Assembly: GCF_947631635.1 (NCBI RefSeq)
Contig: NZ_CANRMB010000001.1
Coordinates: 248,001-312,000, forward strand
DNA: 64,000 nt
Reading direction: 5' to 3'
DNA from: an uncultured Dysosmobacter sp.
Lineage (GTDB): Bacteria > Bacillota > Clostridia > Oscillospirales > Oscillospiraceae
Shown: in pieces, positions 1-64,000 of the stretch
Layout of the letters: the number at the start of each line of letters is the position of its first letter
How positions within the stretch are numbered: the first letter of the stretch is position 1
Notes under the pieces: model-generated
What the model was told of the DNA's origin: nothing
The model's database searches: none
The model's input: the letters and a program-made list of their open reading frames with translations, nothing else
Made by a program: the position numbers and the translations under genes

Positions 1-1
1 A

Positions 2-1303
2 CTGGATGGGACCGTGGACTGGGCGGCGGTGGACCGGCGGCTTTGCGGGGCGCGGCAGTCCTCGCTGGACTATCTCCGCGCCGCCCTGACAGGGGAGCCC
101 TGTGAAGCGGCCCCGCCTGCCGGGGAGCCTGCGGCGGACGGCGCGCCTGTTCTGGCGAACCACACCCACTGCACCGGCTGCGGCGCCTGCGCCAGCGGCT
201 GTCCCAAAGACGCCATCTCCATGGAGCGGGACAAGGAGGGCTTTGCCTATCCCGTGGCCGATTTGGAGAAGTGCATTCACTGCGGCCATTGTACCGCCAT
301 CTGCCCCATCCTGCGGGAGCGGGAGCCGCATCCCCTGCCGGCGGCCTATGCCGCCTGGAACCGGGACGAGGGTGTGCGCAAGGACTCCACCTCCGGCGGC
401 GCGTTTACCGCGTTGGCGGACTATGTGCTGGAGGGGGGCGGCATCGTGTTTGGCGCGGCCTTCGACGGCAGGCAGCTCCTGCGCCATGCGGCCTGCTTCC
501 GGAAGGAGGACCTGTGGCGGCTTCGGGGGGCCAAATATGTCCAGAGCGACCTGGGGGAGACCTTCCGGGAGGTCCGGACCGCCCTGGAGAGCCGGACCGT
601 GCTGTTTTCCGGCACGCCCTGCCAGGTGGACGGCCTGTACCGCTATCTGGGCTGCCGCCCTGAAAATCTGATCACCTGCGACCTGGTGTGCCACGGCGTG
701 CCCTCCCCCGGCGTGTGGGAGGATATGGCCCGCTCCATCGAGCGGCGCAAGCGCCAGGGACTGCAGGCGGTGCGGTTCCGCAACAAGGTCACCGGCTGGA
801 AGGACAGCCACTTCACCGTCGTGTATGACGACGGCAGCGTGGATTCCGCCCCCCTGTTCCGCACGGAATACGGCCGGGCCTTCGGCAGGGCGCTGTTCCT
901 GCGGCCCAGTTGCCACCACTGCGCCTACACCAATCTGAACCGCCCCGGCGATTTCACTTTGGGGGACTTCTGGGGCCTGCGGCCGGACGAGCTGCCGGAA
1001 CAGCAGGAGAAGGGTATCAATCTGCTGCTGGTGAACACGGCCCACGGCAGCCACATCTTTGACCAGCTGCCCCTGAGCCGGCAGGCATTTCCCATTGAAC
1101 GGGCCATCGCCGGAAACCCCCGGCTGGCGTCGCCCATCGAGCAGCCCCCTGACCGGACGGCATTCTTCGCGGCCTATGCGCTGGAGCCTTTTGAGCAGGT
1201 GCGGAAGAAGTTCTGCGCCCTGCCGCCCCTGCCTGTACGGGCAGCGGGAAAGCTTCTGTCCCCGGAGGTCAAGGCAAAGCTCCGAAAAAAGCTCAAAAAA
1301 TGA
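2..1303 (+). CDS. Coenzyme F420 hydrogenase/dehydrogenase beta-subunit family protein with 2x[4Fe-4S] ferredoxin domain (5' truncated by window; possibly C-terminal half of a polysaccharide pyruvyl transferase fusion)
   Basis: CTGCGACASGCPKDAI and CIHCGHCTAICP cluster motifs, FrhB-like C-terminal domain (GTPCQVDGL, CHGVPSPGVW). Frame is open upstream of the annotated GTG at 14. Confidence 0.85.
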   Translation: MDGTVDWAAVDRRLCGARQSSLDYLRAALTGEPCEAAPPAGEPAADGAPVLANHTHCTGCGACASGCPKDAISMERDKEGFAYPVADLEKCIHCGHCTAICPILREREPHPLPAAYAAWNRDEGVRKDSTSGGAFTALADYVLEGGGIVFGAAFDGRQLLRHAACFRKEDLWRLRGAKYVQSDLGETFREVRTALESRTVLFSGTPCQVDGLYRYLGCRPENLITCDLVCHGVPSPGVWEDMARSIERRKRQGLQAVRFRNKVTGWKDSHFTVVYDDGSVDSAPLFRTEYGRAFGRALFLRPSCHHCAYTNLNRPGDFTLGDFWGLRPDELPEQQEKGINLLLVNTAHGSHIFDQLPLSRQAFPIERAIAGNPRLASPIEQPPDRTAFFAAYALEPFEQVRKKFCALPPLPVRAAGKLLSPEVKAKLRKKLKK

Positions 1304-1305
1304 GA

Positions 1306-1346
1306 AACGCTCCCGCGTCCGCACCGGCGGACACGGGAGCGTTTTT
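1306..1346 (+). terminator. Intrinsic terminator
   Basis: AACGCTCCCG..GTCCG/CGGAC..CGGGAGCGTTTTT hairpin plus T-run just after the stop at 1303. Confidence 0.8.
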
Positions 1347-1353
1347 GATAGGC

Positions 1354-1872
1354 TCAGACCCGGGCGGAAAGGTGGCCGCGAAGAGCGGGGACCCGGGGCA
1401 GAAGCGCCAGCAGGAGCAGGCCCAGCACATAGCAGGCGATGGCTTCGCCCAGGCCCACAGTAAAGGCGTTGTAGGCGAACAGCCCCAGGAAGGCGCCGGA
1501 AAAGCCCGCCTCGTACCAGGCGATCATGGCGCCGATGATGACGGCGTTGCAGAGCACCGGAGGCAGGGGGGCCAGCCACTTGTTGGGCATCCGGCGGGTC
1601 CACAGGGCCGCCAGCAGAGTGGCCAGAGAGCCGAAGATGATATCCAGCGGCCCGACGGTGCTCATGAGATTGGTGACAAGACAGCCGACGAACAGACCGG
1701 GGATGGCCTCCGGCAGAAAGAAGGGGAGGACCGTCAGAGCCTCGGAGAAGCGGCACTGGATAGGACCGTAGGCGATGCCGAACACAGAGGCAAACAGGGA
1801 GAGGACTGTGTAAAGGGCGGCGATGATGCCGGCGGTGGCCAGCTGGCGGGTGGTGAATTTGGATCCGGACAT
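1354..1872 (-). CDS. queT: QueT transporter family protein (queuosine precursor transporter)
   Basis: MSGSKFTTRQLATAGIIAALYTVLSLFASVFGIAYGPIQCRFSEALTVLPFF matches the QueT family pattern; SD GGAGGTC upstream. The ORF extension to 2037 is leader sequence. Confidence 0.85.
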   Translation of the reverse strand: MSGSKFTTRQLATAGIIAALYTVLSLFASVFGIAYGPIQCRFSEALTVLPFFLPEAIPGLFVGCLVTNLMSTVGPLDIIFGSLATLLAALWTRRMPNKWLAPLPPVLCNAVIIGAMIAWYEAGFSGAFLGLFAYNAFTVGLGEAIACYVLGLLLLALLPRVPALRGHLSARV

Positions 1873-2045
1873 GAAAAAAGACCTCCTTCTGATGTGTTGG
1901 AGGTCATTTTTGCGAAAAGGGCAAAAAGCGCAGGGTAAGGCCCGCGCAGCCTCCATTTTTTTGTTTAGAGAACGGCAAACCCATCTGGTTTTGCCGAACG
2001 AACGCCCAGAGCGGGCGCTTGGACAGGGAGATGGCACCTGTCAAA
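1873..2045 (-). promoter_or_regulatory. Structured 5' leader of queT; candidate preQ1-class riboswitch
   Basis: Mutually exclusive helices: SD strand (1880-1886) pairs with 1899-1905 (GACCTCC/GGAGGTC). The same 1900-1905 strand can instead pair with 1950-1955. Additional hairpin CGGCAAAACC/GGTTTGCCG. Confidence 0.45.
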
Positions 2046-2093
2046 GGGAACTATACCACAGGGGAGAAAAGAATACAAGAGGTTCCGAAAAAA

Positions 2094-2210
2094 TTAGAGC
2101 TTATCCCGAGATTAACCGCGCCCTGATTGTGCCGAAGCTTTTCGCTGGACAAAGTATGATGGAAAAATGCAGTGCAAGCGGGGGGCGGGTAATTTGGGGA
2201 TAAGCTCTTA
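2094..2210. repeat. Short inverted-repeat-bounded intergenic element (MITE-like), copy 1
   Basis: Perfect 12-bp terminal inverted repeat AGAGCTTATCCC (2096-2107) / GGGATAAGCTCT (2197-2208); related to 37058-37224. Confidence 0.65.
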
Positions 2211-2224
2211 AAAATACCATTGAA

Positions 2225-2250
2225 AAGAGCCGCCCCAAGGGGCGGCTCTT
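2225..2250 (-). terminator. Intrinsic terminator of anti-sigma gene
   Basis: AAGAGCCGCCCCAAGGGGCGGCTCTT palindrome immediately downstream of the stop at 2257. Confidence 0.75.
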
Positions 2251-2256
2251 CACCGT

Positions 2257-3063
2257 TCAGAAGCGATCCAGGATCACCAGAAAAACGTCGGAGTCCACAT
2301 CCGGATGGAGCGTTTCCTCAAAGTCCACGGCGGACAGCTGCGCCAGCAGGTCCTCATATGCCTCTCTTGGCAGTGCGTAGCTGGCGGACGTATCCGCCTC
2401 CGCAAAGGGCGTGTAATCTGCCAGCAGGTCCTCCGCCTCCCGGGGCAGAAACAGCGTGGCAAAGTAGAGCGCATCCTCCGCCTTGGACTCCTGAGCGGCC
2501 TCAAGTGTGCCGTATTCCGACGATTTGAAGGCGGCGGCAGCGGCGGGGGCCTCCGCGACGTCGTTGGATACAGGGGAGTCCTCCAGGGTGGTCCTGCATT
2601 CGCCGGAGGCGGGCTCTGCCAGGGCGTCATCGCTCTGGGCGTCGATCCAGGATTCTTCCGCCTCAGCGGGGGCCTCCGTGCAGGTTGTGGTATCCATGGC
2701 GGCGGGGGCTTTATGGCCGCCGCCAAGAGCCGCGCCCCGGATCAGCACCACGATGGCGCAGCAGGCGGCCAGGGGCAGCAGGAGCTTGGACAGCTGCTTC
2801 CGCTGCTTTTGCGGCGCGGCTTTGGCCTGCCGGGGCGCGGACTGCGCCCGGATGGCGCTCATCACGCCCCCGGCAAATCCGGCGGGCACCTCCACATCAT
2901 CCAGGCCGGGGAAGGCGGCGCGGATGGCCAGCGCGTCGTCCACATAGGCGCGGCAGCCGGGACAGACGTCCAGGTGCGCCTGCACCCGGGCCATCTCATC
3001 GGGGGACAGCTCTCCGTCCACATACAGGTCCAGCAGGGCCGCGTAGTCGTCACAGTATTTCAT
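2257..3063 (-). CDS. Anti-sigma factor with putative zinc-finger (zf-HC2) and one TM helix
   Basis: [41 protein letters not shown] zf-HC2 motif (HxxxCxxC), central TM segment, located after an ECF sigma gene with overlapping start. Confidence 0.85.
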   Translation of the reverse strand: MKYCDDYAALLDLYVDGELSPDEMARVQAHLDVCPGCRAYVDDALAIRAAFPGLDDVEVPAGFAGGVMSAIRAQSAPRQAKAAPQKQRKQLSKLLLPLAACCAIVVLIRGAALGGGHKAPAAMDTTTCTEAPAEAEESWIDAQSDDALAEPASGECRTTLEDSPVSNDVAEAPAAAAAFKSSEYGTLEAAQESKAEDALYFATLFLPREAEDLLADYTPFAEADTSASYALPREAYEDLLAQLSAVDFEETLHPDVDSDVFLVILDRF

Positions 3064-3674
3064 TTGCAGCCCTCCTCTCTTGCTTCTTTGGACGCAGGGG
3101 CGGCGGAAAAGTTCCCGCTTTTCAGCAAAAAGTTTCGCAGCTGCTTCCGCCCCCGGCTGATGCGGGATTTCACCGTGCCGATATCCAGGGACAGGGCGTC
3201 CGCGATCTCGTCGTAGGAGAGCTGGTGCAGCTCCCGCAGGATCAGCACCTCCCGGTGCTCCGGAGACAGGGCCTGCAGCCCGGTCTCGATCTGGCCCCGC
3301 AGCTCCGACTGCTCCGCCGCCTCCTGGGGCGAGGCGGCGCGGTCCGGGATGTCCAAATTCTGTTCCTCGTCGTTCAGGGATGGCCCTGCGGCGGTCCGGT
3401 GGCGGCCCTCCCGCCGCAGCAGGTCCACGCAGGCGTTGGACGCCAGGCGGTAGAGCCAGGTGGAAAAGCTGGACTCGCCCCGGAAGAAGGCCAGCCCCTG
3501 CCAGGCGGCGAGAAACGCCTCCTGGGCCGCCTCGGCGGCGTCCTCCGGATTCCGGCACATCCGCAGGGTCAGGGCAAAGACCCGCTTTTCATAGAGCCGG
3601 ACCAGCTGCTCAAAGGCGTCCTGGTCCCCCTGCCGGGCTGCCTGGATCCAGTTTTGCTCCTGTAAATCCTTCAT
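3060..3674 (-). CDS. RNA polymerase sigma factor, ECF (SigW/RpoE-like)
   Basis: Sigma-70 region 2 ([45 protein letters not shown]) and region 4 ([26 protein letters not shown]). Confidence 0.92.
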
Positions 3675-4639
3675 ATCAGGTCCCTTTTGATCCCTTTCGT
3701 CACATTGTACACATCTTCCAGGGTGTTCATTTTCACGATCTGCTCCTTGTAATAGCCGGAATGAGGCACGCCCTTGAGATACCAGCAGTAGTGCCTGCGG
3801 GCCTCCAGCACCGCCACCCGCTCCCCCTTGGCGGCGGCCGCCAGCTCAAATTGGCGGACGGCGGTGTCGCACCGCTCCGCGAGACTGGGCAGAGGGGGGA
3901 TGGGCCGTCCCTCCAGCGCGGCCTTGGCCTGCTGGAACAGCCAGGGGTTGCCGAAGCAGCCCCGGGCGATCATGGCCATGTCCGCCTTGGTGTGCCGGAG
4001 GATGCGGAGGGCGTCCTCCGGCTTCCAGATATCGCCGTTGGCGATGACCGGGATGGAGACCGCCTCCTTCACCTGCCGGATGCAGTTCCAGTCCGCCTGT
4101 CCGCCGTAGACCTGGGCGCGGGTGCGGCCGTGGACGGCTACGGCGGAGACCCCGGCGGCCTCCAGCGTTTGGGCGAACTCCACACAGTTGCAGCTGCCCA
4201 TATCCCAGCCCCGGCGGAACTTGGCGGTCACGGGCACCGGGACAGCCTTCACCACCGCCTCTACGATGCGCCCGGCCTTGTCCGGGTCGCGCATCAGGGC
4301 GGCGCCGTCCCCGTTGTTCACGATCTTTCCCATGGGGCAGCCCATATTGATATCAATGATATCCGCCTGGGTGTGTTCCAGGACGATCTGAGCGGCCTCC
4401 GCCATGCAGGCCGGGTCGCTGCCGAAGATCTGCACCGCGGCGGGATGCTCGCCGGGGAACTGCTGGAGCAGGGAGAGGGTCTTTTTGTCATGATAGCACA
4501 GGGCTTTGGAAGAGATCAGCTCTGTGACGGTATAGCCGGCGCCGCACTCGGCGCAGATCTGCCGAAAGGCCACGTCCGTGACGCCTGCCATGGGGGCCAG
4601 AGCCAGCTGAGAGTCGATTTCTACCGTTCCAATGCGCAT
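3671..4639 (-). CDS. dusB: tRNA dihydrouridine synthase
   Basis: [66 protein letters not shown]. Start taken at MRIGTVEID; the ORF extends to 4660. Confidence 0.93.
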
Positions 4640-4820
4640 GGAGCACCGTCCTTTGTCCACAAAAATTCAAATTATCATACCATGAAACCGCGGAAAAGTC
4701 CACCACAAACAGCGGGCCGTCCCAGCTCGGCGTATGGCGGAGACTCCGGCGGCTTTACAAGGGGACTCTTCTTGACAGGATAGAATGAACTTGATAGATT
4801 GGCATTTGGAGGTGATGAGA

Positions 4821-5036
4821 ATGGCGTATACGACGGAGGAACTGGCCGAGGCAAAGAGACAGATCGACTCGACGCTGCGCAAACTGAGAGAGGTGGTCAG
4901 AACCTTAGAGGCAAAGGAAAGACCAGAGAGGTACCGATCACAGATCACCTTGGCAGAAAGGCGGATAAAGGCCTTTGAGATCGCAAATTACCTCATAGAA
5001 GAGGTGATCAAAAGCCGGCAGTCGACTGCCGGCTGA
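4821..5036 (+). CDS. Small conserved hypothetical protein (helical, charged)
   Basis: MAYTTEELAEAKRQIDSTLRKLREVVRTLEAKE; SD GGAGGTG upstream; hairpin after stop. Confidence 0.65.
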   Translation: MAYTTEELAEAKRQIDSTLRKLREVVRTLEAKERPERYRSQITLAERRIKAFEIANYLIEEVIKSRQSTAG

Positions 5037-5231
5037 CCGGGCGGTCCCAGACCGGGACTGCCCGGTTTATATTTTGCGGCGCTCCGCCGGCCGAAGGCGT
5101 CTCCCGGAGGCCGGAGACCGGCAAGGCGCCTGGGATCTCCATGGGAAATGCCCCGGTCTCTTTTCCCGACGGGATTTTTTCCTCCAACCCGGTAAAATGG
5201 TGGAAAAAATTGGACTTAGGAGGGACAGGCT

Positions 5232-7274
5232 GTGGAGCACGGTCAAATCACGTTGGGACGGGAGCAGTCGGCGCGGCTGCTGGCCTGGGGCATTCGCTTT
5301 TTCCTGACAGCGGCACTGACCGCCAGTCAGACGCCGGGGGGATATGCACCCTTTGCCCTGGGCTGTATCGCGGCGGCGGGGCCAGGGGCCGGGGGGATCG
5401 CCGCCCTGGCGGGAGCCGGTGTGGGGGCGGCGCTGTTTCTGGAGTTTTCCGACGCCCTGCCCTGCCTGGCCACAGGGATCCTCATTTTTACCGCCGCCAC
5501 CGCCTTCCAGGGGAGCAGGGCGCTGAACCGGCCGAAGGTGACCGCGCTGACAGCGGCGGGCTTTTCCATGGCGGTGGGCGGCATCTATGTCATCCAGTCC
5601 CTGGCCCCGCTGGACCACCTGATGCCCTGCGTGGCCGCGGCGGGGCTGACGGGGGCCTCGGCCTGGTTTTTCCGGCCACTGTTTTCCCCTGGCGGCGATC
5701 AGTCGCTGGCGGACGGCATGTTGTTTCTGGCGGCGGCTCTGCTGCTGGCACTGGCGGACCTGGAGGTCCTGGGCCTGTCCCTGGGGCGGATGCTGCTGTG
5801 CGTCCTGCTGGCCTACACCGCCTATGACCGGGGCACCGTGGCCGGGGCCTCGGCGGGGCTGGGCCTGGGCTTGACGGCGGACCTCTGCGCCGGAACGGGC
5901 AGCGGGCTCTTCACCGCGGGCTTCGGGCTGGCGGGCCTGCTGGCGGGCAGCCGAAAGGGGTGCCGCAGAAGCAGCGCGGCGCTGGCATTTCTGGCGGCGT
6001 GTCTGGCGGCACTTTTGCCTGTGCGGGACCCGCTGGCCCAGCCCCTGATGATGGAGGCGGTCATTGGAACGGGGATCTTCCTGTTGCTGCCCGGAAGACT
6101 GTTTGGCGGCAAGCGGGTGAAGCGGCTGGAGCCTGCGGCGGAGAACGCTGCGGCGGGAAACCGGTTGAAGGAACAGCTGACCAAGGCGGCGGGAGCGCTG
6201 CGGGACCTGTACGACAGCATGGGCCGGGGAGCGCCCCAGTCCACCGATGAGAATCCGGCCATCGTCTTTGACCGGGCGGCGGAAAAGGTGTGCCGGGGCT
6301 GCGCCCTGTGCGAGCTGTGCTGGCAGAAGGAGTACACCGGGACCTTCAACGCCCTCAACGACGCCACCCCCTATCTCTTGGAGCGCGGGCGGGCCGTGCC
6401 CAAGGATTTTCCCCGGTATTTCGCGGACCGCTGCATCCATCTGCCGGACTTTTTGACGGCGGTGAACGGAGAGCTGTCGGCCTTTCTGCTGCGGCGGCAG
6501 TACCGGCGGCAGCTGGAGGAGACCCGCCGCAGCGCCCGGGGGCAGTATGCCCAGCTCTCCGAGCTGCTGACCGCCACCGCTGCGGGGCTGGGAGAGGCTG
6601 TCACAACGGCGGGGGCCGCCCCGGCCTGCCGGGTGGGGGCGGTCCTGCGGCCCAAGGAGGGAGAGACGGCCTGCGGGGACACGGTGGTGTCCTTCCAGAC
6701 AGAGCGGGGGCAGTGGTGCCTTCTGCTGGCGGACGGCATGGGTAGCGGCGAGGCCGCCCGGAAGGAGTCCGCCCTGACCTGCCGCCTGCTGCGGCAGTTT
6801 TTGGAGGCGGGCATCGAACCGGAGGCGGCCCTGAAAACGCTGAATTCCGCCATGGCTCTGCGGGGCGCGGAGACGGGGAGCTTCACCACCATCGACCTGT
6901 GCGTCCTGGACCCGGCCTCCGGCGGCGCGGCCTTTTATAAGTTCGGCGCGGCGCCCAGCTATCTGAAAAAGGGGGGCATCGTGCGGCGGATCACGGGAGC
7001 CAGCCTGCCGGCGGGATTGCGGGGCGCGCCGGCATCGCCGGATGTGACCCGGGTGACGCTGGACCCCGGCGGCTTCGTGGTGATGATCAGCGACGGCGTG
7101 GCGGACCCCGGCCGGGATGAGTGGCTGCAAAATCTGCTGGCGGGCTGGAGCGGAGAGGACCCCCAGGTATTGGCGGGACTGATCCTGTCGGAGAGTATCC
7201 AGCGGGAGCGGCTGCAGGACGACTGCGGCGTCCAGGTGCTGTACCGCCCGCTCCCCGGTGCGAAAAAGGTGTGA
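5232..7274 (+). CDS. spoIIE: SpoIIE family PP2C-type serine phosphatase (stage II sporulation protein E)
   Basis: Multi-TM N-terminus and C-terminal PP2C domain (GDTVVSFQTERGQWCLLLADGMGSGEAARKES; FVVMISDGVAD). GTG start. Confidence 0.9.
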   Translation: MEHGQITLGREQSARLLAWGIRFFLTAALTASQTPGGYAPFALGCIAAAGPGAGGIAALAGAGVGAALFLEFSDALPCLATGILIFTAATAFQGSRALNRPKVTALTAAGFSMAVGGIYVIQSLAPLDHLMPCVAAAGLTGASAWFFRPLFSPGGDQSLADGMLFLAAALLLALADLEVLGLSLGRMLLCVLLAYTAYDRGTVAGASAGLGLGLTADLCAGTGSGLFTAGFGLAGLLAGSRKGCRRSSAALAFLAACLAALLPVRDPLAQPLMMEAVIGTGIFLLLPGRLFGGKRVKRLEPAAENAAAGNRLKEQLTKAAGALRDLYDSMGRGAPQSTDENPAIVFDRAAEKVCRGCALCELCWQKEYTGTFNALNDATPYLLERGRAVPKDFPRYFADRCIHLPDFLTAVNGELSAFLLRRQYRRQLEETRRSARGQYAQLSELLTATAAGLGEAVTTAGAAPACRVGAVLRPKEGETACGDTVVSFQTERGQWCLLLADGMGSGEAARKESALTCRLLRQFLEAGIEPEAALKTLNSAMALRGAETGSFTTIDLCVLDPASGGAAFYKFGAAPSYLKKGGIVRRITGASLPAGLRGAPASPDVTRVTLDPGGFVVMISDGVADPGRDEWLQNLLAGWSGEDPQVLAGLILSESIQRERLQDDCGVQVLYRPLPGAKKV

Positions 7275-7407
7275 GCGCGGGCCCGCGGCAGCGGATTTTC
7301 CGGCACCTTAAAAAGTCGGATACCGGCGGCTGATTTTTGGCGGTTCCCCGTATAAGATTTCCATCTCCGCGGCAAAATGGAAATATCAACAACAGGAGGC
7401 AAGACAG

Positions 7408-7680
7408 ATGGTCAAAGGAATTTCCAGAAGAGTTGTGGTGGTGGATTCTCCGGATCAGCGCTTTTTTGAGCAGGCGATCTTCATCGTGCGGAATGACGCC
7501 GCCGGTGAGGGCGTCACGGCCCGGGAGCTGGTGGAGGAGGCCAGGCGGGTGGCCCGGAATTACGCGGGCGGAAACCACGGCCGGTTCAGCCGGTCCTGGC
7601 GGGAGCTGTCTCCGGCGGTATATACGATGATGGGCGCGGCCGGGATCGGCCTGCTCTGGATGGTCGCGGCGCTGGTCTAA
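7408..7680 (+). CDS. Small conserved hypothetical protein with C-terminal TM
   Basis: MVKGISRRVVVVDSPDQRFFEQAIFIVRNDAAGEGVTARELVEEARRVARNYAG..; RBS AGGAGGC; followed by terminator. Confidence 0.7.
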   Translation: MVKGISRRVVVVDSPDQRFFEQAIFIVRNDAAGEGVTARELVEEARRVARNYAGGNHGRFSRSWRELSPAVYTMMGAAGIGLLWMVAALV

Positions 7681-7695
7681 CACTGCAATGAACAA

Positions 7696-7737
7696 AACAA
7701 CACACCTTCCGGCAAAGCCGGAAGGTGTGTTGTTTTG
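7696..7737. terminator. Bidirectional intrinsic terminator
   Basis: AACACACCTTCCGGcaaaGCCGGAAGGTGTGTTgttttg between convergent genes. Confidence 0.8.
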
Positions 7738-7771
7738 TTTCAGAGAAGAGATGCCAAGGAGCCGGGCGGCG

Positions 7772-8677
7772 TCAGGGCTGAGCCGCAAAATAGCGGCGGG
7801 TGGTGTCCGCGTCGGCGGTGATCTGGGCTTTTAAAGCATCCAGGGAGTCGAACCGGACCTCGTCCCGGATGTGGTGGTAGAATTCCACCCGGACGGTCTG
7901 GCCGTACAGGTCGCCGTCAAAGTCCAGGAGCCAGGCTTCCACCGTGATATCCGAGCCGTTGTTCACCGTGGGGCGGGTGCCCACATTGGTGACGGCGGCA
8001 TAGCCGGCGCCGTCCGGCAGGACGACCCGGGTGGCGTAGACGCCGTGGCTGGGCACCAGCACATGGGGAGGCACCGCCAGGTTCACCGTGGGGATGCCGA
8101 TGGTGTGGCCGATGCGCCGCCCATGGCGGACCTCCTGGGTCAGGACATGGGGGTGGCCCAGAAAGCGGTTGGCCCGGTCGATCTGCCCCAGCTCCACCAG
8201 GCGGCGGATGTAAGTGGAGCTGACGGTGATGCCGCCCACCTCCACCTTGGGGATGATGTCGCAGCCAAGGCCCAGCTCGGCGCATTTCTGCGCCAGAAGC
8301 TCCGGAGAACCCTGATTTTTGTGGCCGAAGTGGTGGTCGTGGCCCGCCACCAGGTGGACGGCATGGTGCCGCTTCACCAAAATCTCTGTGATGTAATCCT
8401 GCCAGGAGGTGGTCATCATCTCCTGGTCAAAGGGGACCATGATGACCTCCTGGATGCCGTACAGGCGGCGGATCAGGTCCCGCCGGTCCTCCGGGGAGTT
8501 GATCAGGGGACAGGGGATGCCGGTGACGACCTCCTTCGGCACCCGGTCGAAGGTGAACACAGCGGAGGCAACGCCCCGGGCTGCGGCTTCCTCCGCGGTG
8601 CGCCGCAGCAGGGCGGCGTGGCCCAGATGGACTCCGTCGAAGAAGCCCAGGGCGATGACTTTTTCCTTACTGGACAT
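7772..8677 (-). CDS. ribF: Bifunctional riboflavin kinase/FAD synthetase
   Basis: VIALGFFDGVHLGHAALL, HHFGHKNQGSPE, STYIRRLVELG, GIPTVNLAVPP. Start MSSKEKVIALG. Confidence 0.93.
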   Translation of the reverse strand: MSSKEKVIALGFFDGVHLGHAALLRRTAEEAAARGVASAVFTFDRVPKEVVTGIPCPLINSPEDRRDLIRRLYGIQEVIMVPFDQEMMTTSWQDYITEILVKRHHAVHLVAGHDHHFGHKNQGSPELLAQKCAELGLGCDIIPKVEVGGITVSSTYIRRLVELGQIDRANRFLGHPHVLTQEVRHGRRIGHTIGIPTVNLAVPPHVLVPSHGVYATRVVLPDGAGYAAVTNVGTRPTVNNGSDITVEAWLLDFDGDLYGQTVRVEFYHHIRDEVRFDSLDALKAQITADADTTRRYFAAQP

Positions 8678-8682
8678 ATCGG

Positions 8683-9549
8683 TTACGCTCCAAAAAAGTT
8701 CTTGATGGAAGTCAGCGTGCCGTGTTCGGCACGGGAGAGGCACAAAAAGTCATGATTTTGCCCGTAGACGCGGTAGATCCCGTCGGGGAGGGAGGCCTCC
8801 GTAATGGGATTGCCGCAGCGGACCCGCTTTTCCCTCCCGGCTGATTTCAGCGGCAGGCTTGGATACTGGGCGAACAGGCTGTCCGTGGGCAGAAGCAGGG
8901 ACTCCCCCTGTTCCTGTACATCCTCCATGGTGACGGCCTGCTCCAGGGAAAAGCCCGCCGCCATGGTCCGGCGCAGCTGGTACATGGCGCCGCCGCAGCC
9001 AAGGGTCCGGCCGATGTCGTGACAGAGGGTGCGGATGTAGGTGCCCTTGGAACAGACGCAGCGGAACAGAAAGTCCGTCTCGCCCGCCTGTTCCAAAAGC
9101 TCCAGCGCATAGATGGTGACGGGCCGGGGCCTTCGGGCCACCTCCTGGCCCCTGCGGGCCAAGTCATACAGCTTTTGACCATGGATCTTGATGGCGGAGT
9201 ACATGGGAGGGATCTGCTGGATGTCCCCCAGAAAGCGGGCGAGGGCGGCCTCCACATCAGCGCGGGAGACGGAGACGGGATGGGTCTCCAGGGTCTCGCC
9301 GGTGGTGTCCTGGGTGTTGGTCACAAGCCCCAGGCGCAGCCCCGCCACATACTCCTTGCGGCTGTTTTCCGCGAACTCCACGGCCCGGGTGGCCTGTCCC
9401 ACGAACACGGGCAGAACGCCGGTGGCCATGGGGTCCAGGGTGCCGCCGTGGCCCACCCGCTTTTCCCGCAGGATGCCCCGCAGCTTGGCGCAGACGTCCA
9501 TGCTGGTCCATCCGGCGGGCTTGTCGATGATGATGATTCCGTTAGGCAT
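8683..9549 (-). CDS. truB: tRNA pseudouridine(55) synthase
   Basis: GIIIIDKPAGWTSMD, RVGHGGTLDPMATGVLPV, CSKGTYIRTLCHDIG. Confidence 0.95.
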   Translation of the reverse strand: MPNGIIIIDKPAGWTSMDVCAKLRGILREKRVGHGGTLDPMATGVLPVFVGQATRAVEFAENSRKEYVAGLRLGLVTNTQDTTGETLETHPVSVSRADVEAALARFLGDIQQIPPMYSAIKIHGQKLYDLARRGQEVARRPRPVTIYALELLEQAGETDFLFRCVCSKGTYIRTLCHDIGRTLGCGGAMYQLRRTMAAGFSLEQAVTMEDVQEQGESLLLPTDSLFAQYPSLPLKSAGREKRVRCGNPITEASLPDGIYRVYGQNHDFLCLSRAEHGTLTSIKNFFGA

Positions 9550-9740
9550 TTTTATCAATGCGAAATCAGGAATGCGGGATGAGAAATCAGATTTTCCATT
9601 CCGGTCCCGCCAATTCCTGATTCTTAACTCCTAATTCCGAATTGCCGCAGGGCTTACCGGTCAGGGACAGCCCTGCGGGCCGGGAGGCAGCAGCTCGCGG
9701 CAGCTCCTCCGTTATACGCTGTATGCGTGAGACACAGGGG

Positions 9741-10697
9741 TCATTGGACAAAGTCCGGGGCGTTTTGGGCGATGGCGTCCAGGATCCGCAGCTTGACATC
9801 CAGCCAGGAGGACTCCACGGTGCAGCCCGCCGCCGCCGCGTGGCCGCCGCCGCCCAGCATCCGGCAGACGTTGGTGGCGTTGATCCGCGCCCCGGTGCGG
9901 ACGGACAGCTTCCACACATTGGGCCGCAGCTCCCGCATGGTGACGGCGCAGTCCACCCCCTCGATCTGCCCGCCAAGGGCGGAGAGGTCCTCGGCGTCGC
10001 TCTCCGTGGCCTGGACCCGCTCCATCAGGGACATGGGAACGGACAGGACCGCCACCCGGTCCCGGTCATAGAATTCCATCGTGTCCAGCATGGCGCCCTC
10101 CAGCTGCATGCGCTTGCGGCTCTTGGTGCGGAAGAACACCTTGTTGACGGTCTGATAGTCGATGCCGGTGCGCATCAGCGCCGCCGCCACGGCGTGGGTC
10201 TGGGCGGTGGTGTTGGCATAGGCGAAGCAGCCAGTGTCCGTGGACACCGCCACATACAGCGGCAGGGCCATCTCCGGCGTGATGGGTCCAAGCGCGGCCA
10301 GGATGTCGTACACCAATTCGCCGCAGGCGGCGGCCTCGGGACGGACGATGTTGGCCTTGCCGAAGTGCTCAAAGGAGGGGTGGTGGTCGATGGCAAGGTC
10401 GATGCGCCCGGCATAGGGCCTGGCGTTTTCCGGCAGCAGGCCCAGCGTGGCGATGTCCGTGGAGACCACGGCTTCCGGCACAAAGCCCGCCGGAGCGGAA
10501 TAGGGAATGAAATAGGGCCGCGTGGTGTCCGTCAGCTCCGGATTGGGCAGCAGATAGGCGGTTTTCCCCAGGGCGCGCAGCCCGGCGCACAGGGCGGCGG
10601 CGCAGCCCACGGTGTCGCCGTCGGGCCGGACATGGGTCAGGATCAAAACCCGGTCAAGAGACCGCAGCAGGGCGGCGGTTTGAGCGACAGTGAGCAT
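9741..10697 (-). CDS. nrnA: DHH family phosphoesterase (NrnA-like oligoribonuclease/pAp phosphatase)
   Basis: THVRPDGDTVGCAAAL, IDLAIDHHPSFEHF, DTGCFAYANTT, GGGHAAAAGCTV. Confidence 0.88.
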   Translation of the reverse strand: MLTVAQTAALLRSLDRVLILTHVRPDGDTVGCAAALCAGLRALGKTAYLLPNPELTDTTRPYFIPYSAPAGFVPEAVVSTDIATLGLLPENARPYAGRIDLAIDHHPSFEHFGKANIVRPEAAACGELVYDILAALGPITPEMALPLYVAVSTDTGCFAYANTTAQTHAVAAALMRTGIDYQTVNKVFFRTKSRKRMQLEGAMLDTMEFYDRDRVAVLSVPMSLMERVQATESDAEDLSALGGQIEGVDCAVTMRELRPNVWKLSVRTGARINATNVCRMLGGGGHAAAAGCTVESSWLDVKLRILDAIAQNAPDFVQ

Positions 10698-10699
10698 AG

Positions 10700-11089
10700 T
10701 CAGTCCTCCGTTTTGGCAGTTTCAGCGGGGCCGCGGGCCTCGTCCGCCCGCTCCACCTGCCGCAGAACTTCCAGGATGTGGGCGCCGTGCTGGATGGAGT
10801 CGTCGGCGATGAATTGCAGTTCCGGGGTGTACCGCAGCTGCAGGGCATGGCCCAATTCCCGCCGCAGGAACCCGGCGGCGGACTTCAGTCCTTTCAGGAC
10901 CTCTTTTTCCTGGGACTTGTCCAGGACGCTGATATAGACCCGGGCGTAGCGCAGGTCGCCGGTGGTGTCCACCCGGGTGATGGATACCATGCCGGTACCG
11001 GATACCCGGGGGTCTTTCAAGCGGCGGAGCTGGCCGGCCAACTCCCGCTGGATCTCTTCATTGATACGGCCGATTCGATTGCTGGACAT
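10700..11089 (-). CDS. rbfA: 30S ribosome-binding factor
   Basis: RIGRINEEIQRELAGQLRRLKDPRVSGTGMVSITRVDTTGDLRYARVYISVL. Confidence 0.93.
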   Translation of the reverse strand: MSSNRIGRINEEIQRELAGQLRRLKDPRVSGTGMVSITRVDTTGDLRYARVYISVLDKSQEKEVLKGLKSAAGFLRRELGHALQLRYTPELQFIADDSIQHGAHILEVLRQVERADEARGPAETAKTED

Positions 11090-11396
11090 TATCAAAACCT
11101 CCTCTTGGAACTTAAGGTTACCCGTTTGAGAGGGCTTATGCAGGCATACCGCCGGGGCAGCCGCACGAGCCGGGACGATCCCCTGTGCAGAATATCCGGC
11201 AGCAGATTGGCGGAGCAGGTAATCACATGGTAAAAGACATGGCGCGGAACAGCATGGCCCAAAGGATCGCAAGGCCCATCAGCGCTGAACCAGCGGCTCA
11301 AATTGCGATAAGCGGCAGACACAGCAGGCGCACTTCATTGCGGTCCAATAGAGGAAACCAGGGGCGGCGACGTGGTCGCCGCCCCTGGTATGTGTG

Positions 11397-13808
11397 TCAG
11401 CGGGGGATCTCCTCCATGGTGAATGCCTCAACGATATCGCCTTCCTTGATGTCGTTGAACTTCTCAATGGTCAGGCCGCACTCATACTTCTGCACGACCT
11501 CCTTGACGGAGTCCTTGAAGCGCTGGAGGGAGGCCAGGCTGCCCTCGTGGATGACGATGCCGTCCCGGACCACCCGCACGGAGCAGGCCCGGACGATCTT
11601 GCCGTCCTGGACATAGCAGCCGGCCACGGTGCCCACGCCGGAGACCTTGTAGGTCTGGCGGATCTCCGCATGGCCCAGGACCACCTCCCGGAACTTGGGC
11701 GCCAGCATACCCTTCATGGCGGCCTCGATCTCGTCGATGCAGTCGTAGATGACGCGGTACATCCGCATATCCACGTTCTGGCGCTGGGCGCCGTCCCGGG
11801 CGGCGGCGTCGGGCCGGACGTTGAAGCCCACGATGATGGCGTTGGAGGAGGCGGCCAGCATCACGTCGGACTCGTTGATGGCGCCCACGCCGCCGTGGAT
11901 GACGCGGACGTTGACCTCCTCGTTGGAGAGCTTCTCCAGAGAGGCCTTCACGGCCTCCACGCTGCCCTGAACGTCGGCCTTGACGATTAGGGCCAGCTCC
12001 TTGCGCTCACCGGCCTGGATCTGGTCGAACAGATTCTCCAGAGAGACCTTCTGGACCGGCGCGGCGGCCTTGGCCTTCTCCTCGGCCTTGCGCTGCTCCA
12101 CCAGCTCACGGGCCATGCGCTCGTCGGCCACGGCGAAGAAGGGGCTGCCGGCGGAGGGGGCCTCGGAGAGGCCCGCGATCTCCACGGGAACAGAGGGACC
12201 GGCCTCGGTGAGGCGGTTGCCCTTGTAGTCCAGCATGGTGCGGACACGGCCCACGGCGGTGCCGGCGATGATGATGTCGCCCTGCTTCAGCGTGCCGTTC
12301 TGCACCAGCAGGGTAGCCACGGGACCGCGGCCCTTGTCCAGCCGGGCCTCGATGACGGTGCCCTGGCCCGCCCGGTTGGGGTTGGCCTTCAGCTCCTGGA
12401 TCTCGGCAAGCAGCACCAGGTTTTCCAGCAGGTTGTCGATGCCGATGTTCTTCTTGGCGGACACCTTGCAGCAGATGGTCTCGCCGCCCCAGTCCTCGGG
12501 CACCAGGCCGTGCTCGGTGAGCTGCTGGAGGACCCGGTCGGGATTGGCGTTCTCCTTATCGATCTTGTTGATGGCGACGATGATGGGGATGTTGGCGGCC
12601 TTGGCGTGGTTGATGGACTCGATGGTCTGGGGCATGATGCCGTCGTCCGCCGCCACCATCAAAATGGCGATGTCGGTGATCATGGCGCCGCGGGCACGCA
12701 TGGAAGTGAAGGCCTCGTGGCCCGGCGTATCCAGGAAGGTGATGGGCTTGCCGTTCACCTGGACCTGATAGGCACCGATGTGCTGGGTGATGCCGCCGGC
12801 CTCGCCCGCGGCCACGGAGGTGTTCCGGATGGTATCCAGCAGGGAGGTCTTGCCGTGGTCCACGTGACCCATGACCACCACCACGGGGGCACGGGGCACC
12901 AGGTCCTCGGGCTTATCCTCGTGGACGTCGATGAGCTTTTCCTCAATGGTGACGACCACTTCCTTCTCCACCTTGCAGCCCATCTCCTCGGCGATGATGG
13001 CGGCGGTATCGAAGTCGATCATCTGGGAGAGGGAGGCCATGACGCCGTTCTTCATCAGGCACTTGACCACCTCGGCGCCGGTCTTTTTCATGCGGCTGGC
13101 CAGCTCGCCCACAGAGATCTCGTCGGGGATCTGGACCTTGACGGGGGCCTTTTTGGCGATCTCCAGCTGGAGGCGGCGCATTTTCTCCGCCTCGTCCTGG
13201 CGGCGCTTGTTGGAGAAGGTCATGCCGCCCCTTCGCTGATTGCTGTTGCGGAATTTCTCCTTGCCGCCCTTCTGCTGCATCCGCTCGCCCCGCTGGCCGC
13301 CCAGATCCTCCAGGCGCTCGTCGTACTTGGCCAGGTTCACGTCGCCGCCCTTGCGGGTGTCCACGATCTTCTTCTGGGGCACACGGCTGACAGGCTGCTG
13401 GATGGGCTGCGCGGCAGGCTTCGCGCCCTGCTGCGCGGGCTTTCCGGCAGCGGGAGCGGGTTTTGCCTGCTGGGCAGGCGCGGCCTTGGGAGCGGCGTTC
13501 TGTTGTTTGGCAGGCGCCTGCTTGGCCGCCTGGGGCGCAGGCTGCTGGGCGGGAGCGGCCGGCTTGGGCTTCTCCTGCTCGATGTCCGCGTAGATGGCCT
13601 GGATGCTGGAGACCTGGTTATGCTGTGTCAGATAGTCGAAGATCACAGACAGCTCGTGGTCGGACAGCACCTGCATATGGTTCTTCGGCGCGGCCACGTA
13701 CTTGGTCAGGATCTCGGTGATGGTCTTGGTAGGCAGGTTGAAATCCTTTGCCACCTCATGGACCCTGTATTTTTCAATACCCAATAAAAACACCTCGTTA
13801 TGCACCAA
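11397..13808 (-). CDS. infB: Translation initiation factor IF-2
   Basis: [47 protein letters not shown]; Ala/Pro/Gln-rich N-terminus. Confidence 0.97.
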
Positions 13809-13841
13809 CCCGGGGGCTGGGAAATTTTTGGATCAATACGC

Positions 13842-14507
13842 TCAGCCTTCCTTCTTCCGGAAGGAGCCCTTGCCCTTTTTCACAGGGCGGCTGTGGGCGT
13901 AGGGATTTGGCTTTGCCCGCGGCTTGGGGCGGTTTTCCTTGGAGGGGCGGGAGCGCGGCTTCCTGGGAGCCGCGCCCTTGGGGGCGGCGGCAGGGGGCTG
14001 GGGCGCCCTGTGGGGAACGTCCTCCGGCGAAGCGCTCCCGCCGGGACTGTCCTTTGGGGCGGAGACGGCCTTGGGAGACTTTTTCCTGCCCTGCCGGAGA
14101 TTTTTTTCGTGAGCCGCCTGTTCGGCTCTCCGTTCAGCGGCCCGCTGGGCCTTGACATCCAGCCGGGCGGCGGCCTCCGTATACCGGGCGGGGTCCAGCT
14201 CCGCCAGACGGCGGACGGCAGCGCTGGCGAGGCCGATGTCCGTCACCGCCGCGATGGCCACGGAGGTGCGGCCAAGGGCACGGCCCAGTTCGGCCTTCGT
14301 AAAGGGGAGGCGCAGCCACAGGCACTGTCCGGCGTCCGCAAAGCGCTCCGTCCTGCGGCGGGTATTGTCCGCCGCGTCGGCGGCCAGCAGCAGCACCCGG
14401 GCGTCCCGGGCGCGGGCCGCGGCCTCCACCGGCTCCTCTCCCAGGACCAGGTTGCCGCCCCGGAGGGCCAGACCCAGAAGGGAGAGAATGTTGTTATGAC
14501 TGTTCAT
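13842..14507 (-). CDS. L7Ae-family ribosomal-like protein (YlxQ) with long basic C-terminal tail
   Basis: LLGLALRGGNLVLGEEPVEAAARARDARVLLLAADAADNTRRR L7Ae fold; between ylxR and infB. Confidence 0.85.
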   Translation of the reverse strand: MNSHNNILSLLGLALRGGNLVLGEEPVEAAARARDARVLLLAADAADNTRRRTERFADAGQCLWLRLPFTKAELGRALGRTSVAIAAVTDIGLASAAVRRLAELDPARYTEAAARLDVKAQRAAERRAEQAAHEKNLRQGRKKSPKAVSAPKDSPGGSASPEDVPHRAPQPPAAAPKGAAPRKPRSRPSKENRPKPRAKPNPYAHSRPVKKGKGSFRKKEG

Positions 14508-14775
14508 CCGCACCTCGCAGTTCCGCCTCCATGGCGTCATAGACCTCGGCGGGGATGGCCGTCTCAAAGGCACGCTCCAGCGCTCTGGTTTTCCTGGCCC
14601 GCTGGAGGCAGGCCACGTCGTGGCACACGTAGGCGCCGCGGCCGGGCTTCTTGCCGCCAAAGTCCAGACTGACGGTCCCCTCCGGGGACTTGACCACCCG
14701 GAGCAGGGACTTCTTATCTTTCATTTCCCGGCAGCCCACACACTGCCGCTGGGGGATCTTTTTTACTTTCGGCAT
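14494..14775 (-). CDS. rnpM: YlxR family protein (RNase P modulator RnpM)
   Basis: PQRQCVGCREMKDKKSLLRVVKSPEGTVSLDFGGKKPGRGAYVC. Confidence 0.93.
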   Translation of the reverse strand: MPKVKKIPQRQCVGCREMKDKKSLLRVVKSPEGTVSLDFGGKKPGRGAYVCHDVACLQRARKTRALERAFETAIPAEVYDAMEAELRGADEQS

Positions 14776-14798
14776 CTGTCAGGCCGCCTTTCCTGTGA

Positions 14799-15959
14799 TT
14801 ATTCTTCCGCGGGGGCGTCGTCTTCCCCGATGATCTCCACCTGATCCTCGTCCACACCCTCCTCGGGGTCCTGATAGCTCTGGGGCTTGATATCGATCTT
14901 ATAGCCGGTGAGGCGGGCGGCCAGACGGGCGTTCTGGCCCTCCTTGCCGATGGCCAGGGACAGCTGGTCGTCCGGCACCAGGACGCGGCAGGCCTTGCCC
15001 TCGTCCGCCATCCACACATCCACCACGTCGGCGGGAGCCAGGGCGGCGGCGATGAATTGCGCGGGGTCCTCGCTGTACTTGATGATGTCGATCTTCTCGC
15101 CCCGCAGCTCCTCCACGATACCGGCGACACGCTGGCCCTTGGGGCCCACACAGGCGCCGATGGGGTCCACGTTCTCGTCGTTGCTCCAGACGGCCATCTT
15201 TGTGCGGCTGCCGGCCTCCCGGGCGATGGACTTCACCTCCACGGTGCCGTCGTAGATCTCAGGGACTTCCAGCTCGAACAGACGCTTCACCAGGCCCGGA
15301 TGGGTCCGGGAGATGAGGATCTGGGGACCGCGGGTGGAGCGGCGGACGTCCACCACATAGACCTTGACGTGCATGCCCTCTTCCAGCATCTCGCCGGGGA
15401 CCTGCTCGCCCGACATCAGCAGCGCCTCCGTGGATTCCGTGCCGGTGCCGATGCGCAGGGACACGTTGCCGTTCCGGGGGTCGATGCGGGTGACCACGCC
15501 GGTGAGGATCTCATGCTGCTTGGAGTTGAACTCGTCATACACCTGGCCCCGCTCGGCCTCCCGCAGGCCCTGGATGATCACCTGCTTGCCGTTGCCTGCG
15601 GCGATGCGGCCAAACTCCATCTTGTCCACGGGGATGTTGACGATGTCGCCGATCTCATACTTGGCGGAGAGGGCCTTGGCCTCCTCCAGCGTCATTTCGT
15701 TGGCGGGGTCCACATAGTCCTCTTCGTCCACCACATTTTTCTGGACATACATCCGCAGGTCCTGATGCGCCTCATCCACGTCCACAATGACGTTTTCCAC
15801 GCCCTCGTGGTCCCGCTTGTAGGCGGTGGTGATGGCCTGGATGATCTTTTCCATCATGAAGGTCTGGGGGATGTTGCGCTCCTTTTCCAGCAGCGCCAGG
15901 GCGGCGAAGATCTCCGCCGGATTCATCCCGGCGGGCTCTTTCTGCTTCTTGCCTTTCAT
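14799..15959 (-). CDS. nusA: Transcription termination/antitermination protein NusA
   Basis: S1 and KH domains: VTRIDPRNGNVSLRIG, RTHPGLVKRLFELEVPEIYDGTVEVKSIAREAGSRTKMAV, DPIGACVGPKGQRV. Confidence 0.96.
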   Translation of the reverse strand: MKGKKQKEPAGMNPAEIFAALALLEKERNIPQTFMMEKIIQAITTAYKRDHEGVENVIVDVDEAHQDLRMYVQKNVVDEEDYVDPANEMTLEEAKALSAKYEIGDIVNIPVDKMEFGRIAAGNGKQVIIQGLREAERGQVYDEFNSKQHEILTGVVTRIDPRNGNVSLRIGTGTESTEALLMSGEQVPGEMLEEGMHVKVYVVDVRRSTRGPQILISRTHPGLVKRLFELEVPEIYDGTVEVKSIAREAGSRTKMAVWSNDENVDPIGACVGPKGQRVAGIVEELRGEKIDIIKYSEDPAQFIAAALAPADVVDVWMADEGKACRVLVPDDQLSLAIGKEGQNARLAARLTGYKIDIKPQSYQDPEEGVDEDQVEIIGEDDAPAEE

Positions 15960-16020
15960 CGGTCGATTCTCCTTGTTATGATATGAATTGATAATAAATC
16001 ATTGACAGCTGCGGGCTTTT

Positions 16021-16482
16021 TTAAAATTCCACACGCAGGCGGACCAGGGCGACGTCCTTTTTCTCAAAGGTCATCTCCCGGCTGCCCACTGTGATGGTGA
16101 CGGCGCCGGAGTCCGCATCGTGGGCGGTGAGGGTGCCGGCGAATTCCTTCCGGCCATCCTGACTGCGGTACAGCTTCACCAGCACGGGACTGCCCAGGAA
16201 CCGCTGGAAATCAGAGGGACGCTTCAGCGCCCGCTCCGCTCCGGCGGAGCCGACCTCCAGGGTGTAGCTGCCCTCGATGGGGTCCGCCTCGTCCAAAAGG
16301 TCGGAGAGCTTCCGGGACACGTTCTCACAGTCCAGAATGTCCACGCCGCCCTCTTTGTCCAGCAGCACCCGCAGATACCAGGTGCCGGCCTCCTTGACAT
16401 ACTCCACGTCCCAGAGGGTGCATCCGGCCTCCGCGATAGCGGGCGCGGCAAGCTCGGCAGTGAGTTCCGTGATCTTTTTCAT
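16021..16482 (-). CDS. rimP: Ribosome maturation factor RimP
   Basis: GCTLWDVEYVKEAGTWYLRVLLDKEGGVDILDCENVSRKLSDLLDEADPIEGSYTLEVGSAGAERALKRPSDF. Confidence 0.94.
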   Translation of the reverse strand: MKKITELTAELAAPAIAEAGCTLWDVEYVKEAGTWYLRVLLDKEGGVDILDCENVSRKLSDLLDEADPIEGSYTLEVGSAGAERALKRPSDFQRFLGSPVLVKLYRSQDGRKEFAGTLTAHDADSGAVTITVGSREMTFEKKDVALVRLRVEF

Positions 16483-16541
16483 GGGAAGGCTCCCTTCATT
16501 TGCCAGATTTTACGAATTTTGAGAGATGGAAAAAGGCCAAG

Positions 16542-16567
16542 AAAAAGAGCGGACCGCAGGTCCACTC
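16542..16567 (-). promoter_or_regulatory. Leader terminator/attenuator ahead of rimP-nusA operon
   Basis: On minus strand GAGTGGACCtgcGGTCCGCTCtttttctt, directly downstream of the predicted promoter. Confidence 0.55.
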
Positions 16568-16594
16568 CATACCTTACACTCTCTAATATATGTA

Positions 16595-16623
16595 TTTATA
16601 ACACATCTTATAAAAAAGTGCAA
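16595..16623 (-). promoter_or_regulatory. Predicted sigma-A promoter of rimP-nusA-infB operon
   Basis: Minus strand TTGCAC - 17 nt - TATAAA. Confidence 0.6.
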
Positions 16624-16721
16624 GTATTTTCTTTACAATAAACAGCAATCGTGCAGGATCCCTTGGATCAGAGCGGAGATTTTTCCGCCTGCGGGCGCGC
16701 CCCTCCCGCCCGCGGGGCGCT

Positions 16722-17531
16722 TTACCGCCTCAAGGCGGCCGGCAGGCAGGAGAGCAGAAACAGCGCCAGGTTGGCGCAGACCACCGACGCGCCCACGGGG
16801 GTGGACATGGTGAAGGACACCGTCAGCCCCACACAGAAGCAAGTCACTGAAGTGACGGCGGCGCAGAGAATGACGCCCCGGAAGCTCTTGAACAGCCGCA
16901 TGGCGGTGAGGGCGGGGAAGATGATCAGAGAGGAGATCAGCATGGCGCCCATCATCCGCATCCCCAGCACGATGGTCAGGGCCGTCAGGATCGCCAGCAG
17001 GGTGTTGTACCAGTCCACCTTCAGCCCGGTGGCCCGGGAGAAGTTCTCGTCAAAGGTCACGGCGAACAGCTTGTGGTAGAACAGGACGAAGAGCACCAGC
17101 ACGGCGGCGCACAGCACCACAGACAGCGCCACATCCGCCTTGGACATGGCCAGGACGCTGCCGAACATGTAGTTGTCCACATCGGTGGTCATGCCCGTGG
17201 TGCGGGAGATGACCAGAATGCCCACGGCCAGGGAGGAGGCGCTCATGGCGGCGATGGCGGCGTCGCTGTTCCAGCGGGGATGGTCCGCCACCCGCAGCAG
17301 CAGGAACGCCGCCAGGATGACCACAGGAATGGAGAAATACAGCGGCGTGACGCCAAGGGCCACGGCGATGGCCAGGGCGCCGAAGGAGACGTGGCTGAGG
17401 CCGTCGCCGATCATGGAGTACCGCTTCAGCACCAGGGAGACGCCCAGCAGCGCCGCGCACAGGCTCACCAGCACCCCGGCGACCAGCGCCCGCTGCATGA
17501 AGGGGAAGGAAAACATCTGCAAAATGCTCAT
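16722..17531 (-). CDS. Metal (Zn/Mn) ABC transporter permease, ZnuB family
   Basis: ABC-3 permease pattern: FMQRALVAGVLVSLCAALLGVSLVLKRYSMIGDGLSHVSFGALAIAVALG. Confidence 0.92.
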   Translation of the reverse strand: MSILQMFSFPFMQRALVAGVLVSLCAALLGVSLVLKRYSMIGDGLSHVSFGALAIAVALGVTPLYFSIPVVILAAFLLLRVADHPRWNSDAAIAAMSASSLAVGILVISRTTGMTTDVDNYMFGSVLAMSKADVALSVVLCAAVLVLFVLFYHKLFAVTFDENFSRATGLKVDWYNTLLAILTALTIVLGMRMMGAMLISSLIIFPALTAMRLFKSFRGVILCAAVTSVTCFCVGLTVSFTMSTPVGASVVCANLALFLLSCLPAALRR

Positions 17532-18241
17532 AGGTCGGCCTCCTGGAAGCGCCGTCCCAGGGGGGAGGCGAGATATTCCGGCGCGGTGCCCAAAAACAGG
17601 CCCCTGCGCCCGATGTGGAGGACCGTGCGGGCGCTGCGGAGGGCGGCCTTCAGATCATGGGTCACCATCACCACCGCCATGCCCTCCTTCTGGTTCAGGT
17701 AGGCCAGCGTCTTGTAGAGGTCCTGGGCCGCGGCGGGGTCCAGGCCGGTGATGGGCTCGTCCAGGATCAGCAGGCGGCTGGCGGCGCACAGGGCCCTGGC
17801 CAGCAGGACGCGCTGCTGCTGGCCGCCGGAGAGGTCCCGGTAGCAGGCGTCCTTCAGTTCCAGCACGCCCAGCTTGCCCATGTTCATCAGCGCCTCGGAC
17901 TTCTGGGCGGCAGAGTAGAAAAAGCGCATCCCCTTGCGGTTCAGACAGCCGGAGAGGACCACCTCAAACACGGTGGCGGGAAAATCCCTCTGGGCGCGGG
18001 TCTGCTGGGGCAGGTAGCCCACAGCGCCCTTTTGCAGCTCCGGCGCCCGCCAGATCTCGCCGGACTGGGGCGTGAGCAGCCCCAGCAGGCCCCGCAGCAG
18101 GGTGGACTTGCCGGAGCCGTTGTCGCCCACGATGCAGAGGTAGTCTCCGGCCCGGATGGTCAGGTCCAGGTGGGACAGGACGCTCTGTCCCTCATAGCCC
18201 AGGGAGACGTCCCGGCAGACGATGAGTTCAGTTGTTCCCAT
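17528..18241 (-). CDS. Metal ABC transporter ATP-binding protein, ZnuC family
   Basis: GDNGSGKSTLLRGLLGL, LSGGQQQRVLLARAL, LLILDEPITGLD. Confidence 0.93.
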   Translation of the reverse strand: MGTTELIVCRDVSLGYEGQSVLSHLDLTIRAGDYLCIVGDNGSGKSTLLRGLLGLLTPQSGEIWRAPELQKGAVGYLPQQTRAQRDFPATVFEVVLSGCLNRKGMRFFYSAAQKSEALMNMGKLGVLELKDACYRDLSGGQQQRVLLARALCAASRLLILDEPITGLDPAAAQDLYKTLAYLNQKEGMAVVMVTHDLKAALRSARTVLHIGRRGLFLGTAPEYLASPLGRRFQEADL

Positions 18242-18644
18242 GAACAGCCTCCTTCTCCGCGCAGGCCCCGCACAGGCCGGTCAGCACCGTCCGGCGGGGG
18301 TCGATGCGGAAGTGGTGGTCCGTTTCCAGATGGGTATAGAGCTCCCGCAGGTGGGAGCAGTCCAGGTGGACGATGCGGCCGCAGGCCTCGCACCGGAGGA
18401 GAAAGCAGTCCCGGCCCTCCGCCGGATGGGGGCAGTACTGATAGAACGCGCCCTCCTCGGTGCTGACCTTGTGGATGCGGCCCAGCTTTTCCAGCTTTTC
18501 CAGCTGGCGGTAGATGGTGGCGAGTCCCACGGGACTGCCCGCCCGGCGCAGGTCCTCTGCCAGGTCCGCGGCGGTCAGGGCCTCCTCGGCCCGGCGGGAC
18601 AGGCAGTTCAGAATGGCCTGGTGCTGTTTGGTGGTGTACGGCAT
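18228..18644 (-). CDS. Fur family transcriptional regulator (Zur-like)
   Basis: MPYTTKQHQAILNCL..LTAADLAEDLRRAGSPVGLATIYRQLEKLEKLGRIHKV; CxxC and HLDCSHL metal motifs. Confidence 0.9.
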   Translation of the reverse strand: MPYTTKQHQAILNCLSRRAEEALTAADLAEDLRRAGSPVGLATIYRQLEKLEKLGRIHKVSTEEGAFYQYCPHPAEGRDCFLLRCEACGRIVHLDCSHLRELYTHLETDHHFRIDPRRTVLTGLCGACAEKEAVHGNN

Positions 18645-18662
18645 GGATGTGCCTCCAATATA

Positions 18663-18682
18663 AAAATGAGAATCATTTTCAT
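18663..18682. promoter_or_regulatory. Fur/Zur-box-like operator upstream of fur-znu operon
   Basis: AAAATGAGAATCATTTTCAT; 7-1-7 inverted repeat TGAGAAT-C-ATTTTCA. Confidence 0.7.
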
Positions 18683-18745
18683 ATTATAGACAGGGATGGA
18701 AAAAAGTCAAGAGTAGTTGCAAAAAATGGGGAAGTGCGGTATGGT

Positions 18746-18932
18746 ATAGTCAACGCAGTTGGAAAGGAGTGCAGGCTCCTTTTCAAGCGGCGGACGGATG
18801 GTCCGCCTGCGCACAAGGCGCCCATGCGTTTCCCATGAAGTCAGGCGCAGAGGACCGCATAGGCGGTCTGCGGCGCTGCACAGCGCTGCATGGAAAAGAC
18901 TTTTTGGAAGTCTTTTCAACTGTGCCGGCTAT
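18746..18932. repeat. Hairpin-chain intergenic repeat, copy A
   Basis: Ends ATAGTCAACGCAGTTGGAAAG / CTTTTCAACTGTGCCGGCTAT (imperfect TIR). Internal hairpins AAAGGAG/CTCCTTT, GGCGGAC/GTCCGCC, GACCGC/GCGGTC, GCGCTG/CAGCGC, GAAAAGACTT/AAGTCTTTTC. Confidence 0.7.
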
Positions 18933-18989
18933 CAGAATAGAAAACCCGCTGCGTAAGGGTGCGCAAAAACAAGATTAGGAGAAGATCGC

Positions 18990-19907
18990 ATGAAAGTATC
19001 TCTGGTCATCATGGCGGCGGGACTGGGGTCCCGCTACGGCGGCAGCAAGCAGGTGGACGGGATTGGTCCGCACCATGAGATTTTGATGGAATATTCCATT
19101 TACGACGCCCTGCGGGCGGGCTTCAACAAGGTCGTGTTCATCATCAAACCGGAGATGGAGGAGATGATGCGCCGCCTGTGCGGGGACTATCTGGAGAAAA
19201 AGACGGCCAGGGACGGCAGTCCTGTGGAAGTGGCCTATGTCTTTCAGGATTTTTCCTCGATGCCGGATTTCTATACCATCCCGCCGGAGCGGACCAAGCC
19301 CTTCGGCACGGTCCACGCCCTGCTGTGCGCGGCGGACGCGGTGCGGGAGCCCTGCTGCGTCATCAACGCGGACGACTACTATGGCATCGACGCCTACCAG
19401 ACCATCTATGACGAGCTGGTCAGGCTGCCCGCGGAGGGGAAGGCCACCATGGTGGGCTACCTGCTGAAAAACACCGCCAGTCTCCACGGCACGGTCTCCC
19501 GGGGGATCTGCACCGTGGCGGATGGAAAGCTCCAGTCCGTCCGGGAGGCGCTGAAGGTCCAGATGTATCCCGACGGCTCCCTGAAGGACCTGGCGGAGGA
19601 CCGGGACCTGGCGCCGGACACCGTGGTGTCCATGAACTTCTGGGGCTTTGCGCCCTCCATCTTCCCGGCCCTGCGGGCGTATTTTGAAAATTTCCTGCGC
19701 CATGAGGCGGGGGACAACATCAAGGCGGAGTGCCTGCTCCCCGTGATGGTGGACCAGCAGATGCAAGATGGAAAGCTGGAGGTGTCCGTGCTCCACTCCA
19801 CGGACAGGTGGTTTGGCATGACCTACCAGCAGGACCGGGAGGTGGTGGCCGCGGAGCTGAAAAAGCTCCATGAGACGGGCGCCTACCCGGAGGACCTGCG
19901 GAAATGA
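18990..19907 (+). CDS. NTP transferase (sugar-phosphate nucleotidyltransferase-like)
   Basis: VSLVIMAAGLGSRYGGSKQVDGIGPHHEILMEYSIYDAL; CCVINADDYYG. Confidence 0.85.
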   Translation: MKVSLVIMAAGLGSRYGGSKQVDGIGPHHEILMEYSIYDALRAGFNKVVFIIKPEMEEMMRRLCGDYLEKKTARDGSPVEVAYVFQDFSSMPDFYTIPPERTKPFGTVHALLCAADAVREPCCVINADDYYGIDAYQTIYDELVRLPAEGKATMVGYLLKNTASLHGTVSRGICTVADGKLQSVREALKVQMYPDGSLKDLAEDRDLAPDTVVSMNFWGFAPSIFPALRAYFENFLRHEAGDNIKAECLLPVMVDQQMQDGKLEVSVLHSTDRWFGMTYQQDREVVAAELKKLHETGAYPEDLRK

Positions 19908-19945
19908 GACCTATCCGCCCGGCGGAAAAGGCCGGATCGACCTGT

Positions 19946-19983
19946 GAAAAAGCGCGTACGGCATGCCGTACGCGCTTTTTTTT
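19946..19983 (+). terminator. Intrinsic terminator
   Basis: AAAAGCGCGTACGGcatgCCGTACGCGCTTTTTTTT. Confidence 0.85.
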
Positions 19984-20145
19984 GCCGCAAACACTGTTTT
20001 TCCGCCGGGCGGCGGGGATTCAAACCCTTTGGTGATTTTGAAACAATTTGATACCAAAATTTTAACAAATTGTTTCGACTTTTTTCGCCCTGTTTCGTCT
20101 ATAATAGAAAGCGGATCAACAATGCGGCCAGAGGAGCGGACATAT

Positions 20146-21039
20146 ATGGCGGGAAAGAGAGAGAAAGCAAACGGCAGAACGCGTCTGCCGGGGATCGTGG
20201 CCTTGCTGGCGGTGGCGGCGGTGGTGCTGACATCGGCGGGACCGGCGGGCGCGGCGGCGGATTCGCCGGTGGAGCGGATCACGGCGCAGCTGCTGCCGGC
20301 GGCGGAGCATGCGCCTGAGATGCAGGCGGCGGAGCCACCGCAGAAACAGCCGGAGGAGGCCGATGTCCCGGCGGAGCCGGAGAAGGCGCCCTTTGCCCCG
20401 GTGGCGGAGAGCGCCCCGGTGGAGGATGCGTATTTTGACGACGTGGTGTTCCTGGGGGATTCCCGCACGGAGGGCTTTCACCTTTACAGCGGCCTGAAAA
20501 CAGGGACCTATTTTTACGCGGTGGGGGCCACGGTGGAATCCGTGTTCACCAAAAAGGCGTGGGAGACGCCCAAGGGCAAGGTGCCCCTGCTGGACGCGGT
20601 GGCGGCGGCGCCCTGCGGCAAGGTGTACGTGATGCTGGGCGTCAACGAGCTGGGCTGGGCCAAGACGGAGACTTTCCGGGACCAGTGTGCCAAGGTCATC
20701 GACCGCCTTCGGGAGGACCACCCCGGCGCGGAGGTGGTGCTCCAGTCCATCCTTCCGGTCAGCGCCAAGCAGGACGCCAAGGGCAGCTATGTGAACAACG
20801 GGCGCATCGCGGCCTACAACGAGGTACTCCTGGCGCTGGCGGAGGAGAAGGAGTGCCCTTACATCAACGTGGCGGAGGCCGTGGCGGACGAGAGCGGCTG
20901 CCTGCGGGCGGACTGGACCTTTGACGGCGTGCACTTGAATGTGACAGGCTGTCAGGCCTGGCTGGAATACCTGCGGACCCATCCCGTGGGGCAGGCGGAA
21001 GCAGGAGCGGAGGCGGGTGGGACCGCGGACGCGGCATGA
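20146..21039 (+). CDS. SGNH/GDSL-type hydrolase, membrane-anchored or secreted
   Basis: N-terminal TM, VVFLGDSRTEGF (block I), VYVMLGVNELG (block III), FDGVHLN (block V). Confidence 0.82.
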   Translation: MAGKREKANGRTRLPGIVALLAVAAVVLTSAGPAGAAADSPVERITAQLLPAAEHAPEMQAAEPPQKQPEEADVPAEPEKAPFAPVAESAPVEDAYFDDVVFLGDSRTEGFHLYSGLKTGTYFYAVGATVESVFTKKAWETPKGKVPLLDAVAAAPCGKVYVMLGVNELGWAKTETFRDQCAKVIDRLREDHPGAEVVLQSILPVSAKQDAKGSYVNNGRIAAYNEVLLALAEEKECPYINVAEAVADESGCLRADWTFDGVHLNVTGCQAWLEYLRTHPVGQAEAGAEAGGTADAA

Positions 21040-21089
21040 CGCGGCCTCCCACTCAGCCAGGGATTGTGCTTTTATGATTTGATAAGCGG

Positions 21090-21120
21090 AAGCGGCCTTG
21101 CCCAACGGGCAGGGCCGCTT
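21090..21120. terminator. Bidirectional intrinsic terminator
   Basis: AAGCGGCCTTGCCCaacGGGCAGGGCCGCTT between convergent genes. Confidence 0.75.
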
Positions 21121-21141
21121 ATTTTACACCTTGGAAGGACT

Positions 21142-21555
21142 TCAAAATTGCGCTTCAAAGTAGTACCAGCAGGGGGACAGGCGGCGGGTGAAACCGCGGT
21201 TGTCCCCCTCGCCGCGCCATTGCCAGCCGCCGTCCGCTTCCGCCAGAGGAAGGTCTGCGTTTTGGAAGGCCAGGGGCACGTCGTCCGGGGAGTAGTAGAA
21301 GCCATAATAGCCGGGGCCGGTGAGCAGGTATTCCACCATGGGGTGGCGGCCGTCCCAGTGGTTTACAGCGGAGAAGGCCGAGCCGCGGTAGGTGAGGGGG
21401 ATCTCCCCGCTGAAATAGCCGTCCATGTCGGACTGCAGCTCCCCATGGTGGGCCTCCACATAGCGGGCCGCCCGCCGTTCCGGGGTACAGCAGGTGAGGA
21501 TGAGACCGGAGAAAAGCACGCAGAAAACAGGCAGAAGAAAACTCCTTTTGGGCAT
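21142..21555 (-). CDS. Hypothetical lipoprotein-like protein
   Basis: Signal-like N-terminus MPKRSFLLPVFCVLFSGLILTCC. Confidence 0.6.
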   Translation of the reverse strand: MPKRSFLLPVFCVLFSGLILTCCTPERRAARYVEAHHGELQSDMDGYFSGEIPLTYRGSAFSAVNHWDGRHPMVEYLLTGPGYYGFYYSPDDVPLAFQNADLPLAEADGGWQWRGEGDNRGFTRRLSPCWYYFEAQF

Positions 21556-21570
21556 AGAGACCTCCGGCTT

Positions 21571-22080
21571 TCAGGTGTCGAATTTACAGTAGTACAGGGC
21601 CTTGGCATCGGCGTCATAGATCGCAATGGTGACGTTGTAGGAATACCGCCGGAAGAGATGAAGATCGCTGTGGGGGTCGGTATCCTCGGCCTGCCGGTCC
21701 TCAAAATAGTAATATCCGTTCTCGACGAGGGGGAAACAGCGGACCCCGTCCTGGGTGATATAGGGCCCCGTGCCGGAGACGCCGTAGACAAACGCCTGTA
21801 AATTGCCGCTGAGAGGCAGGGAGCGCCAGCGGTTTTGAACACGGCTGCCGAAGCTGTCGTCGGGAAAGGTGAGCTCCACGAAGGTCAGGCCGTCTCCGTG
21901 GAAGCCGCCGTGACTGTCGGAGGAGGCGGCCACGGTCCCGCCGGAGACGTCAGTGCCCAGGGCGCGGGAGATCTTGGCGGTCTCGCTGAGAGACGAGACC
22001 GCGTCAGACAGGGCTCGGTGCATGGACAGGGAGAGCAGGAGGAGAACTGCCAGAAAAAACGGGATCAAACGGTGCATCAA
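21571..22080 (-). CDS. Hypothetical secreted/membrane-anchored protein
   Basis: N-terminal hydrophobic segment MMHRLIPFFLAVLLLLSLSM; codes without interruption in the same orientation as neighbours. Confidence 0.6.
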   Translation of the reverse strand: MMHRLIPFFLAVLLLLSLSMHRALSDAVSSLSETAKISRALGTDVSGGTVAASSDSHGGFHGDGLTFVELTFPDDSFGSRVQNRWRSLPLSGNLQAFVYGVSGTGPYITQDGVRCFPLVENGYYYFEDRQAEDTDPHSDLHLFRRYSYNVTIAIYDADAKALYYCKFDT

Positions 22081-22090
22081 AGGACTCCTT

Positions 22091-23617
22091 TCACGAGGAC
22101 TGGCCCGCGGCCAGACAGGCGGAGAGGGACCAGGTGTGCCAGTCGGCGCACTCCCGGCAGGCGCTGATACGGCGGTTGAGGATCAAAGTATCCAGCCGCC
22201 GCTGGCCGCCGTTCCGGTCCCAGCAGGCCAGGCCGCCATCCAGCCGCTCCAGCTGAGAGAGAGTATCATAGGACAGGTCATAGAGCAGGTATTCCACGTC
22301 GATGGCGGCGCTTTCACCGGCCAGATACCGGTCCACCTGGTCCTTTGCCACCAGATAGTCCACGGGGACGCAGTTGATGACCAGCCATCCCGCCAGGGCC
22401 AGGGGAAAGGCCAGCCTGCAGAAACTGCGGTCCGGCCTTTGGACCTTGCGCAGAGCCGCCAGCAGGAAGAGGGCCATCATCACCATGCCCCAGTAGGTCA
22501 TACAGCGCTTGAAGCTGAGGCCATAGGCGGAGACATACAGGGTCATCCGCCAGGCGGCGGAGGCCAGCAGCACCAGGCTCTCCAGCGCCAGAAGGGCGGC
22601 AAGCAGGCGGACGGCCGTCCAGCACCGCCCCTCCTGCCGGGAGAAGGACAGCGCCGCCATGACGGCGGTGAGGTTCACGGCGGTGACGCCCACCATCTGG
22701 AAAAAGCCGCTGCGGGCCCACTCGGCATAGCTGATGCCCCGCTGGGCCAGATAGTCTGCCCCGCCGAACAGCCCGGCGGACTGGATTGCCAGAAAAAGCA
22801 GATACAGCGCGTCCAGGGCCGCCAGGACCATGGCAAAGCCCAGGGCGTCGGCGGCGGGCTGCTTTTCGCCGTTGCGCGCCTTCAAAGGGACGGGATGGCG
22901 GAGACTGTACAGCAGTCCGAAGAGGAAGGGCGTCAGCACCAGGCCCCAGATCAGCTTCCACAGCGCAGTGGAGAAGTGTGCCTGCATGAACCGCCGGAGG
23001 TCCGCCGTGGCGGCGGCGAACAGCGCGTCGGCCGAGGCCAGGATGGGAATGAGGAACGCCAGCAGGACCAGGGCGCAGACAGCTCCCGCCGCCAGGGGCA
23101 GGACCCTGCGGCGGTCCCGGCTCTTTCCCGCCGCGGCCGCGGCAGGCACCGCTCCCAGATGGCAGAAAAGCCCCCGCAGCAGCAATAGGAAGCGCTCCCA
23201 CAGCATCATGGGCCGCCACCAGGGCAGCTGGGCCGCGCCGGAGAGGGCCAGGGCGTGGACCGGCAGGAGCACCAGCAGGGCCATCAGGTTCCAGAGGCGG
23301 AAATACCAGTTGGAGCCCAGGGCCATGGCCGCCGCCAGGAACAGGTTGAACAGCAGGAGCACGCGGTTGGAACGGAGGGACAGGGGGGCGGTCCCGGTGT
23401 AGCACAGGACCAGGACATACCAGGCGAACACCGCGGCGGTCAGTCCGGCGGTGGGGCCGTGCCAGATCAGCGTGTCCGTCAGCAGGACACAAAACGCGGC
23501 TGTAAAGAACAGGAACAGGCGGTCCCGGGGGGCGGCCTCATAGGTTTTGGCGGGATTTTGGGCAGACTTTACCAGGCCCTCCGCCGGGAGGGCTTTTTCA
23601 AATGCAGACATATCCAA
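22091..23617 (-). CDS. DUF4173-type multi-spanning membrane protein
   Basis: 508 aa multi-TM; pattern AVLLLFNLFLAAAM..ALRKVQRPDRSFCRLAFPLALAGWLVINCVPVDYLVAKDQVDRYLAGE. Confidence 0.75.
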   Translation of the reverse strand: MDMSAFEKALPAEGLVKSAQNPAKTYEAAPRDRLFLFFTAAFCVLLTDTLIWHGPTAGLTAAVFAWYVLVLCYTGTAPLSLRSNRVLLLFNLFLAAAMALGSNWYFRLWNLMALLVLLPVHALALSGAAQLPWWRPMMLWERFLLLLRGLFCHLGAVPAAAAAGKSRDRRRVLPLAAGAVCALVLLAFLIPILASADALFAAATADLRRFMQAHFSTALWKLIWGLVLTPFLFGLLYSLRHPVPLKARNGEKQPAADALGFAMVLAALDALYLLFLAIQSAGLFGGADYLAQRGISYAEWARSGFFQMVGVTAVNLTAVMAALSFSRQEGRCWTAVRLLAALLALESLVLLASAAWRMTLYVSAYGLSFKRCMTYWGMVMMALFLLAALRKVQRPDRSFCRLAFPLALAGWLVINCVPVDYLVAKDQVDRYLAGESAAIDVEYLLYDLSYDTLSQLERLDGGLACWDRNGGQRRLDTLILNRRISACRECADWHTWSLSACLAAGQSS

Positions 23618-23657
23618 TTCTCCTATCGTTACTGTCCGTCAAAAGCGGACGTTTTTT

Positions 23658-24008
23658 TCAGGCCCATTCGTATTCCACGCGGCCAACAGTACCGTCTTCC
23701 AGCAGGTAGACGATCATATATTCCGGGAACCACTCCAGGCCCCGCCCGCTGCCGATCCAGTAGCAGCGGCGCAGCTCGCCCTGCCATGCTTCCGTTGAGA
23801 CGGGGCCAAGGAGGACGTCCAGTTCCGCTTCCTGCATCCCCATCAGCCCGTCGTACTGCCGGAGGAGGCTGCCCACCAGATTGCCCCGGTTGTGCATGGC
23901 CTCCCACCGGGCGGGCGTGAAGTGGTGGCGGCAGTAAAAGACGGCGCAGAACAGGAGGGCGCCGCAGAGCAGCATGGCCCGGCGGCGGTTTCGGCCCGCC
24001 GCCCTCAT
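23658..24008 (-). CDS. Hypothetical protein with N-terminal TM
   Basis: MRAAGRNRRRAMLLCGALLFCAVFYCRHHF; overlaps downstream gene context. Confidence 0.55.
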   Translation of the reverse strand: MRAAGRNRRRAMLLCGALLFCAVFYCRHHFTPARWEAMHNRGNLVGSLLRQYDGLMGMQEAELDVLLGPVSTEAWQGELRRCYWIGSGRGLEWFPEYMIVYLLEDGTVGRVEYEWA

Positions 24009-24225
24009 GATGGCTCCTCCTTTTCCGGCACAAATTCCAGAATGTCCCCCGGCTGGCAGTCCAGGGCAGAGCAGATGGCCTCCAGCGTGGAGAACCGGAC
24101 GGCCTTGGCCTTGTTGTTTTTCAAGATGGAGAGATTGGCAAGGGTGATGTCCACCTTTTCAGAGAGCTGGGAGAGGGACATCTTCCGCTTTGCCATCATC
24201 ACATCCAGATTGACGATAATTGCCA
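24005..24225 (-). CDS. Small XRE (YozG-like) transcriptional regulator
   Basis: VNLDVMMAKRKMSLSQLSEKVDITLANLSILKNNKAKAVRFSTLEAICSALDCQPGDILEF. Confidence 0.88.
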
Positions 24226-24237
24226 TTGTGCGCCCCC

Positions 24238-24813
24238 TTATATGATCGTGTCGTTTTCGGCCTTTACCTCCGCCGCCTGGCGGAAGAGACCGGCGGCCAC
24301 CAGACAGCACAGCCCCAGCATGACGAAGAGGGGAATAAACAGAGCCGTGTAGGAGAGCCAGGGATGGAGCGAGGCCAGCAGCCGGCAGACGCAGATGGTC
24401 TTGACCAGGGCGGCTCCGGCGATGACGAAGCAGCCGGCGGCGGCTCAGTGCAGGCAGCGGGCATTGCGGACGGAAAAGGGCTGGCCGTCGGCCACGGAGG
24501 CCAGCAGGCGGATGCCCTGGACCAGGATCACCGCGCCGCAGACGCCGCAGACCGTCAGAAACAGGGCCAGCACGGCGGTGCGGGGCGTCTGCCAGACGTC
24601 CCGCAGAAGGATGCGGAGCAGATTTCCCAGGCCGTCGTCAAAGTCATAGTCAAAGGTGGCGGACAGAGCGGCAAAGGTGAGTCCCTCGGGATTCCCGCTG
24701 CGGATATAGGCGAAGGCCGGAGCCAGGGGGACCACCAGAACATCCAGGCACAGCAGGAGCGCCAGCACGCCGACCAGCCAGCCGGACAGCTTTTGTACAG
24801 GAAGCGGTTTCAT
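24238..24813 (-). pseudogene. DUF2975 membrane protein interrupted by a single in-frame TGA (24445-24447)
   Basis: MKPLPVQKLSGWLV...NARCLH-TGA-AAAGCFVIAGAAL...LFRQAAEVKAENDTII-TAA. The frame continues after TGA and aligns with the paralogue at 24825-25417. Confidence 0.75.
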
Positions 24814-24824
24814 AGGCTCCCTCC

Positions 24825-25417
24825 TTAAATCGTCAGGTCGTTTTCCGCCTTCAGCTCCGCCGCCTGGCGGAAGAGGGCGGACATCACCAGGCAAAGCAGG
24901 CCGAACATGGCGAACAGCGGCACGAACAGGGCGTTGTAGGTGGCCAGGGGCGCGGCGGAGCGGTAGTGCCAGACGCTCCAGACCACCCGCGCCAAAGCCG
25001 CGGCGGCGATGAGGAAGGCGGCCACAGCGGCCCGCTTCAAAGAGACGGCGTTTTTCGTGGAAAACGGTTCTCCCTGGAGAATGGTCTTCAGCACCCGGCG
25101 GGCCTGCCAGAGGATGACGGCGGTGCAGATGCCTGCAAAGAGCAGAAACAGTGTCAGAACGATGCTGTAAGCATCCATCTCCGCCCATCCCCAAAGCCAG
25201 ATCAGGGCGCTGCCGGCGATACCCGCCATCACGATATCGTCCTCGCCGGGGAACAGGATGCCGCCCAGATAGGCGCGGACGCCCTCCAGAAGCCCCCCCT
25301 TTCCGCTGACGAATACGGCGGTGGGGATCAGGTACAAAATAACGATGTTGCAGACCAGCGCGATGATGACCAGGATATTCAGGATTTTGGCGATTTTTTG
25401 CACAGCGGTCGAATCCA
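24825..25417 (-). CDS. DUF2975 family membrane protein
   Basis: 4-TM profile, MDSTAVQKIAKILNILVIIALVCN...LFRQAAELKAENDLTI; next to YozG-like regulator. Confidence 0.8.
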
Positions 25418-25454
25418 TAAGCGGTTCCTCCATTCGGCGTTACATGCGGGTGAT

Positions 25455-25632
25455 ATGGTCCATTCACTTGAAAAACCGCACGGGATTTTTCAAGCGGGCG
25501 ATGCCCGCTGTGCGTAAAGCGCACAGTGATTGCCTATGAAATGCAAATCAAGGCCGCGGTCCGCGGCCTGTCACAGCGCACATGCGCTGCGACACTTGAA
25601 AAGTGGATCTGCCGCTTTTCAAGTTATTTCAT
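25455..25632. repeat. Hairpin-chain intergenic repeat, copy B
   Basis: ~178 bp of consecutive hairpins: CTTGAAAAA..TTTTTCAAG, GCGGGCgatGCCCGC, GGCCGCGgtCCGCGGCC, CAGCGCacatGCGCTG, ACTTGAAAAG..CTTTTCAAGT; near-identical to the reverse complement of copy C. Confidence 0.85.
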
Positions 25633-25811
25633 TATAAACTCCTGATTATAAACTCCATCAGCACGGCATACCCTGCCAGGAAAAGCAGAAATATGGCGGC
25701 GGAAGCCAGCAGGCGGCCTTTGCGCCTTTGGCGGACGCCCTGGACCAGCAGGACGGCCGCGAGAAGCAACAGCAGCAGGGAGATGGGGGTCCAGTAGGCG
25801 GTGAGTCCCAT
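25632..25811 (-). CDS. Small membrane protein (59 aa)
   Basis: MGLTAYWTPISLLLLLLAAVLLVQGVRQRRKGRLLASAAIFLLFLAGYAVLMEFIIRSL; SD AAGGAGG upstream. Confidence 0.6.
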   Translation of the reverse strand: MGLTAYWTPISLLLLLLAAVLLVQGVRQRRKGRLLASAAIFLLFLAGYAVLMEFIIRSL

Positions 25812-25950
25812 GGCAATGCCTCCTTTTTCTGGTATCCTACCACATAGATTATTGAATGTCAATTATTTTTTATCGTTTTTCAATAAAAACGTGGGGGACA
25901 GAAGGATGAGACTGCAAGGCGGGTCCGGATAGGCGTGTCTAACGGAAAAA

Positions 25951-25991
25951 ACAGCAAGGCGGACGGCCTTTCGGACCGTCCGCCTTGCTGT
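25951..25991. terminator. Strong terminator-like hairpin
   Basis: ACAGCAAGGCGGACGG...CCGTCCGCCTTGCTGT. Confidence 0.6.
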
Positions 25992-26198
25992 ATGATATAG
26001 AGAAAGGAGAGGGAAAATGGTGTGTGTCAATCAAGCTTCCCGCTTGATGGTTTTATCATAGCGGGTGGAAAAACGAAAGTCAACGGCTGAAAGGGAACCT
26101 TCACAATTTGTTTACAACCAGCCGGGTTTCGACATTTTTTGTTCACAAATCGTTCAAAAAATATTAGCATTTTACATATTGACGGCATAGGAGAACTG

Positions 26199-26241
26199 TG
26201 TTAGTATTTAGTACACTAATTTTTAGCCTGCTAAATATTAA
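26199..26241. promoter_or_regulatory. Putative MarR operator/promoter region
   Basis: Repeated TTAGT/ACTAA and TTTAGcctgCTAAA dyads directly upstream of the marR RBS. Confidence 0.5.
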
Positions 26242-26259
26242 ATGGAAAGGAGGCGGCGT

Positions 26260-26697
26260 ATGGAATATCCCAAGGCCCTGGGTCCGATGCTGGGCTGCTG
26301 CGCGCGTCTGGCAAGGGAACGGATGGACGCAAGGCTGTCCGGCTGTGACGTGACCCCCGCACAGACACACGCCCTGCTGTACCTCCACCGCCACGGAGGG
26401 CAGGCGCCCCAATGCGAGGTAACGGCGTTTTGGAAGGTGAAGCCCTCCACAGCCAACGGGATTTTGGACCGGATGGAGGAAAAGGGGCTGGTCCGGCGCA
26501 CGGTCAGCGGCAGCGACGCCCGGAAGCGCCTCATCACGCTGACGGAGAAGGGGAAGGAACAGCAGGCGCTGTTCCAGGAGCGGCTTCTGGACACGGAGCG
26601 GGCACTTCTCCGGGGCTTTACCCCAGAGGAGGAACAGACGCTGCGGGGACTGCTGGACAGGATCATGCGCAATTTAGAGGAGGACCGGAACCTATGA
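26260..26697 (+). CDS. MarR family transcriptional regulator
   Basis: VTPAQTHALLYLHRHGGQAPQCEVTAFWKVKPSTANGILDRMEEKGLVRRTVSGSDARKRLITLTEKG. Confidence 0.92.
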   Translation: MEYPKALGPMLGCCARLARERMDARLSGCDVTPAQTHALLYLHRHGGQAPQCEVTAFWKVKPSTANGILDRMEEKGLVRRTVSGSDARKRLITLTEKGKEQQALFQERLLDTERALLRGFTPEEEQTLRGLLDRIMRNLEEDRNL

Positions 26698-28457
26698 TCA
26701 GAAAACTGTGGCCCTACGCAAGGCCTTACACCAAATGGATCGCTGCCGGTGTGGCGTGCAGCGCGGCGGAGGCCGTCTTTGAACTGCTGATCCCACTGGT
26801 CATGAGCGATATCGTGGATATCGGCATCGCCAGCGGGGACAGGAACTTTATCATGCAGAAGGGCGGCCTGATGGTCGCCATGGCCATGGTATCCCTGGCG
26901 TTCGGCCTGGGAGCGGCGGTGTGTTCGTCCGTGGCCGGACAGGGCTTTGGCTCCAATCTGCGGCGGGCGGAGTATGACCATATCCAGGAGTATGCCTTCT
27001 CCAACATCGAGAAGTTCTCCACCGCCTCCCTGGTGACCCGCCTGACCAGCGACGCGCAGGCCATGCAGATGTCCCTGATGATGGGGATGCGGCTGCTGGT
27101 GCGCGCTCCGGTGATGCTGGTCTCGGCGCTGTTCCTCTCCATCCGCATCAGCTTCCAGCTGAGCAATGTGTTCCTGGTGGCGCTGCCCCTGCTGCTGATC
27201 GTGGTGGCGGGGATCTTGAAAAGGGTCGGGCCCATGTTCCGCTCCCTCCAGGAGAAGACCGACGCGCTGAACCTGGTGGTGCAGGAGAACCTGACCGGCA
27301 TCCGGGTGGTGAAGTCCTTTGTCCGGGAGCCGTATGAGGAGGAGAAATTCGCCCAGCGGAACCAGGACCTGAAGGGAACCTCGGAAAAAGCCTTCGGCAC
27401 GGTGGTGGTCAACATGCCCATCATGATGCTGATCATCTACGGCACCATCATCGCCGTCATGTGGTTCGGCGGCAAAATGGTCTATGCCGGAACGCTGGAG
27501 ACCGGCAAGCTCATCACCTTCTTCACCTATATCACCCAGATCCTGACCTCCCTGATGATGGTGTCCATGGTGTTCATGATGCTGACCCGCTCCGTGGCCT
27601 GCGCCAAGCGCATCGTGGAGGTGCTGGAGGAGCGGCCCGCCATCACCGACGATGAGGCGGAGACGGATACGGACGCCGATGGCTGCGAGACGCCCGCCGC
27701 CGTGGCGGACGGCAGCATCGACTTCGACCAGGTGTCCTTCAAGTATAACGCCGACAGTCCGGAATGGATCCTGCGGGATATCGACCTCCACATCCGATCT
27801 GGGCAGACCGTGGGCATTCTGGGGGGCACCGGCAGCGCCAAGACCACCCTGGTGTCCCTGATCCCCCGGCTGTACGAGGCCACGGAGGGCACCGTCTCCG
27901 TGGGCGGCAGGCCGGTGAAGGCATACACCATGGAGCACCTGCGGGACGCGGTGGGCATGGTGCTGCAAAAGAACACACTGTTCTCCGGCACCATCCGGGA
28001 GAATCTGCTCTGGGGCGACCCCAACGCCACGGAGGAGGCGCTGTGGGCGGCCTGCCGGGCGGCCTGCGCCGACGAGTTTTTGGAGCGGATGCCGGACGGC
28101 CTGGACACGGATCTGGGCCAGGGCGGCGTCAACGTGTCCGGCGGGCAGAAACAGCGCCTCTGCATCGCCCGGGCGATCTTAAAACGCCCCAAGGTCCTGA
28201 TCCTGGACGACTCCACCAGCGCCGTGGACACCGCCACGGACGCCAAGATCCGCAAGGTGTTCGCCCAGGAGCTGAAGGACACCACGAAGATCATCATCGC
28301 CCAGCGGGTGGCCTCCGTCTGTGAGGCGGACCTGATCCTGGTGATGGACGGGGGCCGCATCGTGGCCCAGGGGACCCATGAGACCTTGATGGAGACCTGC
28401 GGGATCTACCGCGAGGTCTACCAGTCCCAGCAGGAAGGAGTGAGCATCGGTGGCTGA
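26694..28457 (+). CDS. ABC exporter (permease-ATPase fusion), first half of pair
   Basis: ABC TM domain; Walker A GGTGSAKTT, signature VSGGQKQRLCIARAI, Walker B VLILDDSTSAVD; ATGA overlap with marR. Confidence 0.93.
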   Translation: MIRKLWPYARPYTKWIAAGVACSAAEAVFELLIPLVMSDIVDIGIASGDRNFIMQKGGLMVAMAMVSLAFGLGAAVCSSVAGQGFGSNLRRAEYDHIQEYAFSNIEKFSTASLVTRLTSDAQAMQMSLMMGMRLLVRAPVMLVSALFLSIRISFQLSNVFLVALPLLLIVVAGILKRVGPMFRSLQEKTDALNLVVQENLTGIRVVKSFVREPYEEEKFAQRNQDLKGTSEKAFGTVVVNMPIMMLIIYGTIIAVMWFGGKMVYAGTLETGKLITFFTYITQILTSLMMVSMVFMMLTRSVACAKRIVEVLEERPAITDDEAETDTDADGCETPAAVADGSIDFDQVSFKYNADSPEWILRDIDLHIRSGQTVGILGGTGSAKTTLVSLIPRLYEATEGTVSVGGRPVKAYTMEHLRDAVGMVLQKNTLFSGTIRENLLWGDPNATEEALWAACRAACADEFLERMPDGLDTDLGQGGVNVSGGQKQRLCIARAILKRPKVLILDDSTSAVDTATDAKIRKVFAQELKDTTKIIIAQRVASVCEADLILVMDGGRIVAQGTHETLMETCGIYREVYQSQQEGVSIGG

Positions 28458-30336
28458 ACAGAACACAACTCCCCGGGGCCGCGGCCCCGGTCACGGCCCG
28501 AAGGGCGGCTTCCGCAAGCCGAAGAATATGCGGAGCACCTTGCGCAAGCTGATGCGGTATCTGGGACGGTACAAGGCGCACCTGGTGCTGGTGGCGTGCC
28601 TGTTGGTCATCAGCTCCGCCTGCACCGTGGGCGGTTCCTACCTCATCAAGCCGCTGATCAACGACTATATCCTGCCCGGTGATTTTGCCGGCCTCGCCCG
28701 GATGCTGGGCATGATGGCGCTGGTCTATATCACCGGCGCGGCCTGCTCCTTTGGCTACGCCCGCATCATGGTCCACGTGTCCCAGAACACCGTGGCGAAG
28801 ATCCGCACGGATCTGTTCGGCCACATGCAGTCCATGCCGCTGCAATACTTTGACACCCACACCCACGGCGAGCTGATGAGCCACTACACCAACGACATCG
28901 AGACCGTTTCCGAGGCGCTGAACAACAGCTTTGGCAACCTGATCTCCTGTTCCCTGAATTTCACGGGAACGGTCATCATGATGCTTGTTCTCAGCCCGGT
29001 GCTCAGTCTCATCACCTTTGCCATGATCGGCGTGATGCTGCTGGTGGTCAAGACCATCGGCAGCCGCAGCCGCCGGTATTTCGCGGCCCAGCAGCAGGCC
29101 GTGGGCCAGGTCAACGGCTATATCGAGGAGATGATCGAGGGGCAGAAGGTCATCAAGGTCTTTAACCACGAGCAGGCGGCCAAGGAGGGCTTTTACCAGA
29201 GAAATGAGGTCTACCGGCAGGCGGGGACCCGCGCCCAGATCTTCTCCGGCATGATGATGCCCGCCATGGGCAACCTCAACTATATCAACTACGCCATCAC
29301 CTGCTGCGTGGGCGGCCTGCTGGCCATCCGCAGCGGCGACCTGGGCGGTCTGGCGGCGTTTTTGCAGTACACCCGGCAGGTGAGCCAGCCCATCACCCAG
29401 ATCTCCCAGCAGGTGAACACCATCCTCTCCGCCGTGGCCGGCGCGGAGCGGGTGTTCGAGGCCATGGAGGCCCAGCCGGAGGTGAATGCGGGCAAGGTCC
29501 AGCTGGTCCGGGTCACCGAGGACCGGGCGGGCAGACTGGCGGAGGCCGACTTCGACACCGGCGCCTGGGCCTGGAAGCGCCCGGACGGCACGCTGACGCC
29601 CCTGCGGGGCGACGTGCGGTTCGATCATGTGGTATTTGGCTACGACCCCCGCAAGATCATCCTCCACGACATCTCCCTGTTTGCCAAGCCGGGGCAGAAG
29701 ATCGCCTTTGTGGGCTCCACCGGCGCTGGAAAGACCACCATCACCAGTCTCATCAACCGCTTTTACGAGATCCAGAGCGGTACCATCACCTATGACGGCA
29801 TCGACGTGCGGGACATCGGAAAGGACTCCCTGCGCCGGTCTCTGGGCGTGGTACTGCAGGACACCCACCTGTTTACCGGCACCGTGGCGGACAACATCCG
29901 GTACGGGCGGCTGGACGCCACCGACGAGGAGGTGGAGGCCGCCGCCAAGCTGGCGGGAGCGGACAGCTTTATCCGCCACCTGCCCAAGGGCTATGATACG
30001 GTGCTCTCCGGAGACGGCGGCAACCTGAGCCAGGGCGAGCGGCAGCTTTTGAACATCGCCCGGGCGGCCTGCGCCAATCCGCCGGTGCTGATCCTGGACG
30101 AGGCCACCAGCTCCATCGACACCCGCACAGAGAAGATCATTGAGCGGGGCATGGACCGCCTGATGGCGGGCCGGACGGTGTTCGTCATCGCCCACCGGCT
30201 GAGCACCGTCCGCAACGCCAAGGCCATCATGGTTTTGGAGCAGGGCGAGATCATCGAGCGGGGCGACCACGACGATCTGATCCAGCAGCACGGCCGGTAT
30301 TATCAGCTGTATACAGGACAATTGGAGCTGGATTGA
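28450..30336 (+). CDS. ABC exporter (permease-ATPase fusion), second half of pair
   Basis: GSTGAGKTTITSLI, LSQGERQLLNIARA, VLILDEATSSIDTRTE; overlaps upstream gene. Confidence 0.94.
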   Translation: MAEQNTTPRGRGPGHGPKGGFRKPKNMRSTLRKLMRYLGRYKAHLVLVACLLVISSACTVGGSYLIKPLINDYILPGDFAGLARMLGMMALVYITGAACSFGYARIMVHVSQNTVAKIRTDLFGHMQSMPLQYFDTHTHGELMSHYTNDIETVSEALNNSFGNLISCSLNFTGTVIMMLVLSPVLSLITFAMIGVMLLVVKTIGSRSRRYFAAQQQAVGQVNGYIEEMIEGQKVIKVFNHEQAAKEGFYQRNEVYRQAGTRAQIFSGMMMPAMGNLNYINYAITCCVGGLLAIRSGDLGGLAAFLQYTRQVSQPITQISQQVNTILSAVAGAERVFEAMEAQPEVNAGKVQLVRVTEDRAGRLAEADFDTGAWAWKRPDGTLTPLRGDVRFDHVVFGYDPRKIILHDISLFAKPGQKIAFVGSTGAGKTTITSLINRFYEIQSGTITYDGIDVRDIGKDSLRRSLGVVLQDTHLFTGTVADNIRYGRLDATDEEVEAAAKLAGADSFIRHLPKGYDTVLSGDGGNLSQGERQLLNIARAACANPPVLILDEATSSIDTRTEKIIERGMDRLMAGRTVFVIAHRLSTVRNAKAIMVLEQGEIIERGDHDDLIQQHGRYYQLYTGQLELD

Positions 30337-30341
30337 AACCA

Positions 30342-30375
30342 GAAGCGCCCGGACGAAAGTCCGGGCGCTTTGTTT
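30342..30375. terminator. Bidirectional intrinsic terminator
   Basis: AGAAGCGCCCGGACgaaaGTCCGGGCGCTTTGTTTT. Confidence 0.8.
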
Positions 30376-30380
30376 TGCGG

Positions 30381-31610
30381 TCAGTCAAGCTGCCATCCGT
30401 CAGCGGAAGAGATCACATAGGTATCGCCTAGGACGAGCCGGGTGCCTGCCTCATCCAGGGTGTAGGTGTCGCCTGTTTCCACAAAGACCCTGCCGTACTG
30501 GTCGGTGACGACGGCGGCTAAACAGAGCTCGTCGCCCGCCGTCAGGGGGACGGTCAAGTCCGGGAGGCGGAAAAAGTTATAGTCGTGGGGGGAAAAGCCC
30601 CGAAAACTGCTTGGCACCGCGCAGGGCTCCGCCCAGGCCACCAGCTTTCGGTTTTTAAACAGGCCGGCCCGGATTTGGACTGGGACGGAATGATATGACC
30701 GGGTGGTATACAGGTAGCGGCCCACCGACGCTTCCTCCAGGACCAGTGTGCTGTCTTCGGGAAGCGCGCCCCACATAAAGTTCGTTTGAAGCTTCACCTG
30801 GGGGATGGAATCACTGTACAGGCCGGAATAGGTATCCAGCAGCTGCATTTCCCGGCTGCCGCCGGTCTCAAATACGATGTAGAGGCGGATGTCATCCGTC
30901 AGCGCCGCCGTGACCTCGCCGGTGAAGGTCTGCCCCTGGGGCGCATAGGGGCCAAAGCTCACAGACCCCTCCTCGTTCTGTACCTCCAGCCAGGCCGTCA
31001 TGTCCTCCGAGAAGGTCTTTGAGATGGCCCGGAAGGAGAAGGTGACCGTGTTTTGGACGTAGTCCGTGGCAATGATCTCCGTGCTGTGATCCGCCGTCAG
31101 GCCGTTCTGGGACATCAGGATCTCCTCCACCTGGGCGGAGATGCCGCCGATCTGCCGATTGACGGAATCAGTGACGCTGTACACGGCGGCCTGCAGGCTG
31201 GCATATTGTCCATCCACCCGGTCCAGACGTTCGAACAGGCTCCAAAGCACAAAGACCAGGCACACGGCGGCTGTGGCCATGGCGGTTTTGAAGAGCAGGC
31301 GGCGCTTTTGGGACATGGGTTTGGGCTGGGCCGTCAGATAGCGGCCCACGATCTCCTCCACCATTTGAAGCTGGGCCTCCGTCAGTTCGCTGTTCGGCGG
31401 GGCGGAGGGCGCGTCCTCCAGCCCCAGCAGCCACCCCACGGATACACCGAACAGCTTCGACAGGGCCACCAGCTTGTCGATCTCCGGCAGGGCGGTGCCG
31501 GACTCCCATTTGTAGATGGACTGGCGGGAGACGCCCAGCCGGTCCCCAAGGCCCTCCTGGGAGAGTCCCAGCTCCTTTCGCTTTTGGGCAATGCGCTGGC
31601 CGATGGTCAT
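30381..31610 (-). CDS. XRE regulator fused to a TM and large extracytoplasmic region
   Basis: IGQRIAQKRKELGLSQEGLGDRLGVSRQSIYKWESGTALPEIDKLVALSKLFGVSVGWLLG, then TM (LLFKTAMATAAVCLVFVLWSLF) and ~270 aa C-terminus. Confidence 0.85.
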   Translation of the reverse strand: MTIGQRIAQKRKELGLSQEGLGDRLGVSRQSIYKWESGTALPEIDKLVALSKLFGVSVGWLLGLEDAPSAPPNSELTEAQLQMVEEIVGRYLTAQPKPMSQKRRLLFKTAMATAAVCLVFVLWSLFERLDRVDGQYASLQAAVYSVTDSVNRQIGGISAQVEEILMSQNGLTADHSTEIIATDYVQNTVTFSFRAISKTFSEDMTAWLEVQNEEGSVSFGPYAPQGQTFTGEVTAALTDDIRLYIVFETGGSREMQLLDTYSGLYSDSIPQVKLQTNFMWGALPEDSTLVLEEASVGRYLYTTRSYHSVPVQIRAGLFKNRKLVAWAEPCAVPSSFRGFSPHDYNFFRLPDLTVPLTAGDELCLAAVVTDQYGRVFVETGDTYTLDEAGTRLVLGDTYVISSADGWQLD

Positions 31611-31728
31611 AGGATCAGCCTCCTTTTACGGACAGTATAGCGGAAACGGGGGAGAATTTCCACCAACCGGGGGCTTTCTTTTCGTCAACCGGCGGTTAGC
31701 AGGCGGAGGAAAGCCTTGCAGATACAGA

Positions 31729-31769
31729 AAGCATCAGGCATGCCGTCTCCGGCACGCCTGATGCTTTTT
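31729..31769 (-). terminator. Intrinsic terminator-like palindrome downstream of ftsH
   Basis: AGCATCAGGCaTGCCGtctcCGGCAcGCCTGATGCT. Confidence 0.7.
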
Positions 31770-33930
31770 ATTCCTGGGGCTTTTCCTCCGCGGGAGGCTC
31801 CGCATCCCCGGAGGGGGCTTCCGCCTCCGGCTCCTCCTGGGCCACCTCCGCCGGGGCCTCGATCTTCTGGGAGATCATGTGCACCTTTTTGGCAGGGGCC
31901 TCGATCTCGGGGGGGCGGGTGACGGTGGAGGCATAGGCGTCCTCCACCAGCGCCGGGTCCCGGCCCTCGATGATGGCCACCATCTCCGCGCCGGTGATGG
32001 TCTCCTTTTCCAGCAGATAGGCCACCACCTTGTCCATGTCCTCCCGGTTATTCCGAATGGTCTCCACGGCCTGCCGGTAGCACTGGTCCAGGATCTCCTT
32101 CACCGCCTGGTCCATCCGGGCGGCGGTGTCCTGGGCGCAGTCCATGCCGTAGCCGCCGTCCAGGTACTGGTTCCGGCGGGAGGCCAGGGCCATCATGCCG
32201 AACTCGTCGCTCATGCCGAACATGGCAACCATGTTCCGGGCCACGTTGGTGGCGTCCTGAATGTCCTGAGAGGCGCCGTTGGTCATGGTGTTCATCACCA
32301 CCTCCTCGGCGGCACGGCCGCCCATGGAGACGGCGATCTTCGCCATCAGCTCCTCCTTTGTCCGCAGCTCGGTCTTGTCCTCCTCGGGCATCAGCAGGGT
32401 ATAGCCCAGAGAGCCCTGGGTGTGGGGAACGATGGTGATCTTCTGCACCGGCTCGGTGTTCTTCTGCTTGTAGGCCACCATGGCGTGGCCCACCTCATGA
32501 TAGGCCACCAGCTTCTTTTCAAACTCGGTGAGGACGCTGCCCTTTTTCTCCGTACCGGCGATGACCAGCTCAAAGGCGGCCAGCAGGTCCTCCTGGGTCA
32601 CCAGCCTGCGGCCCTTGCGGACGGCCCGCAGGGCGGCCTCGTTCACCAGGTTGGCAAGATCCGCGCCCACGCAGCCCGCGGTGGCCAGGGCGACCTTTTT
32701 CAGATCCACGTCCTCGCCCAGCTTGATATTCCGGGTGTGGACCTGGAGAGTGGCAATGCGGCCCGCCAGATTGGGCCGGTCGATGGTGATGCGGCGGTCG
32801 AACCGGCCGGGGCGCAGCAGCGCCTGGTCCAGCACCTCCGGGCGGTTGGTGGCGGCCAGCAGGATCACGCCCTTGGTGGGGTCAAAGCCGTCCATCTCCG
32901 CCAGCAGCTGGTTCAGGGTCTGCTCCCGCTCGTCGTTGCCGCCCATGCGGTTGTCCCGGGATTTGCCGATGGTGTCGATCTCGTCGATGAACACGATGCA
33001 GGGGGCCACCTTGCTGGCCTCCTTGAACAGGTCGCGGACACGGGACGCGCCCACGCCCACGAACATCTCCACAAAGTCGGAGCCGGAGATGGAGAAGAAG
33101 GGCACGTTGGCCTCCCCGGCCACAGCCTTGGCCAGCAGGGTCTTGCCCGTGCCCGGAGGGCCTACCAGCAGGGCGCCCTTGGGGAGCTTGGCGCCGATCT
33201 CCGTGTATTTCTGGGGGTTGTGGAGAAAGTCGATGATCTCCGTCAGGGATTCCTTGGCCTCATCCTGGCCCGCCACGTCCCGGAAGGTGACGCCGGTGGA
33301 TTTCTCCATATACACCTTGGCGTTGGCTTTCCCCACGCCGCCGATGCCGCCCATGCCGCCCTTTTTTGCCATGAAGCCCATGAGCAGGGACATGACCAGC
33401 AGAATGACCACAAAGGGCAGCAGCTGAATCAGGAACACCATCAGGGTGCTCATGGGAGGCTGATAGGCCTTGTCGACACGGACGGAGGGGGCCACCTCCC
33501 GCAGATAGGCGCGGGTGGCGTCGTTGGACTCGATCTGGACAGTGAACAGGTCCAGGGTGGTGTCCGGCAGGGGCGTGCCGTTTTTGTCAGTGGTGGAATA
33601 GACAGCGCGGCCCTCTTCGTCGGTGCGTTTGAGGAAGACGGTGCCGTCCTCGGCGGTGTAGGTATAGCCGTCCTTTGGTGTGATGTGGAGAATGGCCTCG
33701 TCGGTGTCAAAGGCGACCTCCTCCACCTGCTGGCTCTCCGCCATCGCCTCAAAGTCGCTGTATTCCAGCTCCACCGAGGAGGCAGAGTGAGCGGCGCTGT
33801 TCATGTAGGTGCTGGCATAGCTGATGCCGATGGTCAGCAGCAGCGCCCAGCACACCAGAGAGAGCACGCCCCGCCAGTTGCTGTTGTTCTTGCTGCCGTT
33901 CGGTTTTTTGTTCTTGTTGTTTTGGTCCAT
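31768..33930 (-). CDS. ftsH: ATP-dependent zinc metalloprotease FtsH
   Basis: [55 protein letters not shown] zinc site. Confidence 0.96.
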
Positions 33931-34119
33931 GTATCGGGACTCCTTTCCAGGGAAAGAACCTTCCAAAATTATAACGCAGTATACCATAAAAGCGGCGGGG
34001 CCACAAGGACAAGGCCCACTTTTTTGATGAAGTTTCTGTAAATTCCTACTTTATTGTATCCAGCTCCTGTGGTATACTATCACCTGAATGCGACAAAATC
34101 TTCGTTTGAGGGAGAAACT

Positions 34120-34890
34120 ATGGACGAGCAGAGGAAAAACAGCCTCACCGCCGAGGCGGACGGCATCATCGAGGGCCGCAACGCCGTCATCGAGGCCCTG
34201 CGGGCGGGGGAGGCCATCGACAAGATCTACCTCCAGAAGGGCGAGACCGACAAGACCCTGGGGCACATCGCCTCCAAGGCCCGGGCGGCGGGCGTCGTGG
34301 TGGTGGAGGCGGACAGGCGGAAGCTGGACGCCATGAGCCGCACCCACGCCCACCAGGGCGTCATCGCCCTGGCGGCGGTGCGGGAGTACGTCAGCGTGGA
34401 GAGCATTTTGCAGGCGGCGGCGGACAGGGGGGAGAAGCCCCTCATCGTGGTCTGCGACGAGATCTCCGACCCCCACAACCTGGGGGCCATCATCCGGACC
34501 GCCGAGTGCGCCGGGGCCCACGGCGTGGTGATCCCCAAGCGCCGCAGCGCGGGCCTGACCGCCGTGGTGGCCAAGACCTCCGCCGGCGCGGTGGCCCATG
34601 TGCCGGTGGCCCGGGTGCCCAACATCCCGGCGCTGCTGAAGGATCTGAAAAAGCAGGGCATGTGGGTGTTCGGCACGGCGGCGGACGGCAATACCACCCT
34701 GTACGACGCGGATCTGAAGGGTCCGGCGGCCATCGTCATCGGCAGCGAGGGCGACGGCATGACCCGCCTCGCCGCGGAAAACTGCGATTTCCTGGTCAGT
34801 ATCCCCATGCGGGGCAGGCTGAATTCCCTGAACGCCTCCGCCGCAGCGGCGATTCTGCTGTACGAGGCGGTGCGGCAGCGGCTTGGATAA
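34120..34890 (+). CDS. rlmB: 23S rRNA (guanosine-2'-O-)-methyltransferase RlmB (SpoU family)
   Basis: IIEGRNAVIEALRAGEAIDKIYL, DEISDPHNLGAIIRTAECAGAHGVVIPKRR, IVIGSEGDGMTRL, IPMRGRLNSLNASAAAAILLYEA. Confidence 0.94.
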   Translation: MDEQRKNSLTAEADGIIEGRNAVIEALRAGEAIDKIYLQKGETDKTLGHIASKARAAGVVVVEADRRKLDAMSRTHAHQGVIALAAVREYVSVESILQAAADRGEKPLIVVCDEISDPHNLGAIIRTAECAGAHGVVIPKRRSAGLTAVVAKTSAGAVAHVPVARVPNIPALLKDLKKQGMWVFGTAADGNTTLYDADLKGPAAIVIGSEGDGMTRLAAENCDFLVSIPMRGRLNSLNASAAAAILLYEAVRQRLG

Positions 34891-34913
34891 ACGGAAGGAC
34901 AAAGAGGAACGAC

Positions 34914-37061
34914 ATGGCTCCGAAGGATACGAATGATTTATATGAGACACTGACGGGCGGGACCGACGTGCCTCCCGCGGCGGAGGAGTTTTCCCTGGAG
35001 GAGATCCTGGCGGAGTACGGCGGGAGCCTGGAACAGCACCTGCTGCAGGACGCGGACCGGGAGACGGCACCAAAGCAGGCCCCTCCCAAAGCGCCGGAGG
35101 CGCGGCCCTCCCGGACACCGCCCCGCCAGGAGAGCGCGCCGGAGAAGGAACCGGACCCCGCGCTGGAGGCAGAGCGCCTGCGCCAGGAGGCCAGGGACAA
35201 GCTGCTGGCCCAGGCGGTGGACCTGGAAAAGCTGGAGCGGGAGCTGCCCCGGGCGCCGCGGCCCATCTCCCTGGAGGAGGTCGTGGGCAATACGGTGGAA
35301 GCCGTGATGGAGGAGCGGGAGGCGGAACCCCTGCTGAAACCCCGGCGGGGCCTGTTCTCCCGGCGGAAGCTGGAGGAGACGGAGGAGCTTTACGCCCGGC
35401 CGGAGTCGGAGGAGGAAGCGGCGGAAGCAGAGGAGATCGGACCGGAGCTGGAGCCCTTTGAGGCGTCGGCGGACTACCGGGCGGAATATAAGAGCCGGAA
35501 GAGCACGCTGCCTCTGGCGGCGTTCCTGGCCCTGGTGCCCACGGCCCTGCTGAGCGCGGAGCGGTATGGCGTCACAGTCCCCTATTGGTCGGGGGACGCA
35601 AAGGTCCAGAGCCTGTTTTTGCTGGCGTGCCTGGCCCTGGTGTCGCTGCTGTGCCGGAAGGTATTCGCCAAGGGGGCGGAGATGCTGGCGCGGAAGCGCT
35701 GCACTAGCGAGCTGCTGATCTCCGTATCGGCGTTGGCGGCGGCGGCGGACTGCGCGGCCCGCCTGCTGCTGCCGGAGCGGAGCGCCGCCATGCCCTATGC
35801 GTCCATCAGCTGCCTGGCCCTGGTGTTCGCCCTGTGGGGAGACAGCCGGGAGAGCCGGGGGATGTACGACACCTTCCGGGCCGCGGCGGTGGACGACGAG
35901 CCGCCGTATCTGGTCACGGAGACGGAGCGGGGGGCCTGCAAGCAGCGGGGGGCGGTCCCGGGTTTTTACACCACCGCCATGCGGGATGACGCCGCCACCC
36001 TGTGGCAGACGGCCATGCTGCCGGTGGTCCTGGTGGCGTCTATCGTGTTCGCCGGCCTCAGCTCCCTGGGGCAGGGACGGGGCAGCGACTTTCTGCTGAA
36101 CTGGTCCGCCATCCTGGCGGGGGGAGCCACCTTTGCGCTGCCCCTCTGCTGGGGCCTGCCCTGGTCGAAGCTGGCCCGGCACCTGCAAAAGGCCGGCTGT
36201 GCCGTGGCGGGCTGGTCCGGCGCGGAGAAGGTCAGCCGCCGGAGGAGCATGATCGTGACGGACACGGACTTGTTCCCGCCGGGGACCATGCAGCTCAACG
36301 GCGTGAAGGTCTACGGCGAGGAGTTGCAGAAGGCGGTGTCCTACGCCGCCTCCATGGCCCGGGCTGCGGGCTGCGGCCTGGAGCGGCTGTTTGACGGCCT
36401 GCTGCGGGGAGAGCTGGGCCACTATGAAAAGGTGGACGATTTCAGCTTCTATGAGGAGGGCGGCTACTCCGCGGCGATCCGTGGAGAGTCGGTGCTGCTG
36501 GGCACCGCGTCCTTCATGCGGAAGATGGAGGTGCGCCTGCCCGGCGACATCAACCTAAAGACCGGCATTTTCCTGGCGGTGGACCGCCAGCTGGCCGCGG
36601 TATTCGCGGTGAAGTACAATCCGTCGGAAAACGTGGACTTCGCCCTGCGGATGATGAGGCGCAGCCATATCACGCCCATCCTGGCGGCACGGGACCCCAA
36701 CATCACCCCGGCGCTGCTGAAGCGCAAATTCCACAAGGGCGTGAAGGTGGAGTATCCGGACCTGACCACCCGGGTGGCCTTCAGCGAGGTGGAGCAGGAC
36801 CGGGGACTGCCCCGGGCGCTGCTGTTCCGGGAGGGCCTGCTGCCCTATGCGGAGACGGTGGCTGGAAGCCGCCGCCTGTGCAAGTCCGTCCGCCGGGCCA
36901 CGGCGCTGTCCATCCTGGGCAGCGCGGCGGGAACGCTGCTGGCCTTCTATCTGGTGTTCCAGGGAAAGTACGACCTGCTGACGCCGCTGGCGCTGGAGAT
37001 GTTTTTGCTCCTGTGGACCCTGCCGGTGCTGGTGATGGCGGACTGGACGGGGAGATATTAA
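34914..37061 (+). CDS. P-type-ATPase-like membrane protein lacking the DKTGT phosphorylation motif
   Basis: Long acidic N-terminus, TM domain, LPLCWGLPWSKLARHLQKAGCAVAGWSGAEKVSRRRSMIVTDTDLFPPG aligns by eye with P1B CPCALGLATP...VVFDKTGTLT but without KTGT; no GDGxND motif. Confidence 0.7.
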   Translation: MAPKDTNDLYETLTGGTDVPPAAEEFSLEEILAEYGGSLEQHLLQDADRETAPKQAPPKAPEARPSRTPPRQESAPEKEPDPALEAERLRQEARDKLLAQAVDLEKLERELPRAPRPISLEEVVGNTVEAVMEEREAEPLLKPRRGLFSRRKLEETEELYARPESEEEAAEAEEIGPELEPFEASADYRAEYKSRKSTLPLAAFLALVPTALLSAERYGVTVPYWSGDAKVQSLFLLACLALVSLLCRKVFAKGAEMLARKRCTSELLISVSALAAAADCAARLLLPERSAAMPYASISCLALVFALWGDSRESRGMYDTFRAAAVDDEPPYLVTETERGACKQRGAVPGFYTTAMRDDAATLWQTAMLPVVLVASIVFAGLSSLGQGRGSDFLLNWSAILAGGATFALPLCWGLPWSKLARHLQKAGCAVAGWSGAEKVSRRRSMIVTDTDLFPPGTMQLNGVKVYGEELQKAVSYAASMARAAGCGLERLFDGLLRGELGHYEKVDDFSFYEEGGYSAAIRGESVLLGTASFMRKMEVRLPGDINLKTGIFLAVDRQLAAVFAVKYNPSENVDFALRMMRRSHITPILAARDPNITPALLKRKFHKGVKVEYPDLTTRVAFSEVEQDRGLPRALLFREGLLPYAETVAGSRRLCKSVRRATALSILGSAAGTLLAFYLVFQGKYDLLTPLALEMFLLLWTLPVLVMADWTGRY

Positions 37062-37224
37062 GAGCCTATCCGCAAATAATGCGTATACGTCTTGCGGCCA
37101 TATTTAGCGTCATACTGCGTCGCTTTTCCTTGCCGGGCGATAGCCCGCCTGCGGAAAATCTCCTTATCTGGCGAAAAATCTGTCTCGCAATCCGCATATG
37201 CCTTATTTAAGGATAGGCTCTAAG
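37058..37224. repeat. Short inverted-repeat-bounded intergenic element (MITE-like), copy 2
   Basis: Terminal IR AAGAGCCTATCC (37060-37071) / GGATAGGCTCT (37211-37221); related in reverse complement to 2094-2210. Confidence 0.65.
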
Positions 37225-37349
37225 AGCCGAGACAGGTGTGGAGGGTTTGACCGTCCGGCAGAGGCCGTATCTACCCCCGCGGGATATCAAAGAGACCGCA
37301 GGATCCCCCGAACTATAGCGGGTGCGGGCACCGCTTTTTGGATACCGGT

Positions 37350-37386
37350 GTCCCGGCCAAGCGAAACTTGGCCGGGACAGATTTTA
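37350..37386 (+). terminator. Terminator-like hairpin in long intergenic region
   Basis: TGTCCCGGCCAAGcgaaaCTTGGCCGGGACAgatttta. Confidence 0.65.
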
Positions 37387-37566
37387 TAATCAAATTACTT
37401 GAAACGTGATCAATTCACGTTTCAAGTGTCACAGCGCATGTGTGCTGTGACAGGCCGCGGTCCGCGGCCTTGATTTGCATTTCATCGTCAATCGCTGTGC
37501 GCTTTCCGCGCAGCGGGCATCGCCCGCTTGAAAAATCCCATGGGATTTTTCAAGTGAATGGACTAT
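37384..37566. repeat. Hairpin-chain intergenic repeat, copy C (inverted relative to B)
   Basis: Reverse complement matches copy B over its whole length, with compensatory differences in the outer stems. Confidence 0.85.
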
Positions 37567-37677
37567 ATTTTCCTGAAAAAAGCCGCTGTCAGCGGCTTTT
37601 TCTTTTGCGTCTGTGACAAAATTTTGCGGAGTTTTTTTGCGTTCCTGCCCAAAATGTGGAACCTGCCAAAATTTTAG

Positions 37678-37706
37678 TTGTATTGCCTCCGCAAACGTTG
37701 TATAAT
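37678..37706 (+). promoter_or_regulatory. Predicted sigma-A promoter of EF-G paralogue
   Basis: TTGTAT - 17 nt - TATAAT. Confidence 0.6.
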
Positions 37707-37806
37707 TTCTACATTAGGCAATTCGGACGACCGTCGAATGAACCTATTGCGGCCCGCCCATAACGGCGGCCCGCTTTGACAGTATCACATAAGGAGTGGA
37801 AAGATC

Positions 37807-39879
37807 ATGAGCTATTCAGTACAAAACATCCGTAACGTCTGCCTGCTGGGCCACAGCGGCAGCGGCAAGACCGCCCTGGCGGAGAGCCTGCTCTATATGA
37901 CCGGCGCCATCGACCGGATGGGCCGCGCGGCGGACGGCAACACCGTCTGCGACTACGATCCCGAGGAGACCAAGCGGCAGATCTCCCTCTCCACCGCTGT
38001 GGCGCCTCTGGAGTACAAGGGCTGCCGCATCAACGTGCTGGACACCCCGGGCGCCTTCGATTTCTCCGGCGAGGTCATGGAGGCCCTCCGGGCCGCTGAC
38101 GCCGCCGTTATCGTCTGCTCCGCCAAGGACGGCATCTCCGTGGGCCTGGAAAAGGCCTGGAAATACTGCGAGGAGCGGAATATGCCCCGTTTCGTCTATA
38201 TCTCCAAGACCGACGAGGACAACAGCGACTACAACGCCACCTTCGAGGCCCTGCGTGAGCGCTTCGGCAAGAAGATCGCCCCCGTGGTGGTGCCCATCTG
38301 GGACGCGGACAAGAAGGTCACCGGCATCATCGATGTGCTGAACAAGCGCGCCTATGAGATGCAGAACCTGAAGCGGGTGGAGATCGAGGTCCCCGCCGAC
38401 AAGGTGGACGTCATCACCGAGTTCAACGACGCCCTGAAGGAATCCGTGGCCGAGACCAGCGAGGAGTTCATGGACAAGTTCTTCGGCGGCGAGGACTTCA
38501 CCTACGCCGAGATGATCCAGGGCCTGCGCCAGGGCGTGCGGGAGCTGAGCCTGTTCCCCGTGCTGTGCGGCTCCGCCGTCAACTGCATGGGCTCCCTGAT
38601 GCTGATGGACAACATCGTGGACCTGCTGCCCAACCCCATGGAGGGCAACTACCACAAGGCCACCAAGGCCGACGGCGAGACCGAGGAATTCGTGGTCTCT
38701 CCCGGCGGCGTGCCCACCGCGTTCGTGTTCAAGACCATCTCCGACCAGTACGGAAAGTACTCCTTCGTGAAGGTCCTCTCCGGCAATATCACCCCCGATA
38801 TGCCCATGGTCAACTCCCGCACCGGCGCGTCTGAAAAGCTGGGCCGCCTGTATGTCATGCGGGGCAAAAAGACCACCGAGGTCAAGGAGCTGGACTGCGG
38901 TGACATCGGCGTCATCGCCAAGATGGACAAGGTCAAGACCGGCGACACCCTGTGCGACGCCCGTAAGGTCGTTGCCCTGAAGAGCATCCCCTTCGCGGAG
39001 CCCTGCTACTCTGTGGCCATCTCCCCCAAGACCCGCGGCCAGGAGGACAAGGTGGCCCAGGGCCTGGCCCGCCTCAATGAGGAGGACCCCTCCTTCTCCG
39101 TGGTCAACAACGCCGAGACCCACCAGATGGTCCTCTCCGGTGCCGGCGACATGCAGATCGACGTGCTGGTCAGCAAGCTCAAGAGCCGCTTCAATGTGGA
39201 GACGGAGCTGAAGCCCACCCGCGTGGCCTACCGTGAGAAGATCCGCAAGACCGTCCAGAAGCAGGGCCGCCACAAGAAGCAGACCGGCGGCAGCGGCCAG
39301 TTCGGCGATGTGTGGATCCGCTTTGAGCCTCAGACGGAGCAGGACGACATGATCTTCGCCGAGGAAGTGTTCGGCGGCTCCGTGCCCAAGAACTTCTTCC
39401 CCGCGGTGGAAAAGGGCCTGCGGGAGGCCTGCGTCCACGGTCCGCTGGCCGGTTATCCGGTGGTGAACCTGAAGGCGGTCCTGTACGATGGCTCCTACCA
39501 TCCCGTGGACTCCTCCGAGATCGCCTTTAAGACCGCCGCGCAGCTGGCCTTCAAGGCCGCTCTGCCCGAGGCCAGCCCCGTTCTGCTGGAGCCCGTGGGC
39601 GAGCTGAAGGTCACCGTGCCTGACAGCTACATGGGCGACGTCATCGGCGATTTGAACAAGCGCCGGGGCCGTGTCATGGGCATGGACCCCACCGGCGACG
39701 GCAGCCAGGTGATCTCCGCCGAGGTCCCCATGGCCGAAATGGGCAGCTATGCCATCGACCTGCGGTCCATGACCCAGAGCCGCGGCAGCTTCACCCTTCA
39801 CTTCATCCGCTACGAGGACTGCCCCCCCGCGGCACAGGAGAAAGCCATCGCTGAGGCCAAGGCACTGGCTGAGGCATAA
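37807..39879 (+). CDS. Elongation factor G-like translational GTPase (FusA paralogue)
   Basis: EF-G domain architecture; G1 GHSGSGKT, G3 DTPGAFDF, G4 SKTD differ from canonical AHIDAGKT/DTPGHVDF/NKMD. Confidence 0.9.
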   Translation: MSYSVQNIRNVCLLGHSGSGKTALAESLLYMTGAIDRMGRAADGNTVCDYDPEETKRQISLSTAVAPLEYKGCRINVLDTPGAFDFSGEVMEALRAADAAVIVCSAKDGISVGLEKAWKYCEERNMPRFVYISKTDEDNSDYNATFEALRERFGKKIAPVVVPIWDADKKVTGIIDVLNKRAYEMQNLKRVEIEVPADKVDVITEFNDALKESVAETSEEFMDKFFGGEDFTYAEMIQGLRQGVRELSLFPVLCGSAVNCMGSLMLMDNIVDLLPNPMEGNYHKATKADGETEEFVVSPGGVPTAFVFKTISDQYGKYSFVKVLSGNITPDMPMVNSRTGASEKLGRLYVMRGKKTTEVKELDCGDIGVIAKMDKVKTGDTLCDARKVVALKSIPFAEPCYSVAISPKTRGQEDKVAQGLARLNEEDPSFSVVNNAETHQMVLSGAGDMQIDVLVSKLKSRFNVETELKPTRVAYREKIRKTVQKQGRHKKQTGGSGQFGDVWIRFEPQTEQDDMIFAEEVFGGSVPKNFFPAVEKGLREACVHGPLAGYPVVNLKAVLYDGSYHPVDSSEIAFKTAAQLAFKAALPEASPVLLEPVGELKVTVPDSYMGDVIGDLNKRRGRVMGMDPTGDGSQVISAEVPMAEMGSYAIDLRSMTQSRGSFTLHFIRYEDCPPAAQEKAIAEAKALAEA

Positions 39880-39889
39880 GGATATGTCT

Positions 39890-39926
39890 AAAAACATGGG
39901 AAGCCGCAGGGCTTCCCATGTTTTTG
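39890..39926 (+). terminator. Intrinsic terminator
   Basis: AAAAACATGGGAAGCCgcaGGGCTTCCCATGTTTTT. Confidence 0.85.
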
Positions 39927-40100
39927 AAAAGAGGAAGATCGCTGTTTTTGAACTTTTTATGAAATCCTGCCAAATTTTGCGAAAAGTTGCAAAAGCAACT
40001 AGCATATATTCAAATATCCTGATATACTCATATCACTCAAAAAGAGACAACACAAGAAGTTGATCAGACGATTATTAAAATAATAAGGAGGATCATTGTT

Positions 40101-40667
40101 ATGAAAAAATGGGTCTGCCAGGTTTGCGGTTATGTGTTCGAGGGCGAGAATCCCCCCGAGAAGTGCCCCCAGTGCGGCGTTCCCGCCTCTAAGTTCACCG
40201 AGCAGAAGGGCGAGATGAGCTGGGCTGCCGAGCATGTTCTGGGCGTGGGCAAGTCCTTCGGCGCCGACGTTCCCGAGGAGGTCAAGAAGGAGATCATCGA
40301 CGGTCTGAACGCCAACTTCATGGGCGAGTGCACCGAGGTTGGCATGTATCTGGCCATGGCTCGCGTGGCCCACCGCGAGGGCTATCCCGAGATCGGTGAG
40401 TACTGGCGCCGTGCCGCCCTGGAAGAGGCTGAGCACGCCGCCAAGTTTGCCGAGCTGCTGGGCGACGTCCTGACCGACAGCACCAAGAAGAACCTGGAGA
40501 TGCGCGTGGAGGCCGAGAACGGCGCCACCGAGGGCAAGTTCCAGCTGGCCAAGCTGGCGAAGCAGTACAATCTCGATGCTATCCATGATACCGTTCATGA
40601 GATGGCGCGCGACGAAGCGAGACACGGCAAGGCTTTCGCCGGCCTGCTGAAGCGCTATTTCGGCTGA
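40101..40667 (+). CDS. Reverse-rubrerythrin-type protein (N-terminal rubredoxin-like + ferritin-like diiron domain)
   Basis: [21 protein letters not shown] rubredoxin-like knuckles at the N-terminus, followed by E...ExxH-rich ferritin-like domain ([25 protein letters not shown]). Confidence 0.88.
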
Positions 40668-40682
40668 TTTTATCTACATCTG

Positions 40683-40713
40683 GAAGGTGGGCAGAAATGC
40701 CCGCCTTCTTTTT
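40683..40713 (+). terminator. Intrinsic terminator
   Basis: GAAGGTGGGCagaaatGCCCGCCTTCTTTTT. Confidence 0.8.
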
Positions 40714-40951
40714 GCGGAAAAAAGTGCGCTTTCCATTTCGGCGCTCAAATGAAACAGGGGAAAGTGGATTTTGAAAAGGCGGAATATAAATGAACGTGGG
40801 GGGCGAGTCAGGCGCCGCCCCCATTTTTCATGCTTGAAAAGCCAGCAGGACCGGCAATTCTACGTTCCGCAGACAAAATCCAGCCCCCGGGGATGGTCAA
40901 ATCCTGCCGGATATGCCATACTGGGAGCAGAAAGGAAAGGAGCGTGGGGCG

Positions 40952-41950
40952 ATGGACACCATGAAGACAGGGGCTTACCTGGCGATGCTGCGCAAGGCCC
41001 GGGGACAGACCCAGCAGGAGGCGGCCGAACAGCTGGGCGTCTCCAACAAGACCATCAGCAAATGGGAATCCGGCGGCGGACTTCCGGATATCACCGTGCT
41101 GCCCGCCCTGGCGGAGCTGTACGGCATCACGGTTGACGACATCCTGGCGGGGGAGACCCTGACGGAGCGGCGGCGGACCCTTTTGGAGGGGGAGACGGCG
41201 GCCCGGAAAAAGCGCCTGCTGGTCCGCCTGCGGACGCGGTTCGACGTGTGCCTTGCCATCTCCCTGGCGCTGGCGGGGCTGGCATTTTTGGCGCTCCCCT
41301 ACGTCTCCCTGGCGGCGCTGCCCCTCTCTGCCGCGGCGGTATGGGTGGGGTACATCCTGGTCTCCCATCCCATCCGCTACGGGGATGTAAAAGCGGACGC
41401 GGACTTGTGGCGGAATCTCTACCAGAAGCTGCTGGCGGCCTCCGCCGTCCAGTGGGGCGCGTTTCTGGCGCGGAGCCACTATGGAAGCCAGTCGATGGAT
41501 TGGGAGAGGGGCGGCGTTGTCTGGGCCTATGACGACTGGAAGCCGGTGGCGTTCTGCGCCGGACTGCTGGCGCTGTACGCCGTATTCCAATGGAGGCTGA
41601 AGCGGACGGCGGGGGCGGAGCTGCTGCCCGGCCCGTGGAAGATGTGGCTGGCCTGGGGGTTCTGGGCAGTGTGCTTTCTGGCGCTGTGGACCCTGGCGGA
41701 CGGCCGGTATGACCAGGCCATGACGCCCTGGATCAACAAATACGGCATGGATGTATTCCAGGACAGCCGCTTTGAGCATTGGCCCAAACTGCGGGCAGTC
41801 CGGGACGAGGAGCTGCTGCCCTATGTCTGGGCGCGGCGGGGCGTGCTGGCCGCGGGGACCGCCGCCGGACTGGGCCTGCTGGGCTGGACAGCGCGCAGAT
41901 GGAGCCGCCGCAAAAAACCCAAAGAACCTCTTGCGGCCCCGCAGAAATGA
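40952..41950 (+). CDS. XRE regulator with C-terminal membrane domain
   Basis: MDTMKTGAYLAMLRKARGQTQQEAAEQLGVSNKTISKWESGGGLPDITVLPALAELYGITVDDILAGE plus several TM segments. Confidence 0.85.
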   Translation: MDTMKTGAYLAMLRKARGQTQQEAAEQLGVSNKTISKWESGGGLPDITVLPALAELYGITVDDILAGETLTERRRTLLEGETAARKKRLLVRLRTRFDVCLAISLALAGLAFLALPYVSLAALPLSAAAVWVGYILVSHPIRYGDVKADADLWRNLYQKLLAASAVQWGAFLARSHYGSQSMDWERGGVVWAYDDWKPVAFCAGLLALYAVFQWRLKRTAGAELLPGPWKMWLAWGFWAVCFLALWTLADGRYDQAMTPWINKYGMDVFQDSRFEHWPKLRAVRDEELLPYVWARRGVLAAGTAAGLGLLGWTARRWSRRKKPKEPLAAPQK

Positions 41951-41987
41951 TGATAGAATTTTCCCCATAATAGAAGGGAAGATCGTC

Positions 41988-42650
41988 ATGTATCACTATA
42001 TCTTTTTTGATCTGGACGGCACGCTGACCGATTCCAAGGAGGGCATCCTCAACTGCCTGCGGTATGCCCTGGAGAAAATGGGGGAGCCGGTGCCGCCGGA
42101 GGAGACCCTGATCCAGTTCATCGGTCCGCCGCTGCAGGATTCCTTTATGCGCTTCTGCGGCTTTGACGAGGATAAAGCCCTGCGGGGCATCGCGCTGTTC
42201 CGGGAGCGGTACGCTCCCATCGGCAAGTTTGAAAACGCCGCCGCGCCGGGGATGCCGGAGCTGTGCCGGCGGCTGAAGGCGCAGGGCTATGTGCTGGCGC
42301 TGGCGTCCTCCAAGCCGGAGGAGCTGTGCGTGCCCATCTGCGGGAAATTCGGATTCACGCCCTCCATGGAGACGATCACAGGCAGCCCGCCCCTGGGGGA
42401 TTGGAGCAAGGCCGACGTGATCCGGGAGACCATGCGGCGCCTGGGCCTGACAGAGGCCGACAAGCCGTCCATCCTGATGGTGGGCGACCGGGAGTTCGAC
42501 GTGCTGGGCGCGAAGGAGTGCGGCATCGACTGCGTGGGCGTGGAGTTTTTCGGCTACGCCGGCCCGGGAGAGCTGGAGAAGGCCGGCGCCGTGGCGGTGG
42601 TCCGGACGGCAGAGGAGCTGGAACGCTTTATTCAGGAACACGGTATATAA
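41988..42650 (+). CDS. HAD family hydrolase (phosphoglycolate phosphatase-like)
   Basis: YIFFDLDGTLTDSKEGILNCLRYAL; ILMVGDREFDVLGAKECGIDCVGVEFFGYA. Confidence 0.92.
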   Translation: MYHYIFFDLDGTLTDSKEGILNCLRYALEKMGEPVPPEETLIQFIGPPLQDSFMRFCGFDEDKALRGIALFRERYAPIGKFENAAAPGMPELCRRLKAQGYVLALASSKPEELCVPICGKFGFTPSMETITGSPPLGDWSKADVIRETMRRLGLTEADKPSILMVGDREFDVLGAKECGIDCVGVEFFGYAGPGELEKAGAVAVVRTAEELERFIQEHGI

Positions 42651-42680
42651 AAAGACATCCCCTGTATGGGGATGTCTTTT
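42649..42680. terminator. Bidirectional intrinsic terminator
   Basis: AAAAGACATCCCCtgtatGGGGATGTCTTTT between convergent genes. Confidence 0.8.
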
Positions 42681-42685
42681 CGTAT

Positions 42686-43975
42686 TCAGGAGGCGCTTTT
42701 TTCCTGCGCCGAAAGCTCTTGCAGCGTCAGGCCCTCGCCGGAGAGGTCGGCCTCCATGAGCGGGGCCACGGGGACGGCCAGATACATGCTGTTGCCGTAT
42801 GTAAAGGCACCGGACGTGACGCCGATGACCTGCCCATAGACGTTCAGCAGAGCGCCGCCGCTGCTGCCCCTGGAGATATCCGCGGTGTTCATGATACAGG
42901 GCAGGGCGTAGCTGTCCACATCGCGCTCCACGGCGCTGATGATGCCGGAGCTGACAGCCAGCCCCATGCCCAGGGGATTGCCCAGGGCATACACCGTGTC
43001 TCCGGCCCGCAGATCCTCCGTGCCCGCCATCTCCAGGGCGGAAAAGGCGGAGGCGGTTTTGCCGTCCGCGGAGGTGCGGGAGACGCGCAGGACCGCCAGG
43101 TCGGCGTCCGGGTCACAGCAGACGACGGACTCCACGGCGTAGGCCTCTCCGGTGGAGAGGATGGCGGCGGCATAGGCGGCGCCCTCAATGGAATGATAGT
43201 TGGTGACAGCAAGGCCGTCGGTGGAGATGAAGAAGCCGCTGGCACGGGCGGAGGGGATCTGCAGGTCGATGTCCCTCTGCGCTGCGTAGACGTTCAGGCA
43301 GAACACGGCGGCGCTGTAACGGTCCGCCGCCTGCCGGGCGGTCAGCTCCGGAGAGAGAAGCCCCAGGGCGCCGGCGGAGGCCTGGGAGCAGACGCCCTTT
43401 TGGATCAGGCGCTCCACAACCGTTTCGCCGCTGCCCTTGTAGGAGAAGGTCAAAGCGTCCCGCATGGCCTGGAACAGGTCTCCCCGGAGCAGAGGGCCGG
43501 AATAGGACCGGGAGACCAGGCCGATGTGCTGAGCAAACACCGCCGCGTGCTCCGCGGCAAAGTCACCGTCCCTGTCGGAGTATCCCAGCATCCGCAGAAG
43601 AAGCGTGCACCAGCCGTCGGCGGTAATGGCGCTGTCAGGGCGGTAGGCCTGAGCGGTGGTGCTGGAGGCCCAGCCCTGTTTGGAGATGTAGGAGATGGAG
43701 GACCTGGCCCAGGCAGGGGCGGTCCGGAAGCCGGCAGACGCCGCTGTACGGGCGGCCTCCTGCTCCGCACCGGCCAGACGGACCAGCAGGACCGCGGCCT
43801 GGGCGCGGGTGGCAGGCTCGTTCAGGGCATAGCTGCCGTCATAGCCCTTGACCAGGCCCAGCGCGGCCAGGGTGTCCGCCGCGCGGGCGGACTCTCCCTC
43901 CAGCGCGGCGGCGGAGGGGGCCGCACCGGCCAGCAGGACCAGCGCGCAGAATATGGAAAGGAGTCTTTTTTTCAT
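42686..43975 (-). CDS. Secreted SLH-domain protein with C-terminal trypsin-like (S1C) protease domain
   Basis: Signal peptide; SLH-like repeats (TLAALGLVKGYDGSYALNEPATRAQAAVLLVRLAG); catalytic triad context TNYHS, DADLAVLRV, GSSGGALLN. Confidence 0.82.
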   Translation of the reverse strand: MKKRLLSIFCALVLLAGAAPSAAALEGESARAADTLAALGLVKGYDGSYALNEPATRAQAAVLLVRLAGAEQEAARTAASAGFRTAPAWARSSISYISKQGWASSTTAQAYRPDSAITADGWCTLLLRMLGYSDRDGDFAAEHAAVFAQHIGLVSRSYSGPLLRGDLFQAMRDALTFSYKGSGETVVERLIQKGVCSQASAGALGLLSPELTARQAADRYSAAVFCLNVYAAQRDIDLQIPSARASGFFISTDGLAVTNYHSIEGAAYAAAILSTGEAYAVESVVCCDPDADLAVLRVSRTSADGKTASAFSALEMAGTEDLRAGDTVYALGNPLGMGLAVSSGIISAVERDVDSYALPCIMNTADISRGSSGGALLNVYGQVIGVTSGAFTYGNSMYLAVPVAPLMEADLSGEGLTLQELSAQEKSAS

Positions 43976-44145
43976 GGGGCGCCTCCAACTGTTCAAAGTG
44001 ATGCTATTTTAACACGGTGAGGTGGACCTTGCAAGGCTGTGACCGCTGGACAGACGGGAGAAAATCTGCTACAATCTCCATATAGAGCGATCAGGAGCTT
44101 TTGCCGCGTCCGGCGGCACAATATAAAATAAAGGAGAGATCTCAA

Positions 44146-44802
44146 ATGGAACTGAAAAATATTTTGAGCAAGTGCGACCACACCCTGCTGGCCCAGACAG
44201 CCACCTGGGACGAGATCAAGGCCATCTGCGACGACGGCATGAAATATGAGTGCGCCAGTGTGTGCATCCCCGCCTCCTATGTGAAGCAGGCGGCGGAGTA
44301 TGTGGCGGGCAAGCTGGCCATCTGCACCGTCATTGGCTTCCCCAACGGCTATGACACCACCGCCGCCAAGTGCTTCATGGCCTCCGATGCCGTGGACAAC
44401 GGCGCGGAAGAGGTGGACATGGTCATCAACATCGGCTGGGTGAAGGACCGGAAGTGGGACGACCTGCTGGCGGAGATCAAGGCCATCAAGGCCGCCTGCA
44501 AGGGCAAGCTGCTGAAGGTCATCATTGAGACCTGCTTCCTCACCGACGAGGAGAAGATCAAGATGTGCGAGATCGTCACCGCCTCCGGCGCGGACTATAT
44601 CAAGACCTCCACCGGCTTTGGCGGCGGCGGAGCCACCCGGGAGGATGTGGCCCTGTTCGCCAAGCACATCGGCCCCAACGTGAAGATCAAGGCCGCCGGC
44701 GGCATCGCAAATCTCCAGGACGCCGAGGACTTTATCAACCTGGGCGCCTCCCGCCTGGGCACCAGCCGCATCGTCAAGGCCGTCAAGGCCATGGAGGGCT
44801 GA
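44146..44802 (+). CDS. deoC: Deoxyribose-phosphate aldolase
   Basis: [85 protein letters not shown]. Confidence 0.95.
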
Positions 44803-44806
44803 GGGC

Positions 44807-45523
44807 ATGGGCACCCCCCACAACGAAGCCGCCCAGGGCGCGTTCGCCAAGACCGTCCTGATGCCCGGCGACCCTCTGCGGGCCAAATTTATCGCGGAGA
44901 CCTTTTTGACGGACGCCAGGCTGGTGAACAACGTCCGGGGCGTCCAGGGCTATACCGGCACCTATCGGGGAACGCCGGTGTCCGTGATGGCCTCCGGCAT
45001 GGGGATGCCCTCCATCGGCATCTACTCCCATGAGCTGTTCCACTTCTACGATGTGGACAACATCATCCGGGTGGGCAGCGCGGGCGGCATCTCTCCCAAG
45101 CTGAAGCTGCGGGACGTGGTGATGGCCCAGGGCGCCTGCACGGACTCCGACTACGCCCACCAGTACGGCCTGCCCGGCACCTTTGCCCCCATTGCGGATT
45201 TCACGCTGCTGGAGACCGCCGTGGCGGTGGCCCGGCGGATGGGCGTGGAGCCGCCGGTGGGCAACCTGCTGTCCTCCGATGTGTTTTACAACAAGGCGGG
45301 CAACACCATGGACTGGGGCAAGATGGGCGTCCTCGCCATCGAGATGGAGACGGCGGCCCTGTACTGCAACGCCGCCGAGGCGGGCAAGCGGGCGCTGACC
45401 ATCTGCACCATCTCCGACAGCCTTGTCACCGGCGAGGAGCTGCCTCCCGCCGACCGCCAGACCAGCTTCACCCAGATGATGGAGATTGCCCTGGGGGTGG
45501 CCGTGGAGATGGCAGAGAAGTGA
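44807..45523 (+). CDS. deoD: Purine-nucleoside phosphorylase
   Basis: MPGDPLRAKFIAETFL, GYTGTYRGTPVSVMASGMGMPSIGIYSHELF, IEMETAALY, TICTISDSLVTGEE. Confidence 0.95.
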   Translation: MGTPHNEAAQGAFAKTVLMPGDPLRAKFIAETFLTDARLVNNVRGVQGYTGTYRGTPVSVMASGMGMPSIGIYSHELFHFYDVDNIIRVGSAGGISPKLKLRDVVMAQGACTDSDYAHQYGLPGTFAPIADFTLLETAVAVARRMGVEPPVGNLLSSDVFYNKAGNTMDWGKMGVLAIEMETAALYCNAAEAGKRALTICTISDSLVTGEELPPADRQTSFTQMMEIALGVAVEMAEK

Positions 45524-45757
45524 CCGGATAACGGCATATGGCCCCCGCCCGGCGGGCGGGGGAATGGGGGAAAGACCGTTTGGAAGAGACAATGTCATGA
45601 AGCTAAGTCTTGAACGCACGCAAAAAAAGAACCTACCCTGTTTGAAATGGGGTGGGTTCTTTTGCAATATGAATGTAAGATTCCGCACTTTATGTTGCCT
45701 GTTAAGTTAAGAATTAAGAATACAGTATAAAGCTGAGATTTGTTTTTATCCTAATAA

Positions 45758-46741
45758 TCAGAATTCTATGTCGTATTCAAGATATCTTCTCGACTCATTT
45801 TTTGCTTCACTTGCAACCGTTGCATTGCCCGCACATTTCAGCCCTTTTAATACTGCATCGATTTTCATTGCGTCGCTTTCTTTCATGCCGGAAGAATTGC
45901 TGAGTTTTAGCATAAATTTCTGATGGAGCAAAGGTGTCTTCTCGTTTAATCTCATTGAGACGAGTGTTTGAATACTCGGGTCTCTCTGTAGGTATTTTAG
46001 CCAAGGCTTAATGGGTGAGTGTCCGGGAAATTCCATCTCCGCTGCGATTTCAACCGTGGAATACTTCTTCTCCGTGGAATTGTGTTCTGTATCGGCTGTT
46101 GCTGCTACTGCTTTTGCGTGAGCTTTAACCTTCTTCTCAGAAAATGCTGCCTGTTCTTCCTTATAAGTGACTCTAAAGTGTTTTGCGCCAAGATCCTGTG
46201 CAATTTTCTGCAACTCATTTATTCGAGCTATTTTTAAGTAACTGAAATATTCATCCAGCGCTATATATCTATCTCTCTCACTGGGATCAACGTAATAGAA
46301 TTCACAATCGCAATCTGGATAGAACATCAATCCAAATGCTTCAATCGAATCTCGAAAGATGTTCACGATATGTAGTCCCTTTTGGTTAGATGTATAACCA
46401 ATAGACCCATGGCATACTTCTTTTTCGGCGTGTTTTTTGCCCCGGTTCACTATTCTTATGAATTTCGGCATAAGAAAATCCGCATGATCTAGTGAGTCTG
46501 CGAATATTGGCTGCAGGGATTTTAGCTCAAGCTGCCGAGCTTTTTCGCCAGCACTATCTTTTATTGTTTGTGTGCCCTTTTTTACCGCATTTCCCATGGA
46601 CTCCGCAATTACTGAGACATCCGAAAAATCGAACTTACCATCATCATTCTGGTCAACGGCTTGAATTGCATTATCGAATAAGTTTTTGGCGGTTTTTCCA
46701 GCCCCTGAGACTAATGCTTCAAATTTTAATTTTTTCTCCAT
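45758..46741 (-). CDS. Hypothetical protein with N-terminal EF-hand-like loop; AT-rich orphan gene
   Basis: 327 aa; DQNDDGKFDFSD matches the 12-residue EF-hand loop. The gene is visibly more AT-rich than neighbours. Confidence 0.7.
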   Translation of the reverse strand: MEKKLKFEALVSGAGKTAKNLFDNAIQAVDQNDDGKFDFSDVSVIAESMGNAVKKGTQTIKDSAGEKARQLELKSLQPIFADSLDHADFLMPKFIRIVNRGKKHAEKEVCHGSIGYTSNQKGLHIVNIFRDSIEAFGLMFYPDCDCEFYYVDPSERDRYIALDEYFSYLKIARINELQKIAQDLGAKHFRVTYKEEQAAFSEKKVKAHAKAVAATADTEHNSTEKKYSTVEIAAEMEFPGHSPIKPWLKYLQRDPSIQTLVSMRLNEKTPLLHQKFMLKLSNSSGMKESDAMKIDAVLKGLKCAGNATVASEAKNESRRYLEYDIEF

Positions 46742-47012
46742 TATACGATTCCTCCGAGTTTTAATCTATAATAGGGCTTGTAAATTCTGCGTCATTAACC
46801 TGTAATCGTATAACACTGTTCTTCGTGCAAATTACAACTGCTTTTTCTATTTCAGATATAAATGTATTATATCACCTTTGAAATTAAAGTGATAGGGTGA
46901 TGTAGAATAATTTTGTGTTTTTAGATTAACTTCATGACATTGCTGGAAAAGGACGGCCTTTTCTCCGTTTTGACCAAAATGTTGCAAAATCGAAAACAAT
47001 TGTAAAATCCGG

Positions 47013-47041
47013 TTGAAATCGGCAGCAGGACTTGATATAAT
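47013..47041 (+). promoter_or_regulatory. Predicted sigma-A promoter of BMP lipoprotein gene
   Basis: TTGAAA - 17 nt - TATAAT. Confidence 0.65.
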
Positions 47042-47112
47042 GGCTCCGACCTGGAAAGGTCAAAATCCCCCGCGTGTCGAGGGGGAAAATTTTTAAAGGA
47101 AGGTTGATTCCA

Positions 47113-48276
47113 ATGAAGAAGTTTCTTGCTCTGATTCTCGCGTTGGTCATGGCCCTGTCCCTGGTCGCCTGCGGCGGCGGTGACAAGCCTGCTGAAGAGG
47201 ATCAGAAAGAGCCCGAGCAGACCGCTGAGCCTGCTGAAGAAGGCGCTGAGTTCAGAGTCGCCATGATCACCGACTACGGTGACATCACCGACCAGTCCTT
47301 CAACCAGACTACATACGAGGCCTGCAAGGCTTACTGCGATGCCAACGGCGTGCAGTTCAACTACTACAAGCCCGCCGGTGACTCCACTGCCGAGCGTGTC
47401 GCCATGGTCGAGAAGGCCGTGGACGAGGACTACAACGTCATCGTGATGCCCGGCTTTGCCTTCGGTGAGACCATCACCGAGGTCGCCGACGTGTATCCCG
47501 ACGTCACCTTCATCGCTCTGGACGTGAGCGCTGGCGACCTGGGCGACTACACCCTGCCCGAGAACGTGTACTGTGCTGTGTATCAGGAAGAGCTGTGCGG
47601 CTACATGGCCGGTTACGCCGCTGTGAAGCTGGGCTACACCCACCTGGGCTTCGTGGGCGGCATGGCCGTTCCCGCTGTCCAGCGCTTCGGCTACGGCTAC
47701 GTGCAGGGCATTGACGCCGCTGCCGGCGAGCTGGGTGTGGACGCCTCTGTGGAGTATGTCTATGGCAACCAGTTCTTCGGCGATCCCGACATCACCGCTT
47801 ACGCGGACAACTGGTATCAGACCCTGGGCGTGCAGGTCATCTTTGCCTGCGGCGGCGATATCTGCACCTCTGTGGGCGAGGCTGCCGCTAAGGTCGAGGG
47901 CGCCAAGGTCATCGGCGTCGACGTGGACCAGTCCGGCAATCTGGACACCGCCTATGGCGACGGCATTACCCTGACCTCCGCCATGAAGGGCCTGACCCTC
48001 ACCGTGCAGCACATGCTGTCTGAGATCGCTGCCGGCAACTGGGCCAACTACGGCGGCAAGGTGGAGACGCTGGGCCTGATCTCCGGCGACGACCCCGAGG
48101 CCAACTATGTCCAGATCCCCATGGCCACCACCCAGTTCGGTGAGGGCTTCACGGCGGACGACTACAAGGCCCTGGTGAAGGATATGTACGACGGCAAGAT
48201 TACCGTCTCCGACGACATCAGCGCTGAGCCCGCCGTCAGCAACATCACGGTGGACTATCAGGGCAACATCAAATAA
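47113..48276 (+). CDS. BMP family lipoprotein (nucleoside ABC transporter substrate-binding)
   Basis: Lipobox LSLVACGGG; VAMITDYGDITDQSFNQTTYEA; typical BMP/Med family pattern; followed by ATPase and two permeases. Confidence 0.93.
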   Translation: MKKFLALILALVMALSLVACGGGDKPAEEDQKEPEQTAEPAEEGAEFRVAMITDYGDITDQSFNQTTYEACKAYCDANGVQFNYYKPAGDSTAERVAMVEKAVDEDYNVIVMPGFAFGETITEVADVYPDVTFIALDVSAGDLGDYTLPENVYCAVYQEELCGYMAGYAAVKLGYTHLGFVGGMAVPAVQRFGYGYVQGIDAAAGELGVDASVEYVYGNQFFGDPDITAYADNWYQTLGVQVIFACGGDICTSVGEAAAKVEGAKVIGVDVDQSGNLDTAYGDGITLTSAMKGLTLTVQHMLSEIAAGNWANYGGKVETLGLISGDDPEANYVQIPMATTQFGEGFTADDYKALVKDMYDGKITVSDDISAEPAVSNITVDYQGNIK

Positions 48277-48297
48277 GTTCTCCCATGCGGAAACAGA

Positions 48298-48330
48298 GAG
48301 GACGGGAATCGATTCCCGTCCTCTTTTTTT
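48298..48330 (+). terminator. Terminator between BMP gene and ABC ATPase gene
   Basis: GAGGACGGGAATcgATTCCCGTCCTCTTTTTTT. Confidence 0.85.
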
Positions 48331-48416
48331 ATAAAATATGCCAAATTTACTTTGAAATGCAGGCGCGGATATAGTATAATAAAGGCACAATGACAACGAG
48401 GGGGAGGTCCTGAAAG

Positions 48417-49949
48417 TTGGAATATCCATATGCCGTTGAGATGCTGAATATCACAAAGCGTTTTCCAGGCATCGTGGCCAATGACAATATCACGCTGCAG
48501 CTGAAAAAAGGCGAGATCCATGCCCTCCTGGGAGAGAACGGCGCCGGAAAGTCCACGCTGATGAGCGTGCTGTTCGGCCTGTACAGTCCGGAGGAGGGCG
48601 TCATCAAGAAAGACGGCCAGGTGGTGGAGATCAAGGATCCCAACGACGCCAATGCCCTGGGCATCGGCATGGTCCACCAGCACTTCAAGCTGGTGGAGTG
48701 CTTCTCCGTGCTGGACAACATCATCATGGGCGTGGAGCCCTGCAAGCACGGATTCCTCCAGAAGGGAGAGGCCCGGGAAAAGGTGCTGGCACTGTCGGAG
48801 AAATACGGTCTCCATGTGGACCCGGACGCCCTGGTGGAGGACATCACCGTGGGTATGCAGCAGCGCACCGAGATCTTGAAGATGCTGTACCGGGACAACG
48901 AGATCCTGATCTTCGATGAGCCCACCGCCGTGCTGACGCCTCAGGAGATCAAGGAACTGATGCAGATCATGAAGAACCTGGCGGCGGAGGGCAAGTCTAT
49001 CCTCTTTATCTCCCACAAGCTCAATGAGATCATGGAGGTGGCGGACCGCTGCTCCGTCCTGCGGAAGGGCAAGTACATCGGCACCGTGGAGATCAAGAAC
49101 ACCACCCGCGAGGAGCTCAGCCGGATGATGGTGGGCCGGGACGTGGAATTCGTGGTACATAAGGAACCCGCCAAGCCCGGCAAGACCATTTTGGAAGTGG
49201 AGGGCATGACCGTGGCCTCCAAGTCCCATGACAACAACGCTGTCAAGGGCGTTTCCTTCCAGGCGCGGGCGGGCGAGATCGTCTGCATCGCCGGTATCGA
49301 CGGCAACGGACAGACGGAGCTGGTCTACGGTTTGACAGGCCTGGAGCCTTTGAAGGAGGGCAAGATCACCCTGGAGGGCCAGGATATCACCCACGCCTCC
49401 ATCCGCAGGCGTTCCACCATGGGCATGAGCCACATCCCCGAGGACCGGCACAAGCACGGCCTGGTGCTGGACTACACCCTGGAGGACAACATGGTGCTCC
49501 AGCGGTATTTTGAGCCGCAGTTCGTCAATTCCGCCGGGTTCCTGAAGCGGAAAGCCATTCGGGAGTATGCCGCGAAGCTGATCGGACAGTATGACGTGCG
49601 CTCCGGCCAAGGCCCTGTCACCGTGGCCAGAAGCATGTCCGGCGGCAACCAGCAGAAGGCCATCATCGCCCGGGAGATCGACAAGAACCCGGAGCTGCTG
49701 ATCGCCGTTCAGCCCACCCGCGGCCTGGACGTGGGCGCCATCGAATATATCCACAGACAGATCGTGGCCCAGCGGGACGCCGGAAAGGCGGTCCTGCTGG
49801 TGAGCCTGGAGCTGGACGAGGTCATGGCCCTGTCCGACCGCATCCTGGTGATGTACGAGGGTGAGATCGTGGGCGAGCTGGATCCCAAGGCGACCACGGT
49901 GGAAGAGTTGGGCCTGTATATGGCCGGTGCGAAAAGGGAGGGGAAGTAA
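48417..49949 (+). CDS. Sugar/nucleoside-type ABC transporter ATP-binding protein (two ABC domains)
   Basis: LLGENGAGKSTLMSVLFGL and second domain CIAGIDGNGQTELV, MSGGNQQKAIIAREID; TTG start with GGGGGAGG upstream. Confidence 0.93.
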   Translation: MEYPYAVEMLNITKRFPGIVANDNITLQLKKGEIHALLGENGAGKSTLMSVLFGLYSPEEGVIKKDGQVVEIKDPNDANALGIGMVHQHFKLVECFSVLDNIIMGVEPCKHGFLQKGEAREKVLALSEKYGLHVDPDALVEDITVGMQQRTEILKMLYRDNEILIFDEPTAVLTPQEIKELMQIMKNLAAEGKSILFISHKLNEIMEVADRCSVLRKGKYIGTVEIKNTTREELSRMMVGRDVEFVVHKEPAKPGKTILEVEGMTVASKSHDNNAVKGVSFQARAGEIVCIAGIDGNGQTELVYGLTGLEPLKEGKITLEGQDITHASIRRRSTMGMSHIPEDRHKHGLVLDYTLEDNMVLQRYFEPQFVNSAGFLKRKAIREYAAKLIGQYDVRSGQGPVTVARSMSGGNQQKAIIAREIDKNPELLIAVQPTRGLDVGAIEYIHRQIVAQRDAGKAVLLVSLELDEVMALSDRILVMYEGEIVGELDPKATTVEELGLYMAGAKREGK

Positions 49950-49952
49950 ACC

Positions 49953-51095
49953 ATGAAAAAAGAAAAGACCTCTCTGCTGCGCAACGGTGCGGTCCAGTCT
50001 CTGCTGGCCTCGCTGCTGTGCATCCTGATCGGATTGGTGGTCGGCTATGTGGCGCTGCTTGTGATCAACCCCGCCGGAGCCGGCGAAGCGATCCTGACGA
50101 TCATCAAGAACTTCATGACCTATTCCAAGTCCACCGCCCAGCTGAAATACCTGGGCAGCACGCTGGTCAAGACGGCGCCTCTGCTGATGTGCAGCCTGTC
50201 CGTCCTGTTTGCCTACAAGGCGGGCCTGTTCAACATCGGCGCCGCCGGACAGTATGTGGCGGGCGTGGGCGCCAGCCTGTACTGCGCGCTGGCCTGGGGG
50301 ATGCCCTGGTATGTGTGCCTGCTGGCGGCCATCGTGGCCGGTGCTCTGCTGGGCGCGGTTTCCGGCCTTTTAAAGGCCTACTGCAATGTCAACGAGGTCA
50401 TCTCCTGCATCATGCTGAACTGGATCAGCCTGTATCTGGTGAACATGCTGCTGAGCACGGTGAAGGAGGAGGCCAGCCCCTATACCCTGACGCTTTCCAG
50501 CACCAACCCCGGCGCGATCATGCCCTCCCTGGGGCTGGGCGCACTGTTCAGCAAAAACCAGTATGTGACGGTGGCGATCCCCCTGGCCATCCTCGTGGCT
50601 GTCGTGGTGTGGGTCATTCTGGAAAAGACCAAGCTGGGCTACGAGCTGCGGGCCACCGGCTGCAATAAGTTCGCCGCCAAGTACTGCGGCATGAAGGAGA
50701 AGGAGAACCTGATCCTGACCATGGCCATCTCCGGCGCGCTGGCCTCCATGGGCGCGGCGCTGCTGTACCTCACCGGGTTCGAGCAGTGGCAGTGCACCCA
50801 GTCCGCGGTGCCCGCCATGGGCTTCAACGGCATCGCCGCGGCCTTCCTGGGCGGCCTGAACCCCCTGGGTTCCATTCTCTCCTCCTACTTCATCCAGCAC
50901 ATCACCAACGGCGGCGCTTACGTGGACAAGACCATGTACTCCGCCCAGATCTCTGACTTTATCTCCGCTTTGATCATCTATCTGTGCGGCTTTGTGCTGT
51001 TCTTCAAGGTCACACTGAACGGCTATCTGGACCGCCGGGATGAAAAACGCAAGAGAGCCGAGCAGACTGCTCAGGAAGGAGGGGACGCGGAATGA
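49953..51095 (+). CDS. ABC transporter permease (BMP-type nucleoside importer)
   Basis: Branched-chain/nucleoside permease pattern: LMCSLSVLFAYKAGLFNIGAAGQYVAGVGAS. Confidence 0.92.
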   Translation: MKKEKTSLLRNGAVQSLLASLLCILIGLVVGYVALLVINPAGAGEAILTIIKNFMTYSKSTAQLKYLGSTLVKTAPLLMCSLSVLFAYKAGLFNIGAAGQYVAGVGASLYCALAWGMPWYVCLLAAIVAGALLGAVSGLLKAYCNVNEVISCIMLNWISLYLVNMLLSTVKEEASPYTLTLSSTNPGAIMPSLGLGALFSKNQYVTVAIPLAILVAVVVWVILEKTKLGYELRATGCNKFAAKYCGMKEKENLILTMAISGALASMGAALLYLTGFEQWQCTQSAVPAMGFNGIAAAFLGGLNPLGSILSSYFIQHITNGGAYVDKTMYSAQISDFISALIIYLCGFVLFFKVTLNGYLDRRDEKRKRAEQTAQEGGDAE

Positions 51096-52033
51096 TCCTC
51101 CTGCTGCAATATACACTGATCTTTGCCTCTGTGCTGATGCTGGTGGCCCTGGGCGGCTGCTTCTCGGAGCACTCCGGCGTCATCAATATCGGTTTGGAGG
51201 GCATCATGGTCATGGGCGCCCTGGGCGGCGCGCTGATGATGAAATTCATGCCCGCCGGGATGCCGGCCGCCGGGATCATCCTGCTGGTGATACTGGCCGC
51301 CATCGCTCTGGGCGTGCTCTACTCCCTGCTGCTGGCCGTGGCCGCCGTCAACTTCAAGGCGGACCAGACGCTGGTGGGCACCGCCATGAACCTGCTGGGT
51401 ACCGCGGCGGCCACCGTGTTCGTCAAGGCCATGAACACCGCCGAGAGCGTGGACAACGTGTCCTCCATCATCCAGTATATCGAGCCGAAAAAAGCGTTCC
51501 TGGTGAATATCGGGAGCTTTGAATTCAACTGGTTCATGCTGGTGGCCGCCGTTGCGCTGGCGGTGTCCTATGTGGTGCTGTATAAGACCCGTTTCGGCCT
51601 GCGGCTGTGCGCCTGCGGCGAGCATCCCCAGGCGGCGGACAGCGTGGGCATCAACGTGTACAAGATGCGTTATGCCGGCGTGCTGATCTCCGGTGTGCTG
51701 GGCGGCCTGGGCGGAATCGTGTACATCACCGCCGGCGTCAGCGAGTGGAAGTTTGAGAACGGCGTTGCCGGCTTCGGCTTCCTGGCCCTGGCGGTCATGA
51801 TCTTCGGCCAGTGGAAGCCCACCCGCATCGCCCTGGCGGCGCTGCTGTTCGGCTTCTTCCGGGCTTTGGGCAACGTCTATACCGGCTTTGACTTCCTGAA
51901 AGCTCTGGAACTGCCCAGTGCGGTGTACAATATGCTGCCCTATATCATCTCCCTGGTCGTTCTGGCGTTCACTTCCAAGAAGTCCTGCGCGCCCAAGGCT
52001 GAGGGCATCCCCTACGACAAGGGACAGCGATAA
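51092..52033 (+). CDS. ABC transporter permease (BMP-type nucleoside importer)
   Basis: LGGCFSEHSGVINIGLEGIMVMGALGGALMM; overlaps upstream permease. Confidence 0.92.
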   Translation: MILLLQYTLIFASVLMLVALGGCFSEHSGVINIGLEGIMVMGALGGALMMKFMPAGMPAAGIILLVILAAIALGVLYSLLLAVAAVNFKADQTLVGTAMNLLGTAAATVFVKAMNTAESVDNVSSIIQYIEPKKAFLVNIGSFEFNWFMLVAAVALAVSYVVLYKTRFGLRLCACGEHPQAADSVGINVYKMRYAGVLISGVLGGLGGIVYITAGVSEWKFENGVAGFGFLALAVMIFGQWKPTRIALAALLFGFFRALGNVYTGFDFLKALELPSAVYNMLPYIISLVVLAFTSKKSCAPKAEGIPYDKGQR

Positions 52034-52065
52034 AAGCAACAATTTGTAATATCGAATCTAAAAAA

Positions 52066-52105
52066 TACCCTCTGTTGTCGAATTTGGCGGCAACAGGGGG
52101 TGTTT
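52066..52105 (+). terminator. Intrinsic terminator
   Basis: ACCCTCTGTTG..CAACAGGGGGTGTTTTA. Confidence 0.7.
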
Positions 52106-52106
52106 T

Positions 52107-52187
52107 ATAGTCGCCGCAGTGGAAAAGGATCCAAAAAATTCTTTTCCATGCAGCGCTGCTGTGCGCCTTTTCAACTGCGTTGGCTAT
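52107..52187. repeat. Hairpin-chain intergenic repeat, short copy D
   Basis: ATAGTCGCCGCAGTGGAAAAGG ... CCTTTTCAACTGCGTTGGCTAT imperfect terminal IR; internal GGAAAAG/CTTTTCC and GCAGCGCTGC. Confidence 0.6.
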
Positions 52188-52188
52188 C

Positions 52189-53121
52189 TCAGCCGGGCAG
52201 CACGTATCCGGCCAGGAGGGCCGCCAGCAGCGCGGCCAGCAGTCCCTGCATGGCCTTGCCCCAGAAGCAGGGTTTCAGAGAGAGCGAGGTGCCGTCCAGC
52301 ACCGCCGCTGTCTGGCTGAGGACGGAAAGTCCGCCCCATCCGGCGCAGCCGGAGGCCAGAATAAAGCCGAACCGGCTGGCCGGGAGCAGCGGTGTCAGAG
52401 AAAACAGCTCGGTCAGCCCCACCAGCACGGTCCCAAGCCGTCCCCCGATGGCCGCCAGCGGACTGGCCAGTACATAGAAGAGCACCACGAAGGCGCAGAC
52501 GGAGAGCATTCCGGAGGCGGCGTTTCGGACGGCCTCCACAAAGGCGCTTGAAAAGGAGACTGTCTGACAGGTGAATCCCCTTGTCATGGGCCTTCGAACG
52601 GTATGCTTTCCGCTTCCGCGAAAGAGGATCCCGGTCAGCAGGGCGGAGAGCAGATGGATGAGCCACAGCCACACCCCCACCCGCACATCGCCAAAGACCC
52701 CGGCTCCCAAAACGCTGACCAGGAACACGGGGTTGGAATTGTTGCAGAAGGCCAGCAGGCGCTCCGCTTCCTCCGCGGTCAGCAGCCTTTCCCGGTAGAG
52801 ATCCGCCGCCGTTTTGGCGCCGATGGGATAGCCGCCCACCAGTCCCAGCAGCAGGGCGCTGCTGGCCTGCCCCGGCAGGCGGAACAGCGGCCCCATCAGG
52901 CCGGACAGGCGGGGCGACACCCAAGGTCCAAAACCCAGAGCGATCAGCAGGTTGGAAACCGCCAGAAAGGGAAACAGCGCTGGGATCACAGACCGCCCGC
53001 AGAGGATCAGGGCCTCGGCGGCGGCCGCCCGGACACGGGCGGCATCGGTCAAAAACCAGATCAAAACACCGCATAAGATCAGACAGATGTCGGTCCGCCG
53101 ATGGAGCTTCATACACATCAC
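52189..53121 (-). CDS. ylbJ: Nucleoside-recognition/gate-domain membrane protein, YlbJ-like sporulation protein
   Basis: SVIPALFPFLAVSNLLIALGFG, GGYPIGAKTAADLYRERLLTAEEAERLLAFCNNSNPVFLVSVLGAGVFGD. Confidence 0.87.
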   Translation of the reverse strand: MMCMKLHRRTDICLILCGVLIWFLTDAARVRAAAAEALILCGRSVIPALFPFLAVSNLLIALGFGPWVSPRLSGLMGPLFRLPGQASSALLLGLVGGYPIGAKTAADLYRERLLTAEEAERLLAFCNNSNPVFLVSVLGAGVFGDVRVGVWLWLIHLLSALLTGILFRGSGKHTVRRPMTRGFTCQTVSFSSAFVEAVRNAASGMLSVCAFVVLFYVLASPLAAIGGRLGTVLVGLTELFSLTPLLPASRFGFILASGCAGWGGLSVLSQTAAVLDGTSLSLKPCFWGKAMQGLLAALLAALLAGYVLPG

Positions 53122-53202
53122 CAGAAGATTTCTATGCGCCTGCGGCAGATGCCATGCAAGTTTTCGGCCGTTGTCTCATACAGTCGGGATGGGGTGAACT
53201 GT

Positions 53203-53493
53203 ATGGAACGAAACAGGAAGGAAAAAGAGGGCGGTGTTCTCAGCACCGTGGCGGAGCTGTTCGACCTGCCGGCGGATGTGGTGGCGGGCCTGCCGCGCCT
53301 GGAGATGGTGGGCAGCCGTCAGCTGTACCTGGAGCACCACACCGGCATCCTGGCATACAGCCAGGAGCTGATCGACGCCAATACCTCCGCGGGGGTCCTC
53401 CGTGTGAAAGGGGAGCGCTTGACGCTCCTTGCCATGACAGGGGAGGAGCTGCGGATCGGCGGCCGGATCGACGCCGTGGAGTGGGTGAGGTAG
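53203..53493 (+). CDS. yqfC: YabP/YqfC family sporulation protein
   Basis: DVVAGLPRLEMVGSRQLYLEHHTGILAYSQELIDANTSAGVLRVKGERLTLLAMTGEELRIGGRID; adjacent yqfD. Confidence 0.9.
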   Translation: MERNRKEKEGGVLSTVAELFDLPADVVAGLPRLEMVGSRQLYLEHHTGILAYSQELIDANTSAGVLRVKGERLTLLAMTGEELRIGGRIDAVEWVR

Positions 53494-53497
53494 CGCC

Positions 53498-54700
53498 ATG
53501 CTGAACGAGATCGTCAACCGCCTGCGGGGACAGCTCCGCGTGCGGGCGGAGAGCGCCTTTCCAGAGCGGATCCTGAACCTGTGCGGCGCCAGAGATCTGT
53601 CCTTCTGGGATCTGGAGTGGGAGTCCCCCACGGCCTTTACCTGCCGCCTCAGCCGGAGAGACTGGCACGCCCTGCGGCGGGCGGCAAAAAATCTGGACTG
53701 CACGCTGACGGTGGTGCGGCGGGAGGGAGCGCCCTACTTCCTGTTCCGCTTCCGCCACCGGACGGCGCTGGTGACCGGCCTGGTGGCCTGCGCCCTGAGC
53801 CTGTTTCTGGGCTCCTTTTTTATCTGGGACTTTTCCGTGGAGGGAAATGAGACGGTCCCCACAGAGCAGATCCTGCGGGCGCTGGAGAAAAACGGCGTGG
53901 GGATGGGGACCTTCGGCCTGTCCCTGAACGGGGAGGACATCCGCAATCACGTGCTGCTGGACATTCCGGAATTGAGCTGGATCGCCGTCAACGTCTCCGG
54001 CTGCCGGGCCAATGTTCAGGTGCGGGAGCGCACGCCGGTACCGGAGCTGGTGAGCAAGCAGAAGCCCGCCAACGTGGTGGCAAGGCGGGCGGGCCTTGTG
54101 CTGAAAGTCCGGGCGCTGGACGGCGTGGCCTGCGTGCTGCCGGGGACCTCTGTGGCGGAGGGACAGATCCTGATCTCCGGCGTGGAGGACACGGAGACCG
54201 TGGGCGCCCGCATCCTGACGGGAATGGGCACTGTCACCGCCCGGACCTGGTACTCCCTGGACACCGCCGTGCCTCTGCGGGCGGAGGAGAAGCGGTATAC
54301 CGGGGAGGAAAAACTGGGCGTTTCCCTGATATTCGGCACCCACCGCGTAAAATTCTTCAGAAACAGTAGCATCGAAGGGGCGGAATATGATAAAATAACC
54401 AACAGACATCCCTGGTCCCTGCTGGGCGTGTCCCTGCCGGTGACACTGGTGACGGAACGGTATCGCTTTTATGAGACGGACTTGGTGGAACAGTCCCCCG
54501 CCCAGGCGGAAAAGGCCGCGGAAGCGGTTTTGACCGAATACCTGAACAGTCTGGCAGGACCCTACGGCACGGTGAAGTCCACCCTCTGCTCAGCCCGCCA
54601 GAAGGGGGATACCCTGCTGGTGACCTTGAAAGCGGAGTGCGAGGAGCAGATCGGGGAGAGCGTCCCCATTTACACGCAGGCGTCCGACGGGGACACGTGA
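53498..54700 (+). CDS. yqfD: Sporulation protein YqfD
   Basis: FPERILNLCGARDLSFWDLEWESPTAFTCRLSRRDWHALRRAAKN; WIAVNVSGCRANVQVRERT. Confidence 0.92.
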   Translation: MLNEIVNRLRGQLRVRAESAFPERILNLCGARDLSFWDLEWESPTAFTCRLSRRDWHALRRAAKNLDCTLTVVRREGAPYFLFRFRHRTALVTGLVACALSLFLGSFFIWDFSVEGNETVPTEQILRALEKNGVGMGTFGLSLNGEDIRNHVLLDIPELSWIAVNVSGCRANVQVRERTPVPELVSKQKPANVVARRAGLVLKVRALDGVACVLPGTSVAEGQILISGVEDTETVGARILTGMGTVTARTWYSLDTAVPLRAEEKRYTGEEKLGVSLIFGTHRVKFFRNSSIEGAEYDKITNRHPWSLLGVSLPVTLVTERYRFYETDLVEQSPAQAEKAAEAVLTEYLNSLAGPYGTVKSTLCSARQKGDTLLVTLKAECEEQIGESVPIYTQASDGDT

Positions 54701-54803
54701 GCGGTGCCCCATGGAAACGCATATCCTGAAAAATGAGACCGGCGGCGGCACGGGATGCGTGCCTCCGCCGTGTGGATGTGAAAAGTATAGGAGTGACGAT
54801 CAT

Positions 54804-55787
54804 TTGGAACAGAGGATCAGCATCGAGCGGCTGGAGCAGGCCGTGAACATCTTTGGCTCGTTTGATGAGAACATCCGCCTGCTGGAGCAGGAATTTTCCG
54901 TCACTGTGGTCAACCGGGACGGAGAACTGCGGGTGGAGGGCGACGCGGAGAACACCATGCTGGCGGCAAAGGCCATCCAGGCCCTGCTGACGCTCTCCTC
55001 CCGGGGGGAGTCCATCGGCGAGCAGAACGTCCGCTATGTCATCGGCCTGGTGCGCGCCGGCAGGGAGGAGCAGATCACGGAACTGACCGGCGACGTGCTG
55101 TGCATCTCCGCCAAGGGCCGCCCCATCAAGCCCAAGACCATCGGCCAGAAGGAATATATCCAGTCCGTTCTGAAAAATACCGTTACCATCGGCGTGGGTC
55201 CGGCGGGCACCGGCAAGACCTATCTGGCGGTGGCCGCCGCTGTCCAGGCCTTCCGGGACAAGCAGGTGAACCGCATCATCCTCACCCGCCCGGCGGTGGA
55301 GGCCGGCGAACGGCTGGGCTTCCTGCCCGGCGACCTGCAAAGCAAGGTGGACCCGTACCTGCGGCCCCTGTATGACGCACTGTTCGACATGCTGGGGGCC
55401 GAGACCTATCAGAAATACCTGGAGCGGGGCAACATCGAGGTGGCGCCCCTGGCATACATGCGGGGCCGCACCCTGGACGACAGCTTCATCATTCTGGACG
55501 AGGCCCAGAACACCAGCCGGGAGCAGATGAAGATGTTCCTGACCCGTCTGGGCTTTGGCTCCAAGATCGTCATCACCGGCGACGTGACCCAGATCGACCT
55601 GCCGGACGGCAAGGCCTCCGGCCTGAAGGAGGCCATGCGGGTGCTGAGCCGGGTGGAGGGCATCGGCATCTGCCAGCTGACCAACGCCGACGTGGTGCGC
55701 CATGTGATGGTCCAGCGCATCGTGGCGGCCTATGAGGACTACGAGAACCGCGGGAAGCGGGAGAAGGGCAGAAAAAATGGGCTATGA
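54804..55787 (+). CDS. phoH: PhoH family protein (predicted ATPase)
   Basis: GVGPAGTGKTYLAVAAAVQAF, LTRPAVEAGERLGFLPGDLQSKVDPYLRPLYDAL, FIILDEAQNTSREQMKMFLTRLG. TTG start preferred; the ORF extends to 54711. Confidence 0.94.
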   Translation: MEQRISIERLEQAVNIFGSFDENIRLLEQEFSVTVVNRDGELRVEGDAENTMLAAKAIQALLTLSSRGESIGEQNVRYVIGLVRAGREEQITELTGDVLCISAKGRPIKPKTIGQKEYIQSVLKNTVTIGVGPAGTGKTYLAVAAAVQAFRDKQVNRIILTRPAVEAGERLGFLPGDLQSKVDPYLRPLYDALFDMLGAETYQKYLERGNIEVAPLAYMRGRTLDDSFIILDEAQNTSREQMKMFLTRLGFGSKIVITGDVTQIDLPDGKASGLKEAMRVLSRVEGIGICQLTNADVVRHVMVQRIVAAYEDYENRGKREKGRKNGL

Positions 55788-56172
55788 GGTCTATCTGATG
55801 AAAACCCCCACGAACCGGGAGAAGGACCTGAGCGAGGTCACGGAGGCGGCTCCCATGCCCTGCTGGCGGGAGCTGAAAGGGTTGCTCCGGGGCCGCTTTC
55901 CGGACCTTGTCAGCGGCTACGCAGCTTTGGACGAGGGGATCGACTTTCCCGTTCTCTCTTCCCCGGATTACGCGCTGGAGTTCAACCTGGCCGTGGACAG
56001 CGAGGACGAGCCCCTGACCGGCATCATGTTCAGCCGCCCCGGCTGCGGGGAGCGCTGGGCCTACCCGCTGAAATTTTTGTGCGACCTGCTGGACGCCCGG
56101 ATCGTGGACTGCGGCGGGGGGGACTTTTGGGACTGGGACAACCTGCCCGACTGGATCGCCGAAGGACTTTGA
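55777..56172 (+). CDS. Conserved hypothetical protein
   Basis: 131 aa, ATG overlaps phoH stop, operon position phoH-X-ybeY. Confidence 0.7.
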   Translation: MGYEVYLMKTPTNREKDLSEVTEAAPMPCWRELKGLLRGRFPDLVSGYAALDEGIDFPVLSSPDYALEFNLAVDSEDEPLTGIMFSRPGCGERWAYPLKFLCDLLDARIVDCGGGDFWDWDNLPDWIAEGL

Positions 56173-56184
56173 GGAGGGAGAGAG

Positions 56185-56676
56185 ATGAAACGCCACTATA
56201 TTCCCATCACCGCCGATGTGCCGGGGGCGGCCAACGAGCGAAACTGCGCCCTGATCCGCAGGGTCATCCGCACGGCCCTGGCGGCGGAGGGCATGGAGCT
56301 CCCCTGCGAGGTGGACGTGCTGCTGACGGACGATGGGAACATCCACCAGATCAACCGGGATATGCGGAAGGTGGACCGGCCCACGGATGTGCTGAGCTTT
56401 CCGGAGTTCGACCTCCATCCCGGCGAACTGCCGGGGGAGGAGGACGCCGACCCCGGCACCGGGCTGATCCCCCTGGGGGACATGGTGATCTCCATGGAGC
56501 ATGTGGCGGCACAGGCCAGGGAGTATGGACACTCCAGCCGCCGGGAGCTGGCGTACTTAGTGACACATTCCATCCTGCATCTGCTGGGCTATGACCACCT
56601 GGACGAGGGGCCGATGAAGGCCCAGATGCGGGCAAGGGAGGAAGCCATTCTGACGGAGCTGGGCATCACCCGGTGA
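56185..56676 (+). CDS. ybeY: rRNA maturation RNase YbeY
   Basis: NRDMRKVDRPTDVLSFPEFD; HSILHLLGYDHLDEG metal site. Confidence 0.95.
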   Translation: MKRHYIPITADVPGAANERNCALIRRVIRTALAAEGMELPCEVDVLLTDDGNIHQINRDMRKVDRPTDVLSFPEFDLHPGELPGEEDADPGTGLIPLGDMVISMEHVAAQAREYGHSSRRELAYLVTHSILHLLGYDHLDEGPMKAQMRAREEAILTELGITR

Positions 56677-56680
56677 GGGG

Positions 56681-56890
56681 CTATGCCTGGGGCAGGCCGC
56701 GCCCGGTGCGCAGGCCCAGCAGAAAGGCGTGGATGGCGGTAAACTCCGTGATCTTGTTGTAGTATTGCTCACCCCGAAAGGTCGTCTCTTCAAAGAACGA
56801 GTCGAAATAGATCTCGTAGTCGCCTTGTGGGATGGTCTCCAGATGGGGAGAGATGTAATGGGTATAGAGCCATAGCATGAATTCGGACAT
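56681..56890 (-). CDS. Small hypothetical protein (divergent from XRE gene)
   Basis: MSEFMLWLYTHYISPHLETIPQGDYEIYFDSFFEE..; SD AAAGGTGG upstream. Confidence 0.6.
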   Translation of the reverse strand: MSEFMLWLYTHYISPHLETIPQGDYEIYFDSFFEETTFRGEQYYNKITEFTAIHAFLLGLRTGRGLPQA

Positions 56891-56910
56891 TTGATTACCA
56901 CCTTTCAATA

Positions 56911-56962
56911 GACACCTAACTAGATGTGTTTATTATATAGTAACACACCTCGTTAGGTGTGT
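56911..56962. promoter_or_regulatory. Two tandem operator-like dyads in a divergent promoter region
   Basis: ACACCTaactAGATGTGT (56912-56929) and ACACACCTcgttAGGTGTGT (56943-56962, perfect 8-bp arms). Confidence 0.65.
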
Positions 56963-56978
56963 CAAGAGGAAGAAAAAT

Positions 56979-57185
56979 ATGACGATTAAAATCAGATTGC
57001 GGGAATTACGAAAAGAGAAAGGCGAAACACAAGTCCAGGTGGCAGAGGCAGTTGAAATGGTAGAACAGCATTATCAAAGGTTGGAGAGAGGTGCAAACCT
57101 GCCGAATTTGGAAAGCGCCTGGAAGCTGGCGGACCATTTTGGCGTCTCCATTGACTATCTGGTGGGGCGCTCCGACCAGCGGTGA
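56979..57185 (+). CDS. Small XRE family regulator
   Basis: IKIRLRELRKEKGETQVQVAEAVEMVEQHYQRLERGANLPNLESAWKLADHFGVSIDYLVGRSD. Confidence 0.85.
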   Translation: MTIKIRLRELRKEKGETQVQVAEAVEMVEQHYQRLERGANLPNLESAWKLADHFGVSIDYLVGRSDQR

Positions 57186-57194
57186 GGAATTGTT

Positions 57195-58145
57195 CCGCCT
57201 GCGGGCGGGGACAGGGGATTGCACGGCTTTGCCGTGGGGGAATGCGGTGCATCACCGCAGAATGCACCCCCCATTTTCTTTGGTTGCGCCAAAGAAAACG
57301 GGCCGTGCACGGTCCAAAAGAAAAACGCTTTTTGTGTCCACAGTTGGCCCATCGGGCCAACTGTGGACGGACGGGAGTTGGTGGTTAGATGTGCCACCAA
57401 GCCCGGAAATCTTCTTTTGGGTGCGCTATACAGGGTACGAGAGTAGGAGTGCGTGCCCGCATTTGGGGGCTTAGGTACAAATTTGGGGTGGTCGACAAAA
57501 GGCTTTCAGCAACAAGCCCCGTGTGTTCCGCTTCACTGCACACTACCTGGGCAGTTACATTGGCCATCGACGGGTGCGCCGGGCCGGGTACGAGTTTAGA
57601 ACTGTGCTGTTGCAAGTTGGCGGCTTAGGCGTAGATTCGGGGTGGTCGTCGAAAGACCTTTACCACTGGCCGCGTGTGTTCCGCTTCGCTGCACACTACC
57701 TGGGCGGTTAAATTGGCCATCGACGGATGCGCCGGACTTGGTACGAGTTTAGAACTGCGCCGCTGTAGGCATTTCCGCAAGGACCCAAAGAGCGGCAGCG
57801 ACAGGAGCCCGCTGGTCCTTTCAGTCTTTGACCGACCTCGCAATTCCCATTCGCGTGGCTAAAAACCGAAAGATTTAGCAAGACTGTGCCCGCGCCCAAC
57901 GCTGAATCCAGCCTCGACCACCATCGGTCTCTTTCTGGGACCCCACGTCTTGTCCACAGTTGGCCCTAGGGGCCAACTGTGGACACAAAAGCGCCTTTCT
58001 TTTGACCGGGCGCGGCCGTCAAGGTGAGCCGCACAGCGGCGAGAAGGCCCTCTGGAGGGTTTTCTTTGGGCAAGACCCAAAGAAAATGGGGGCGCATTCC
58101 CGTGCCGCAAAGCGGCAAACCCCCGTCCCCGCCCCGTGGGCGGAA
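57195..58145. repeat. Large structured intergenic repeat R1 (inverted copy of R2)
   Basis: Hairpins GTCCACAGTTGGCCC-atc-GGGCCAACTGTGGAC (57336-57368) and TGTCCACAGTTGGCCC-tag-GGGCCAACTGTGGACA (57951-57985); capping TTTTCTTTGG/CCAAAGAAAA stems; 153-bp tandem modules (GTACGAG at 57435/57588/57741). Confidence 0.85.
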
Positions 58146-58287
58146 AAATCCCCATCCCCCGCCCGCAGCGCAAAATCCCCGCCCCGCCCGCAGGCGAACT
58201 CCTCCTTCCATTCCCCAGAATGCGGCACGATCACAGGGGATAACCCCGGACGACCCCCGCGGCATAGACTGTTTCGAGGTGATCGGA

Positions 58288-58611
58288 ATGGTATTGCTGC
58301 AAGATGGATTACTGGCATTCTTCTCCGCCGTAGGCGTGACAACCGTGGTGTGGTTCGTGGCGGGAGCGCTTCTGCACGCCGGACGGCCTGCGATCCCAGG
58401 CCTGCTGCTGGTCCTGCCCCTGCGGGGAGAGGCCCTGGCCATGGAGGCGGACGTGCGGGAGCTGCGGCGCGTTCAGGGACAGCTGCCGGGAGCGAAGATC
58501 GTTCTGGCGGACTGCGGGCTGACGGAGGACGCCCGGGGACTGGCCCAGTATCTGGCAGACCGGGAGCGGAACGCGGATCTGGTAAACGCAAAAGAATTTT
58601 ACGTGGGATGA
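58288..58611 (+). CDS. Small hypothetical protein with N-terminal TM
   Basis: MVLLQDGLLAFFSAVGVTTVVWFVAGALLHAGRPAIPGLLLVLPLRGEALAMEADVRELRRVQGQLPGAKIVLADCGLTEDARGLAQYL. Confidence 0.65.
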   Translation: MVLLQDGLLAFFSAVGVTTVVWFVAGALLHAGRPAIPGLLLVLPLRGEALAMEADVRELRRVQGQLPGAKIVLADCGLTEDARGLAQYLADRERNADLVNAKEFYVG

Positions 58612-58632
58612 ATTCCCTGAAAGAGGACATAC

Positions 58633-60837
58633 ATGGAAGAGCTGACCTGCTGTGAGGGAACCGTACATAGCGTCATTTTTCAAAACGCTGAAAATGGCTA
58701 TACTGTCCTCCGCCTTTTGACGGAGGAGGGCGAGGTCATCACCGTGGTGGGCTGCATCCCCTGCGTGGCGCCGGGAGAGCGCCTGACGGTGTCCGGCGAG
58801 TGGGAGACCCACCCCCAGCATGGGGAGCAGCTGCGGGCTTTGGAGTTGGAGCGGGCCCTGCCGGAGGATGAGGAGGAGATCTTCAGCTACCTCTCCTCCG
58901 GCGTCTGCAAGGGCGTCGGCCCAGCCATCGCCCGGCGCATCGTGGACCGCTTCGGCGTGGAGACGCTGGATATCCTGGAACAGGAGCCGGAGCGCCTGCA
59001 GACGATCAAGGGCATTACCGCCAAAAAGGCCCAGGAGATCGCCGCCGGGTTCCGGCAGCACATGGGCCTGCGGCGGCTGATGGCCTTTTTGGCGCGGTAT
59101 CAGCTGCCGCCGGTGCTTGCCATGCAGCTGCGGCAGCAGTACGGCGACGCGGCGCTGGAGATGGTGCGGGGGAATCCCTATCTGCTGTCCAGCGACGCCT
59201 GCGGCGTGGAGTTTTCCATTACAGACGAGATCGCCATGAGCATGGGCATCGCCGCCGACAGCGGCGAGCGGCTCCGGGCGGCTGTGACCTTTGAGCTGTC
59301 CCACAATGAGAACAACGGCCATGTGTTCCTGCCCCGGAACAAGCTGGTGGCCGCCACCTGCCAGCTTTTGGACTGCCCGCCGGAGCTGGTGGAACAGGCG
59401 CTGGACGACCTTGTGGAGCGGCGGGCAGTGGTGCAGGAGCAGGTGGCGAATGTGGAGGCCTGCTATCTGCGGCGGCTGTGGGAGGCGGAGGTCTCCGCCT
59501 GCGTGCGGCTGAACCATCTGCTGGCGATGGAGGCGGACGAGAGCCGGCAGGCGGAGAGGACCGTGGCGGAGATCGAGCGGGAGCAGGGCATCACGTACGC
59601 GCCCCAGCAGCGGCAGGCGGTGCAGGCGGCGGCCCGGGAGGGCGTCCTGATCCTGACCGGCGGCCCCGGCACCGGCAAGACCACCACGGTGCGGGGCATC
59701 GTGGCGCTGTTTCAAAAAATGGGACTGGACATCGTGCTGGCGGCGCCCACTGGCCGGGCGGCGAAACGCATGAGCGAGCTGACCGGTATGGAGGCCCAGA
59801 CGATCCACCGTCTGCTGGGCATGAGCTGGAGTGAGTCCGCCCGGCAGGTGACGTTTACAAAATCGGAAAAGGAGCCGCTGGAGGCGGACGCGGTGATCGT
59901 GGACGAGATGTCCATGGTGGACCTTGCCCTGTTTTCGGCGCTTTTGCGGGCGCTGCGGCCCGGCACCCGGCTGGTGCTGGTGGGCGACGCGGACCAGCTC
60001 CCCTCCGTGGGAGCGGGGAACGTGTTCTCCGACCTGATCCGCAGCGGCCGGGTGGAGACGGTCTTCCTGCGGGAGGTGTTCCGCCAGGCGGAGCAGTCCG
60101 CCATCATCCGCAACGCCCACGCGGTGAATATAGGGGAGGCACCGTCACTGACCAATAATCAGGGGGATTTCTTCTTCCTGTGCCGCCGGGACGCCGAGCG
60201 GACCGTATCCACGGTGGTGGAGCTGTGCAGGACCCGCCTGCCGGAGAAAATGGGCATTCCGGCGGACCAGATCCAGGTCCTGACACCCACGCGAAAGGGC
60301 GCCAGCGGCACCATTCACCTGAACCGGTGTTTGCAGGAGGCGCTGAATCCCCCAAAACCGGACAAGCGGGAGATCATGTGGGGCGAGCGGCTGTTCCGGG
60401 AGGGCGACCGCATCATGCAGACGCGGAACGACTACGATGTGGTCTGGGAAAAAGCGGACGGCGCCATAGGCACCGGCATGTTCAACGGCGATGTGGGGAA
60501 GATCGTGCAGATCGATCCCTCCGGCGAGTGGCTGGCGGTGGACTTCGACGGGCGCGGGGCTCTTTACGGCGTGGAGATGCTGAACGAGGTGGAGTTGGCC
60601 TATGCCATGACAGTCCATAAAGCCCAGGGCAGTGAGTACCGGGCGGTGGTGATGGCCGCCATGCCGGCGGCGCAGTCCCTGATGGCCCGCGGGGTGCTGT
60701 ACACGGCCCTGACACGGGCGCGGGAGCTGCTGATCGTGGTGGGAGACGACGCGGCCATTCGGACTATGGCGGCGAATGACCGGCAGCAGAGGCGGTATTC
60801 CGGCCTGCGGTGGCGGCTGGCCCACAGCGGAGAGTAA
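58633..60837 (+). CDS. recD2: ATP-dependent RecD2-like DNA helicase
   Basis: N-terminal OB/HhH region, GGPGTGKTTTVRGIV, VDEMSMVD, VGDADQLPSVGAGNVFSDLI, AYAMTVHKAQGSEYRAVV. Confidence 0.94.
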   Translation: MEELTCCEGTVHSVIFQNAENGYTVLRLLTEEGEVITVVGCIPCVAPGERLTVSGEWETHPQHGEQLRALELERALPEDEEEIFSYLSSGVCKGVGPAIARRIVDRFGVETLDILEQEPERLQTIKGITAKKAQEIAAGFRQHMGLRRLMAFLARYQLPPVLAMQLRQQYGDAALEMVRGNPYLLSSDACGVEFSITDEIAMSMGIAADSGERLRAAVTFELSHNENNGHVFLPRNKLVAATCQLLDCPPELVEQALDDLVERRAVVQEQVANVEACYLRRLWEAEVSACVRLNHLLAMEADESRQAERTVAEIEREQGITYAPQQRQAVQAAAREGVLILTGGPGTGKTTTVRGIVALFQKMGLDIVLAAPTGRAAKRMSELTGMEAQTIHRLLGMSWSESARQVTFTKSEKEPLEADAVIVDEMSMVDLALFSALLRALRPGTRLVLVGDADQLPSVGAGNVFSDLIRSGRVETVFLREVFRQAEQSAIIRNAHAVNIGEAPSLTNNQGDFFFLCRRDAERTVSTVVELCRTRLPEKMGIPADQIQVLTPTRKGASGTIHLNRCLQEALNPPKPDKREIMWGERLFREGDRIMQTRNDYDVVWEKADGAIGTGMFNGDVGKIVQIDPSGEWLAVDFDGRGALYGVEMLNEVELAYAMTVHKAQGSEYRAVVMAAMPAAQSLMARGVLYTALTRARELLIVVGDDAAIRTMAANDRQQRRYSGLRWRLAHSGE

Positions 60838-60853
60838 GGGGTTATGCGGCGGG

Positions 60854-61788
60854 TTCCGCCCACGGGCGGGGACGGGGGAGTGTGCCGCTTTGCGGCACGG
60901 GAATGAACCCCCATTTTCTTTTCGGTTGCGCCGAAAAGAAAACGGCCGTTCACGGTCAAAAGAAAAGGCGCTTTGGTGTCCACAGTTGGCCCAATGGGTC
61001 AACTGTGGACGAGACGTGGGGTCTCAGAAAGAAACCGTTGGTGGTCGAGGGCAAATTCAGCGTTGGGCGCGGGCATGGTTTTGCTGAATCTTTCGGTTTT
61101 TAGCCACGCGAATCGGAATTGCGAGGTCGGGCAAAGACTGAAAGGACCAGCGGCTCCTGTCGCTGCCGCTCTTTGGTTCCTTGCGGAAGCGCCTGCGTGT
61201 GGGCCTTATATGGGATCAGACATTGCTGAAAGCTTTTTGATGACCAACCCGGATTTGCATCCACACCCTAACTTGCGGCGGCGCAGTTCTAAACCCGTAC
61301 CAAGTCCGGCGCACCTGGCAGAGGTCAATTCAACTGCCCAGGTAGTGTGCAGCAAAGCGGAACACACAGGGCTTGTTGCTGAAAGCCTTTCGATGACCAC
61401 CCCAAATCCGCACCCAAGCCTCCAAATATGGGCACGCACTCCTACCCTCGTACCAATTCCGACGCCCTCGGCAGAGGCCAATTTGACCGCCCAGGTAGTG
61501 TGCAGCGAAGCGGAACACACGGGGCCAGTGGTAAAAGCCTTTCGACAACCGCCCCAGATTTGCACCCGCGCCCCCAAATGCGGGCACGTACTTCTGCCCT
61601 CGTATCCGGTATAGCGCACCCAGCAGAAAATTTCCGGGCTTGGTGGCACATCTAACCACCAACCCCCGTCCGTCCAACTTTGCCCCAGAGGGCAAAGTTG
61701 GACACCCAAAAGCGTTTTTCTTTTGGACCGTGCACGGCCCGTTTTCTTTGGCGCAACCAAAGAAAATGGGGGGTGCATTCCCCCGTGA
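60854..61788. repeat. Large structured intergenic repeat R2 (inverted copy of R1)
   Basis: Hairpins GTCCACAGTTGGCCC-aat-GGGTCAACTGTGGAC (60978-61010) and GTCCAACTTTGCCC-caga-GGGCAAAGTTGGAC (61672-61703); TTTTCTTTTCGG/CCGAAAAGAAAA cap; ~153-bp tandem modules. Confidence 0.85.
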
Positions 61789-61889
61789 CTGTCAGTCGCA
61801 TTTCGAAGAGAAAATGGTGATATCTGCAATTATCTGAATTTCAGATTTTTCACAATTATCTGTTTTCAAGATACATATACTCGCTTTGG

Positions 61890-62147
61890 GTGATTATCTT
61901 GAAAACAGAAATTTTAAAATATGGCAGAATTCGAGATTTGCGTAATGACAGGGGACTGACACAGACTGATATAGCGAAAATTCTGAATGTAAAACAGAAT
62001 ACTTATTGCCAATATGAGACAGGGATCATCAACTATCCGCTGGATTTAGTCATTAAACTGGCAGAATACTATGATGTCAGTGTAGACTACCTTGTTGGGC
62101 TGACGGACGAGCCAAGTCCATATCCCAGAAGGCGGAGGCAGTCATGA
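61890..62147 (+). CDS. XRE family regulator
   Basis: GRIRDLRNDRGLTQTDIAKILNVKQNTYCQYETGIINYPLDLVIKLAEYYDVSVDYLVGLTDEP. Confidence 0.85.
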   Translation: MIILKTEILKYGRIRDLRNDRGLTQTDIAKILNVKQNTYCQYETGIINYPLDLVIKLAEYYDVSVDYLVGLTDEPSPYPRRRRQS

Positions 62148-62800
62148 ATCTGCTGGAATCCCTTCTGGACCTGCTCTTCCCGCCCAAATGCCCCTTCTGC
62201 GGCAAAGTCCAGGACACCCACGGCATCTGCGGCCCATGTGAAAAGGAGCTCCCCTGGACAGAGGGCGCCGACAGCCTGCGGAGGCTCTCCAGCGGCCTGC
62301 GGTGTGCCGCGCCGCTGTGGTATGAGGAAAAAGTCCGGGACGGCCTTCTGCGCCTCAAATTCCAGGGCGTCTCCGCAGCCGCGGGACCCATGGGAGAGCT
62401 GATCGCGCGGTGCGCGGCGGAGCAGTTTTCCGGGGAGTTCGACACGGTGACCTGGGTGCCTGTCAGCCGCAGGCGCCTGCGGAAGCGGGGATACGACCAG
62501 GCGGAGCTGCTGGCGGAGAGCGCCTGCCGCCTGTGGGACACGGAGCCGGTGCGCCTGCTGAACAAGACGACGAACAACCCGCCCCAGTCCGGCATCCAGG
62601 ACGCCGCCGCCCGCCGGGCCAATGTCCTGGGCGTCTACGAGGCGGTGGGACCGGAGAAGATTCAGGGAAAGCGGGTCCTGCTGATCGACGATATCTGCAC
62701 CACCGGAGCCACTTTGACAGAGTGCGCCCGGGTTTTGAAGGATGCCGGAGCGGCGGATGTGGTGTGCGCCGCCGTGGCATTGACCAGGGAGAAGAAATAA
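62144..62800 (+). CDS. comF: ComF family phosphoribosyltransferase-like protein
   Basis: LLDLLFPPKCPFCGKVQDTHGICGPCEKEL zinc finger; VLLIDDICTTGATLTECARVL PRPP motif. Confidence 0.92.
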   Translation: MNLLESLLDLLFPPKCPFCGKVQDTHGICGPCEKELPWTEGADSLRRLSSGLRCAAPLWYEEKVRDGLLRLKFQGVSAAAGPMGELIARCAAEQFSGEFDTVTWVPVSRRRLRKRGYDQAELLAESACRLWDTEPVRLLNKTTNNPPQSGIQDAAARRANVLGVYEAVGPEKIQGKRVLLIDDICTTGATLTECARVLKDAGAADVVCAAVALTREKK

Positions 62801-63250
62801 ACGATATTTGCCGCCCTTTTTCGGAGCGGAGCTGATGGATGCGGATGAGTAGCGGGATCTGTTATCATACCTGGATTCGCCCCATACCCGAAAGGGAGCG
62901 TATGCGTGCAATGCGTGTGCTCTGAAAGGCGGACCGCTGCCGGGTACTGCTATTCCAGCACCTGTTCCCGGAGGACTGCGCCCAGAGGCTGGCCCATGGC
63001 CCGGACCTGTCCCGGCGGGAACCCCGGGCGGCTGCGGCCTCTGCCGGACGCACCGGAGATACGGCGGGATCGTTTCAGGACCAGGCGGAACGGGACCTGG
63101 ACGCCTTTGGGGCGGCAAAAACAGGGGAAAACGAAACATAATAGGGTTGCAATCGTAAAAAAGTACCAGTATAATACATACTGTATGATTGCATACGGGA
63201 AAACCGTTCATAATAAGGATCATGACAGAAAGATCAATGAGGTGGAATAT

Positions 63251-64000
63251 ATGTCCATGGCAAAGGATATTGGTATCGATCTGGGTACCGCGTCGGTTTT
63301 GGTATTTGTAAAGGGCAAGGGCATCGTGCTGAACGAGCCCTCCGTGGTGGCGCTGGACAAGAACACCGGCAAGCTGCTGAAGGTGGGCACCGAGGCCCAG
63401 GCCATGCTGGGCCGCACACCCGGCAATATCGTGGCGATCCGTCCCCTGCGGGAGGGCGTGATCTCCGACTATGACATGACAGAGAAGATGCTGAAGGAGT
63501 TCATCCACAAGGTGGCCGGCGTGTCCTTCTTCAAGCCCCGGGTCATCATCTGCGTGCCCTCCGGCATCACCGAGGTGGAGGAGCGCGCCGTCATCGACGC
63601 GGGCATCCAGGCCGGCGCCCGGAAGGTGTATCTCATCGAGGAGCCTGTGGCCGCCGCCATCGGCGCGGGCATCGATATCGCCAAGCCCGACGGCCACATG
63701 GTGGTGGATATCGGCGGCGGCACGGCGGATATCGCCGTCATCTCCCTCAGCGGCGTGGTGGAGTCCGCCTCCATCAAGATCGCCGGCGACCAGCTGAACG
63801 AGGCTGTGGTCAAGTATATGCGCCGCAAGCACAACCTGCTGGTGGGCGAGCGCACCGCCGAGGAGATGAAGAAGCAGATCGGCTGTGTCTTCCCCAAGGA
63901 GGAAGAGGAGACCATGGACGTCAAGGGCCGCTGCCTGCTGACGGGCCTGCCCAAGGTGGTCACGGTCAGCTCCACGGAGATGATGGACGCCTTTGAGGAG
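63251..64000 (+). CDS. mreB: Rod shape-determining protein MreB family (3' truncated by window)
   Basis: AKDIGIDLGTASVLVFVKGKGIVLNEPSVVALD, IEEPVAAAIGAGIDIAKPDGHMVVDIGGGTADIAVISL. Confidence 0.95.
   Translation, partial: MSMAKDIGIDLGTASVLVFVKGKGIVLNEPSVVALDKNTGKLLKVGTEAQAMLGRTPGNIVAIRPLREGVISDYDMTEKMLKEFIHKVAGVSFFKPRVIICVPSGITEVEERAVIDAGIQAGARKVYLIEEPVAAAIGAGIDIAKPDGHMVVDIGGGTADIAVISLSGVVESASIKIAGDQLNEAVVKYMRRKHNLLVGERTAEEMKKQIGCVFPKEEEETMDVKGRCLLTGLPKVVTVSSTEMMDAFEE

Follow-up and report, generated by a model that had tools for sequence, protein, structure and literature searches.

The repeats described so far in bacteria that come closest to the element reported here are small and, in most cases, have been described as a single stem-loop. 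The repeat unit of pneumococcus (RUP), 107 bp long and listed in a review's table with a 9-bp paired terminus (PMC2229807), shares with our element a small gene-free body, a copy number of about 100, insertion at TA, termini like those of an IS630 element (IS630-Spn1) and a proposed mobilisation in trans (PMC2229807); for most repeats of this type one stem-loop formed by both ends has been described, whereas the element here is built of two three-hairpin modules (PMC2229807). Correia elements, or NEMIS, of Neisseria are likewise intergenic repeats that end in TA, measure 107 and 155 bp and have 24-bp inverted termini (PMC2229807), but their 5' end pairs with the 3' end and no hairpin chain with two closing stems has been described for them (PMC2229807). 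The CIR repeats of Caulobacter and Brucella have two self-folding arms and a linker, kept between species (PMC2229807); however, they are about 110 bp long, carry GANTC, have no terminal inverted repeat listed, and form just one stem-loop per arm, not a four-arm junction (PMC2229807). REP, BIME and REPIN sequences with their RAYT enzymes are also dispersed hairpins, at times in inverted pairs (PMC2817692, PMC3116915), but the units are smaller, REPs measuring 20–40 bp (PMC3733652), and the enzyme is of the Y1 type. In the open literature, we found no description of the element family reported here.

The element, about 183–193 bp long, occupies approximately 80–95 places in the genome of an uncultured Dysosmobacter sp. 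(Oscillospiraceae), where covariance models distinguish at least two subfamilies. Judged from its sequence, it is probably a gene-free miniature inverted-repeat transposable element (MITE) on which an IS630-type transposase would act in trans, a reading to which we assign a probability of about 0.8. In the window, i.e., the whole stretch of 64,000 nucleotides analysed, a preliminary description had pointed to two copies, B and C, matching along their full length in opposite orientation. Both are real and only their ends had to be moved, by 1–4 bases: copy B spans 25454–25636 on the plus strand, 183 bp including the TA at both ends, and copy C 37385–37567 on the minus strand. When copy C is reverse-complemented, it is 88% identical to copy B over 189 nt; each copy has six hairpins, and their order is the same in both, as had been claimed. 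The genome-wide search proposed at that time yielded many further copies: from the own genome, which comprises 3.34 Mb in 59 contigs, blastn recovered 40 long ones, and a covariance model, R1, built from 28 own-genome copies, gave 82 rows at ≥70 bits. In 60 relatives blastn gave no match beyond the own genome, and covariance models were needed. A second model, R2, built from 44 copies of many species, added the second own-genome subfamily, of 189–193 bp, which has about 62% of the aligned columns in common with the first (130/209) and an identical layout. With R2 we also found in the window a third full copy at 18745–18933 (plus strand, 189 bp, CAGTTGAAAA subfamily) and a short degenerate relative at 52106–52187 (no strand assigned), with ends TATAGTCGCCGCAG...CTGCGTTGGCTAT and a weak score of 26 bits, neither of which was in the preliminary description.

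The 183–193 bp consist almost wholly of stems and short linkers, with no coding capacity for a transposase. Shorter forms of 163, about 140, 121, 100 and 55 bp are present in the own genome, and the 55-bp form consists of one terminal hairpin only. Single-hairpin forms of 54–55 bp were found at L302, L323, L325, L326 and L329; some 54–55-bp forms are near-perfect palindromes in which one end is present twice, and they may have arisen by deletion between hairpins or by fold-back copying.

As for the distribution, R1 matched 19 of the 86 genomes of the genus, own included, and R2, under strict filters, 12 of 400 sampled genomes of the family, in 8 of 106 genera. In a pattern scan of genomes of 84,980 species, nearly all of the matches listed were from Oscillospiraceae (Oscillibacter, Dysosmobacter and unnamed Clostridia), and two single archaeal matches among them look like chance. 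The phage and plasmid collections searched gave no match. Twelve pattern matches came from viral contigs, and those read were due to chance except for one genuine copy in an IMG/VR contig (L211:1840-2022), which sits precisely between a phage tail sheath gene's stop codon and the ribosome site belonging to the tail gene that follows.

Mobility is recorded at the insertion sites. We observed a duplication of the target TA at eight insertions, considering both empty sites in relatives and two nested insertions. At copy C, the relative G073 has the empty site GATTT-TA-TTTTC, to be compared with GATTT-TA[TAATC...GGACTA]TA-TTTTC in the window, and five further own copies (L053, L291, L295, L299 and L316) have a clean TA empty site in relatives. 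One of these, L053 (G000:C1:196963-197144), sits in a coding frame, to which it adds four residues and then a stop, the uninterrupted sequence being found in G090. The nested insertions, in other genomes, place the element within a copy of a second family, described below, at TTTTTA^TCAGGAAA, with TA on both sides. Own copies prefer the target TGA-TA-AAA, a preference confined to three bases on each side and weaker in 129 copies from other species; the nested site fits it exactly. Since some relatives have the same flank without an insert, the preference seems to reside in the target rather than in the element. The termini are inverted: 89 and 88 end matches were counted in the own genome for the two ends, and none for a reversed control pattern. 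In copy B they are TATGGTCCATTCACTTGAAAA at 25454–25474 (plus strand) and TATAATGAAATAACTTGAAAA at 25616–25636, read on the minus strand. The element is thus short, multi-copy, dispersed and non-coding, with terminal inverted repeats and a TA duplication by comparison with empty sites, as expected for a MITE.

Of the two features that mark an IS630-dependent MITE, ends in common with an IS630 element were found, and a transposase in the same genome was not. No DDE_3 (IS630) transposase was detectable in the own assembly, which is 94% complete in 59 contigs, nor in most carrier genomes; repeated insertion sequences often drop out of assemblies, and those searched here are incomplete. The IS630 partner could also have been lost, or the partner could be of another kind. 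A matching IS630 subfamily surfaced only with a genus-wide search. In a species of the same genus (G031, locus L427) we found an 878-bp, frameshifted IS630-family element (NF033545, 112 bits with a cut-off of 100), which ends in TATAGTAAAACCAGTTGAAAA and TATAGTTACCACAGTTGAAAA and is flanked by GGA and AAA. An IMG/VR contig (L444) carries a transposase with 63% protein identity to that of L427 and ends TATAGTATAACCACTTGAAAA and TATAGTAAAATCACTTAAGAA; the two elements belong to one IS630 subfamily. Both have ends of the element type, TATAGT...CA[C/G]TTGAAAA, and the C/G alternative (CACTTGAAAA, CAGTTGAAAA) is common to the IS630 ends and the element family. The right end of L427 agrees at 19–20 of 21 positions with the right ends of 38 copies of the element, mostly in other species, whereas the three full copies of the window agree with the IS630 ends at just 11–17 of 21. 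In the source species of L427 itself, R1 found no element. The IS630 copies of G034 and G102, with ends TAGAGCAATT and TATAGCAA, seemed unrelated to the element, and a search of the fetched loci for pairs of inverted ends around an ORF left one candidate, L202, which proved to be two separate elements flanking parA/parB-like genes. As with RUP and IS630-Spn1, it is from the similarity of ends and target that we infer mobilisation in trans.

The element is further characterised by its fold. From 5' to 3', TATAGTC is followed by a closing stem enclosing three hairpins, CTATGAAG, a second closing stem with three hairpins, and GACTATA; within each half the hairpins abut one another. A long hairpin with TTGAAAA is outermost in both halves, so that one half is in inverted orientation relative to the other and the model finds matches on the opposite strand too. 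In the left half of copy B (plus strand), hairpin 1, long and outermost, lies at 25467–25494, hairpin 2 at 25495–25507 and hairpin 3 at 25508–25526; a linker at 25527–25550, made up of the 3' strand of the left closing stem, the conserved CTATGAA and the 5' strand of the right one, leads to the right half, with hairpin 4 at 25551–25569, hairpin 5 at 25570–25593 and hairpin 6, again long and outermost, at 25594–25624. The two strands of the element folded as RNA gave z values of −7.5 and −6.8 against dinucleotide shuffles, and folding as DNA gave −6.9; in no case was any shuffle as low. When the halves were folded alone, a closed stem with exactly three hairpins was obtained in 153/177 left and 149/177 right halves, the 177 extracted sequences including a few chance pattern matches, and in 21/354 dinucleotide-shuffled controls. 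The reverse strands behaved in the same way, and thus either DNA strand is predicted to be able to fold into two four-arm junctions.

The covarying stems reported for copies B and C are a property of the whole family. Changes on both sides were found in 10 pairs among 28 own copies, while shuffles led us to expect 3.5 and none of 500 was as high. Across species, 35 of the 47 consensus pairs showed double-sided compensatory change in 44 copies, and the covariation score was 0.462; shuffles scored 0.171, and sliding the partners gave no more than 0.117. Moreover, the closing stems (helices 1 and 5), whose strands are 70–80 nt apart around three hairpins, also covary. Deviation from the own-genome consensus amounted to 7.5% at stem positions vs 18.3% at unpaired positions. 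Related species show the same anatomy despite mostly different sequence, with the total length held at 175–195 bp. Covariation, together with folding energies below those of shuffles, therefore bears out the earlier view of a structured family rather than a random palindrome. Identity with a known Rfam family had been named as a finding that would overturn this view; at gathering and relaxed thresholds no credible family appeared, and none reached its gathering score.

A similar design was found in the second family, which starts with TATACTAATCCC, is about 174 bp long and has six hairpins. Four copies, namely the one in the own genome and three more, among them a 199-bp variant of G096 (L075:1501-1699), fold into two closed stems, each of which encloses three hairpins. 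The own copy is at L318:1790-1963 (G000:C1:5489-5662), with termini TATACTAAT...ATAGTATTATA; further loci are L088, L163, L111, L181, L131, L140, L147, L200 and L142, with elements of the first family nested at L163 and L140. Since this family has the same fold, the fold can occur with more than one set of termini, although the two families may share an ancestor. What is new here is a conserved pair of four-arm junctions, found again in a second family whose termini differ. The window holds other repeats as well: long inverted repeats at 57252–58003 and 60957–61788, 80–89% identical around about 3 kb, which contain 153-bp tandem units and GTCCACAGTTGGCCC palindromes, and palindromic repeats at 37063–37222 and 2096–2208, with ends AGAGCCTATCC/GGATAGGCTCT and AGAGCTTATCC/GGATAAGCTCT, which probably form another repeat family.

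It is tempting to suggest, although only tentatively, that the two four-arm junctions are a working part of the element, namely that IS630-dependent MITEs spread or survive through the folding of their DNA, as a cruciform or as a single strand, across the Oscillospiraceae and in the second family as well. A possible alternative, of which we are doubtful without dismissing it, is that the element is mobile while its paired arms are kept by template-switching mutation and structured ancestry, the fold having no function. Hairpin arms in bacteria do get corrected towards perfect palindromes, and near-perfect palindromic derivatives of 54–55 bp occur here. Moreover, neither L427 nor L444 has the hairpin chain, although their ends are the same, so their transposase does not need the fold; the existence of 55-bp single-hairpin derivatives indicates that the full fold is unneeded, at least for persistence. 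Correction of hairpin arms, on the other hand, does not readily account for covariation in closing stems that enclose three hairpins, for a length constant across species, or for the identical layout of a family with other termini.

The preliminary description had looked towards transcription and 3' UTRs; instead, the inverted termini, the TA duplication, the IS630-type ends and the lack of strand or orientation bias indicate mobile DNA. It is highly unlikely that the element is a structured non-coding or cis-regulatory RNA, for example at mRNA 3' ends, dispersed by chance and selected for its RNA fold, even if the covariation is strong, the folds are very stable and 36% of the copies have convergent genes on their two sides. 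A functional RNA encoded by one strand would be expected to have more G.U than A.C on that strand. A cruder count on the mixed cross-species alignment did give 117 G.T vs 44 A.C exceptions, but this excess was gone when the count was restricted, within aligned subfamilies, to pairs that were predicted for both strands (83:81); we trust the latter count more because it avoids misaligned columns and the G.U bias in the choice of pairs. The location bias suspected earlier was found in part: of 66 own copies, placed using a simple hexamer-model gene caller, 30 lie between co-directional, 24 between convergent (36%) and 12 between divergent genes, which is some enrichment between convergent genes, whereas among the 30 in co-directional gaps 16 had the orientation of the genes and 14 the opposite. 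One own copy was seen to interrupt a gene. This placement fits mobile DNA under selection against damage, not an oriented RNA element, and the TA duplication and the lack of an Rfam match both speak against an RNA. Because G.T and A.C exceptions are equal, gene orientation is unbiased and both strands of this pseudo-symmetric element fold alike, its structure looks to be a DNA-level one.

Movement as REPIN/BIME-like repeats by a RAYT (Y1) transposase acting on folded single-stranded DNA, suggested by hairpins in inverted pairs and one RAYT-like gene in the own genome (NF047646, 63.9 bits, below the cut-off of 80), is hardly plausible, as no element adjoins this gene, Y1 genes are missing from the element-rich G100 and G101 and present in the element-free G108 and G060, and the TA duplication, which is not known from REP/BIME/REPIN, and IS630-type inverted ends suit a DDE enzyme. 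The RAYT-like gene is located at L339:1468-2025 (minus strand), on contig C22 of the own genome.

For the MITE mobilised in trans, we propose the following mechanism. Most likely, an IS630-family (Tc1/mariner-type) transposase would recognise a stretch of about 21 bp, TATAGTNAANNCA[C/G]TTGAAAA, at both ends, excise the element and insert it at TA, preferably TGA-TA-AAA, with duplication of the TA. Each half is a module in which one closing stem encloses three abutting hairpins, the modules being in inverted orientation. As to why the fold is kept, the guess that we prefer is selection on source copies, either for the folding of extruded or single-stranded DNA, e.g., during replication or post-excision repair, or for a compact transposition complex; template switching that corrects imperfect palindromes may assist.

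Bacterial MITEs are usually pictured as one long stem-loop, formed by two inverted ends with a core between them. In the present element, a conserved, covarying fold with two four-arm junctions extends over the entire length and is present in many species, and the design recurs in a second family; a fold conserved across species is unusual for MITE-type elements. The natural variants of 183, 163, about 140 and 55 bp, with paired or broken stems, are ready material for experiments, and the high degree of structure in MITEs becomes open to testing, by asking whether DNA folding matters in transposition, excision repair or tolerance by the host.

Follow-up and report, generated by a model that had tools for sequence, protein, structure and literature searches.

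The two inverted repeats that flank recD2 in the window analysed here (the whole 64,000-nucleotide stretch of DNA from a gut bacterium, an uncultured Dysosmobacter sp.) are probably members of a dispersed family of non-coding and non-autonomous DNA elements, of which the terminal inverted repeats are predicted to be intrastrand triplex modules. The evidence comes from the organization of the repeats, their distribution and, above all, the manner in which their ends vary.

The repeat pair and its family

The two repeats, R1 and R2, are reverse-complement copies of one non-coding repeat located on both sides of the RecD2 gene (Pfam HHH_RecD2), and end roughly where the preliminary description had placed them. 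The inverted relationship proposed there was borne out by inverted arms of 260, 195, 185 and 43 nt with complementarity of 85, 89, 84 and 93%, respectively. The core element, bounded by conserved ends, spans 835 bp in R1 (57262–58096, + strand), with U units followed by a V half, and 875 bp in R2 (60904–61778, − strand), as an inverted copy of R1. The repeated core that had been claimed was found in both as a tandem unit (U) of approximately 153 bp, present in two and a half copies in R1 (57419–57757, +) and three in R2 (61223–61627, −). The V half occupies 141 nt in R1 (57811–57951, +) and lies at 61011–61151 (−) in R2; it aligned without gaps in all 18 of 18 copies. R1 also carries a left subterminal hairpin, GTCCACAGTTGGCCC/GGGCCAACTGTGGAC (57336–57368, +), and a right one (57954–57985, −), and immediately outside its right end lies the outer palindrome GTGCCGCAAAGCGGCAA (58102–58118, +), the position of which is taken by unrelated palindromes in other copies.

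Based on BLASTN analysis of the same genome, we identified 91 pieces forming approximately 18 scattered elements, a number that excludes chance as the source of the likeness between R1 and R2. These copies are 80–94% identical, and thus a recent burst is not visible. Pairs of inward-facing ends, 0.38–1.4 kb apart, were detected in several genomes; the elements sit between genes, and their interiors differ from copy to copy in length, in type and in the number of tandem units. The distribution is patchy within one bacterial family, with 18 of 106 genera carrying the element. Of the 18 copies in this genome, 11 have a small XRE helix-turn-helix gene as a neighbour, and the XRE stop codons, many of which face the element, lie 10–140 bp from most adjacent elements. 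In the window, one such gene (56979–57185, +) directs its stop codon towards the left end of R1, and another (61890–62147, +) is located beside the outer end of R2. Orthologs of the former in G072 (L110) and of the latter in G068 (L126) have no element alongside, and where the element is missing in other species, the genes that flank it here are undisrupted.

As previously claimed, no transposase was found in R1 or R2. Among the matches listed, no end pair exceeded 1.4 kb, as an autonomous copy might, and the longest contained an XRE gene and a small ORF but no transposase. No target-site duplication was found, the outer borders merging into variable palindromes that make it hard to call. A phage or plasmid origin was dropped, as no match was obtained, the viral contigs being scanned with one exact pattern. 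A literature search for this repeat in Dysosmobacter or Oscillibacter returned nothing. The dispersal, the inverted ends, the empty sister loci and the lack of both a transposase and an Rfam match fit well with the earlier suggestion of a non-autonomous mobile element outside the known classes.

Organization of the ends

Read from the outside inwards, in each end a pyrimidine (Y) tract is separated by a loop from a complementary purine (R) tract, and a GC palindrome then leads to a third tract, again of purines, that mirrors the second. This order is the one that an intrastrand triplex requires of its sequence. All four ends gave a covariance model (CM) match, and for all but the right end of R1 the mirror test or direct reading of the sequence was drawn on as well. 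The left end of R1 (57263–57325, +; 81.4 bits) contains the Y tract TTTTCTTT (57274–57281), the R tract AAAGAAAA (57291–57298), the GC palindrome (57301–57314) and the mirror R tract AAAAGAAA (57316–57323). The right end of R1 (57993–58096, −) reads on the + strand TTTCTTTT (57996–58003), TTTTCTTT (58060–58067) and AAAGAAAA (58079–58086); its CM score was just 24.7 bits because it carries a 41-nt hairpin insert (58019–58059), which recurs at both C34a ends and at one C34b end. The inner end of R2 (60904–60968, +) contains TTTTCTTTTC (60914–60923), GAAAAGAAAA (60933–60942), a palindrome (60944–60957) and the mirror tract AAAAGAAAAG (60958–60967), which is exact at 10 of 10 positions, and the outer end (61715–61777, −) reads on the + strand TTTCTTTT (61717–61724), TTTTCTTT (61742–61749) and AAAGAAAA (61759–61766). 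The second loop, which is the spacer with the GC palindrome, is 14–18 nt long in almost every end, and 79 of 108 have a tract spacing of 17 nt. When folded as DNA, the end hairpins gave z-scores of −7.3, −5.7, −4.3 and −2.1 against shuffled sequences.

Mirror covariation of the three tracts

Among 117 unique ends, 116 were asymmetric, and in these the mirror arrangement was superior to a direct repeat in 95, equal in 19 and inferior in 2. When 40 distinct tract types, drawn from several genera, were compared, third tracts agreed with the mirrors of their own partners at 94.7% of positions, with 25 of 39 exact, while the same types read as direct repeats gave a match of 0.796 and none exact. 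With swapped partners the match was 0.758 ± 0.013, and the observed 0.947 was reached by 0 of 2000 shuffles, a count that is not a strict probability, the tracts being of low complexity and the sequences related by descent. Among the ends that matched by 80% or more, the mirror was broken at only 23 of 1142 third-strand positions. The covariation, proposed earlier as a check on the repeats, proved strong: ten pairs in the end hairpin showed compensatory change, and 41 double-change cells were counted against 10.2 ± 2.3 in shuffles. It was concentrated in the two ends of approximately 65 nt.

The mirroring of the second tract by the third, a feature absent from the preliminary description, indicates a putative triple helix. 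Watson–Crick pairing of the first tract with the third was rejected, as the fit of its register is poorer than that of the mirror. Within one element, the two ends may differ in their tracts while each remains self-consistent, which favours pairing within an end and argues against a single sequence-specific protein binding to both. We know of no mutational process that copies sequence in mirror orientation, and templated mutation is thus not an easy explanation of the rule. Since the design persists through many related genera even as its letters change completely, the triple helix, rather than the sequence, is likely to be the working part of the ends.

Properties of the interior

Folding of the interior (57380–57945) was indistinguishable from that of shuffled sequence, with z-scores of −0.66 and +1.10 for the two strands. 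Accordingly, the dense self-complementarity noted earlier holds for the ends, where the hairpins are far stronger than shuffles, but not for the interior; and the suggestion of a large structured RNA was not supported, as the covariation is also confined mainly to the ends. Selection at the codon level was not detected: the U units differ among themselves by 1-nt indels, so that the reading frame is not kept, and the variable sites of the V half are distributed over the three codon positions as 20/16/22, without bias. A protein-coding tandem repeat, represented by a 207-aa ORF on the minus strand of R2, was discarded, as 1-nt indels and stops in other copies break the frame. In a search of 4227 Rfam models the repeats matched none, and this stretch of the window gave only chance-level miRNA matches; both this and the lack of codon-level selection are in favour of the preliminary description, as is the strong covariation. 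The Rfam search also detected an unrelated TPP riboswitch in one locus.

Alternative functions of the ends

The mirror data also fit a function at the RNA level, because the strand opposite to one in class II order carries the class IV pyrimidine motif. Transcription out of the element, whichever way it ran, would yield RNAs that finish in a U.A-U/C+.G-C triple helix protecting the 3′ end. Read inside-out, the order Y, GC hairpin, Y, loop and R is that of the ENE-type (MALAT1-like) RNA triple helix, and the XRE stop codons facing the element raise the possibility of a 3′ UTR. RNA triplexes of the pyrimidine motif exist, while those of the purine motif do not (PMC4666352). However, one transcript would use one end only, yet both are kept; neither strand of the interior outperforms shuffled sequence in folding; in G-rich tracts such as GAGAAGAAGAGGAG, several C+.G-C triads, some of them adjacent, would have to be protonated; and G-U intermediates are almost absent among the compensatory changes. 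Judged by eye, the cases bearing on a G-U strand bias between RNA and DNA were too few for a choice. We regard this function as unlikely.

It is quite improbable that the family is an ordinary MITE, in which the ends would be transposase sites of a lost insertion sequence and the hairpins and mirror side effects of low-complexity A/G tracts. The inverted ends, size, intergenic sites and lack of genes agree with this, but the mirror match was not reproduced by swapped partners, and the ends vary within an element and across genera with the mirror rule kept, which a sequence-specific binder would forbid. Mobilization by RAYT was also rejected, the Y1 transposase (Y1_Tnp, PF01797) giving no match in 6 of the 13 element-carrying genomes searched (G082, G088, G152, G160, G256 and G291). 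That the ends, lying behind XRE genes, act as bidirectional terminators of transcription or as barriers to replication and transcription, the interior being a passive spacer, is very improbable: strong hairpins with T-rich tracts and the short distance to the XRE stop codons are as expected, but the mirrored third tract and the pairing of ends around 0.4–1.4 kb are left unexplained, several neighbours retain their own terminator outside the element, and the E. coli PIT elements showed neither promoter nor terminator activity (PMC4666352).

Comparison with known repeats

MITEs resemble this family in being non-coding, dispersed and without transposase, with terminal inverted repeats, but here the ends appear to be kept as structure rather than sequence, target-site duplications were not found, and the elements are 0.4–1.4 kb with mosaic interiors. 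The REP/REPIN/BIME repeats moved by Y1/RAYT are likewise intergenic paired palindromes in mosaic arrays; the present elements are much longer, with putative triplex ends. Pneumococcal BOX elements also combine end modules with a variable number of middle units and are much smaller; they are not known to follow a triplex rule. ENE/MALAT1-type triple helices share the tract order and GC hairpin on the inside-out strand, but are eukaryotic RNAs, whereas here both ends carry the tract order.

The nearest known relative is the intrastrand triplex motif PIT/BoxC/TMECO of E. coli and its relatives, in which a mirrored third purine tract likewise completes the class II order Y-R-R (PMC4666352). This motif is also intergenic, present in many copies, sometimes in inverted pairs, and very uneven in copy number between related strains. 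The class II motif as defined in PMC4666352 was found here in its Y tract, complementary R tract and antiparallel mirror third R tract, but the second loop of 14–18 nt exceeds the limits of 1–6 nt (ITxF) and 0–10 nt (earlier search). TMECO measures 36–37 nt, has a 3-nt second loop and G/C-rich letters that hardly vary, and is not tied to mobile elements (PMC4666352); in our family the tracts are rich in A and can change freely, being TTTTCTTT-like and variable rather than following the consensus CCCTCNCCC..GGGNGAGGG..GGGNGAGGG, and both ends of a 0.4–1.4 kb repeat consist of the motif. The E. coli motif does form class II triplexes of this kind in vitro, but the triplex was not shown by in vivo footprinting of TMECO (PMC4666352).

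A model of the element and its significance

In the model that we propose, an end would become single-stranded at a lagging-strand gap, during repair or on DNA uptake, and its outside-in strand would then fold into a Y-R hairpin. The third tract would lie antiparallel in the major groove of this hairpin as a class II purine motif with A.A-T and G.G-C triads, the GC palindrome capping the turn. In the purine motif, triads rich in A are weaker than those rich in G, which counts against a triplex reading of the A-rich tracts. More speculatively, structure rather than sequence might mark both ends for copying or joining by a recombination or repair activity acting in trans. Ends marked in this manner could cooperate despite differing sequences, interiors could be exchanged between copies and element-free loci would be left. 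The sites at which the element has settled are mostly immediately behind genes, those of small XRE regulators above all. It is conceivable, though we hold this only tentatively, that the family represents mobile DNA with the Y-R-R triplex as its recognized end, any such DNA being joined or copied by a structure-specific host activity; if so, the ends would drift freely in sequence and the interiors would be swappable.

Whether triplex DNA plays a biological role in bacteria has been an open question since PIT/BoxC was described, prior evidence consisting of in vitro folding and abundance. Because the Y, R and third tracts change together in the mirror sense, evolution itself supplies a test of the triplex. 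The co-change of three tracts, in a sense that only a triplex predicts and in approximately 40 variants across genera, constitutes natural covariation evidence, which points to an intrastrand triplex under selection in a family of dispersed elements. The natural tract variants offer a ready set for biophysics and genetics in gut bacteria.

Two inverted copies of a dispersed non-coding repeat

R1 and R2 had been described as reverse-complement copies of one non-coding repeat, and the comparison bore this out: inverted around recD2, they belong to a set of about 18 copies in the host genome (3.34 Mb; fragmented assembly of 59 contigs). Trimmed to conserved ends, the R1 core spans 57262-58096 and the R2 core 60904-61778, with core length ranging from 569 to 1110 bp across 18 copies. 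Each core has a pair of ~65-nt inverted ends and a subterminal hairpin, either of the GTCCACAGTTGGCCC type or of the unrelated GTCCAACTTTGCCCC type. Its middle is made up of between one and three units of ~153 bp (U), and the 141 nt to their right (V) are ungapped in 18/18 copies. Variable palindromes adjoin the element at both ends, so that neither an outer border nor a target duplication could be defined. Arrays of small palindromic units (CCCCGTCCC plus a variable palindrome, GTGCCGCAAAGCGGCAC) lie outside the ends at 57195-57262, 58100-58200 and 60845-60900; at other copies, the palindrome adjoining the end is unrelated in sequence, with pairing kept.

The preliminary description also proposed a large structured RNA, which the interior does not support. 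On both strands, the R1 interior folded like shuffled sequence (z -0.66 and +1.10), ruling out an unusually folded RNA; strong folding was confined to the ends, which, folded as DNA, performed far better than shuffles. A gene was ruled out by single-base indels between U units and by variable sites spread evenly over codon positions in V, giving no sign of the codon-level selection raised earlier. The repeat matched no Rfam family, in keeping with the earlier failure to assign it to a known class. By inspection, the interior in relatives is a mosaic in which U-like and V-like sequences can take up either half and face either way; the shortest elements there measure 376 bp. Of 54 elements, 46 contain a short motif, GCGGCAGCG or AGCGAAGCG, which sits roughly midway along those other-genus elements that carry it. 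One 1.4-kb element (L104:13317-14716, genome G018) contains an XRE gene together with an ORF of 92 aa, and is possibly a cargo-bearing copy. A TPP riboswitch match lies near an element of another genome (G256, L152:2030-2144).

The ends obey a mirror rule

Read from the element edge inward, every end presents a pyrimidine (Y) tract, a loop, a purine (R) tract, a spacer with a GC palindrome and a second R tract (tract 3). The suggested covariation was found in the Y–R hairpin, with 10 compensatory pairs. Double-change cells numbered 41, where shuffling predicts 10.2, and the signal was lost once the partner was slid by one to three columns. Tract 3 covaries with the other two. It was initially read as an alternative pairing, which was displaced by other-genus ends whose longer, less symmetric tracts showed it to mirror tract 2 (AAGAAAAGAAAGAA / AAGAAAGAAAAGAA, GAAAGAGAAGA / AGAAGAGAAAG, GAGAAGAAGAGGAG / GAGGAGAAGAAGAG). 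Among 116 asymmetric ends, the mirror fitted better than a direct repeat in 95, equally in 19 and worse in 2. When every one of the 39 asymmetric tract types was given a single count, identity to the mirror was 0.947 (25 exact), compared with 0.796 (none exact) for a direct repeat; swapping partners among these types, whose ends share descent, gave 0.758 ± 0.013, and 0/2000 shuffles reached the observed value. Departures affected 23/1142 positions in ends with at least 80% match, and tract spacing was 17 nt in 79/108 ends. A TCAAGGTGAGCCGC..GAGGG hairpin, an optional module of 41–45 nt, separates tracts 2 and 3 in the R1 right end (58019-58059); it recurs at the identical point in other copies, including both ends of copy C34a.

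The tracts at the left end of an element can differ from those at its right end, which favours pairing inside a single end. The mirror relation of tract 3 fits the requirement of a triple helix, which would have to be a reverse-Hoogsteen purine motif on the outside-in strand and a Hoogsteen pyrimidine motif on the complement. The nearest known relative, from E. coli, is the intrastrand triplex called PIT/BoxC/TMECO. It has the same class II order and sometimes occurs in inverted pairs, but its G/C-rich letters are fixed, its second loop is 3 nt long and no element surrounds it (PMC4666352). Because their second loop measures 14–18 nt, the present ends fall outside published triplex-motif searches, with loop limits of 6 or 10 nt (PMC4666352). 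A literature search on the family, limited to journals outside subscription, found no paper.

Distribution and neighbouring genes

The end pattern is common to relatives named Dysosmobacter, Oscillibacter and other Oscillospiraceae. A covariance model built from the hairpin part of the end, with up to 20 candidates scored per genome, gave matches in at least 18 of the 106 genera in the family; in a class-wide draw of 291 genomes, only the host genome matched. Plasmid and phage records gave no BLASTN match, and viral contigs no match to one exact pattern.

A small XRE helix-turn-helix gene adjoins 11/18 elements in the host genome (binomial p about 8e-10, assuming a generous 6% chance per element), its stop codon facing the element in 10 of the 11 pairs, R2 being the exception. 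The arrangement recurs in congeneric species and in G239, from another genus, at loci picked for carrying elements. Both recD2 flanks are variable slots, occupied in other species by an element with a different interior, an XRE gene alone or neither. The XRE genes adjacent to R1 and R2 have element-free orthologs in G072 (L110) and G068 (L126), respectively, indicating insertion or loss of elements there. At L125:4145-4193, two apparent end arms are fused without an interior, possibly an internal-deletion remnant. Clearly different small XRE genes occupy the slot between recD2 and a comF-like gene by species (61890-62147; L113, L118, L121, L126), as though such regulators came in interchangeable cassettes.

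The comparisons establish the covarying Y–R–R mirror rule, paired inverted ends, dispersal and absence from orthologous loci. In the main rival reading, transcripts leaving the element outward would carry an RNA triple helix at their 3' ends. This would fit the same sequence data, the purine motif of one strand being the pyrimidine motif of the other (PMC4666352), but we consider it unlikely. The repeat is rather, and probably, a family of non-autonomous DNA elements with ends acting through shape, in line with the mobile element first suggested. In such elements, the end would fold while the DNA is single-stranded, and a structure-specific activity would recognize the folded end, through which the element may move.
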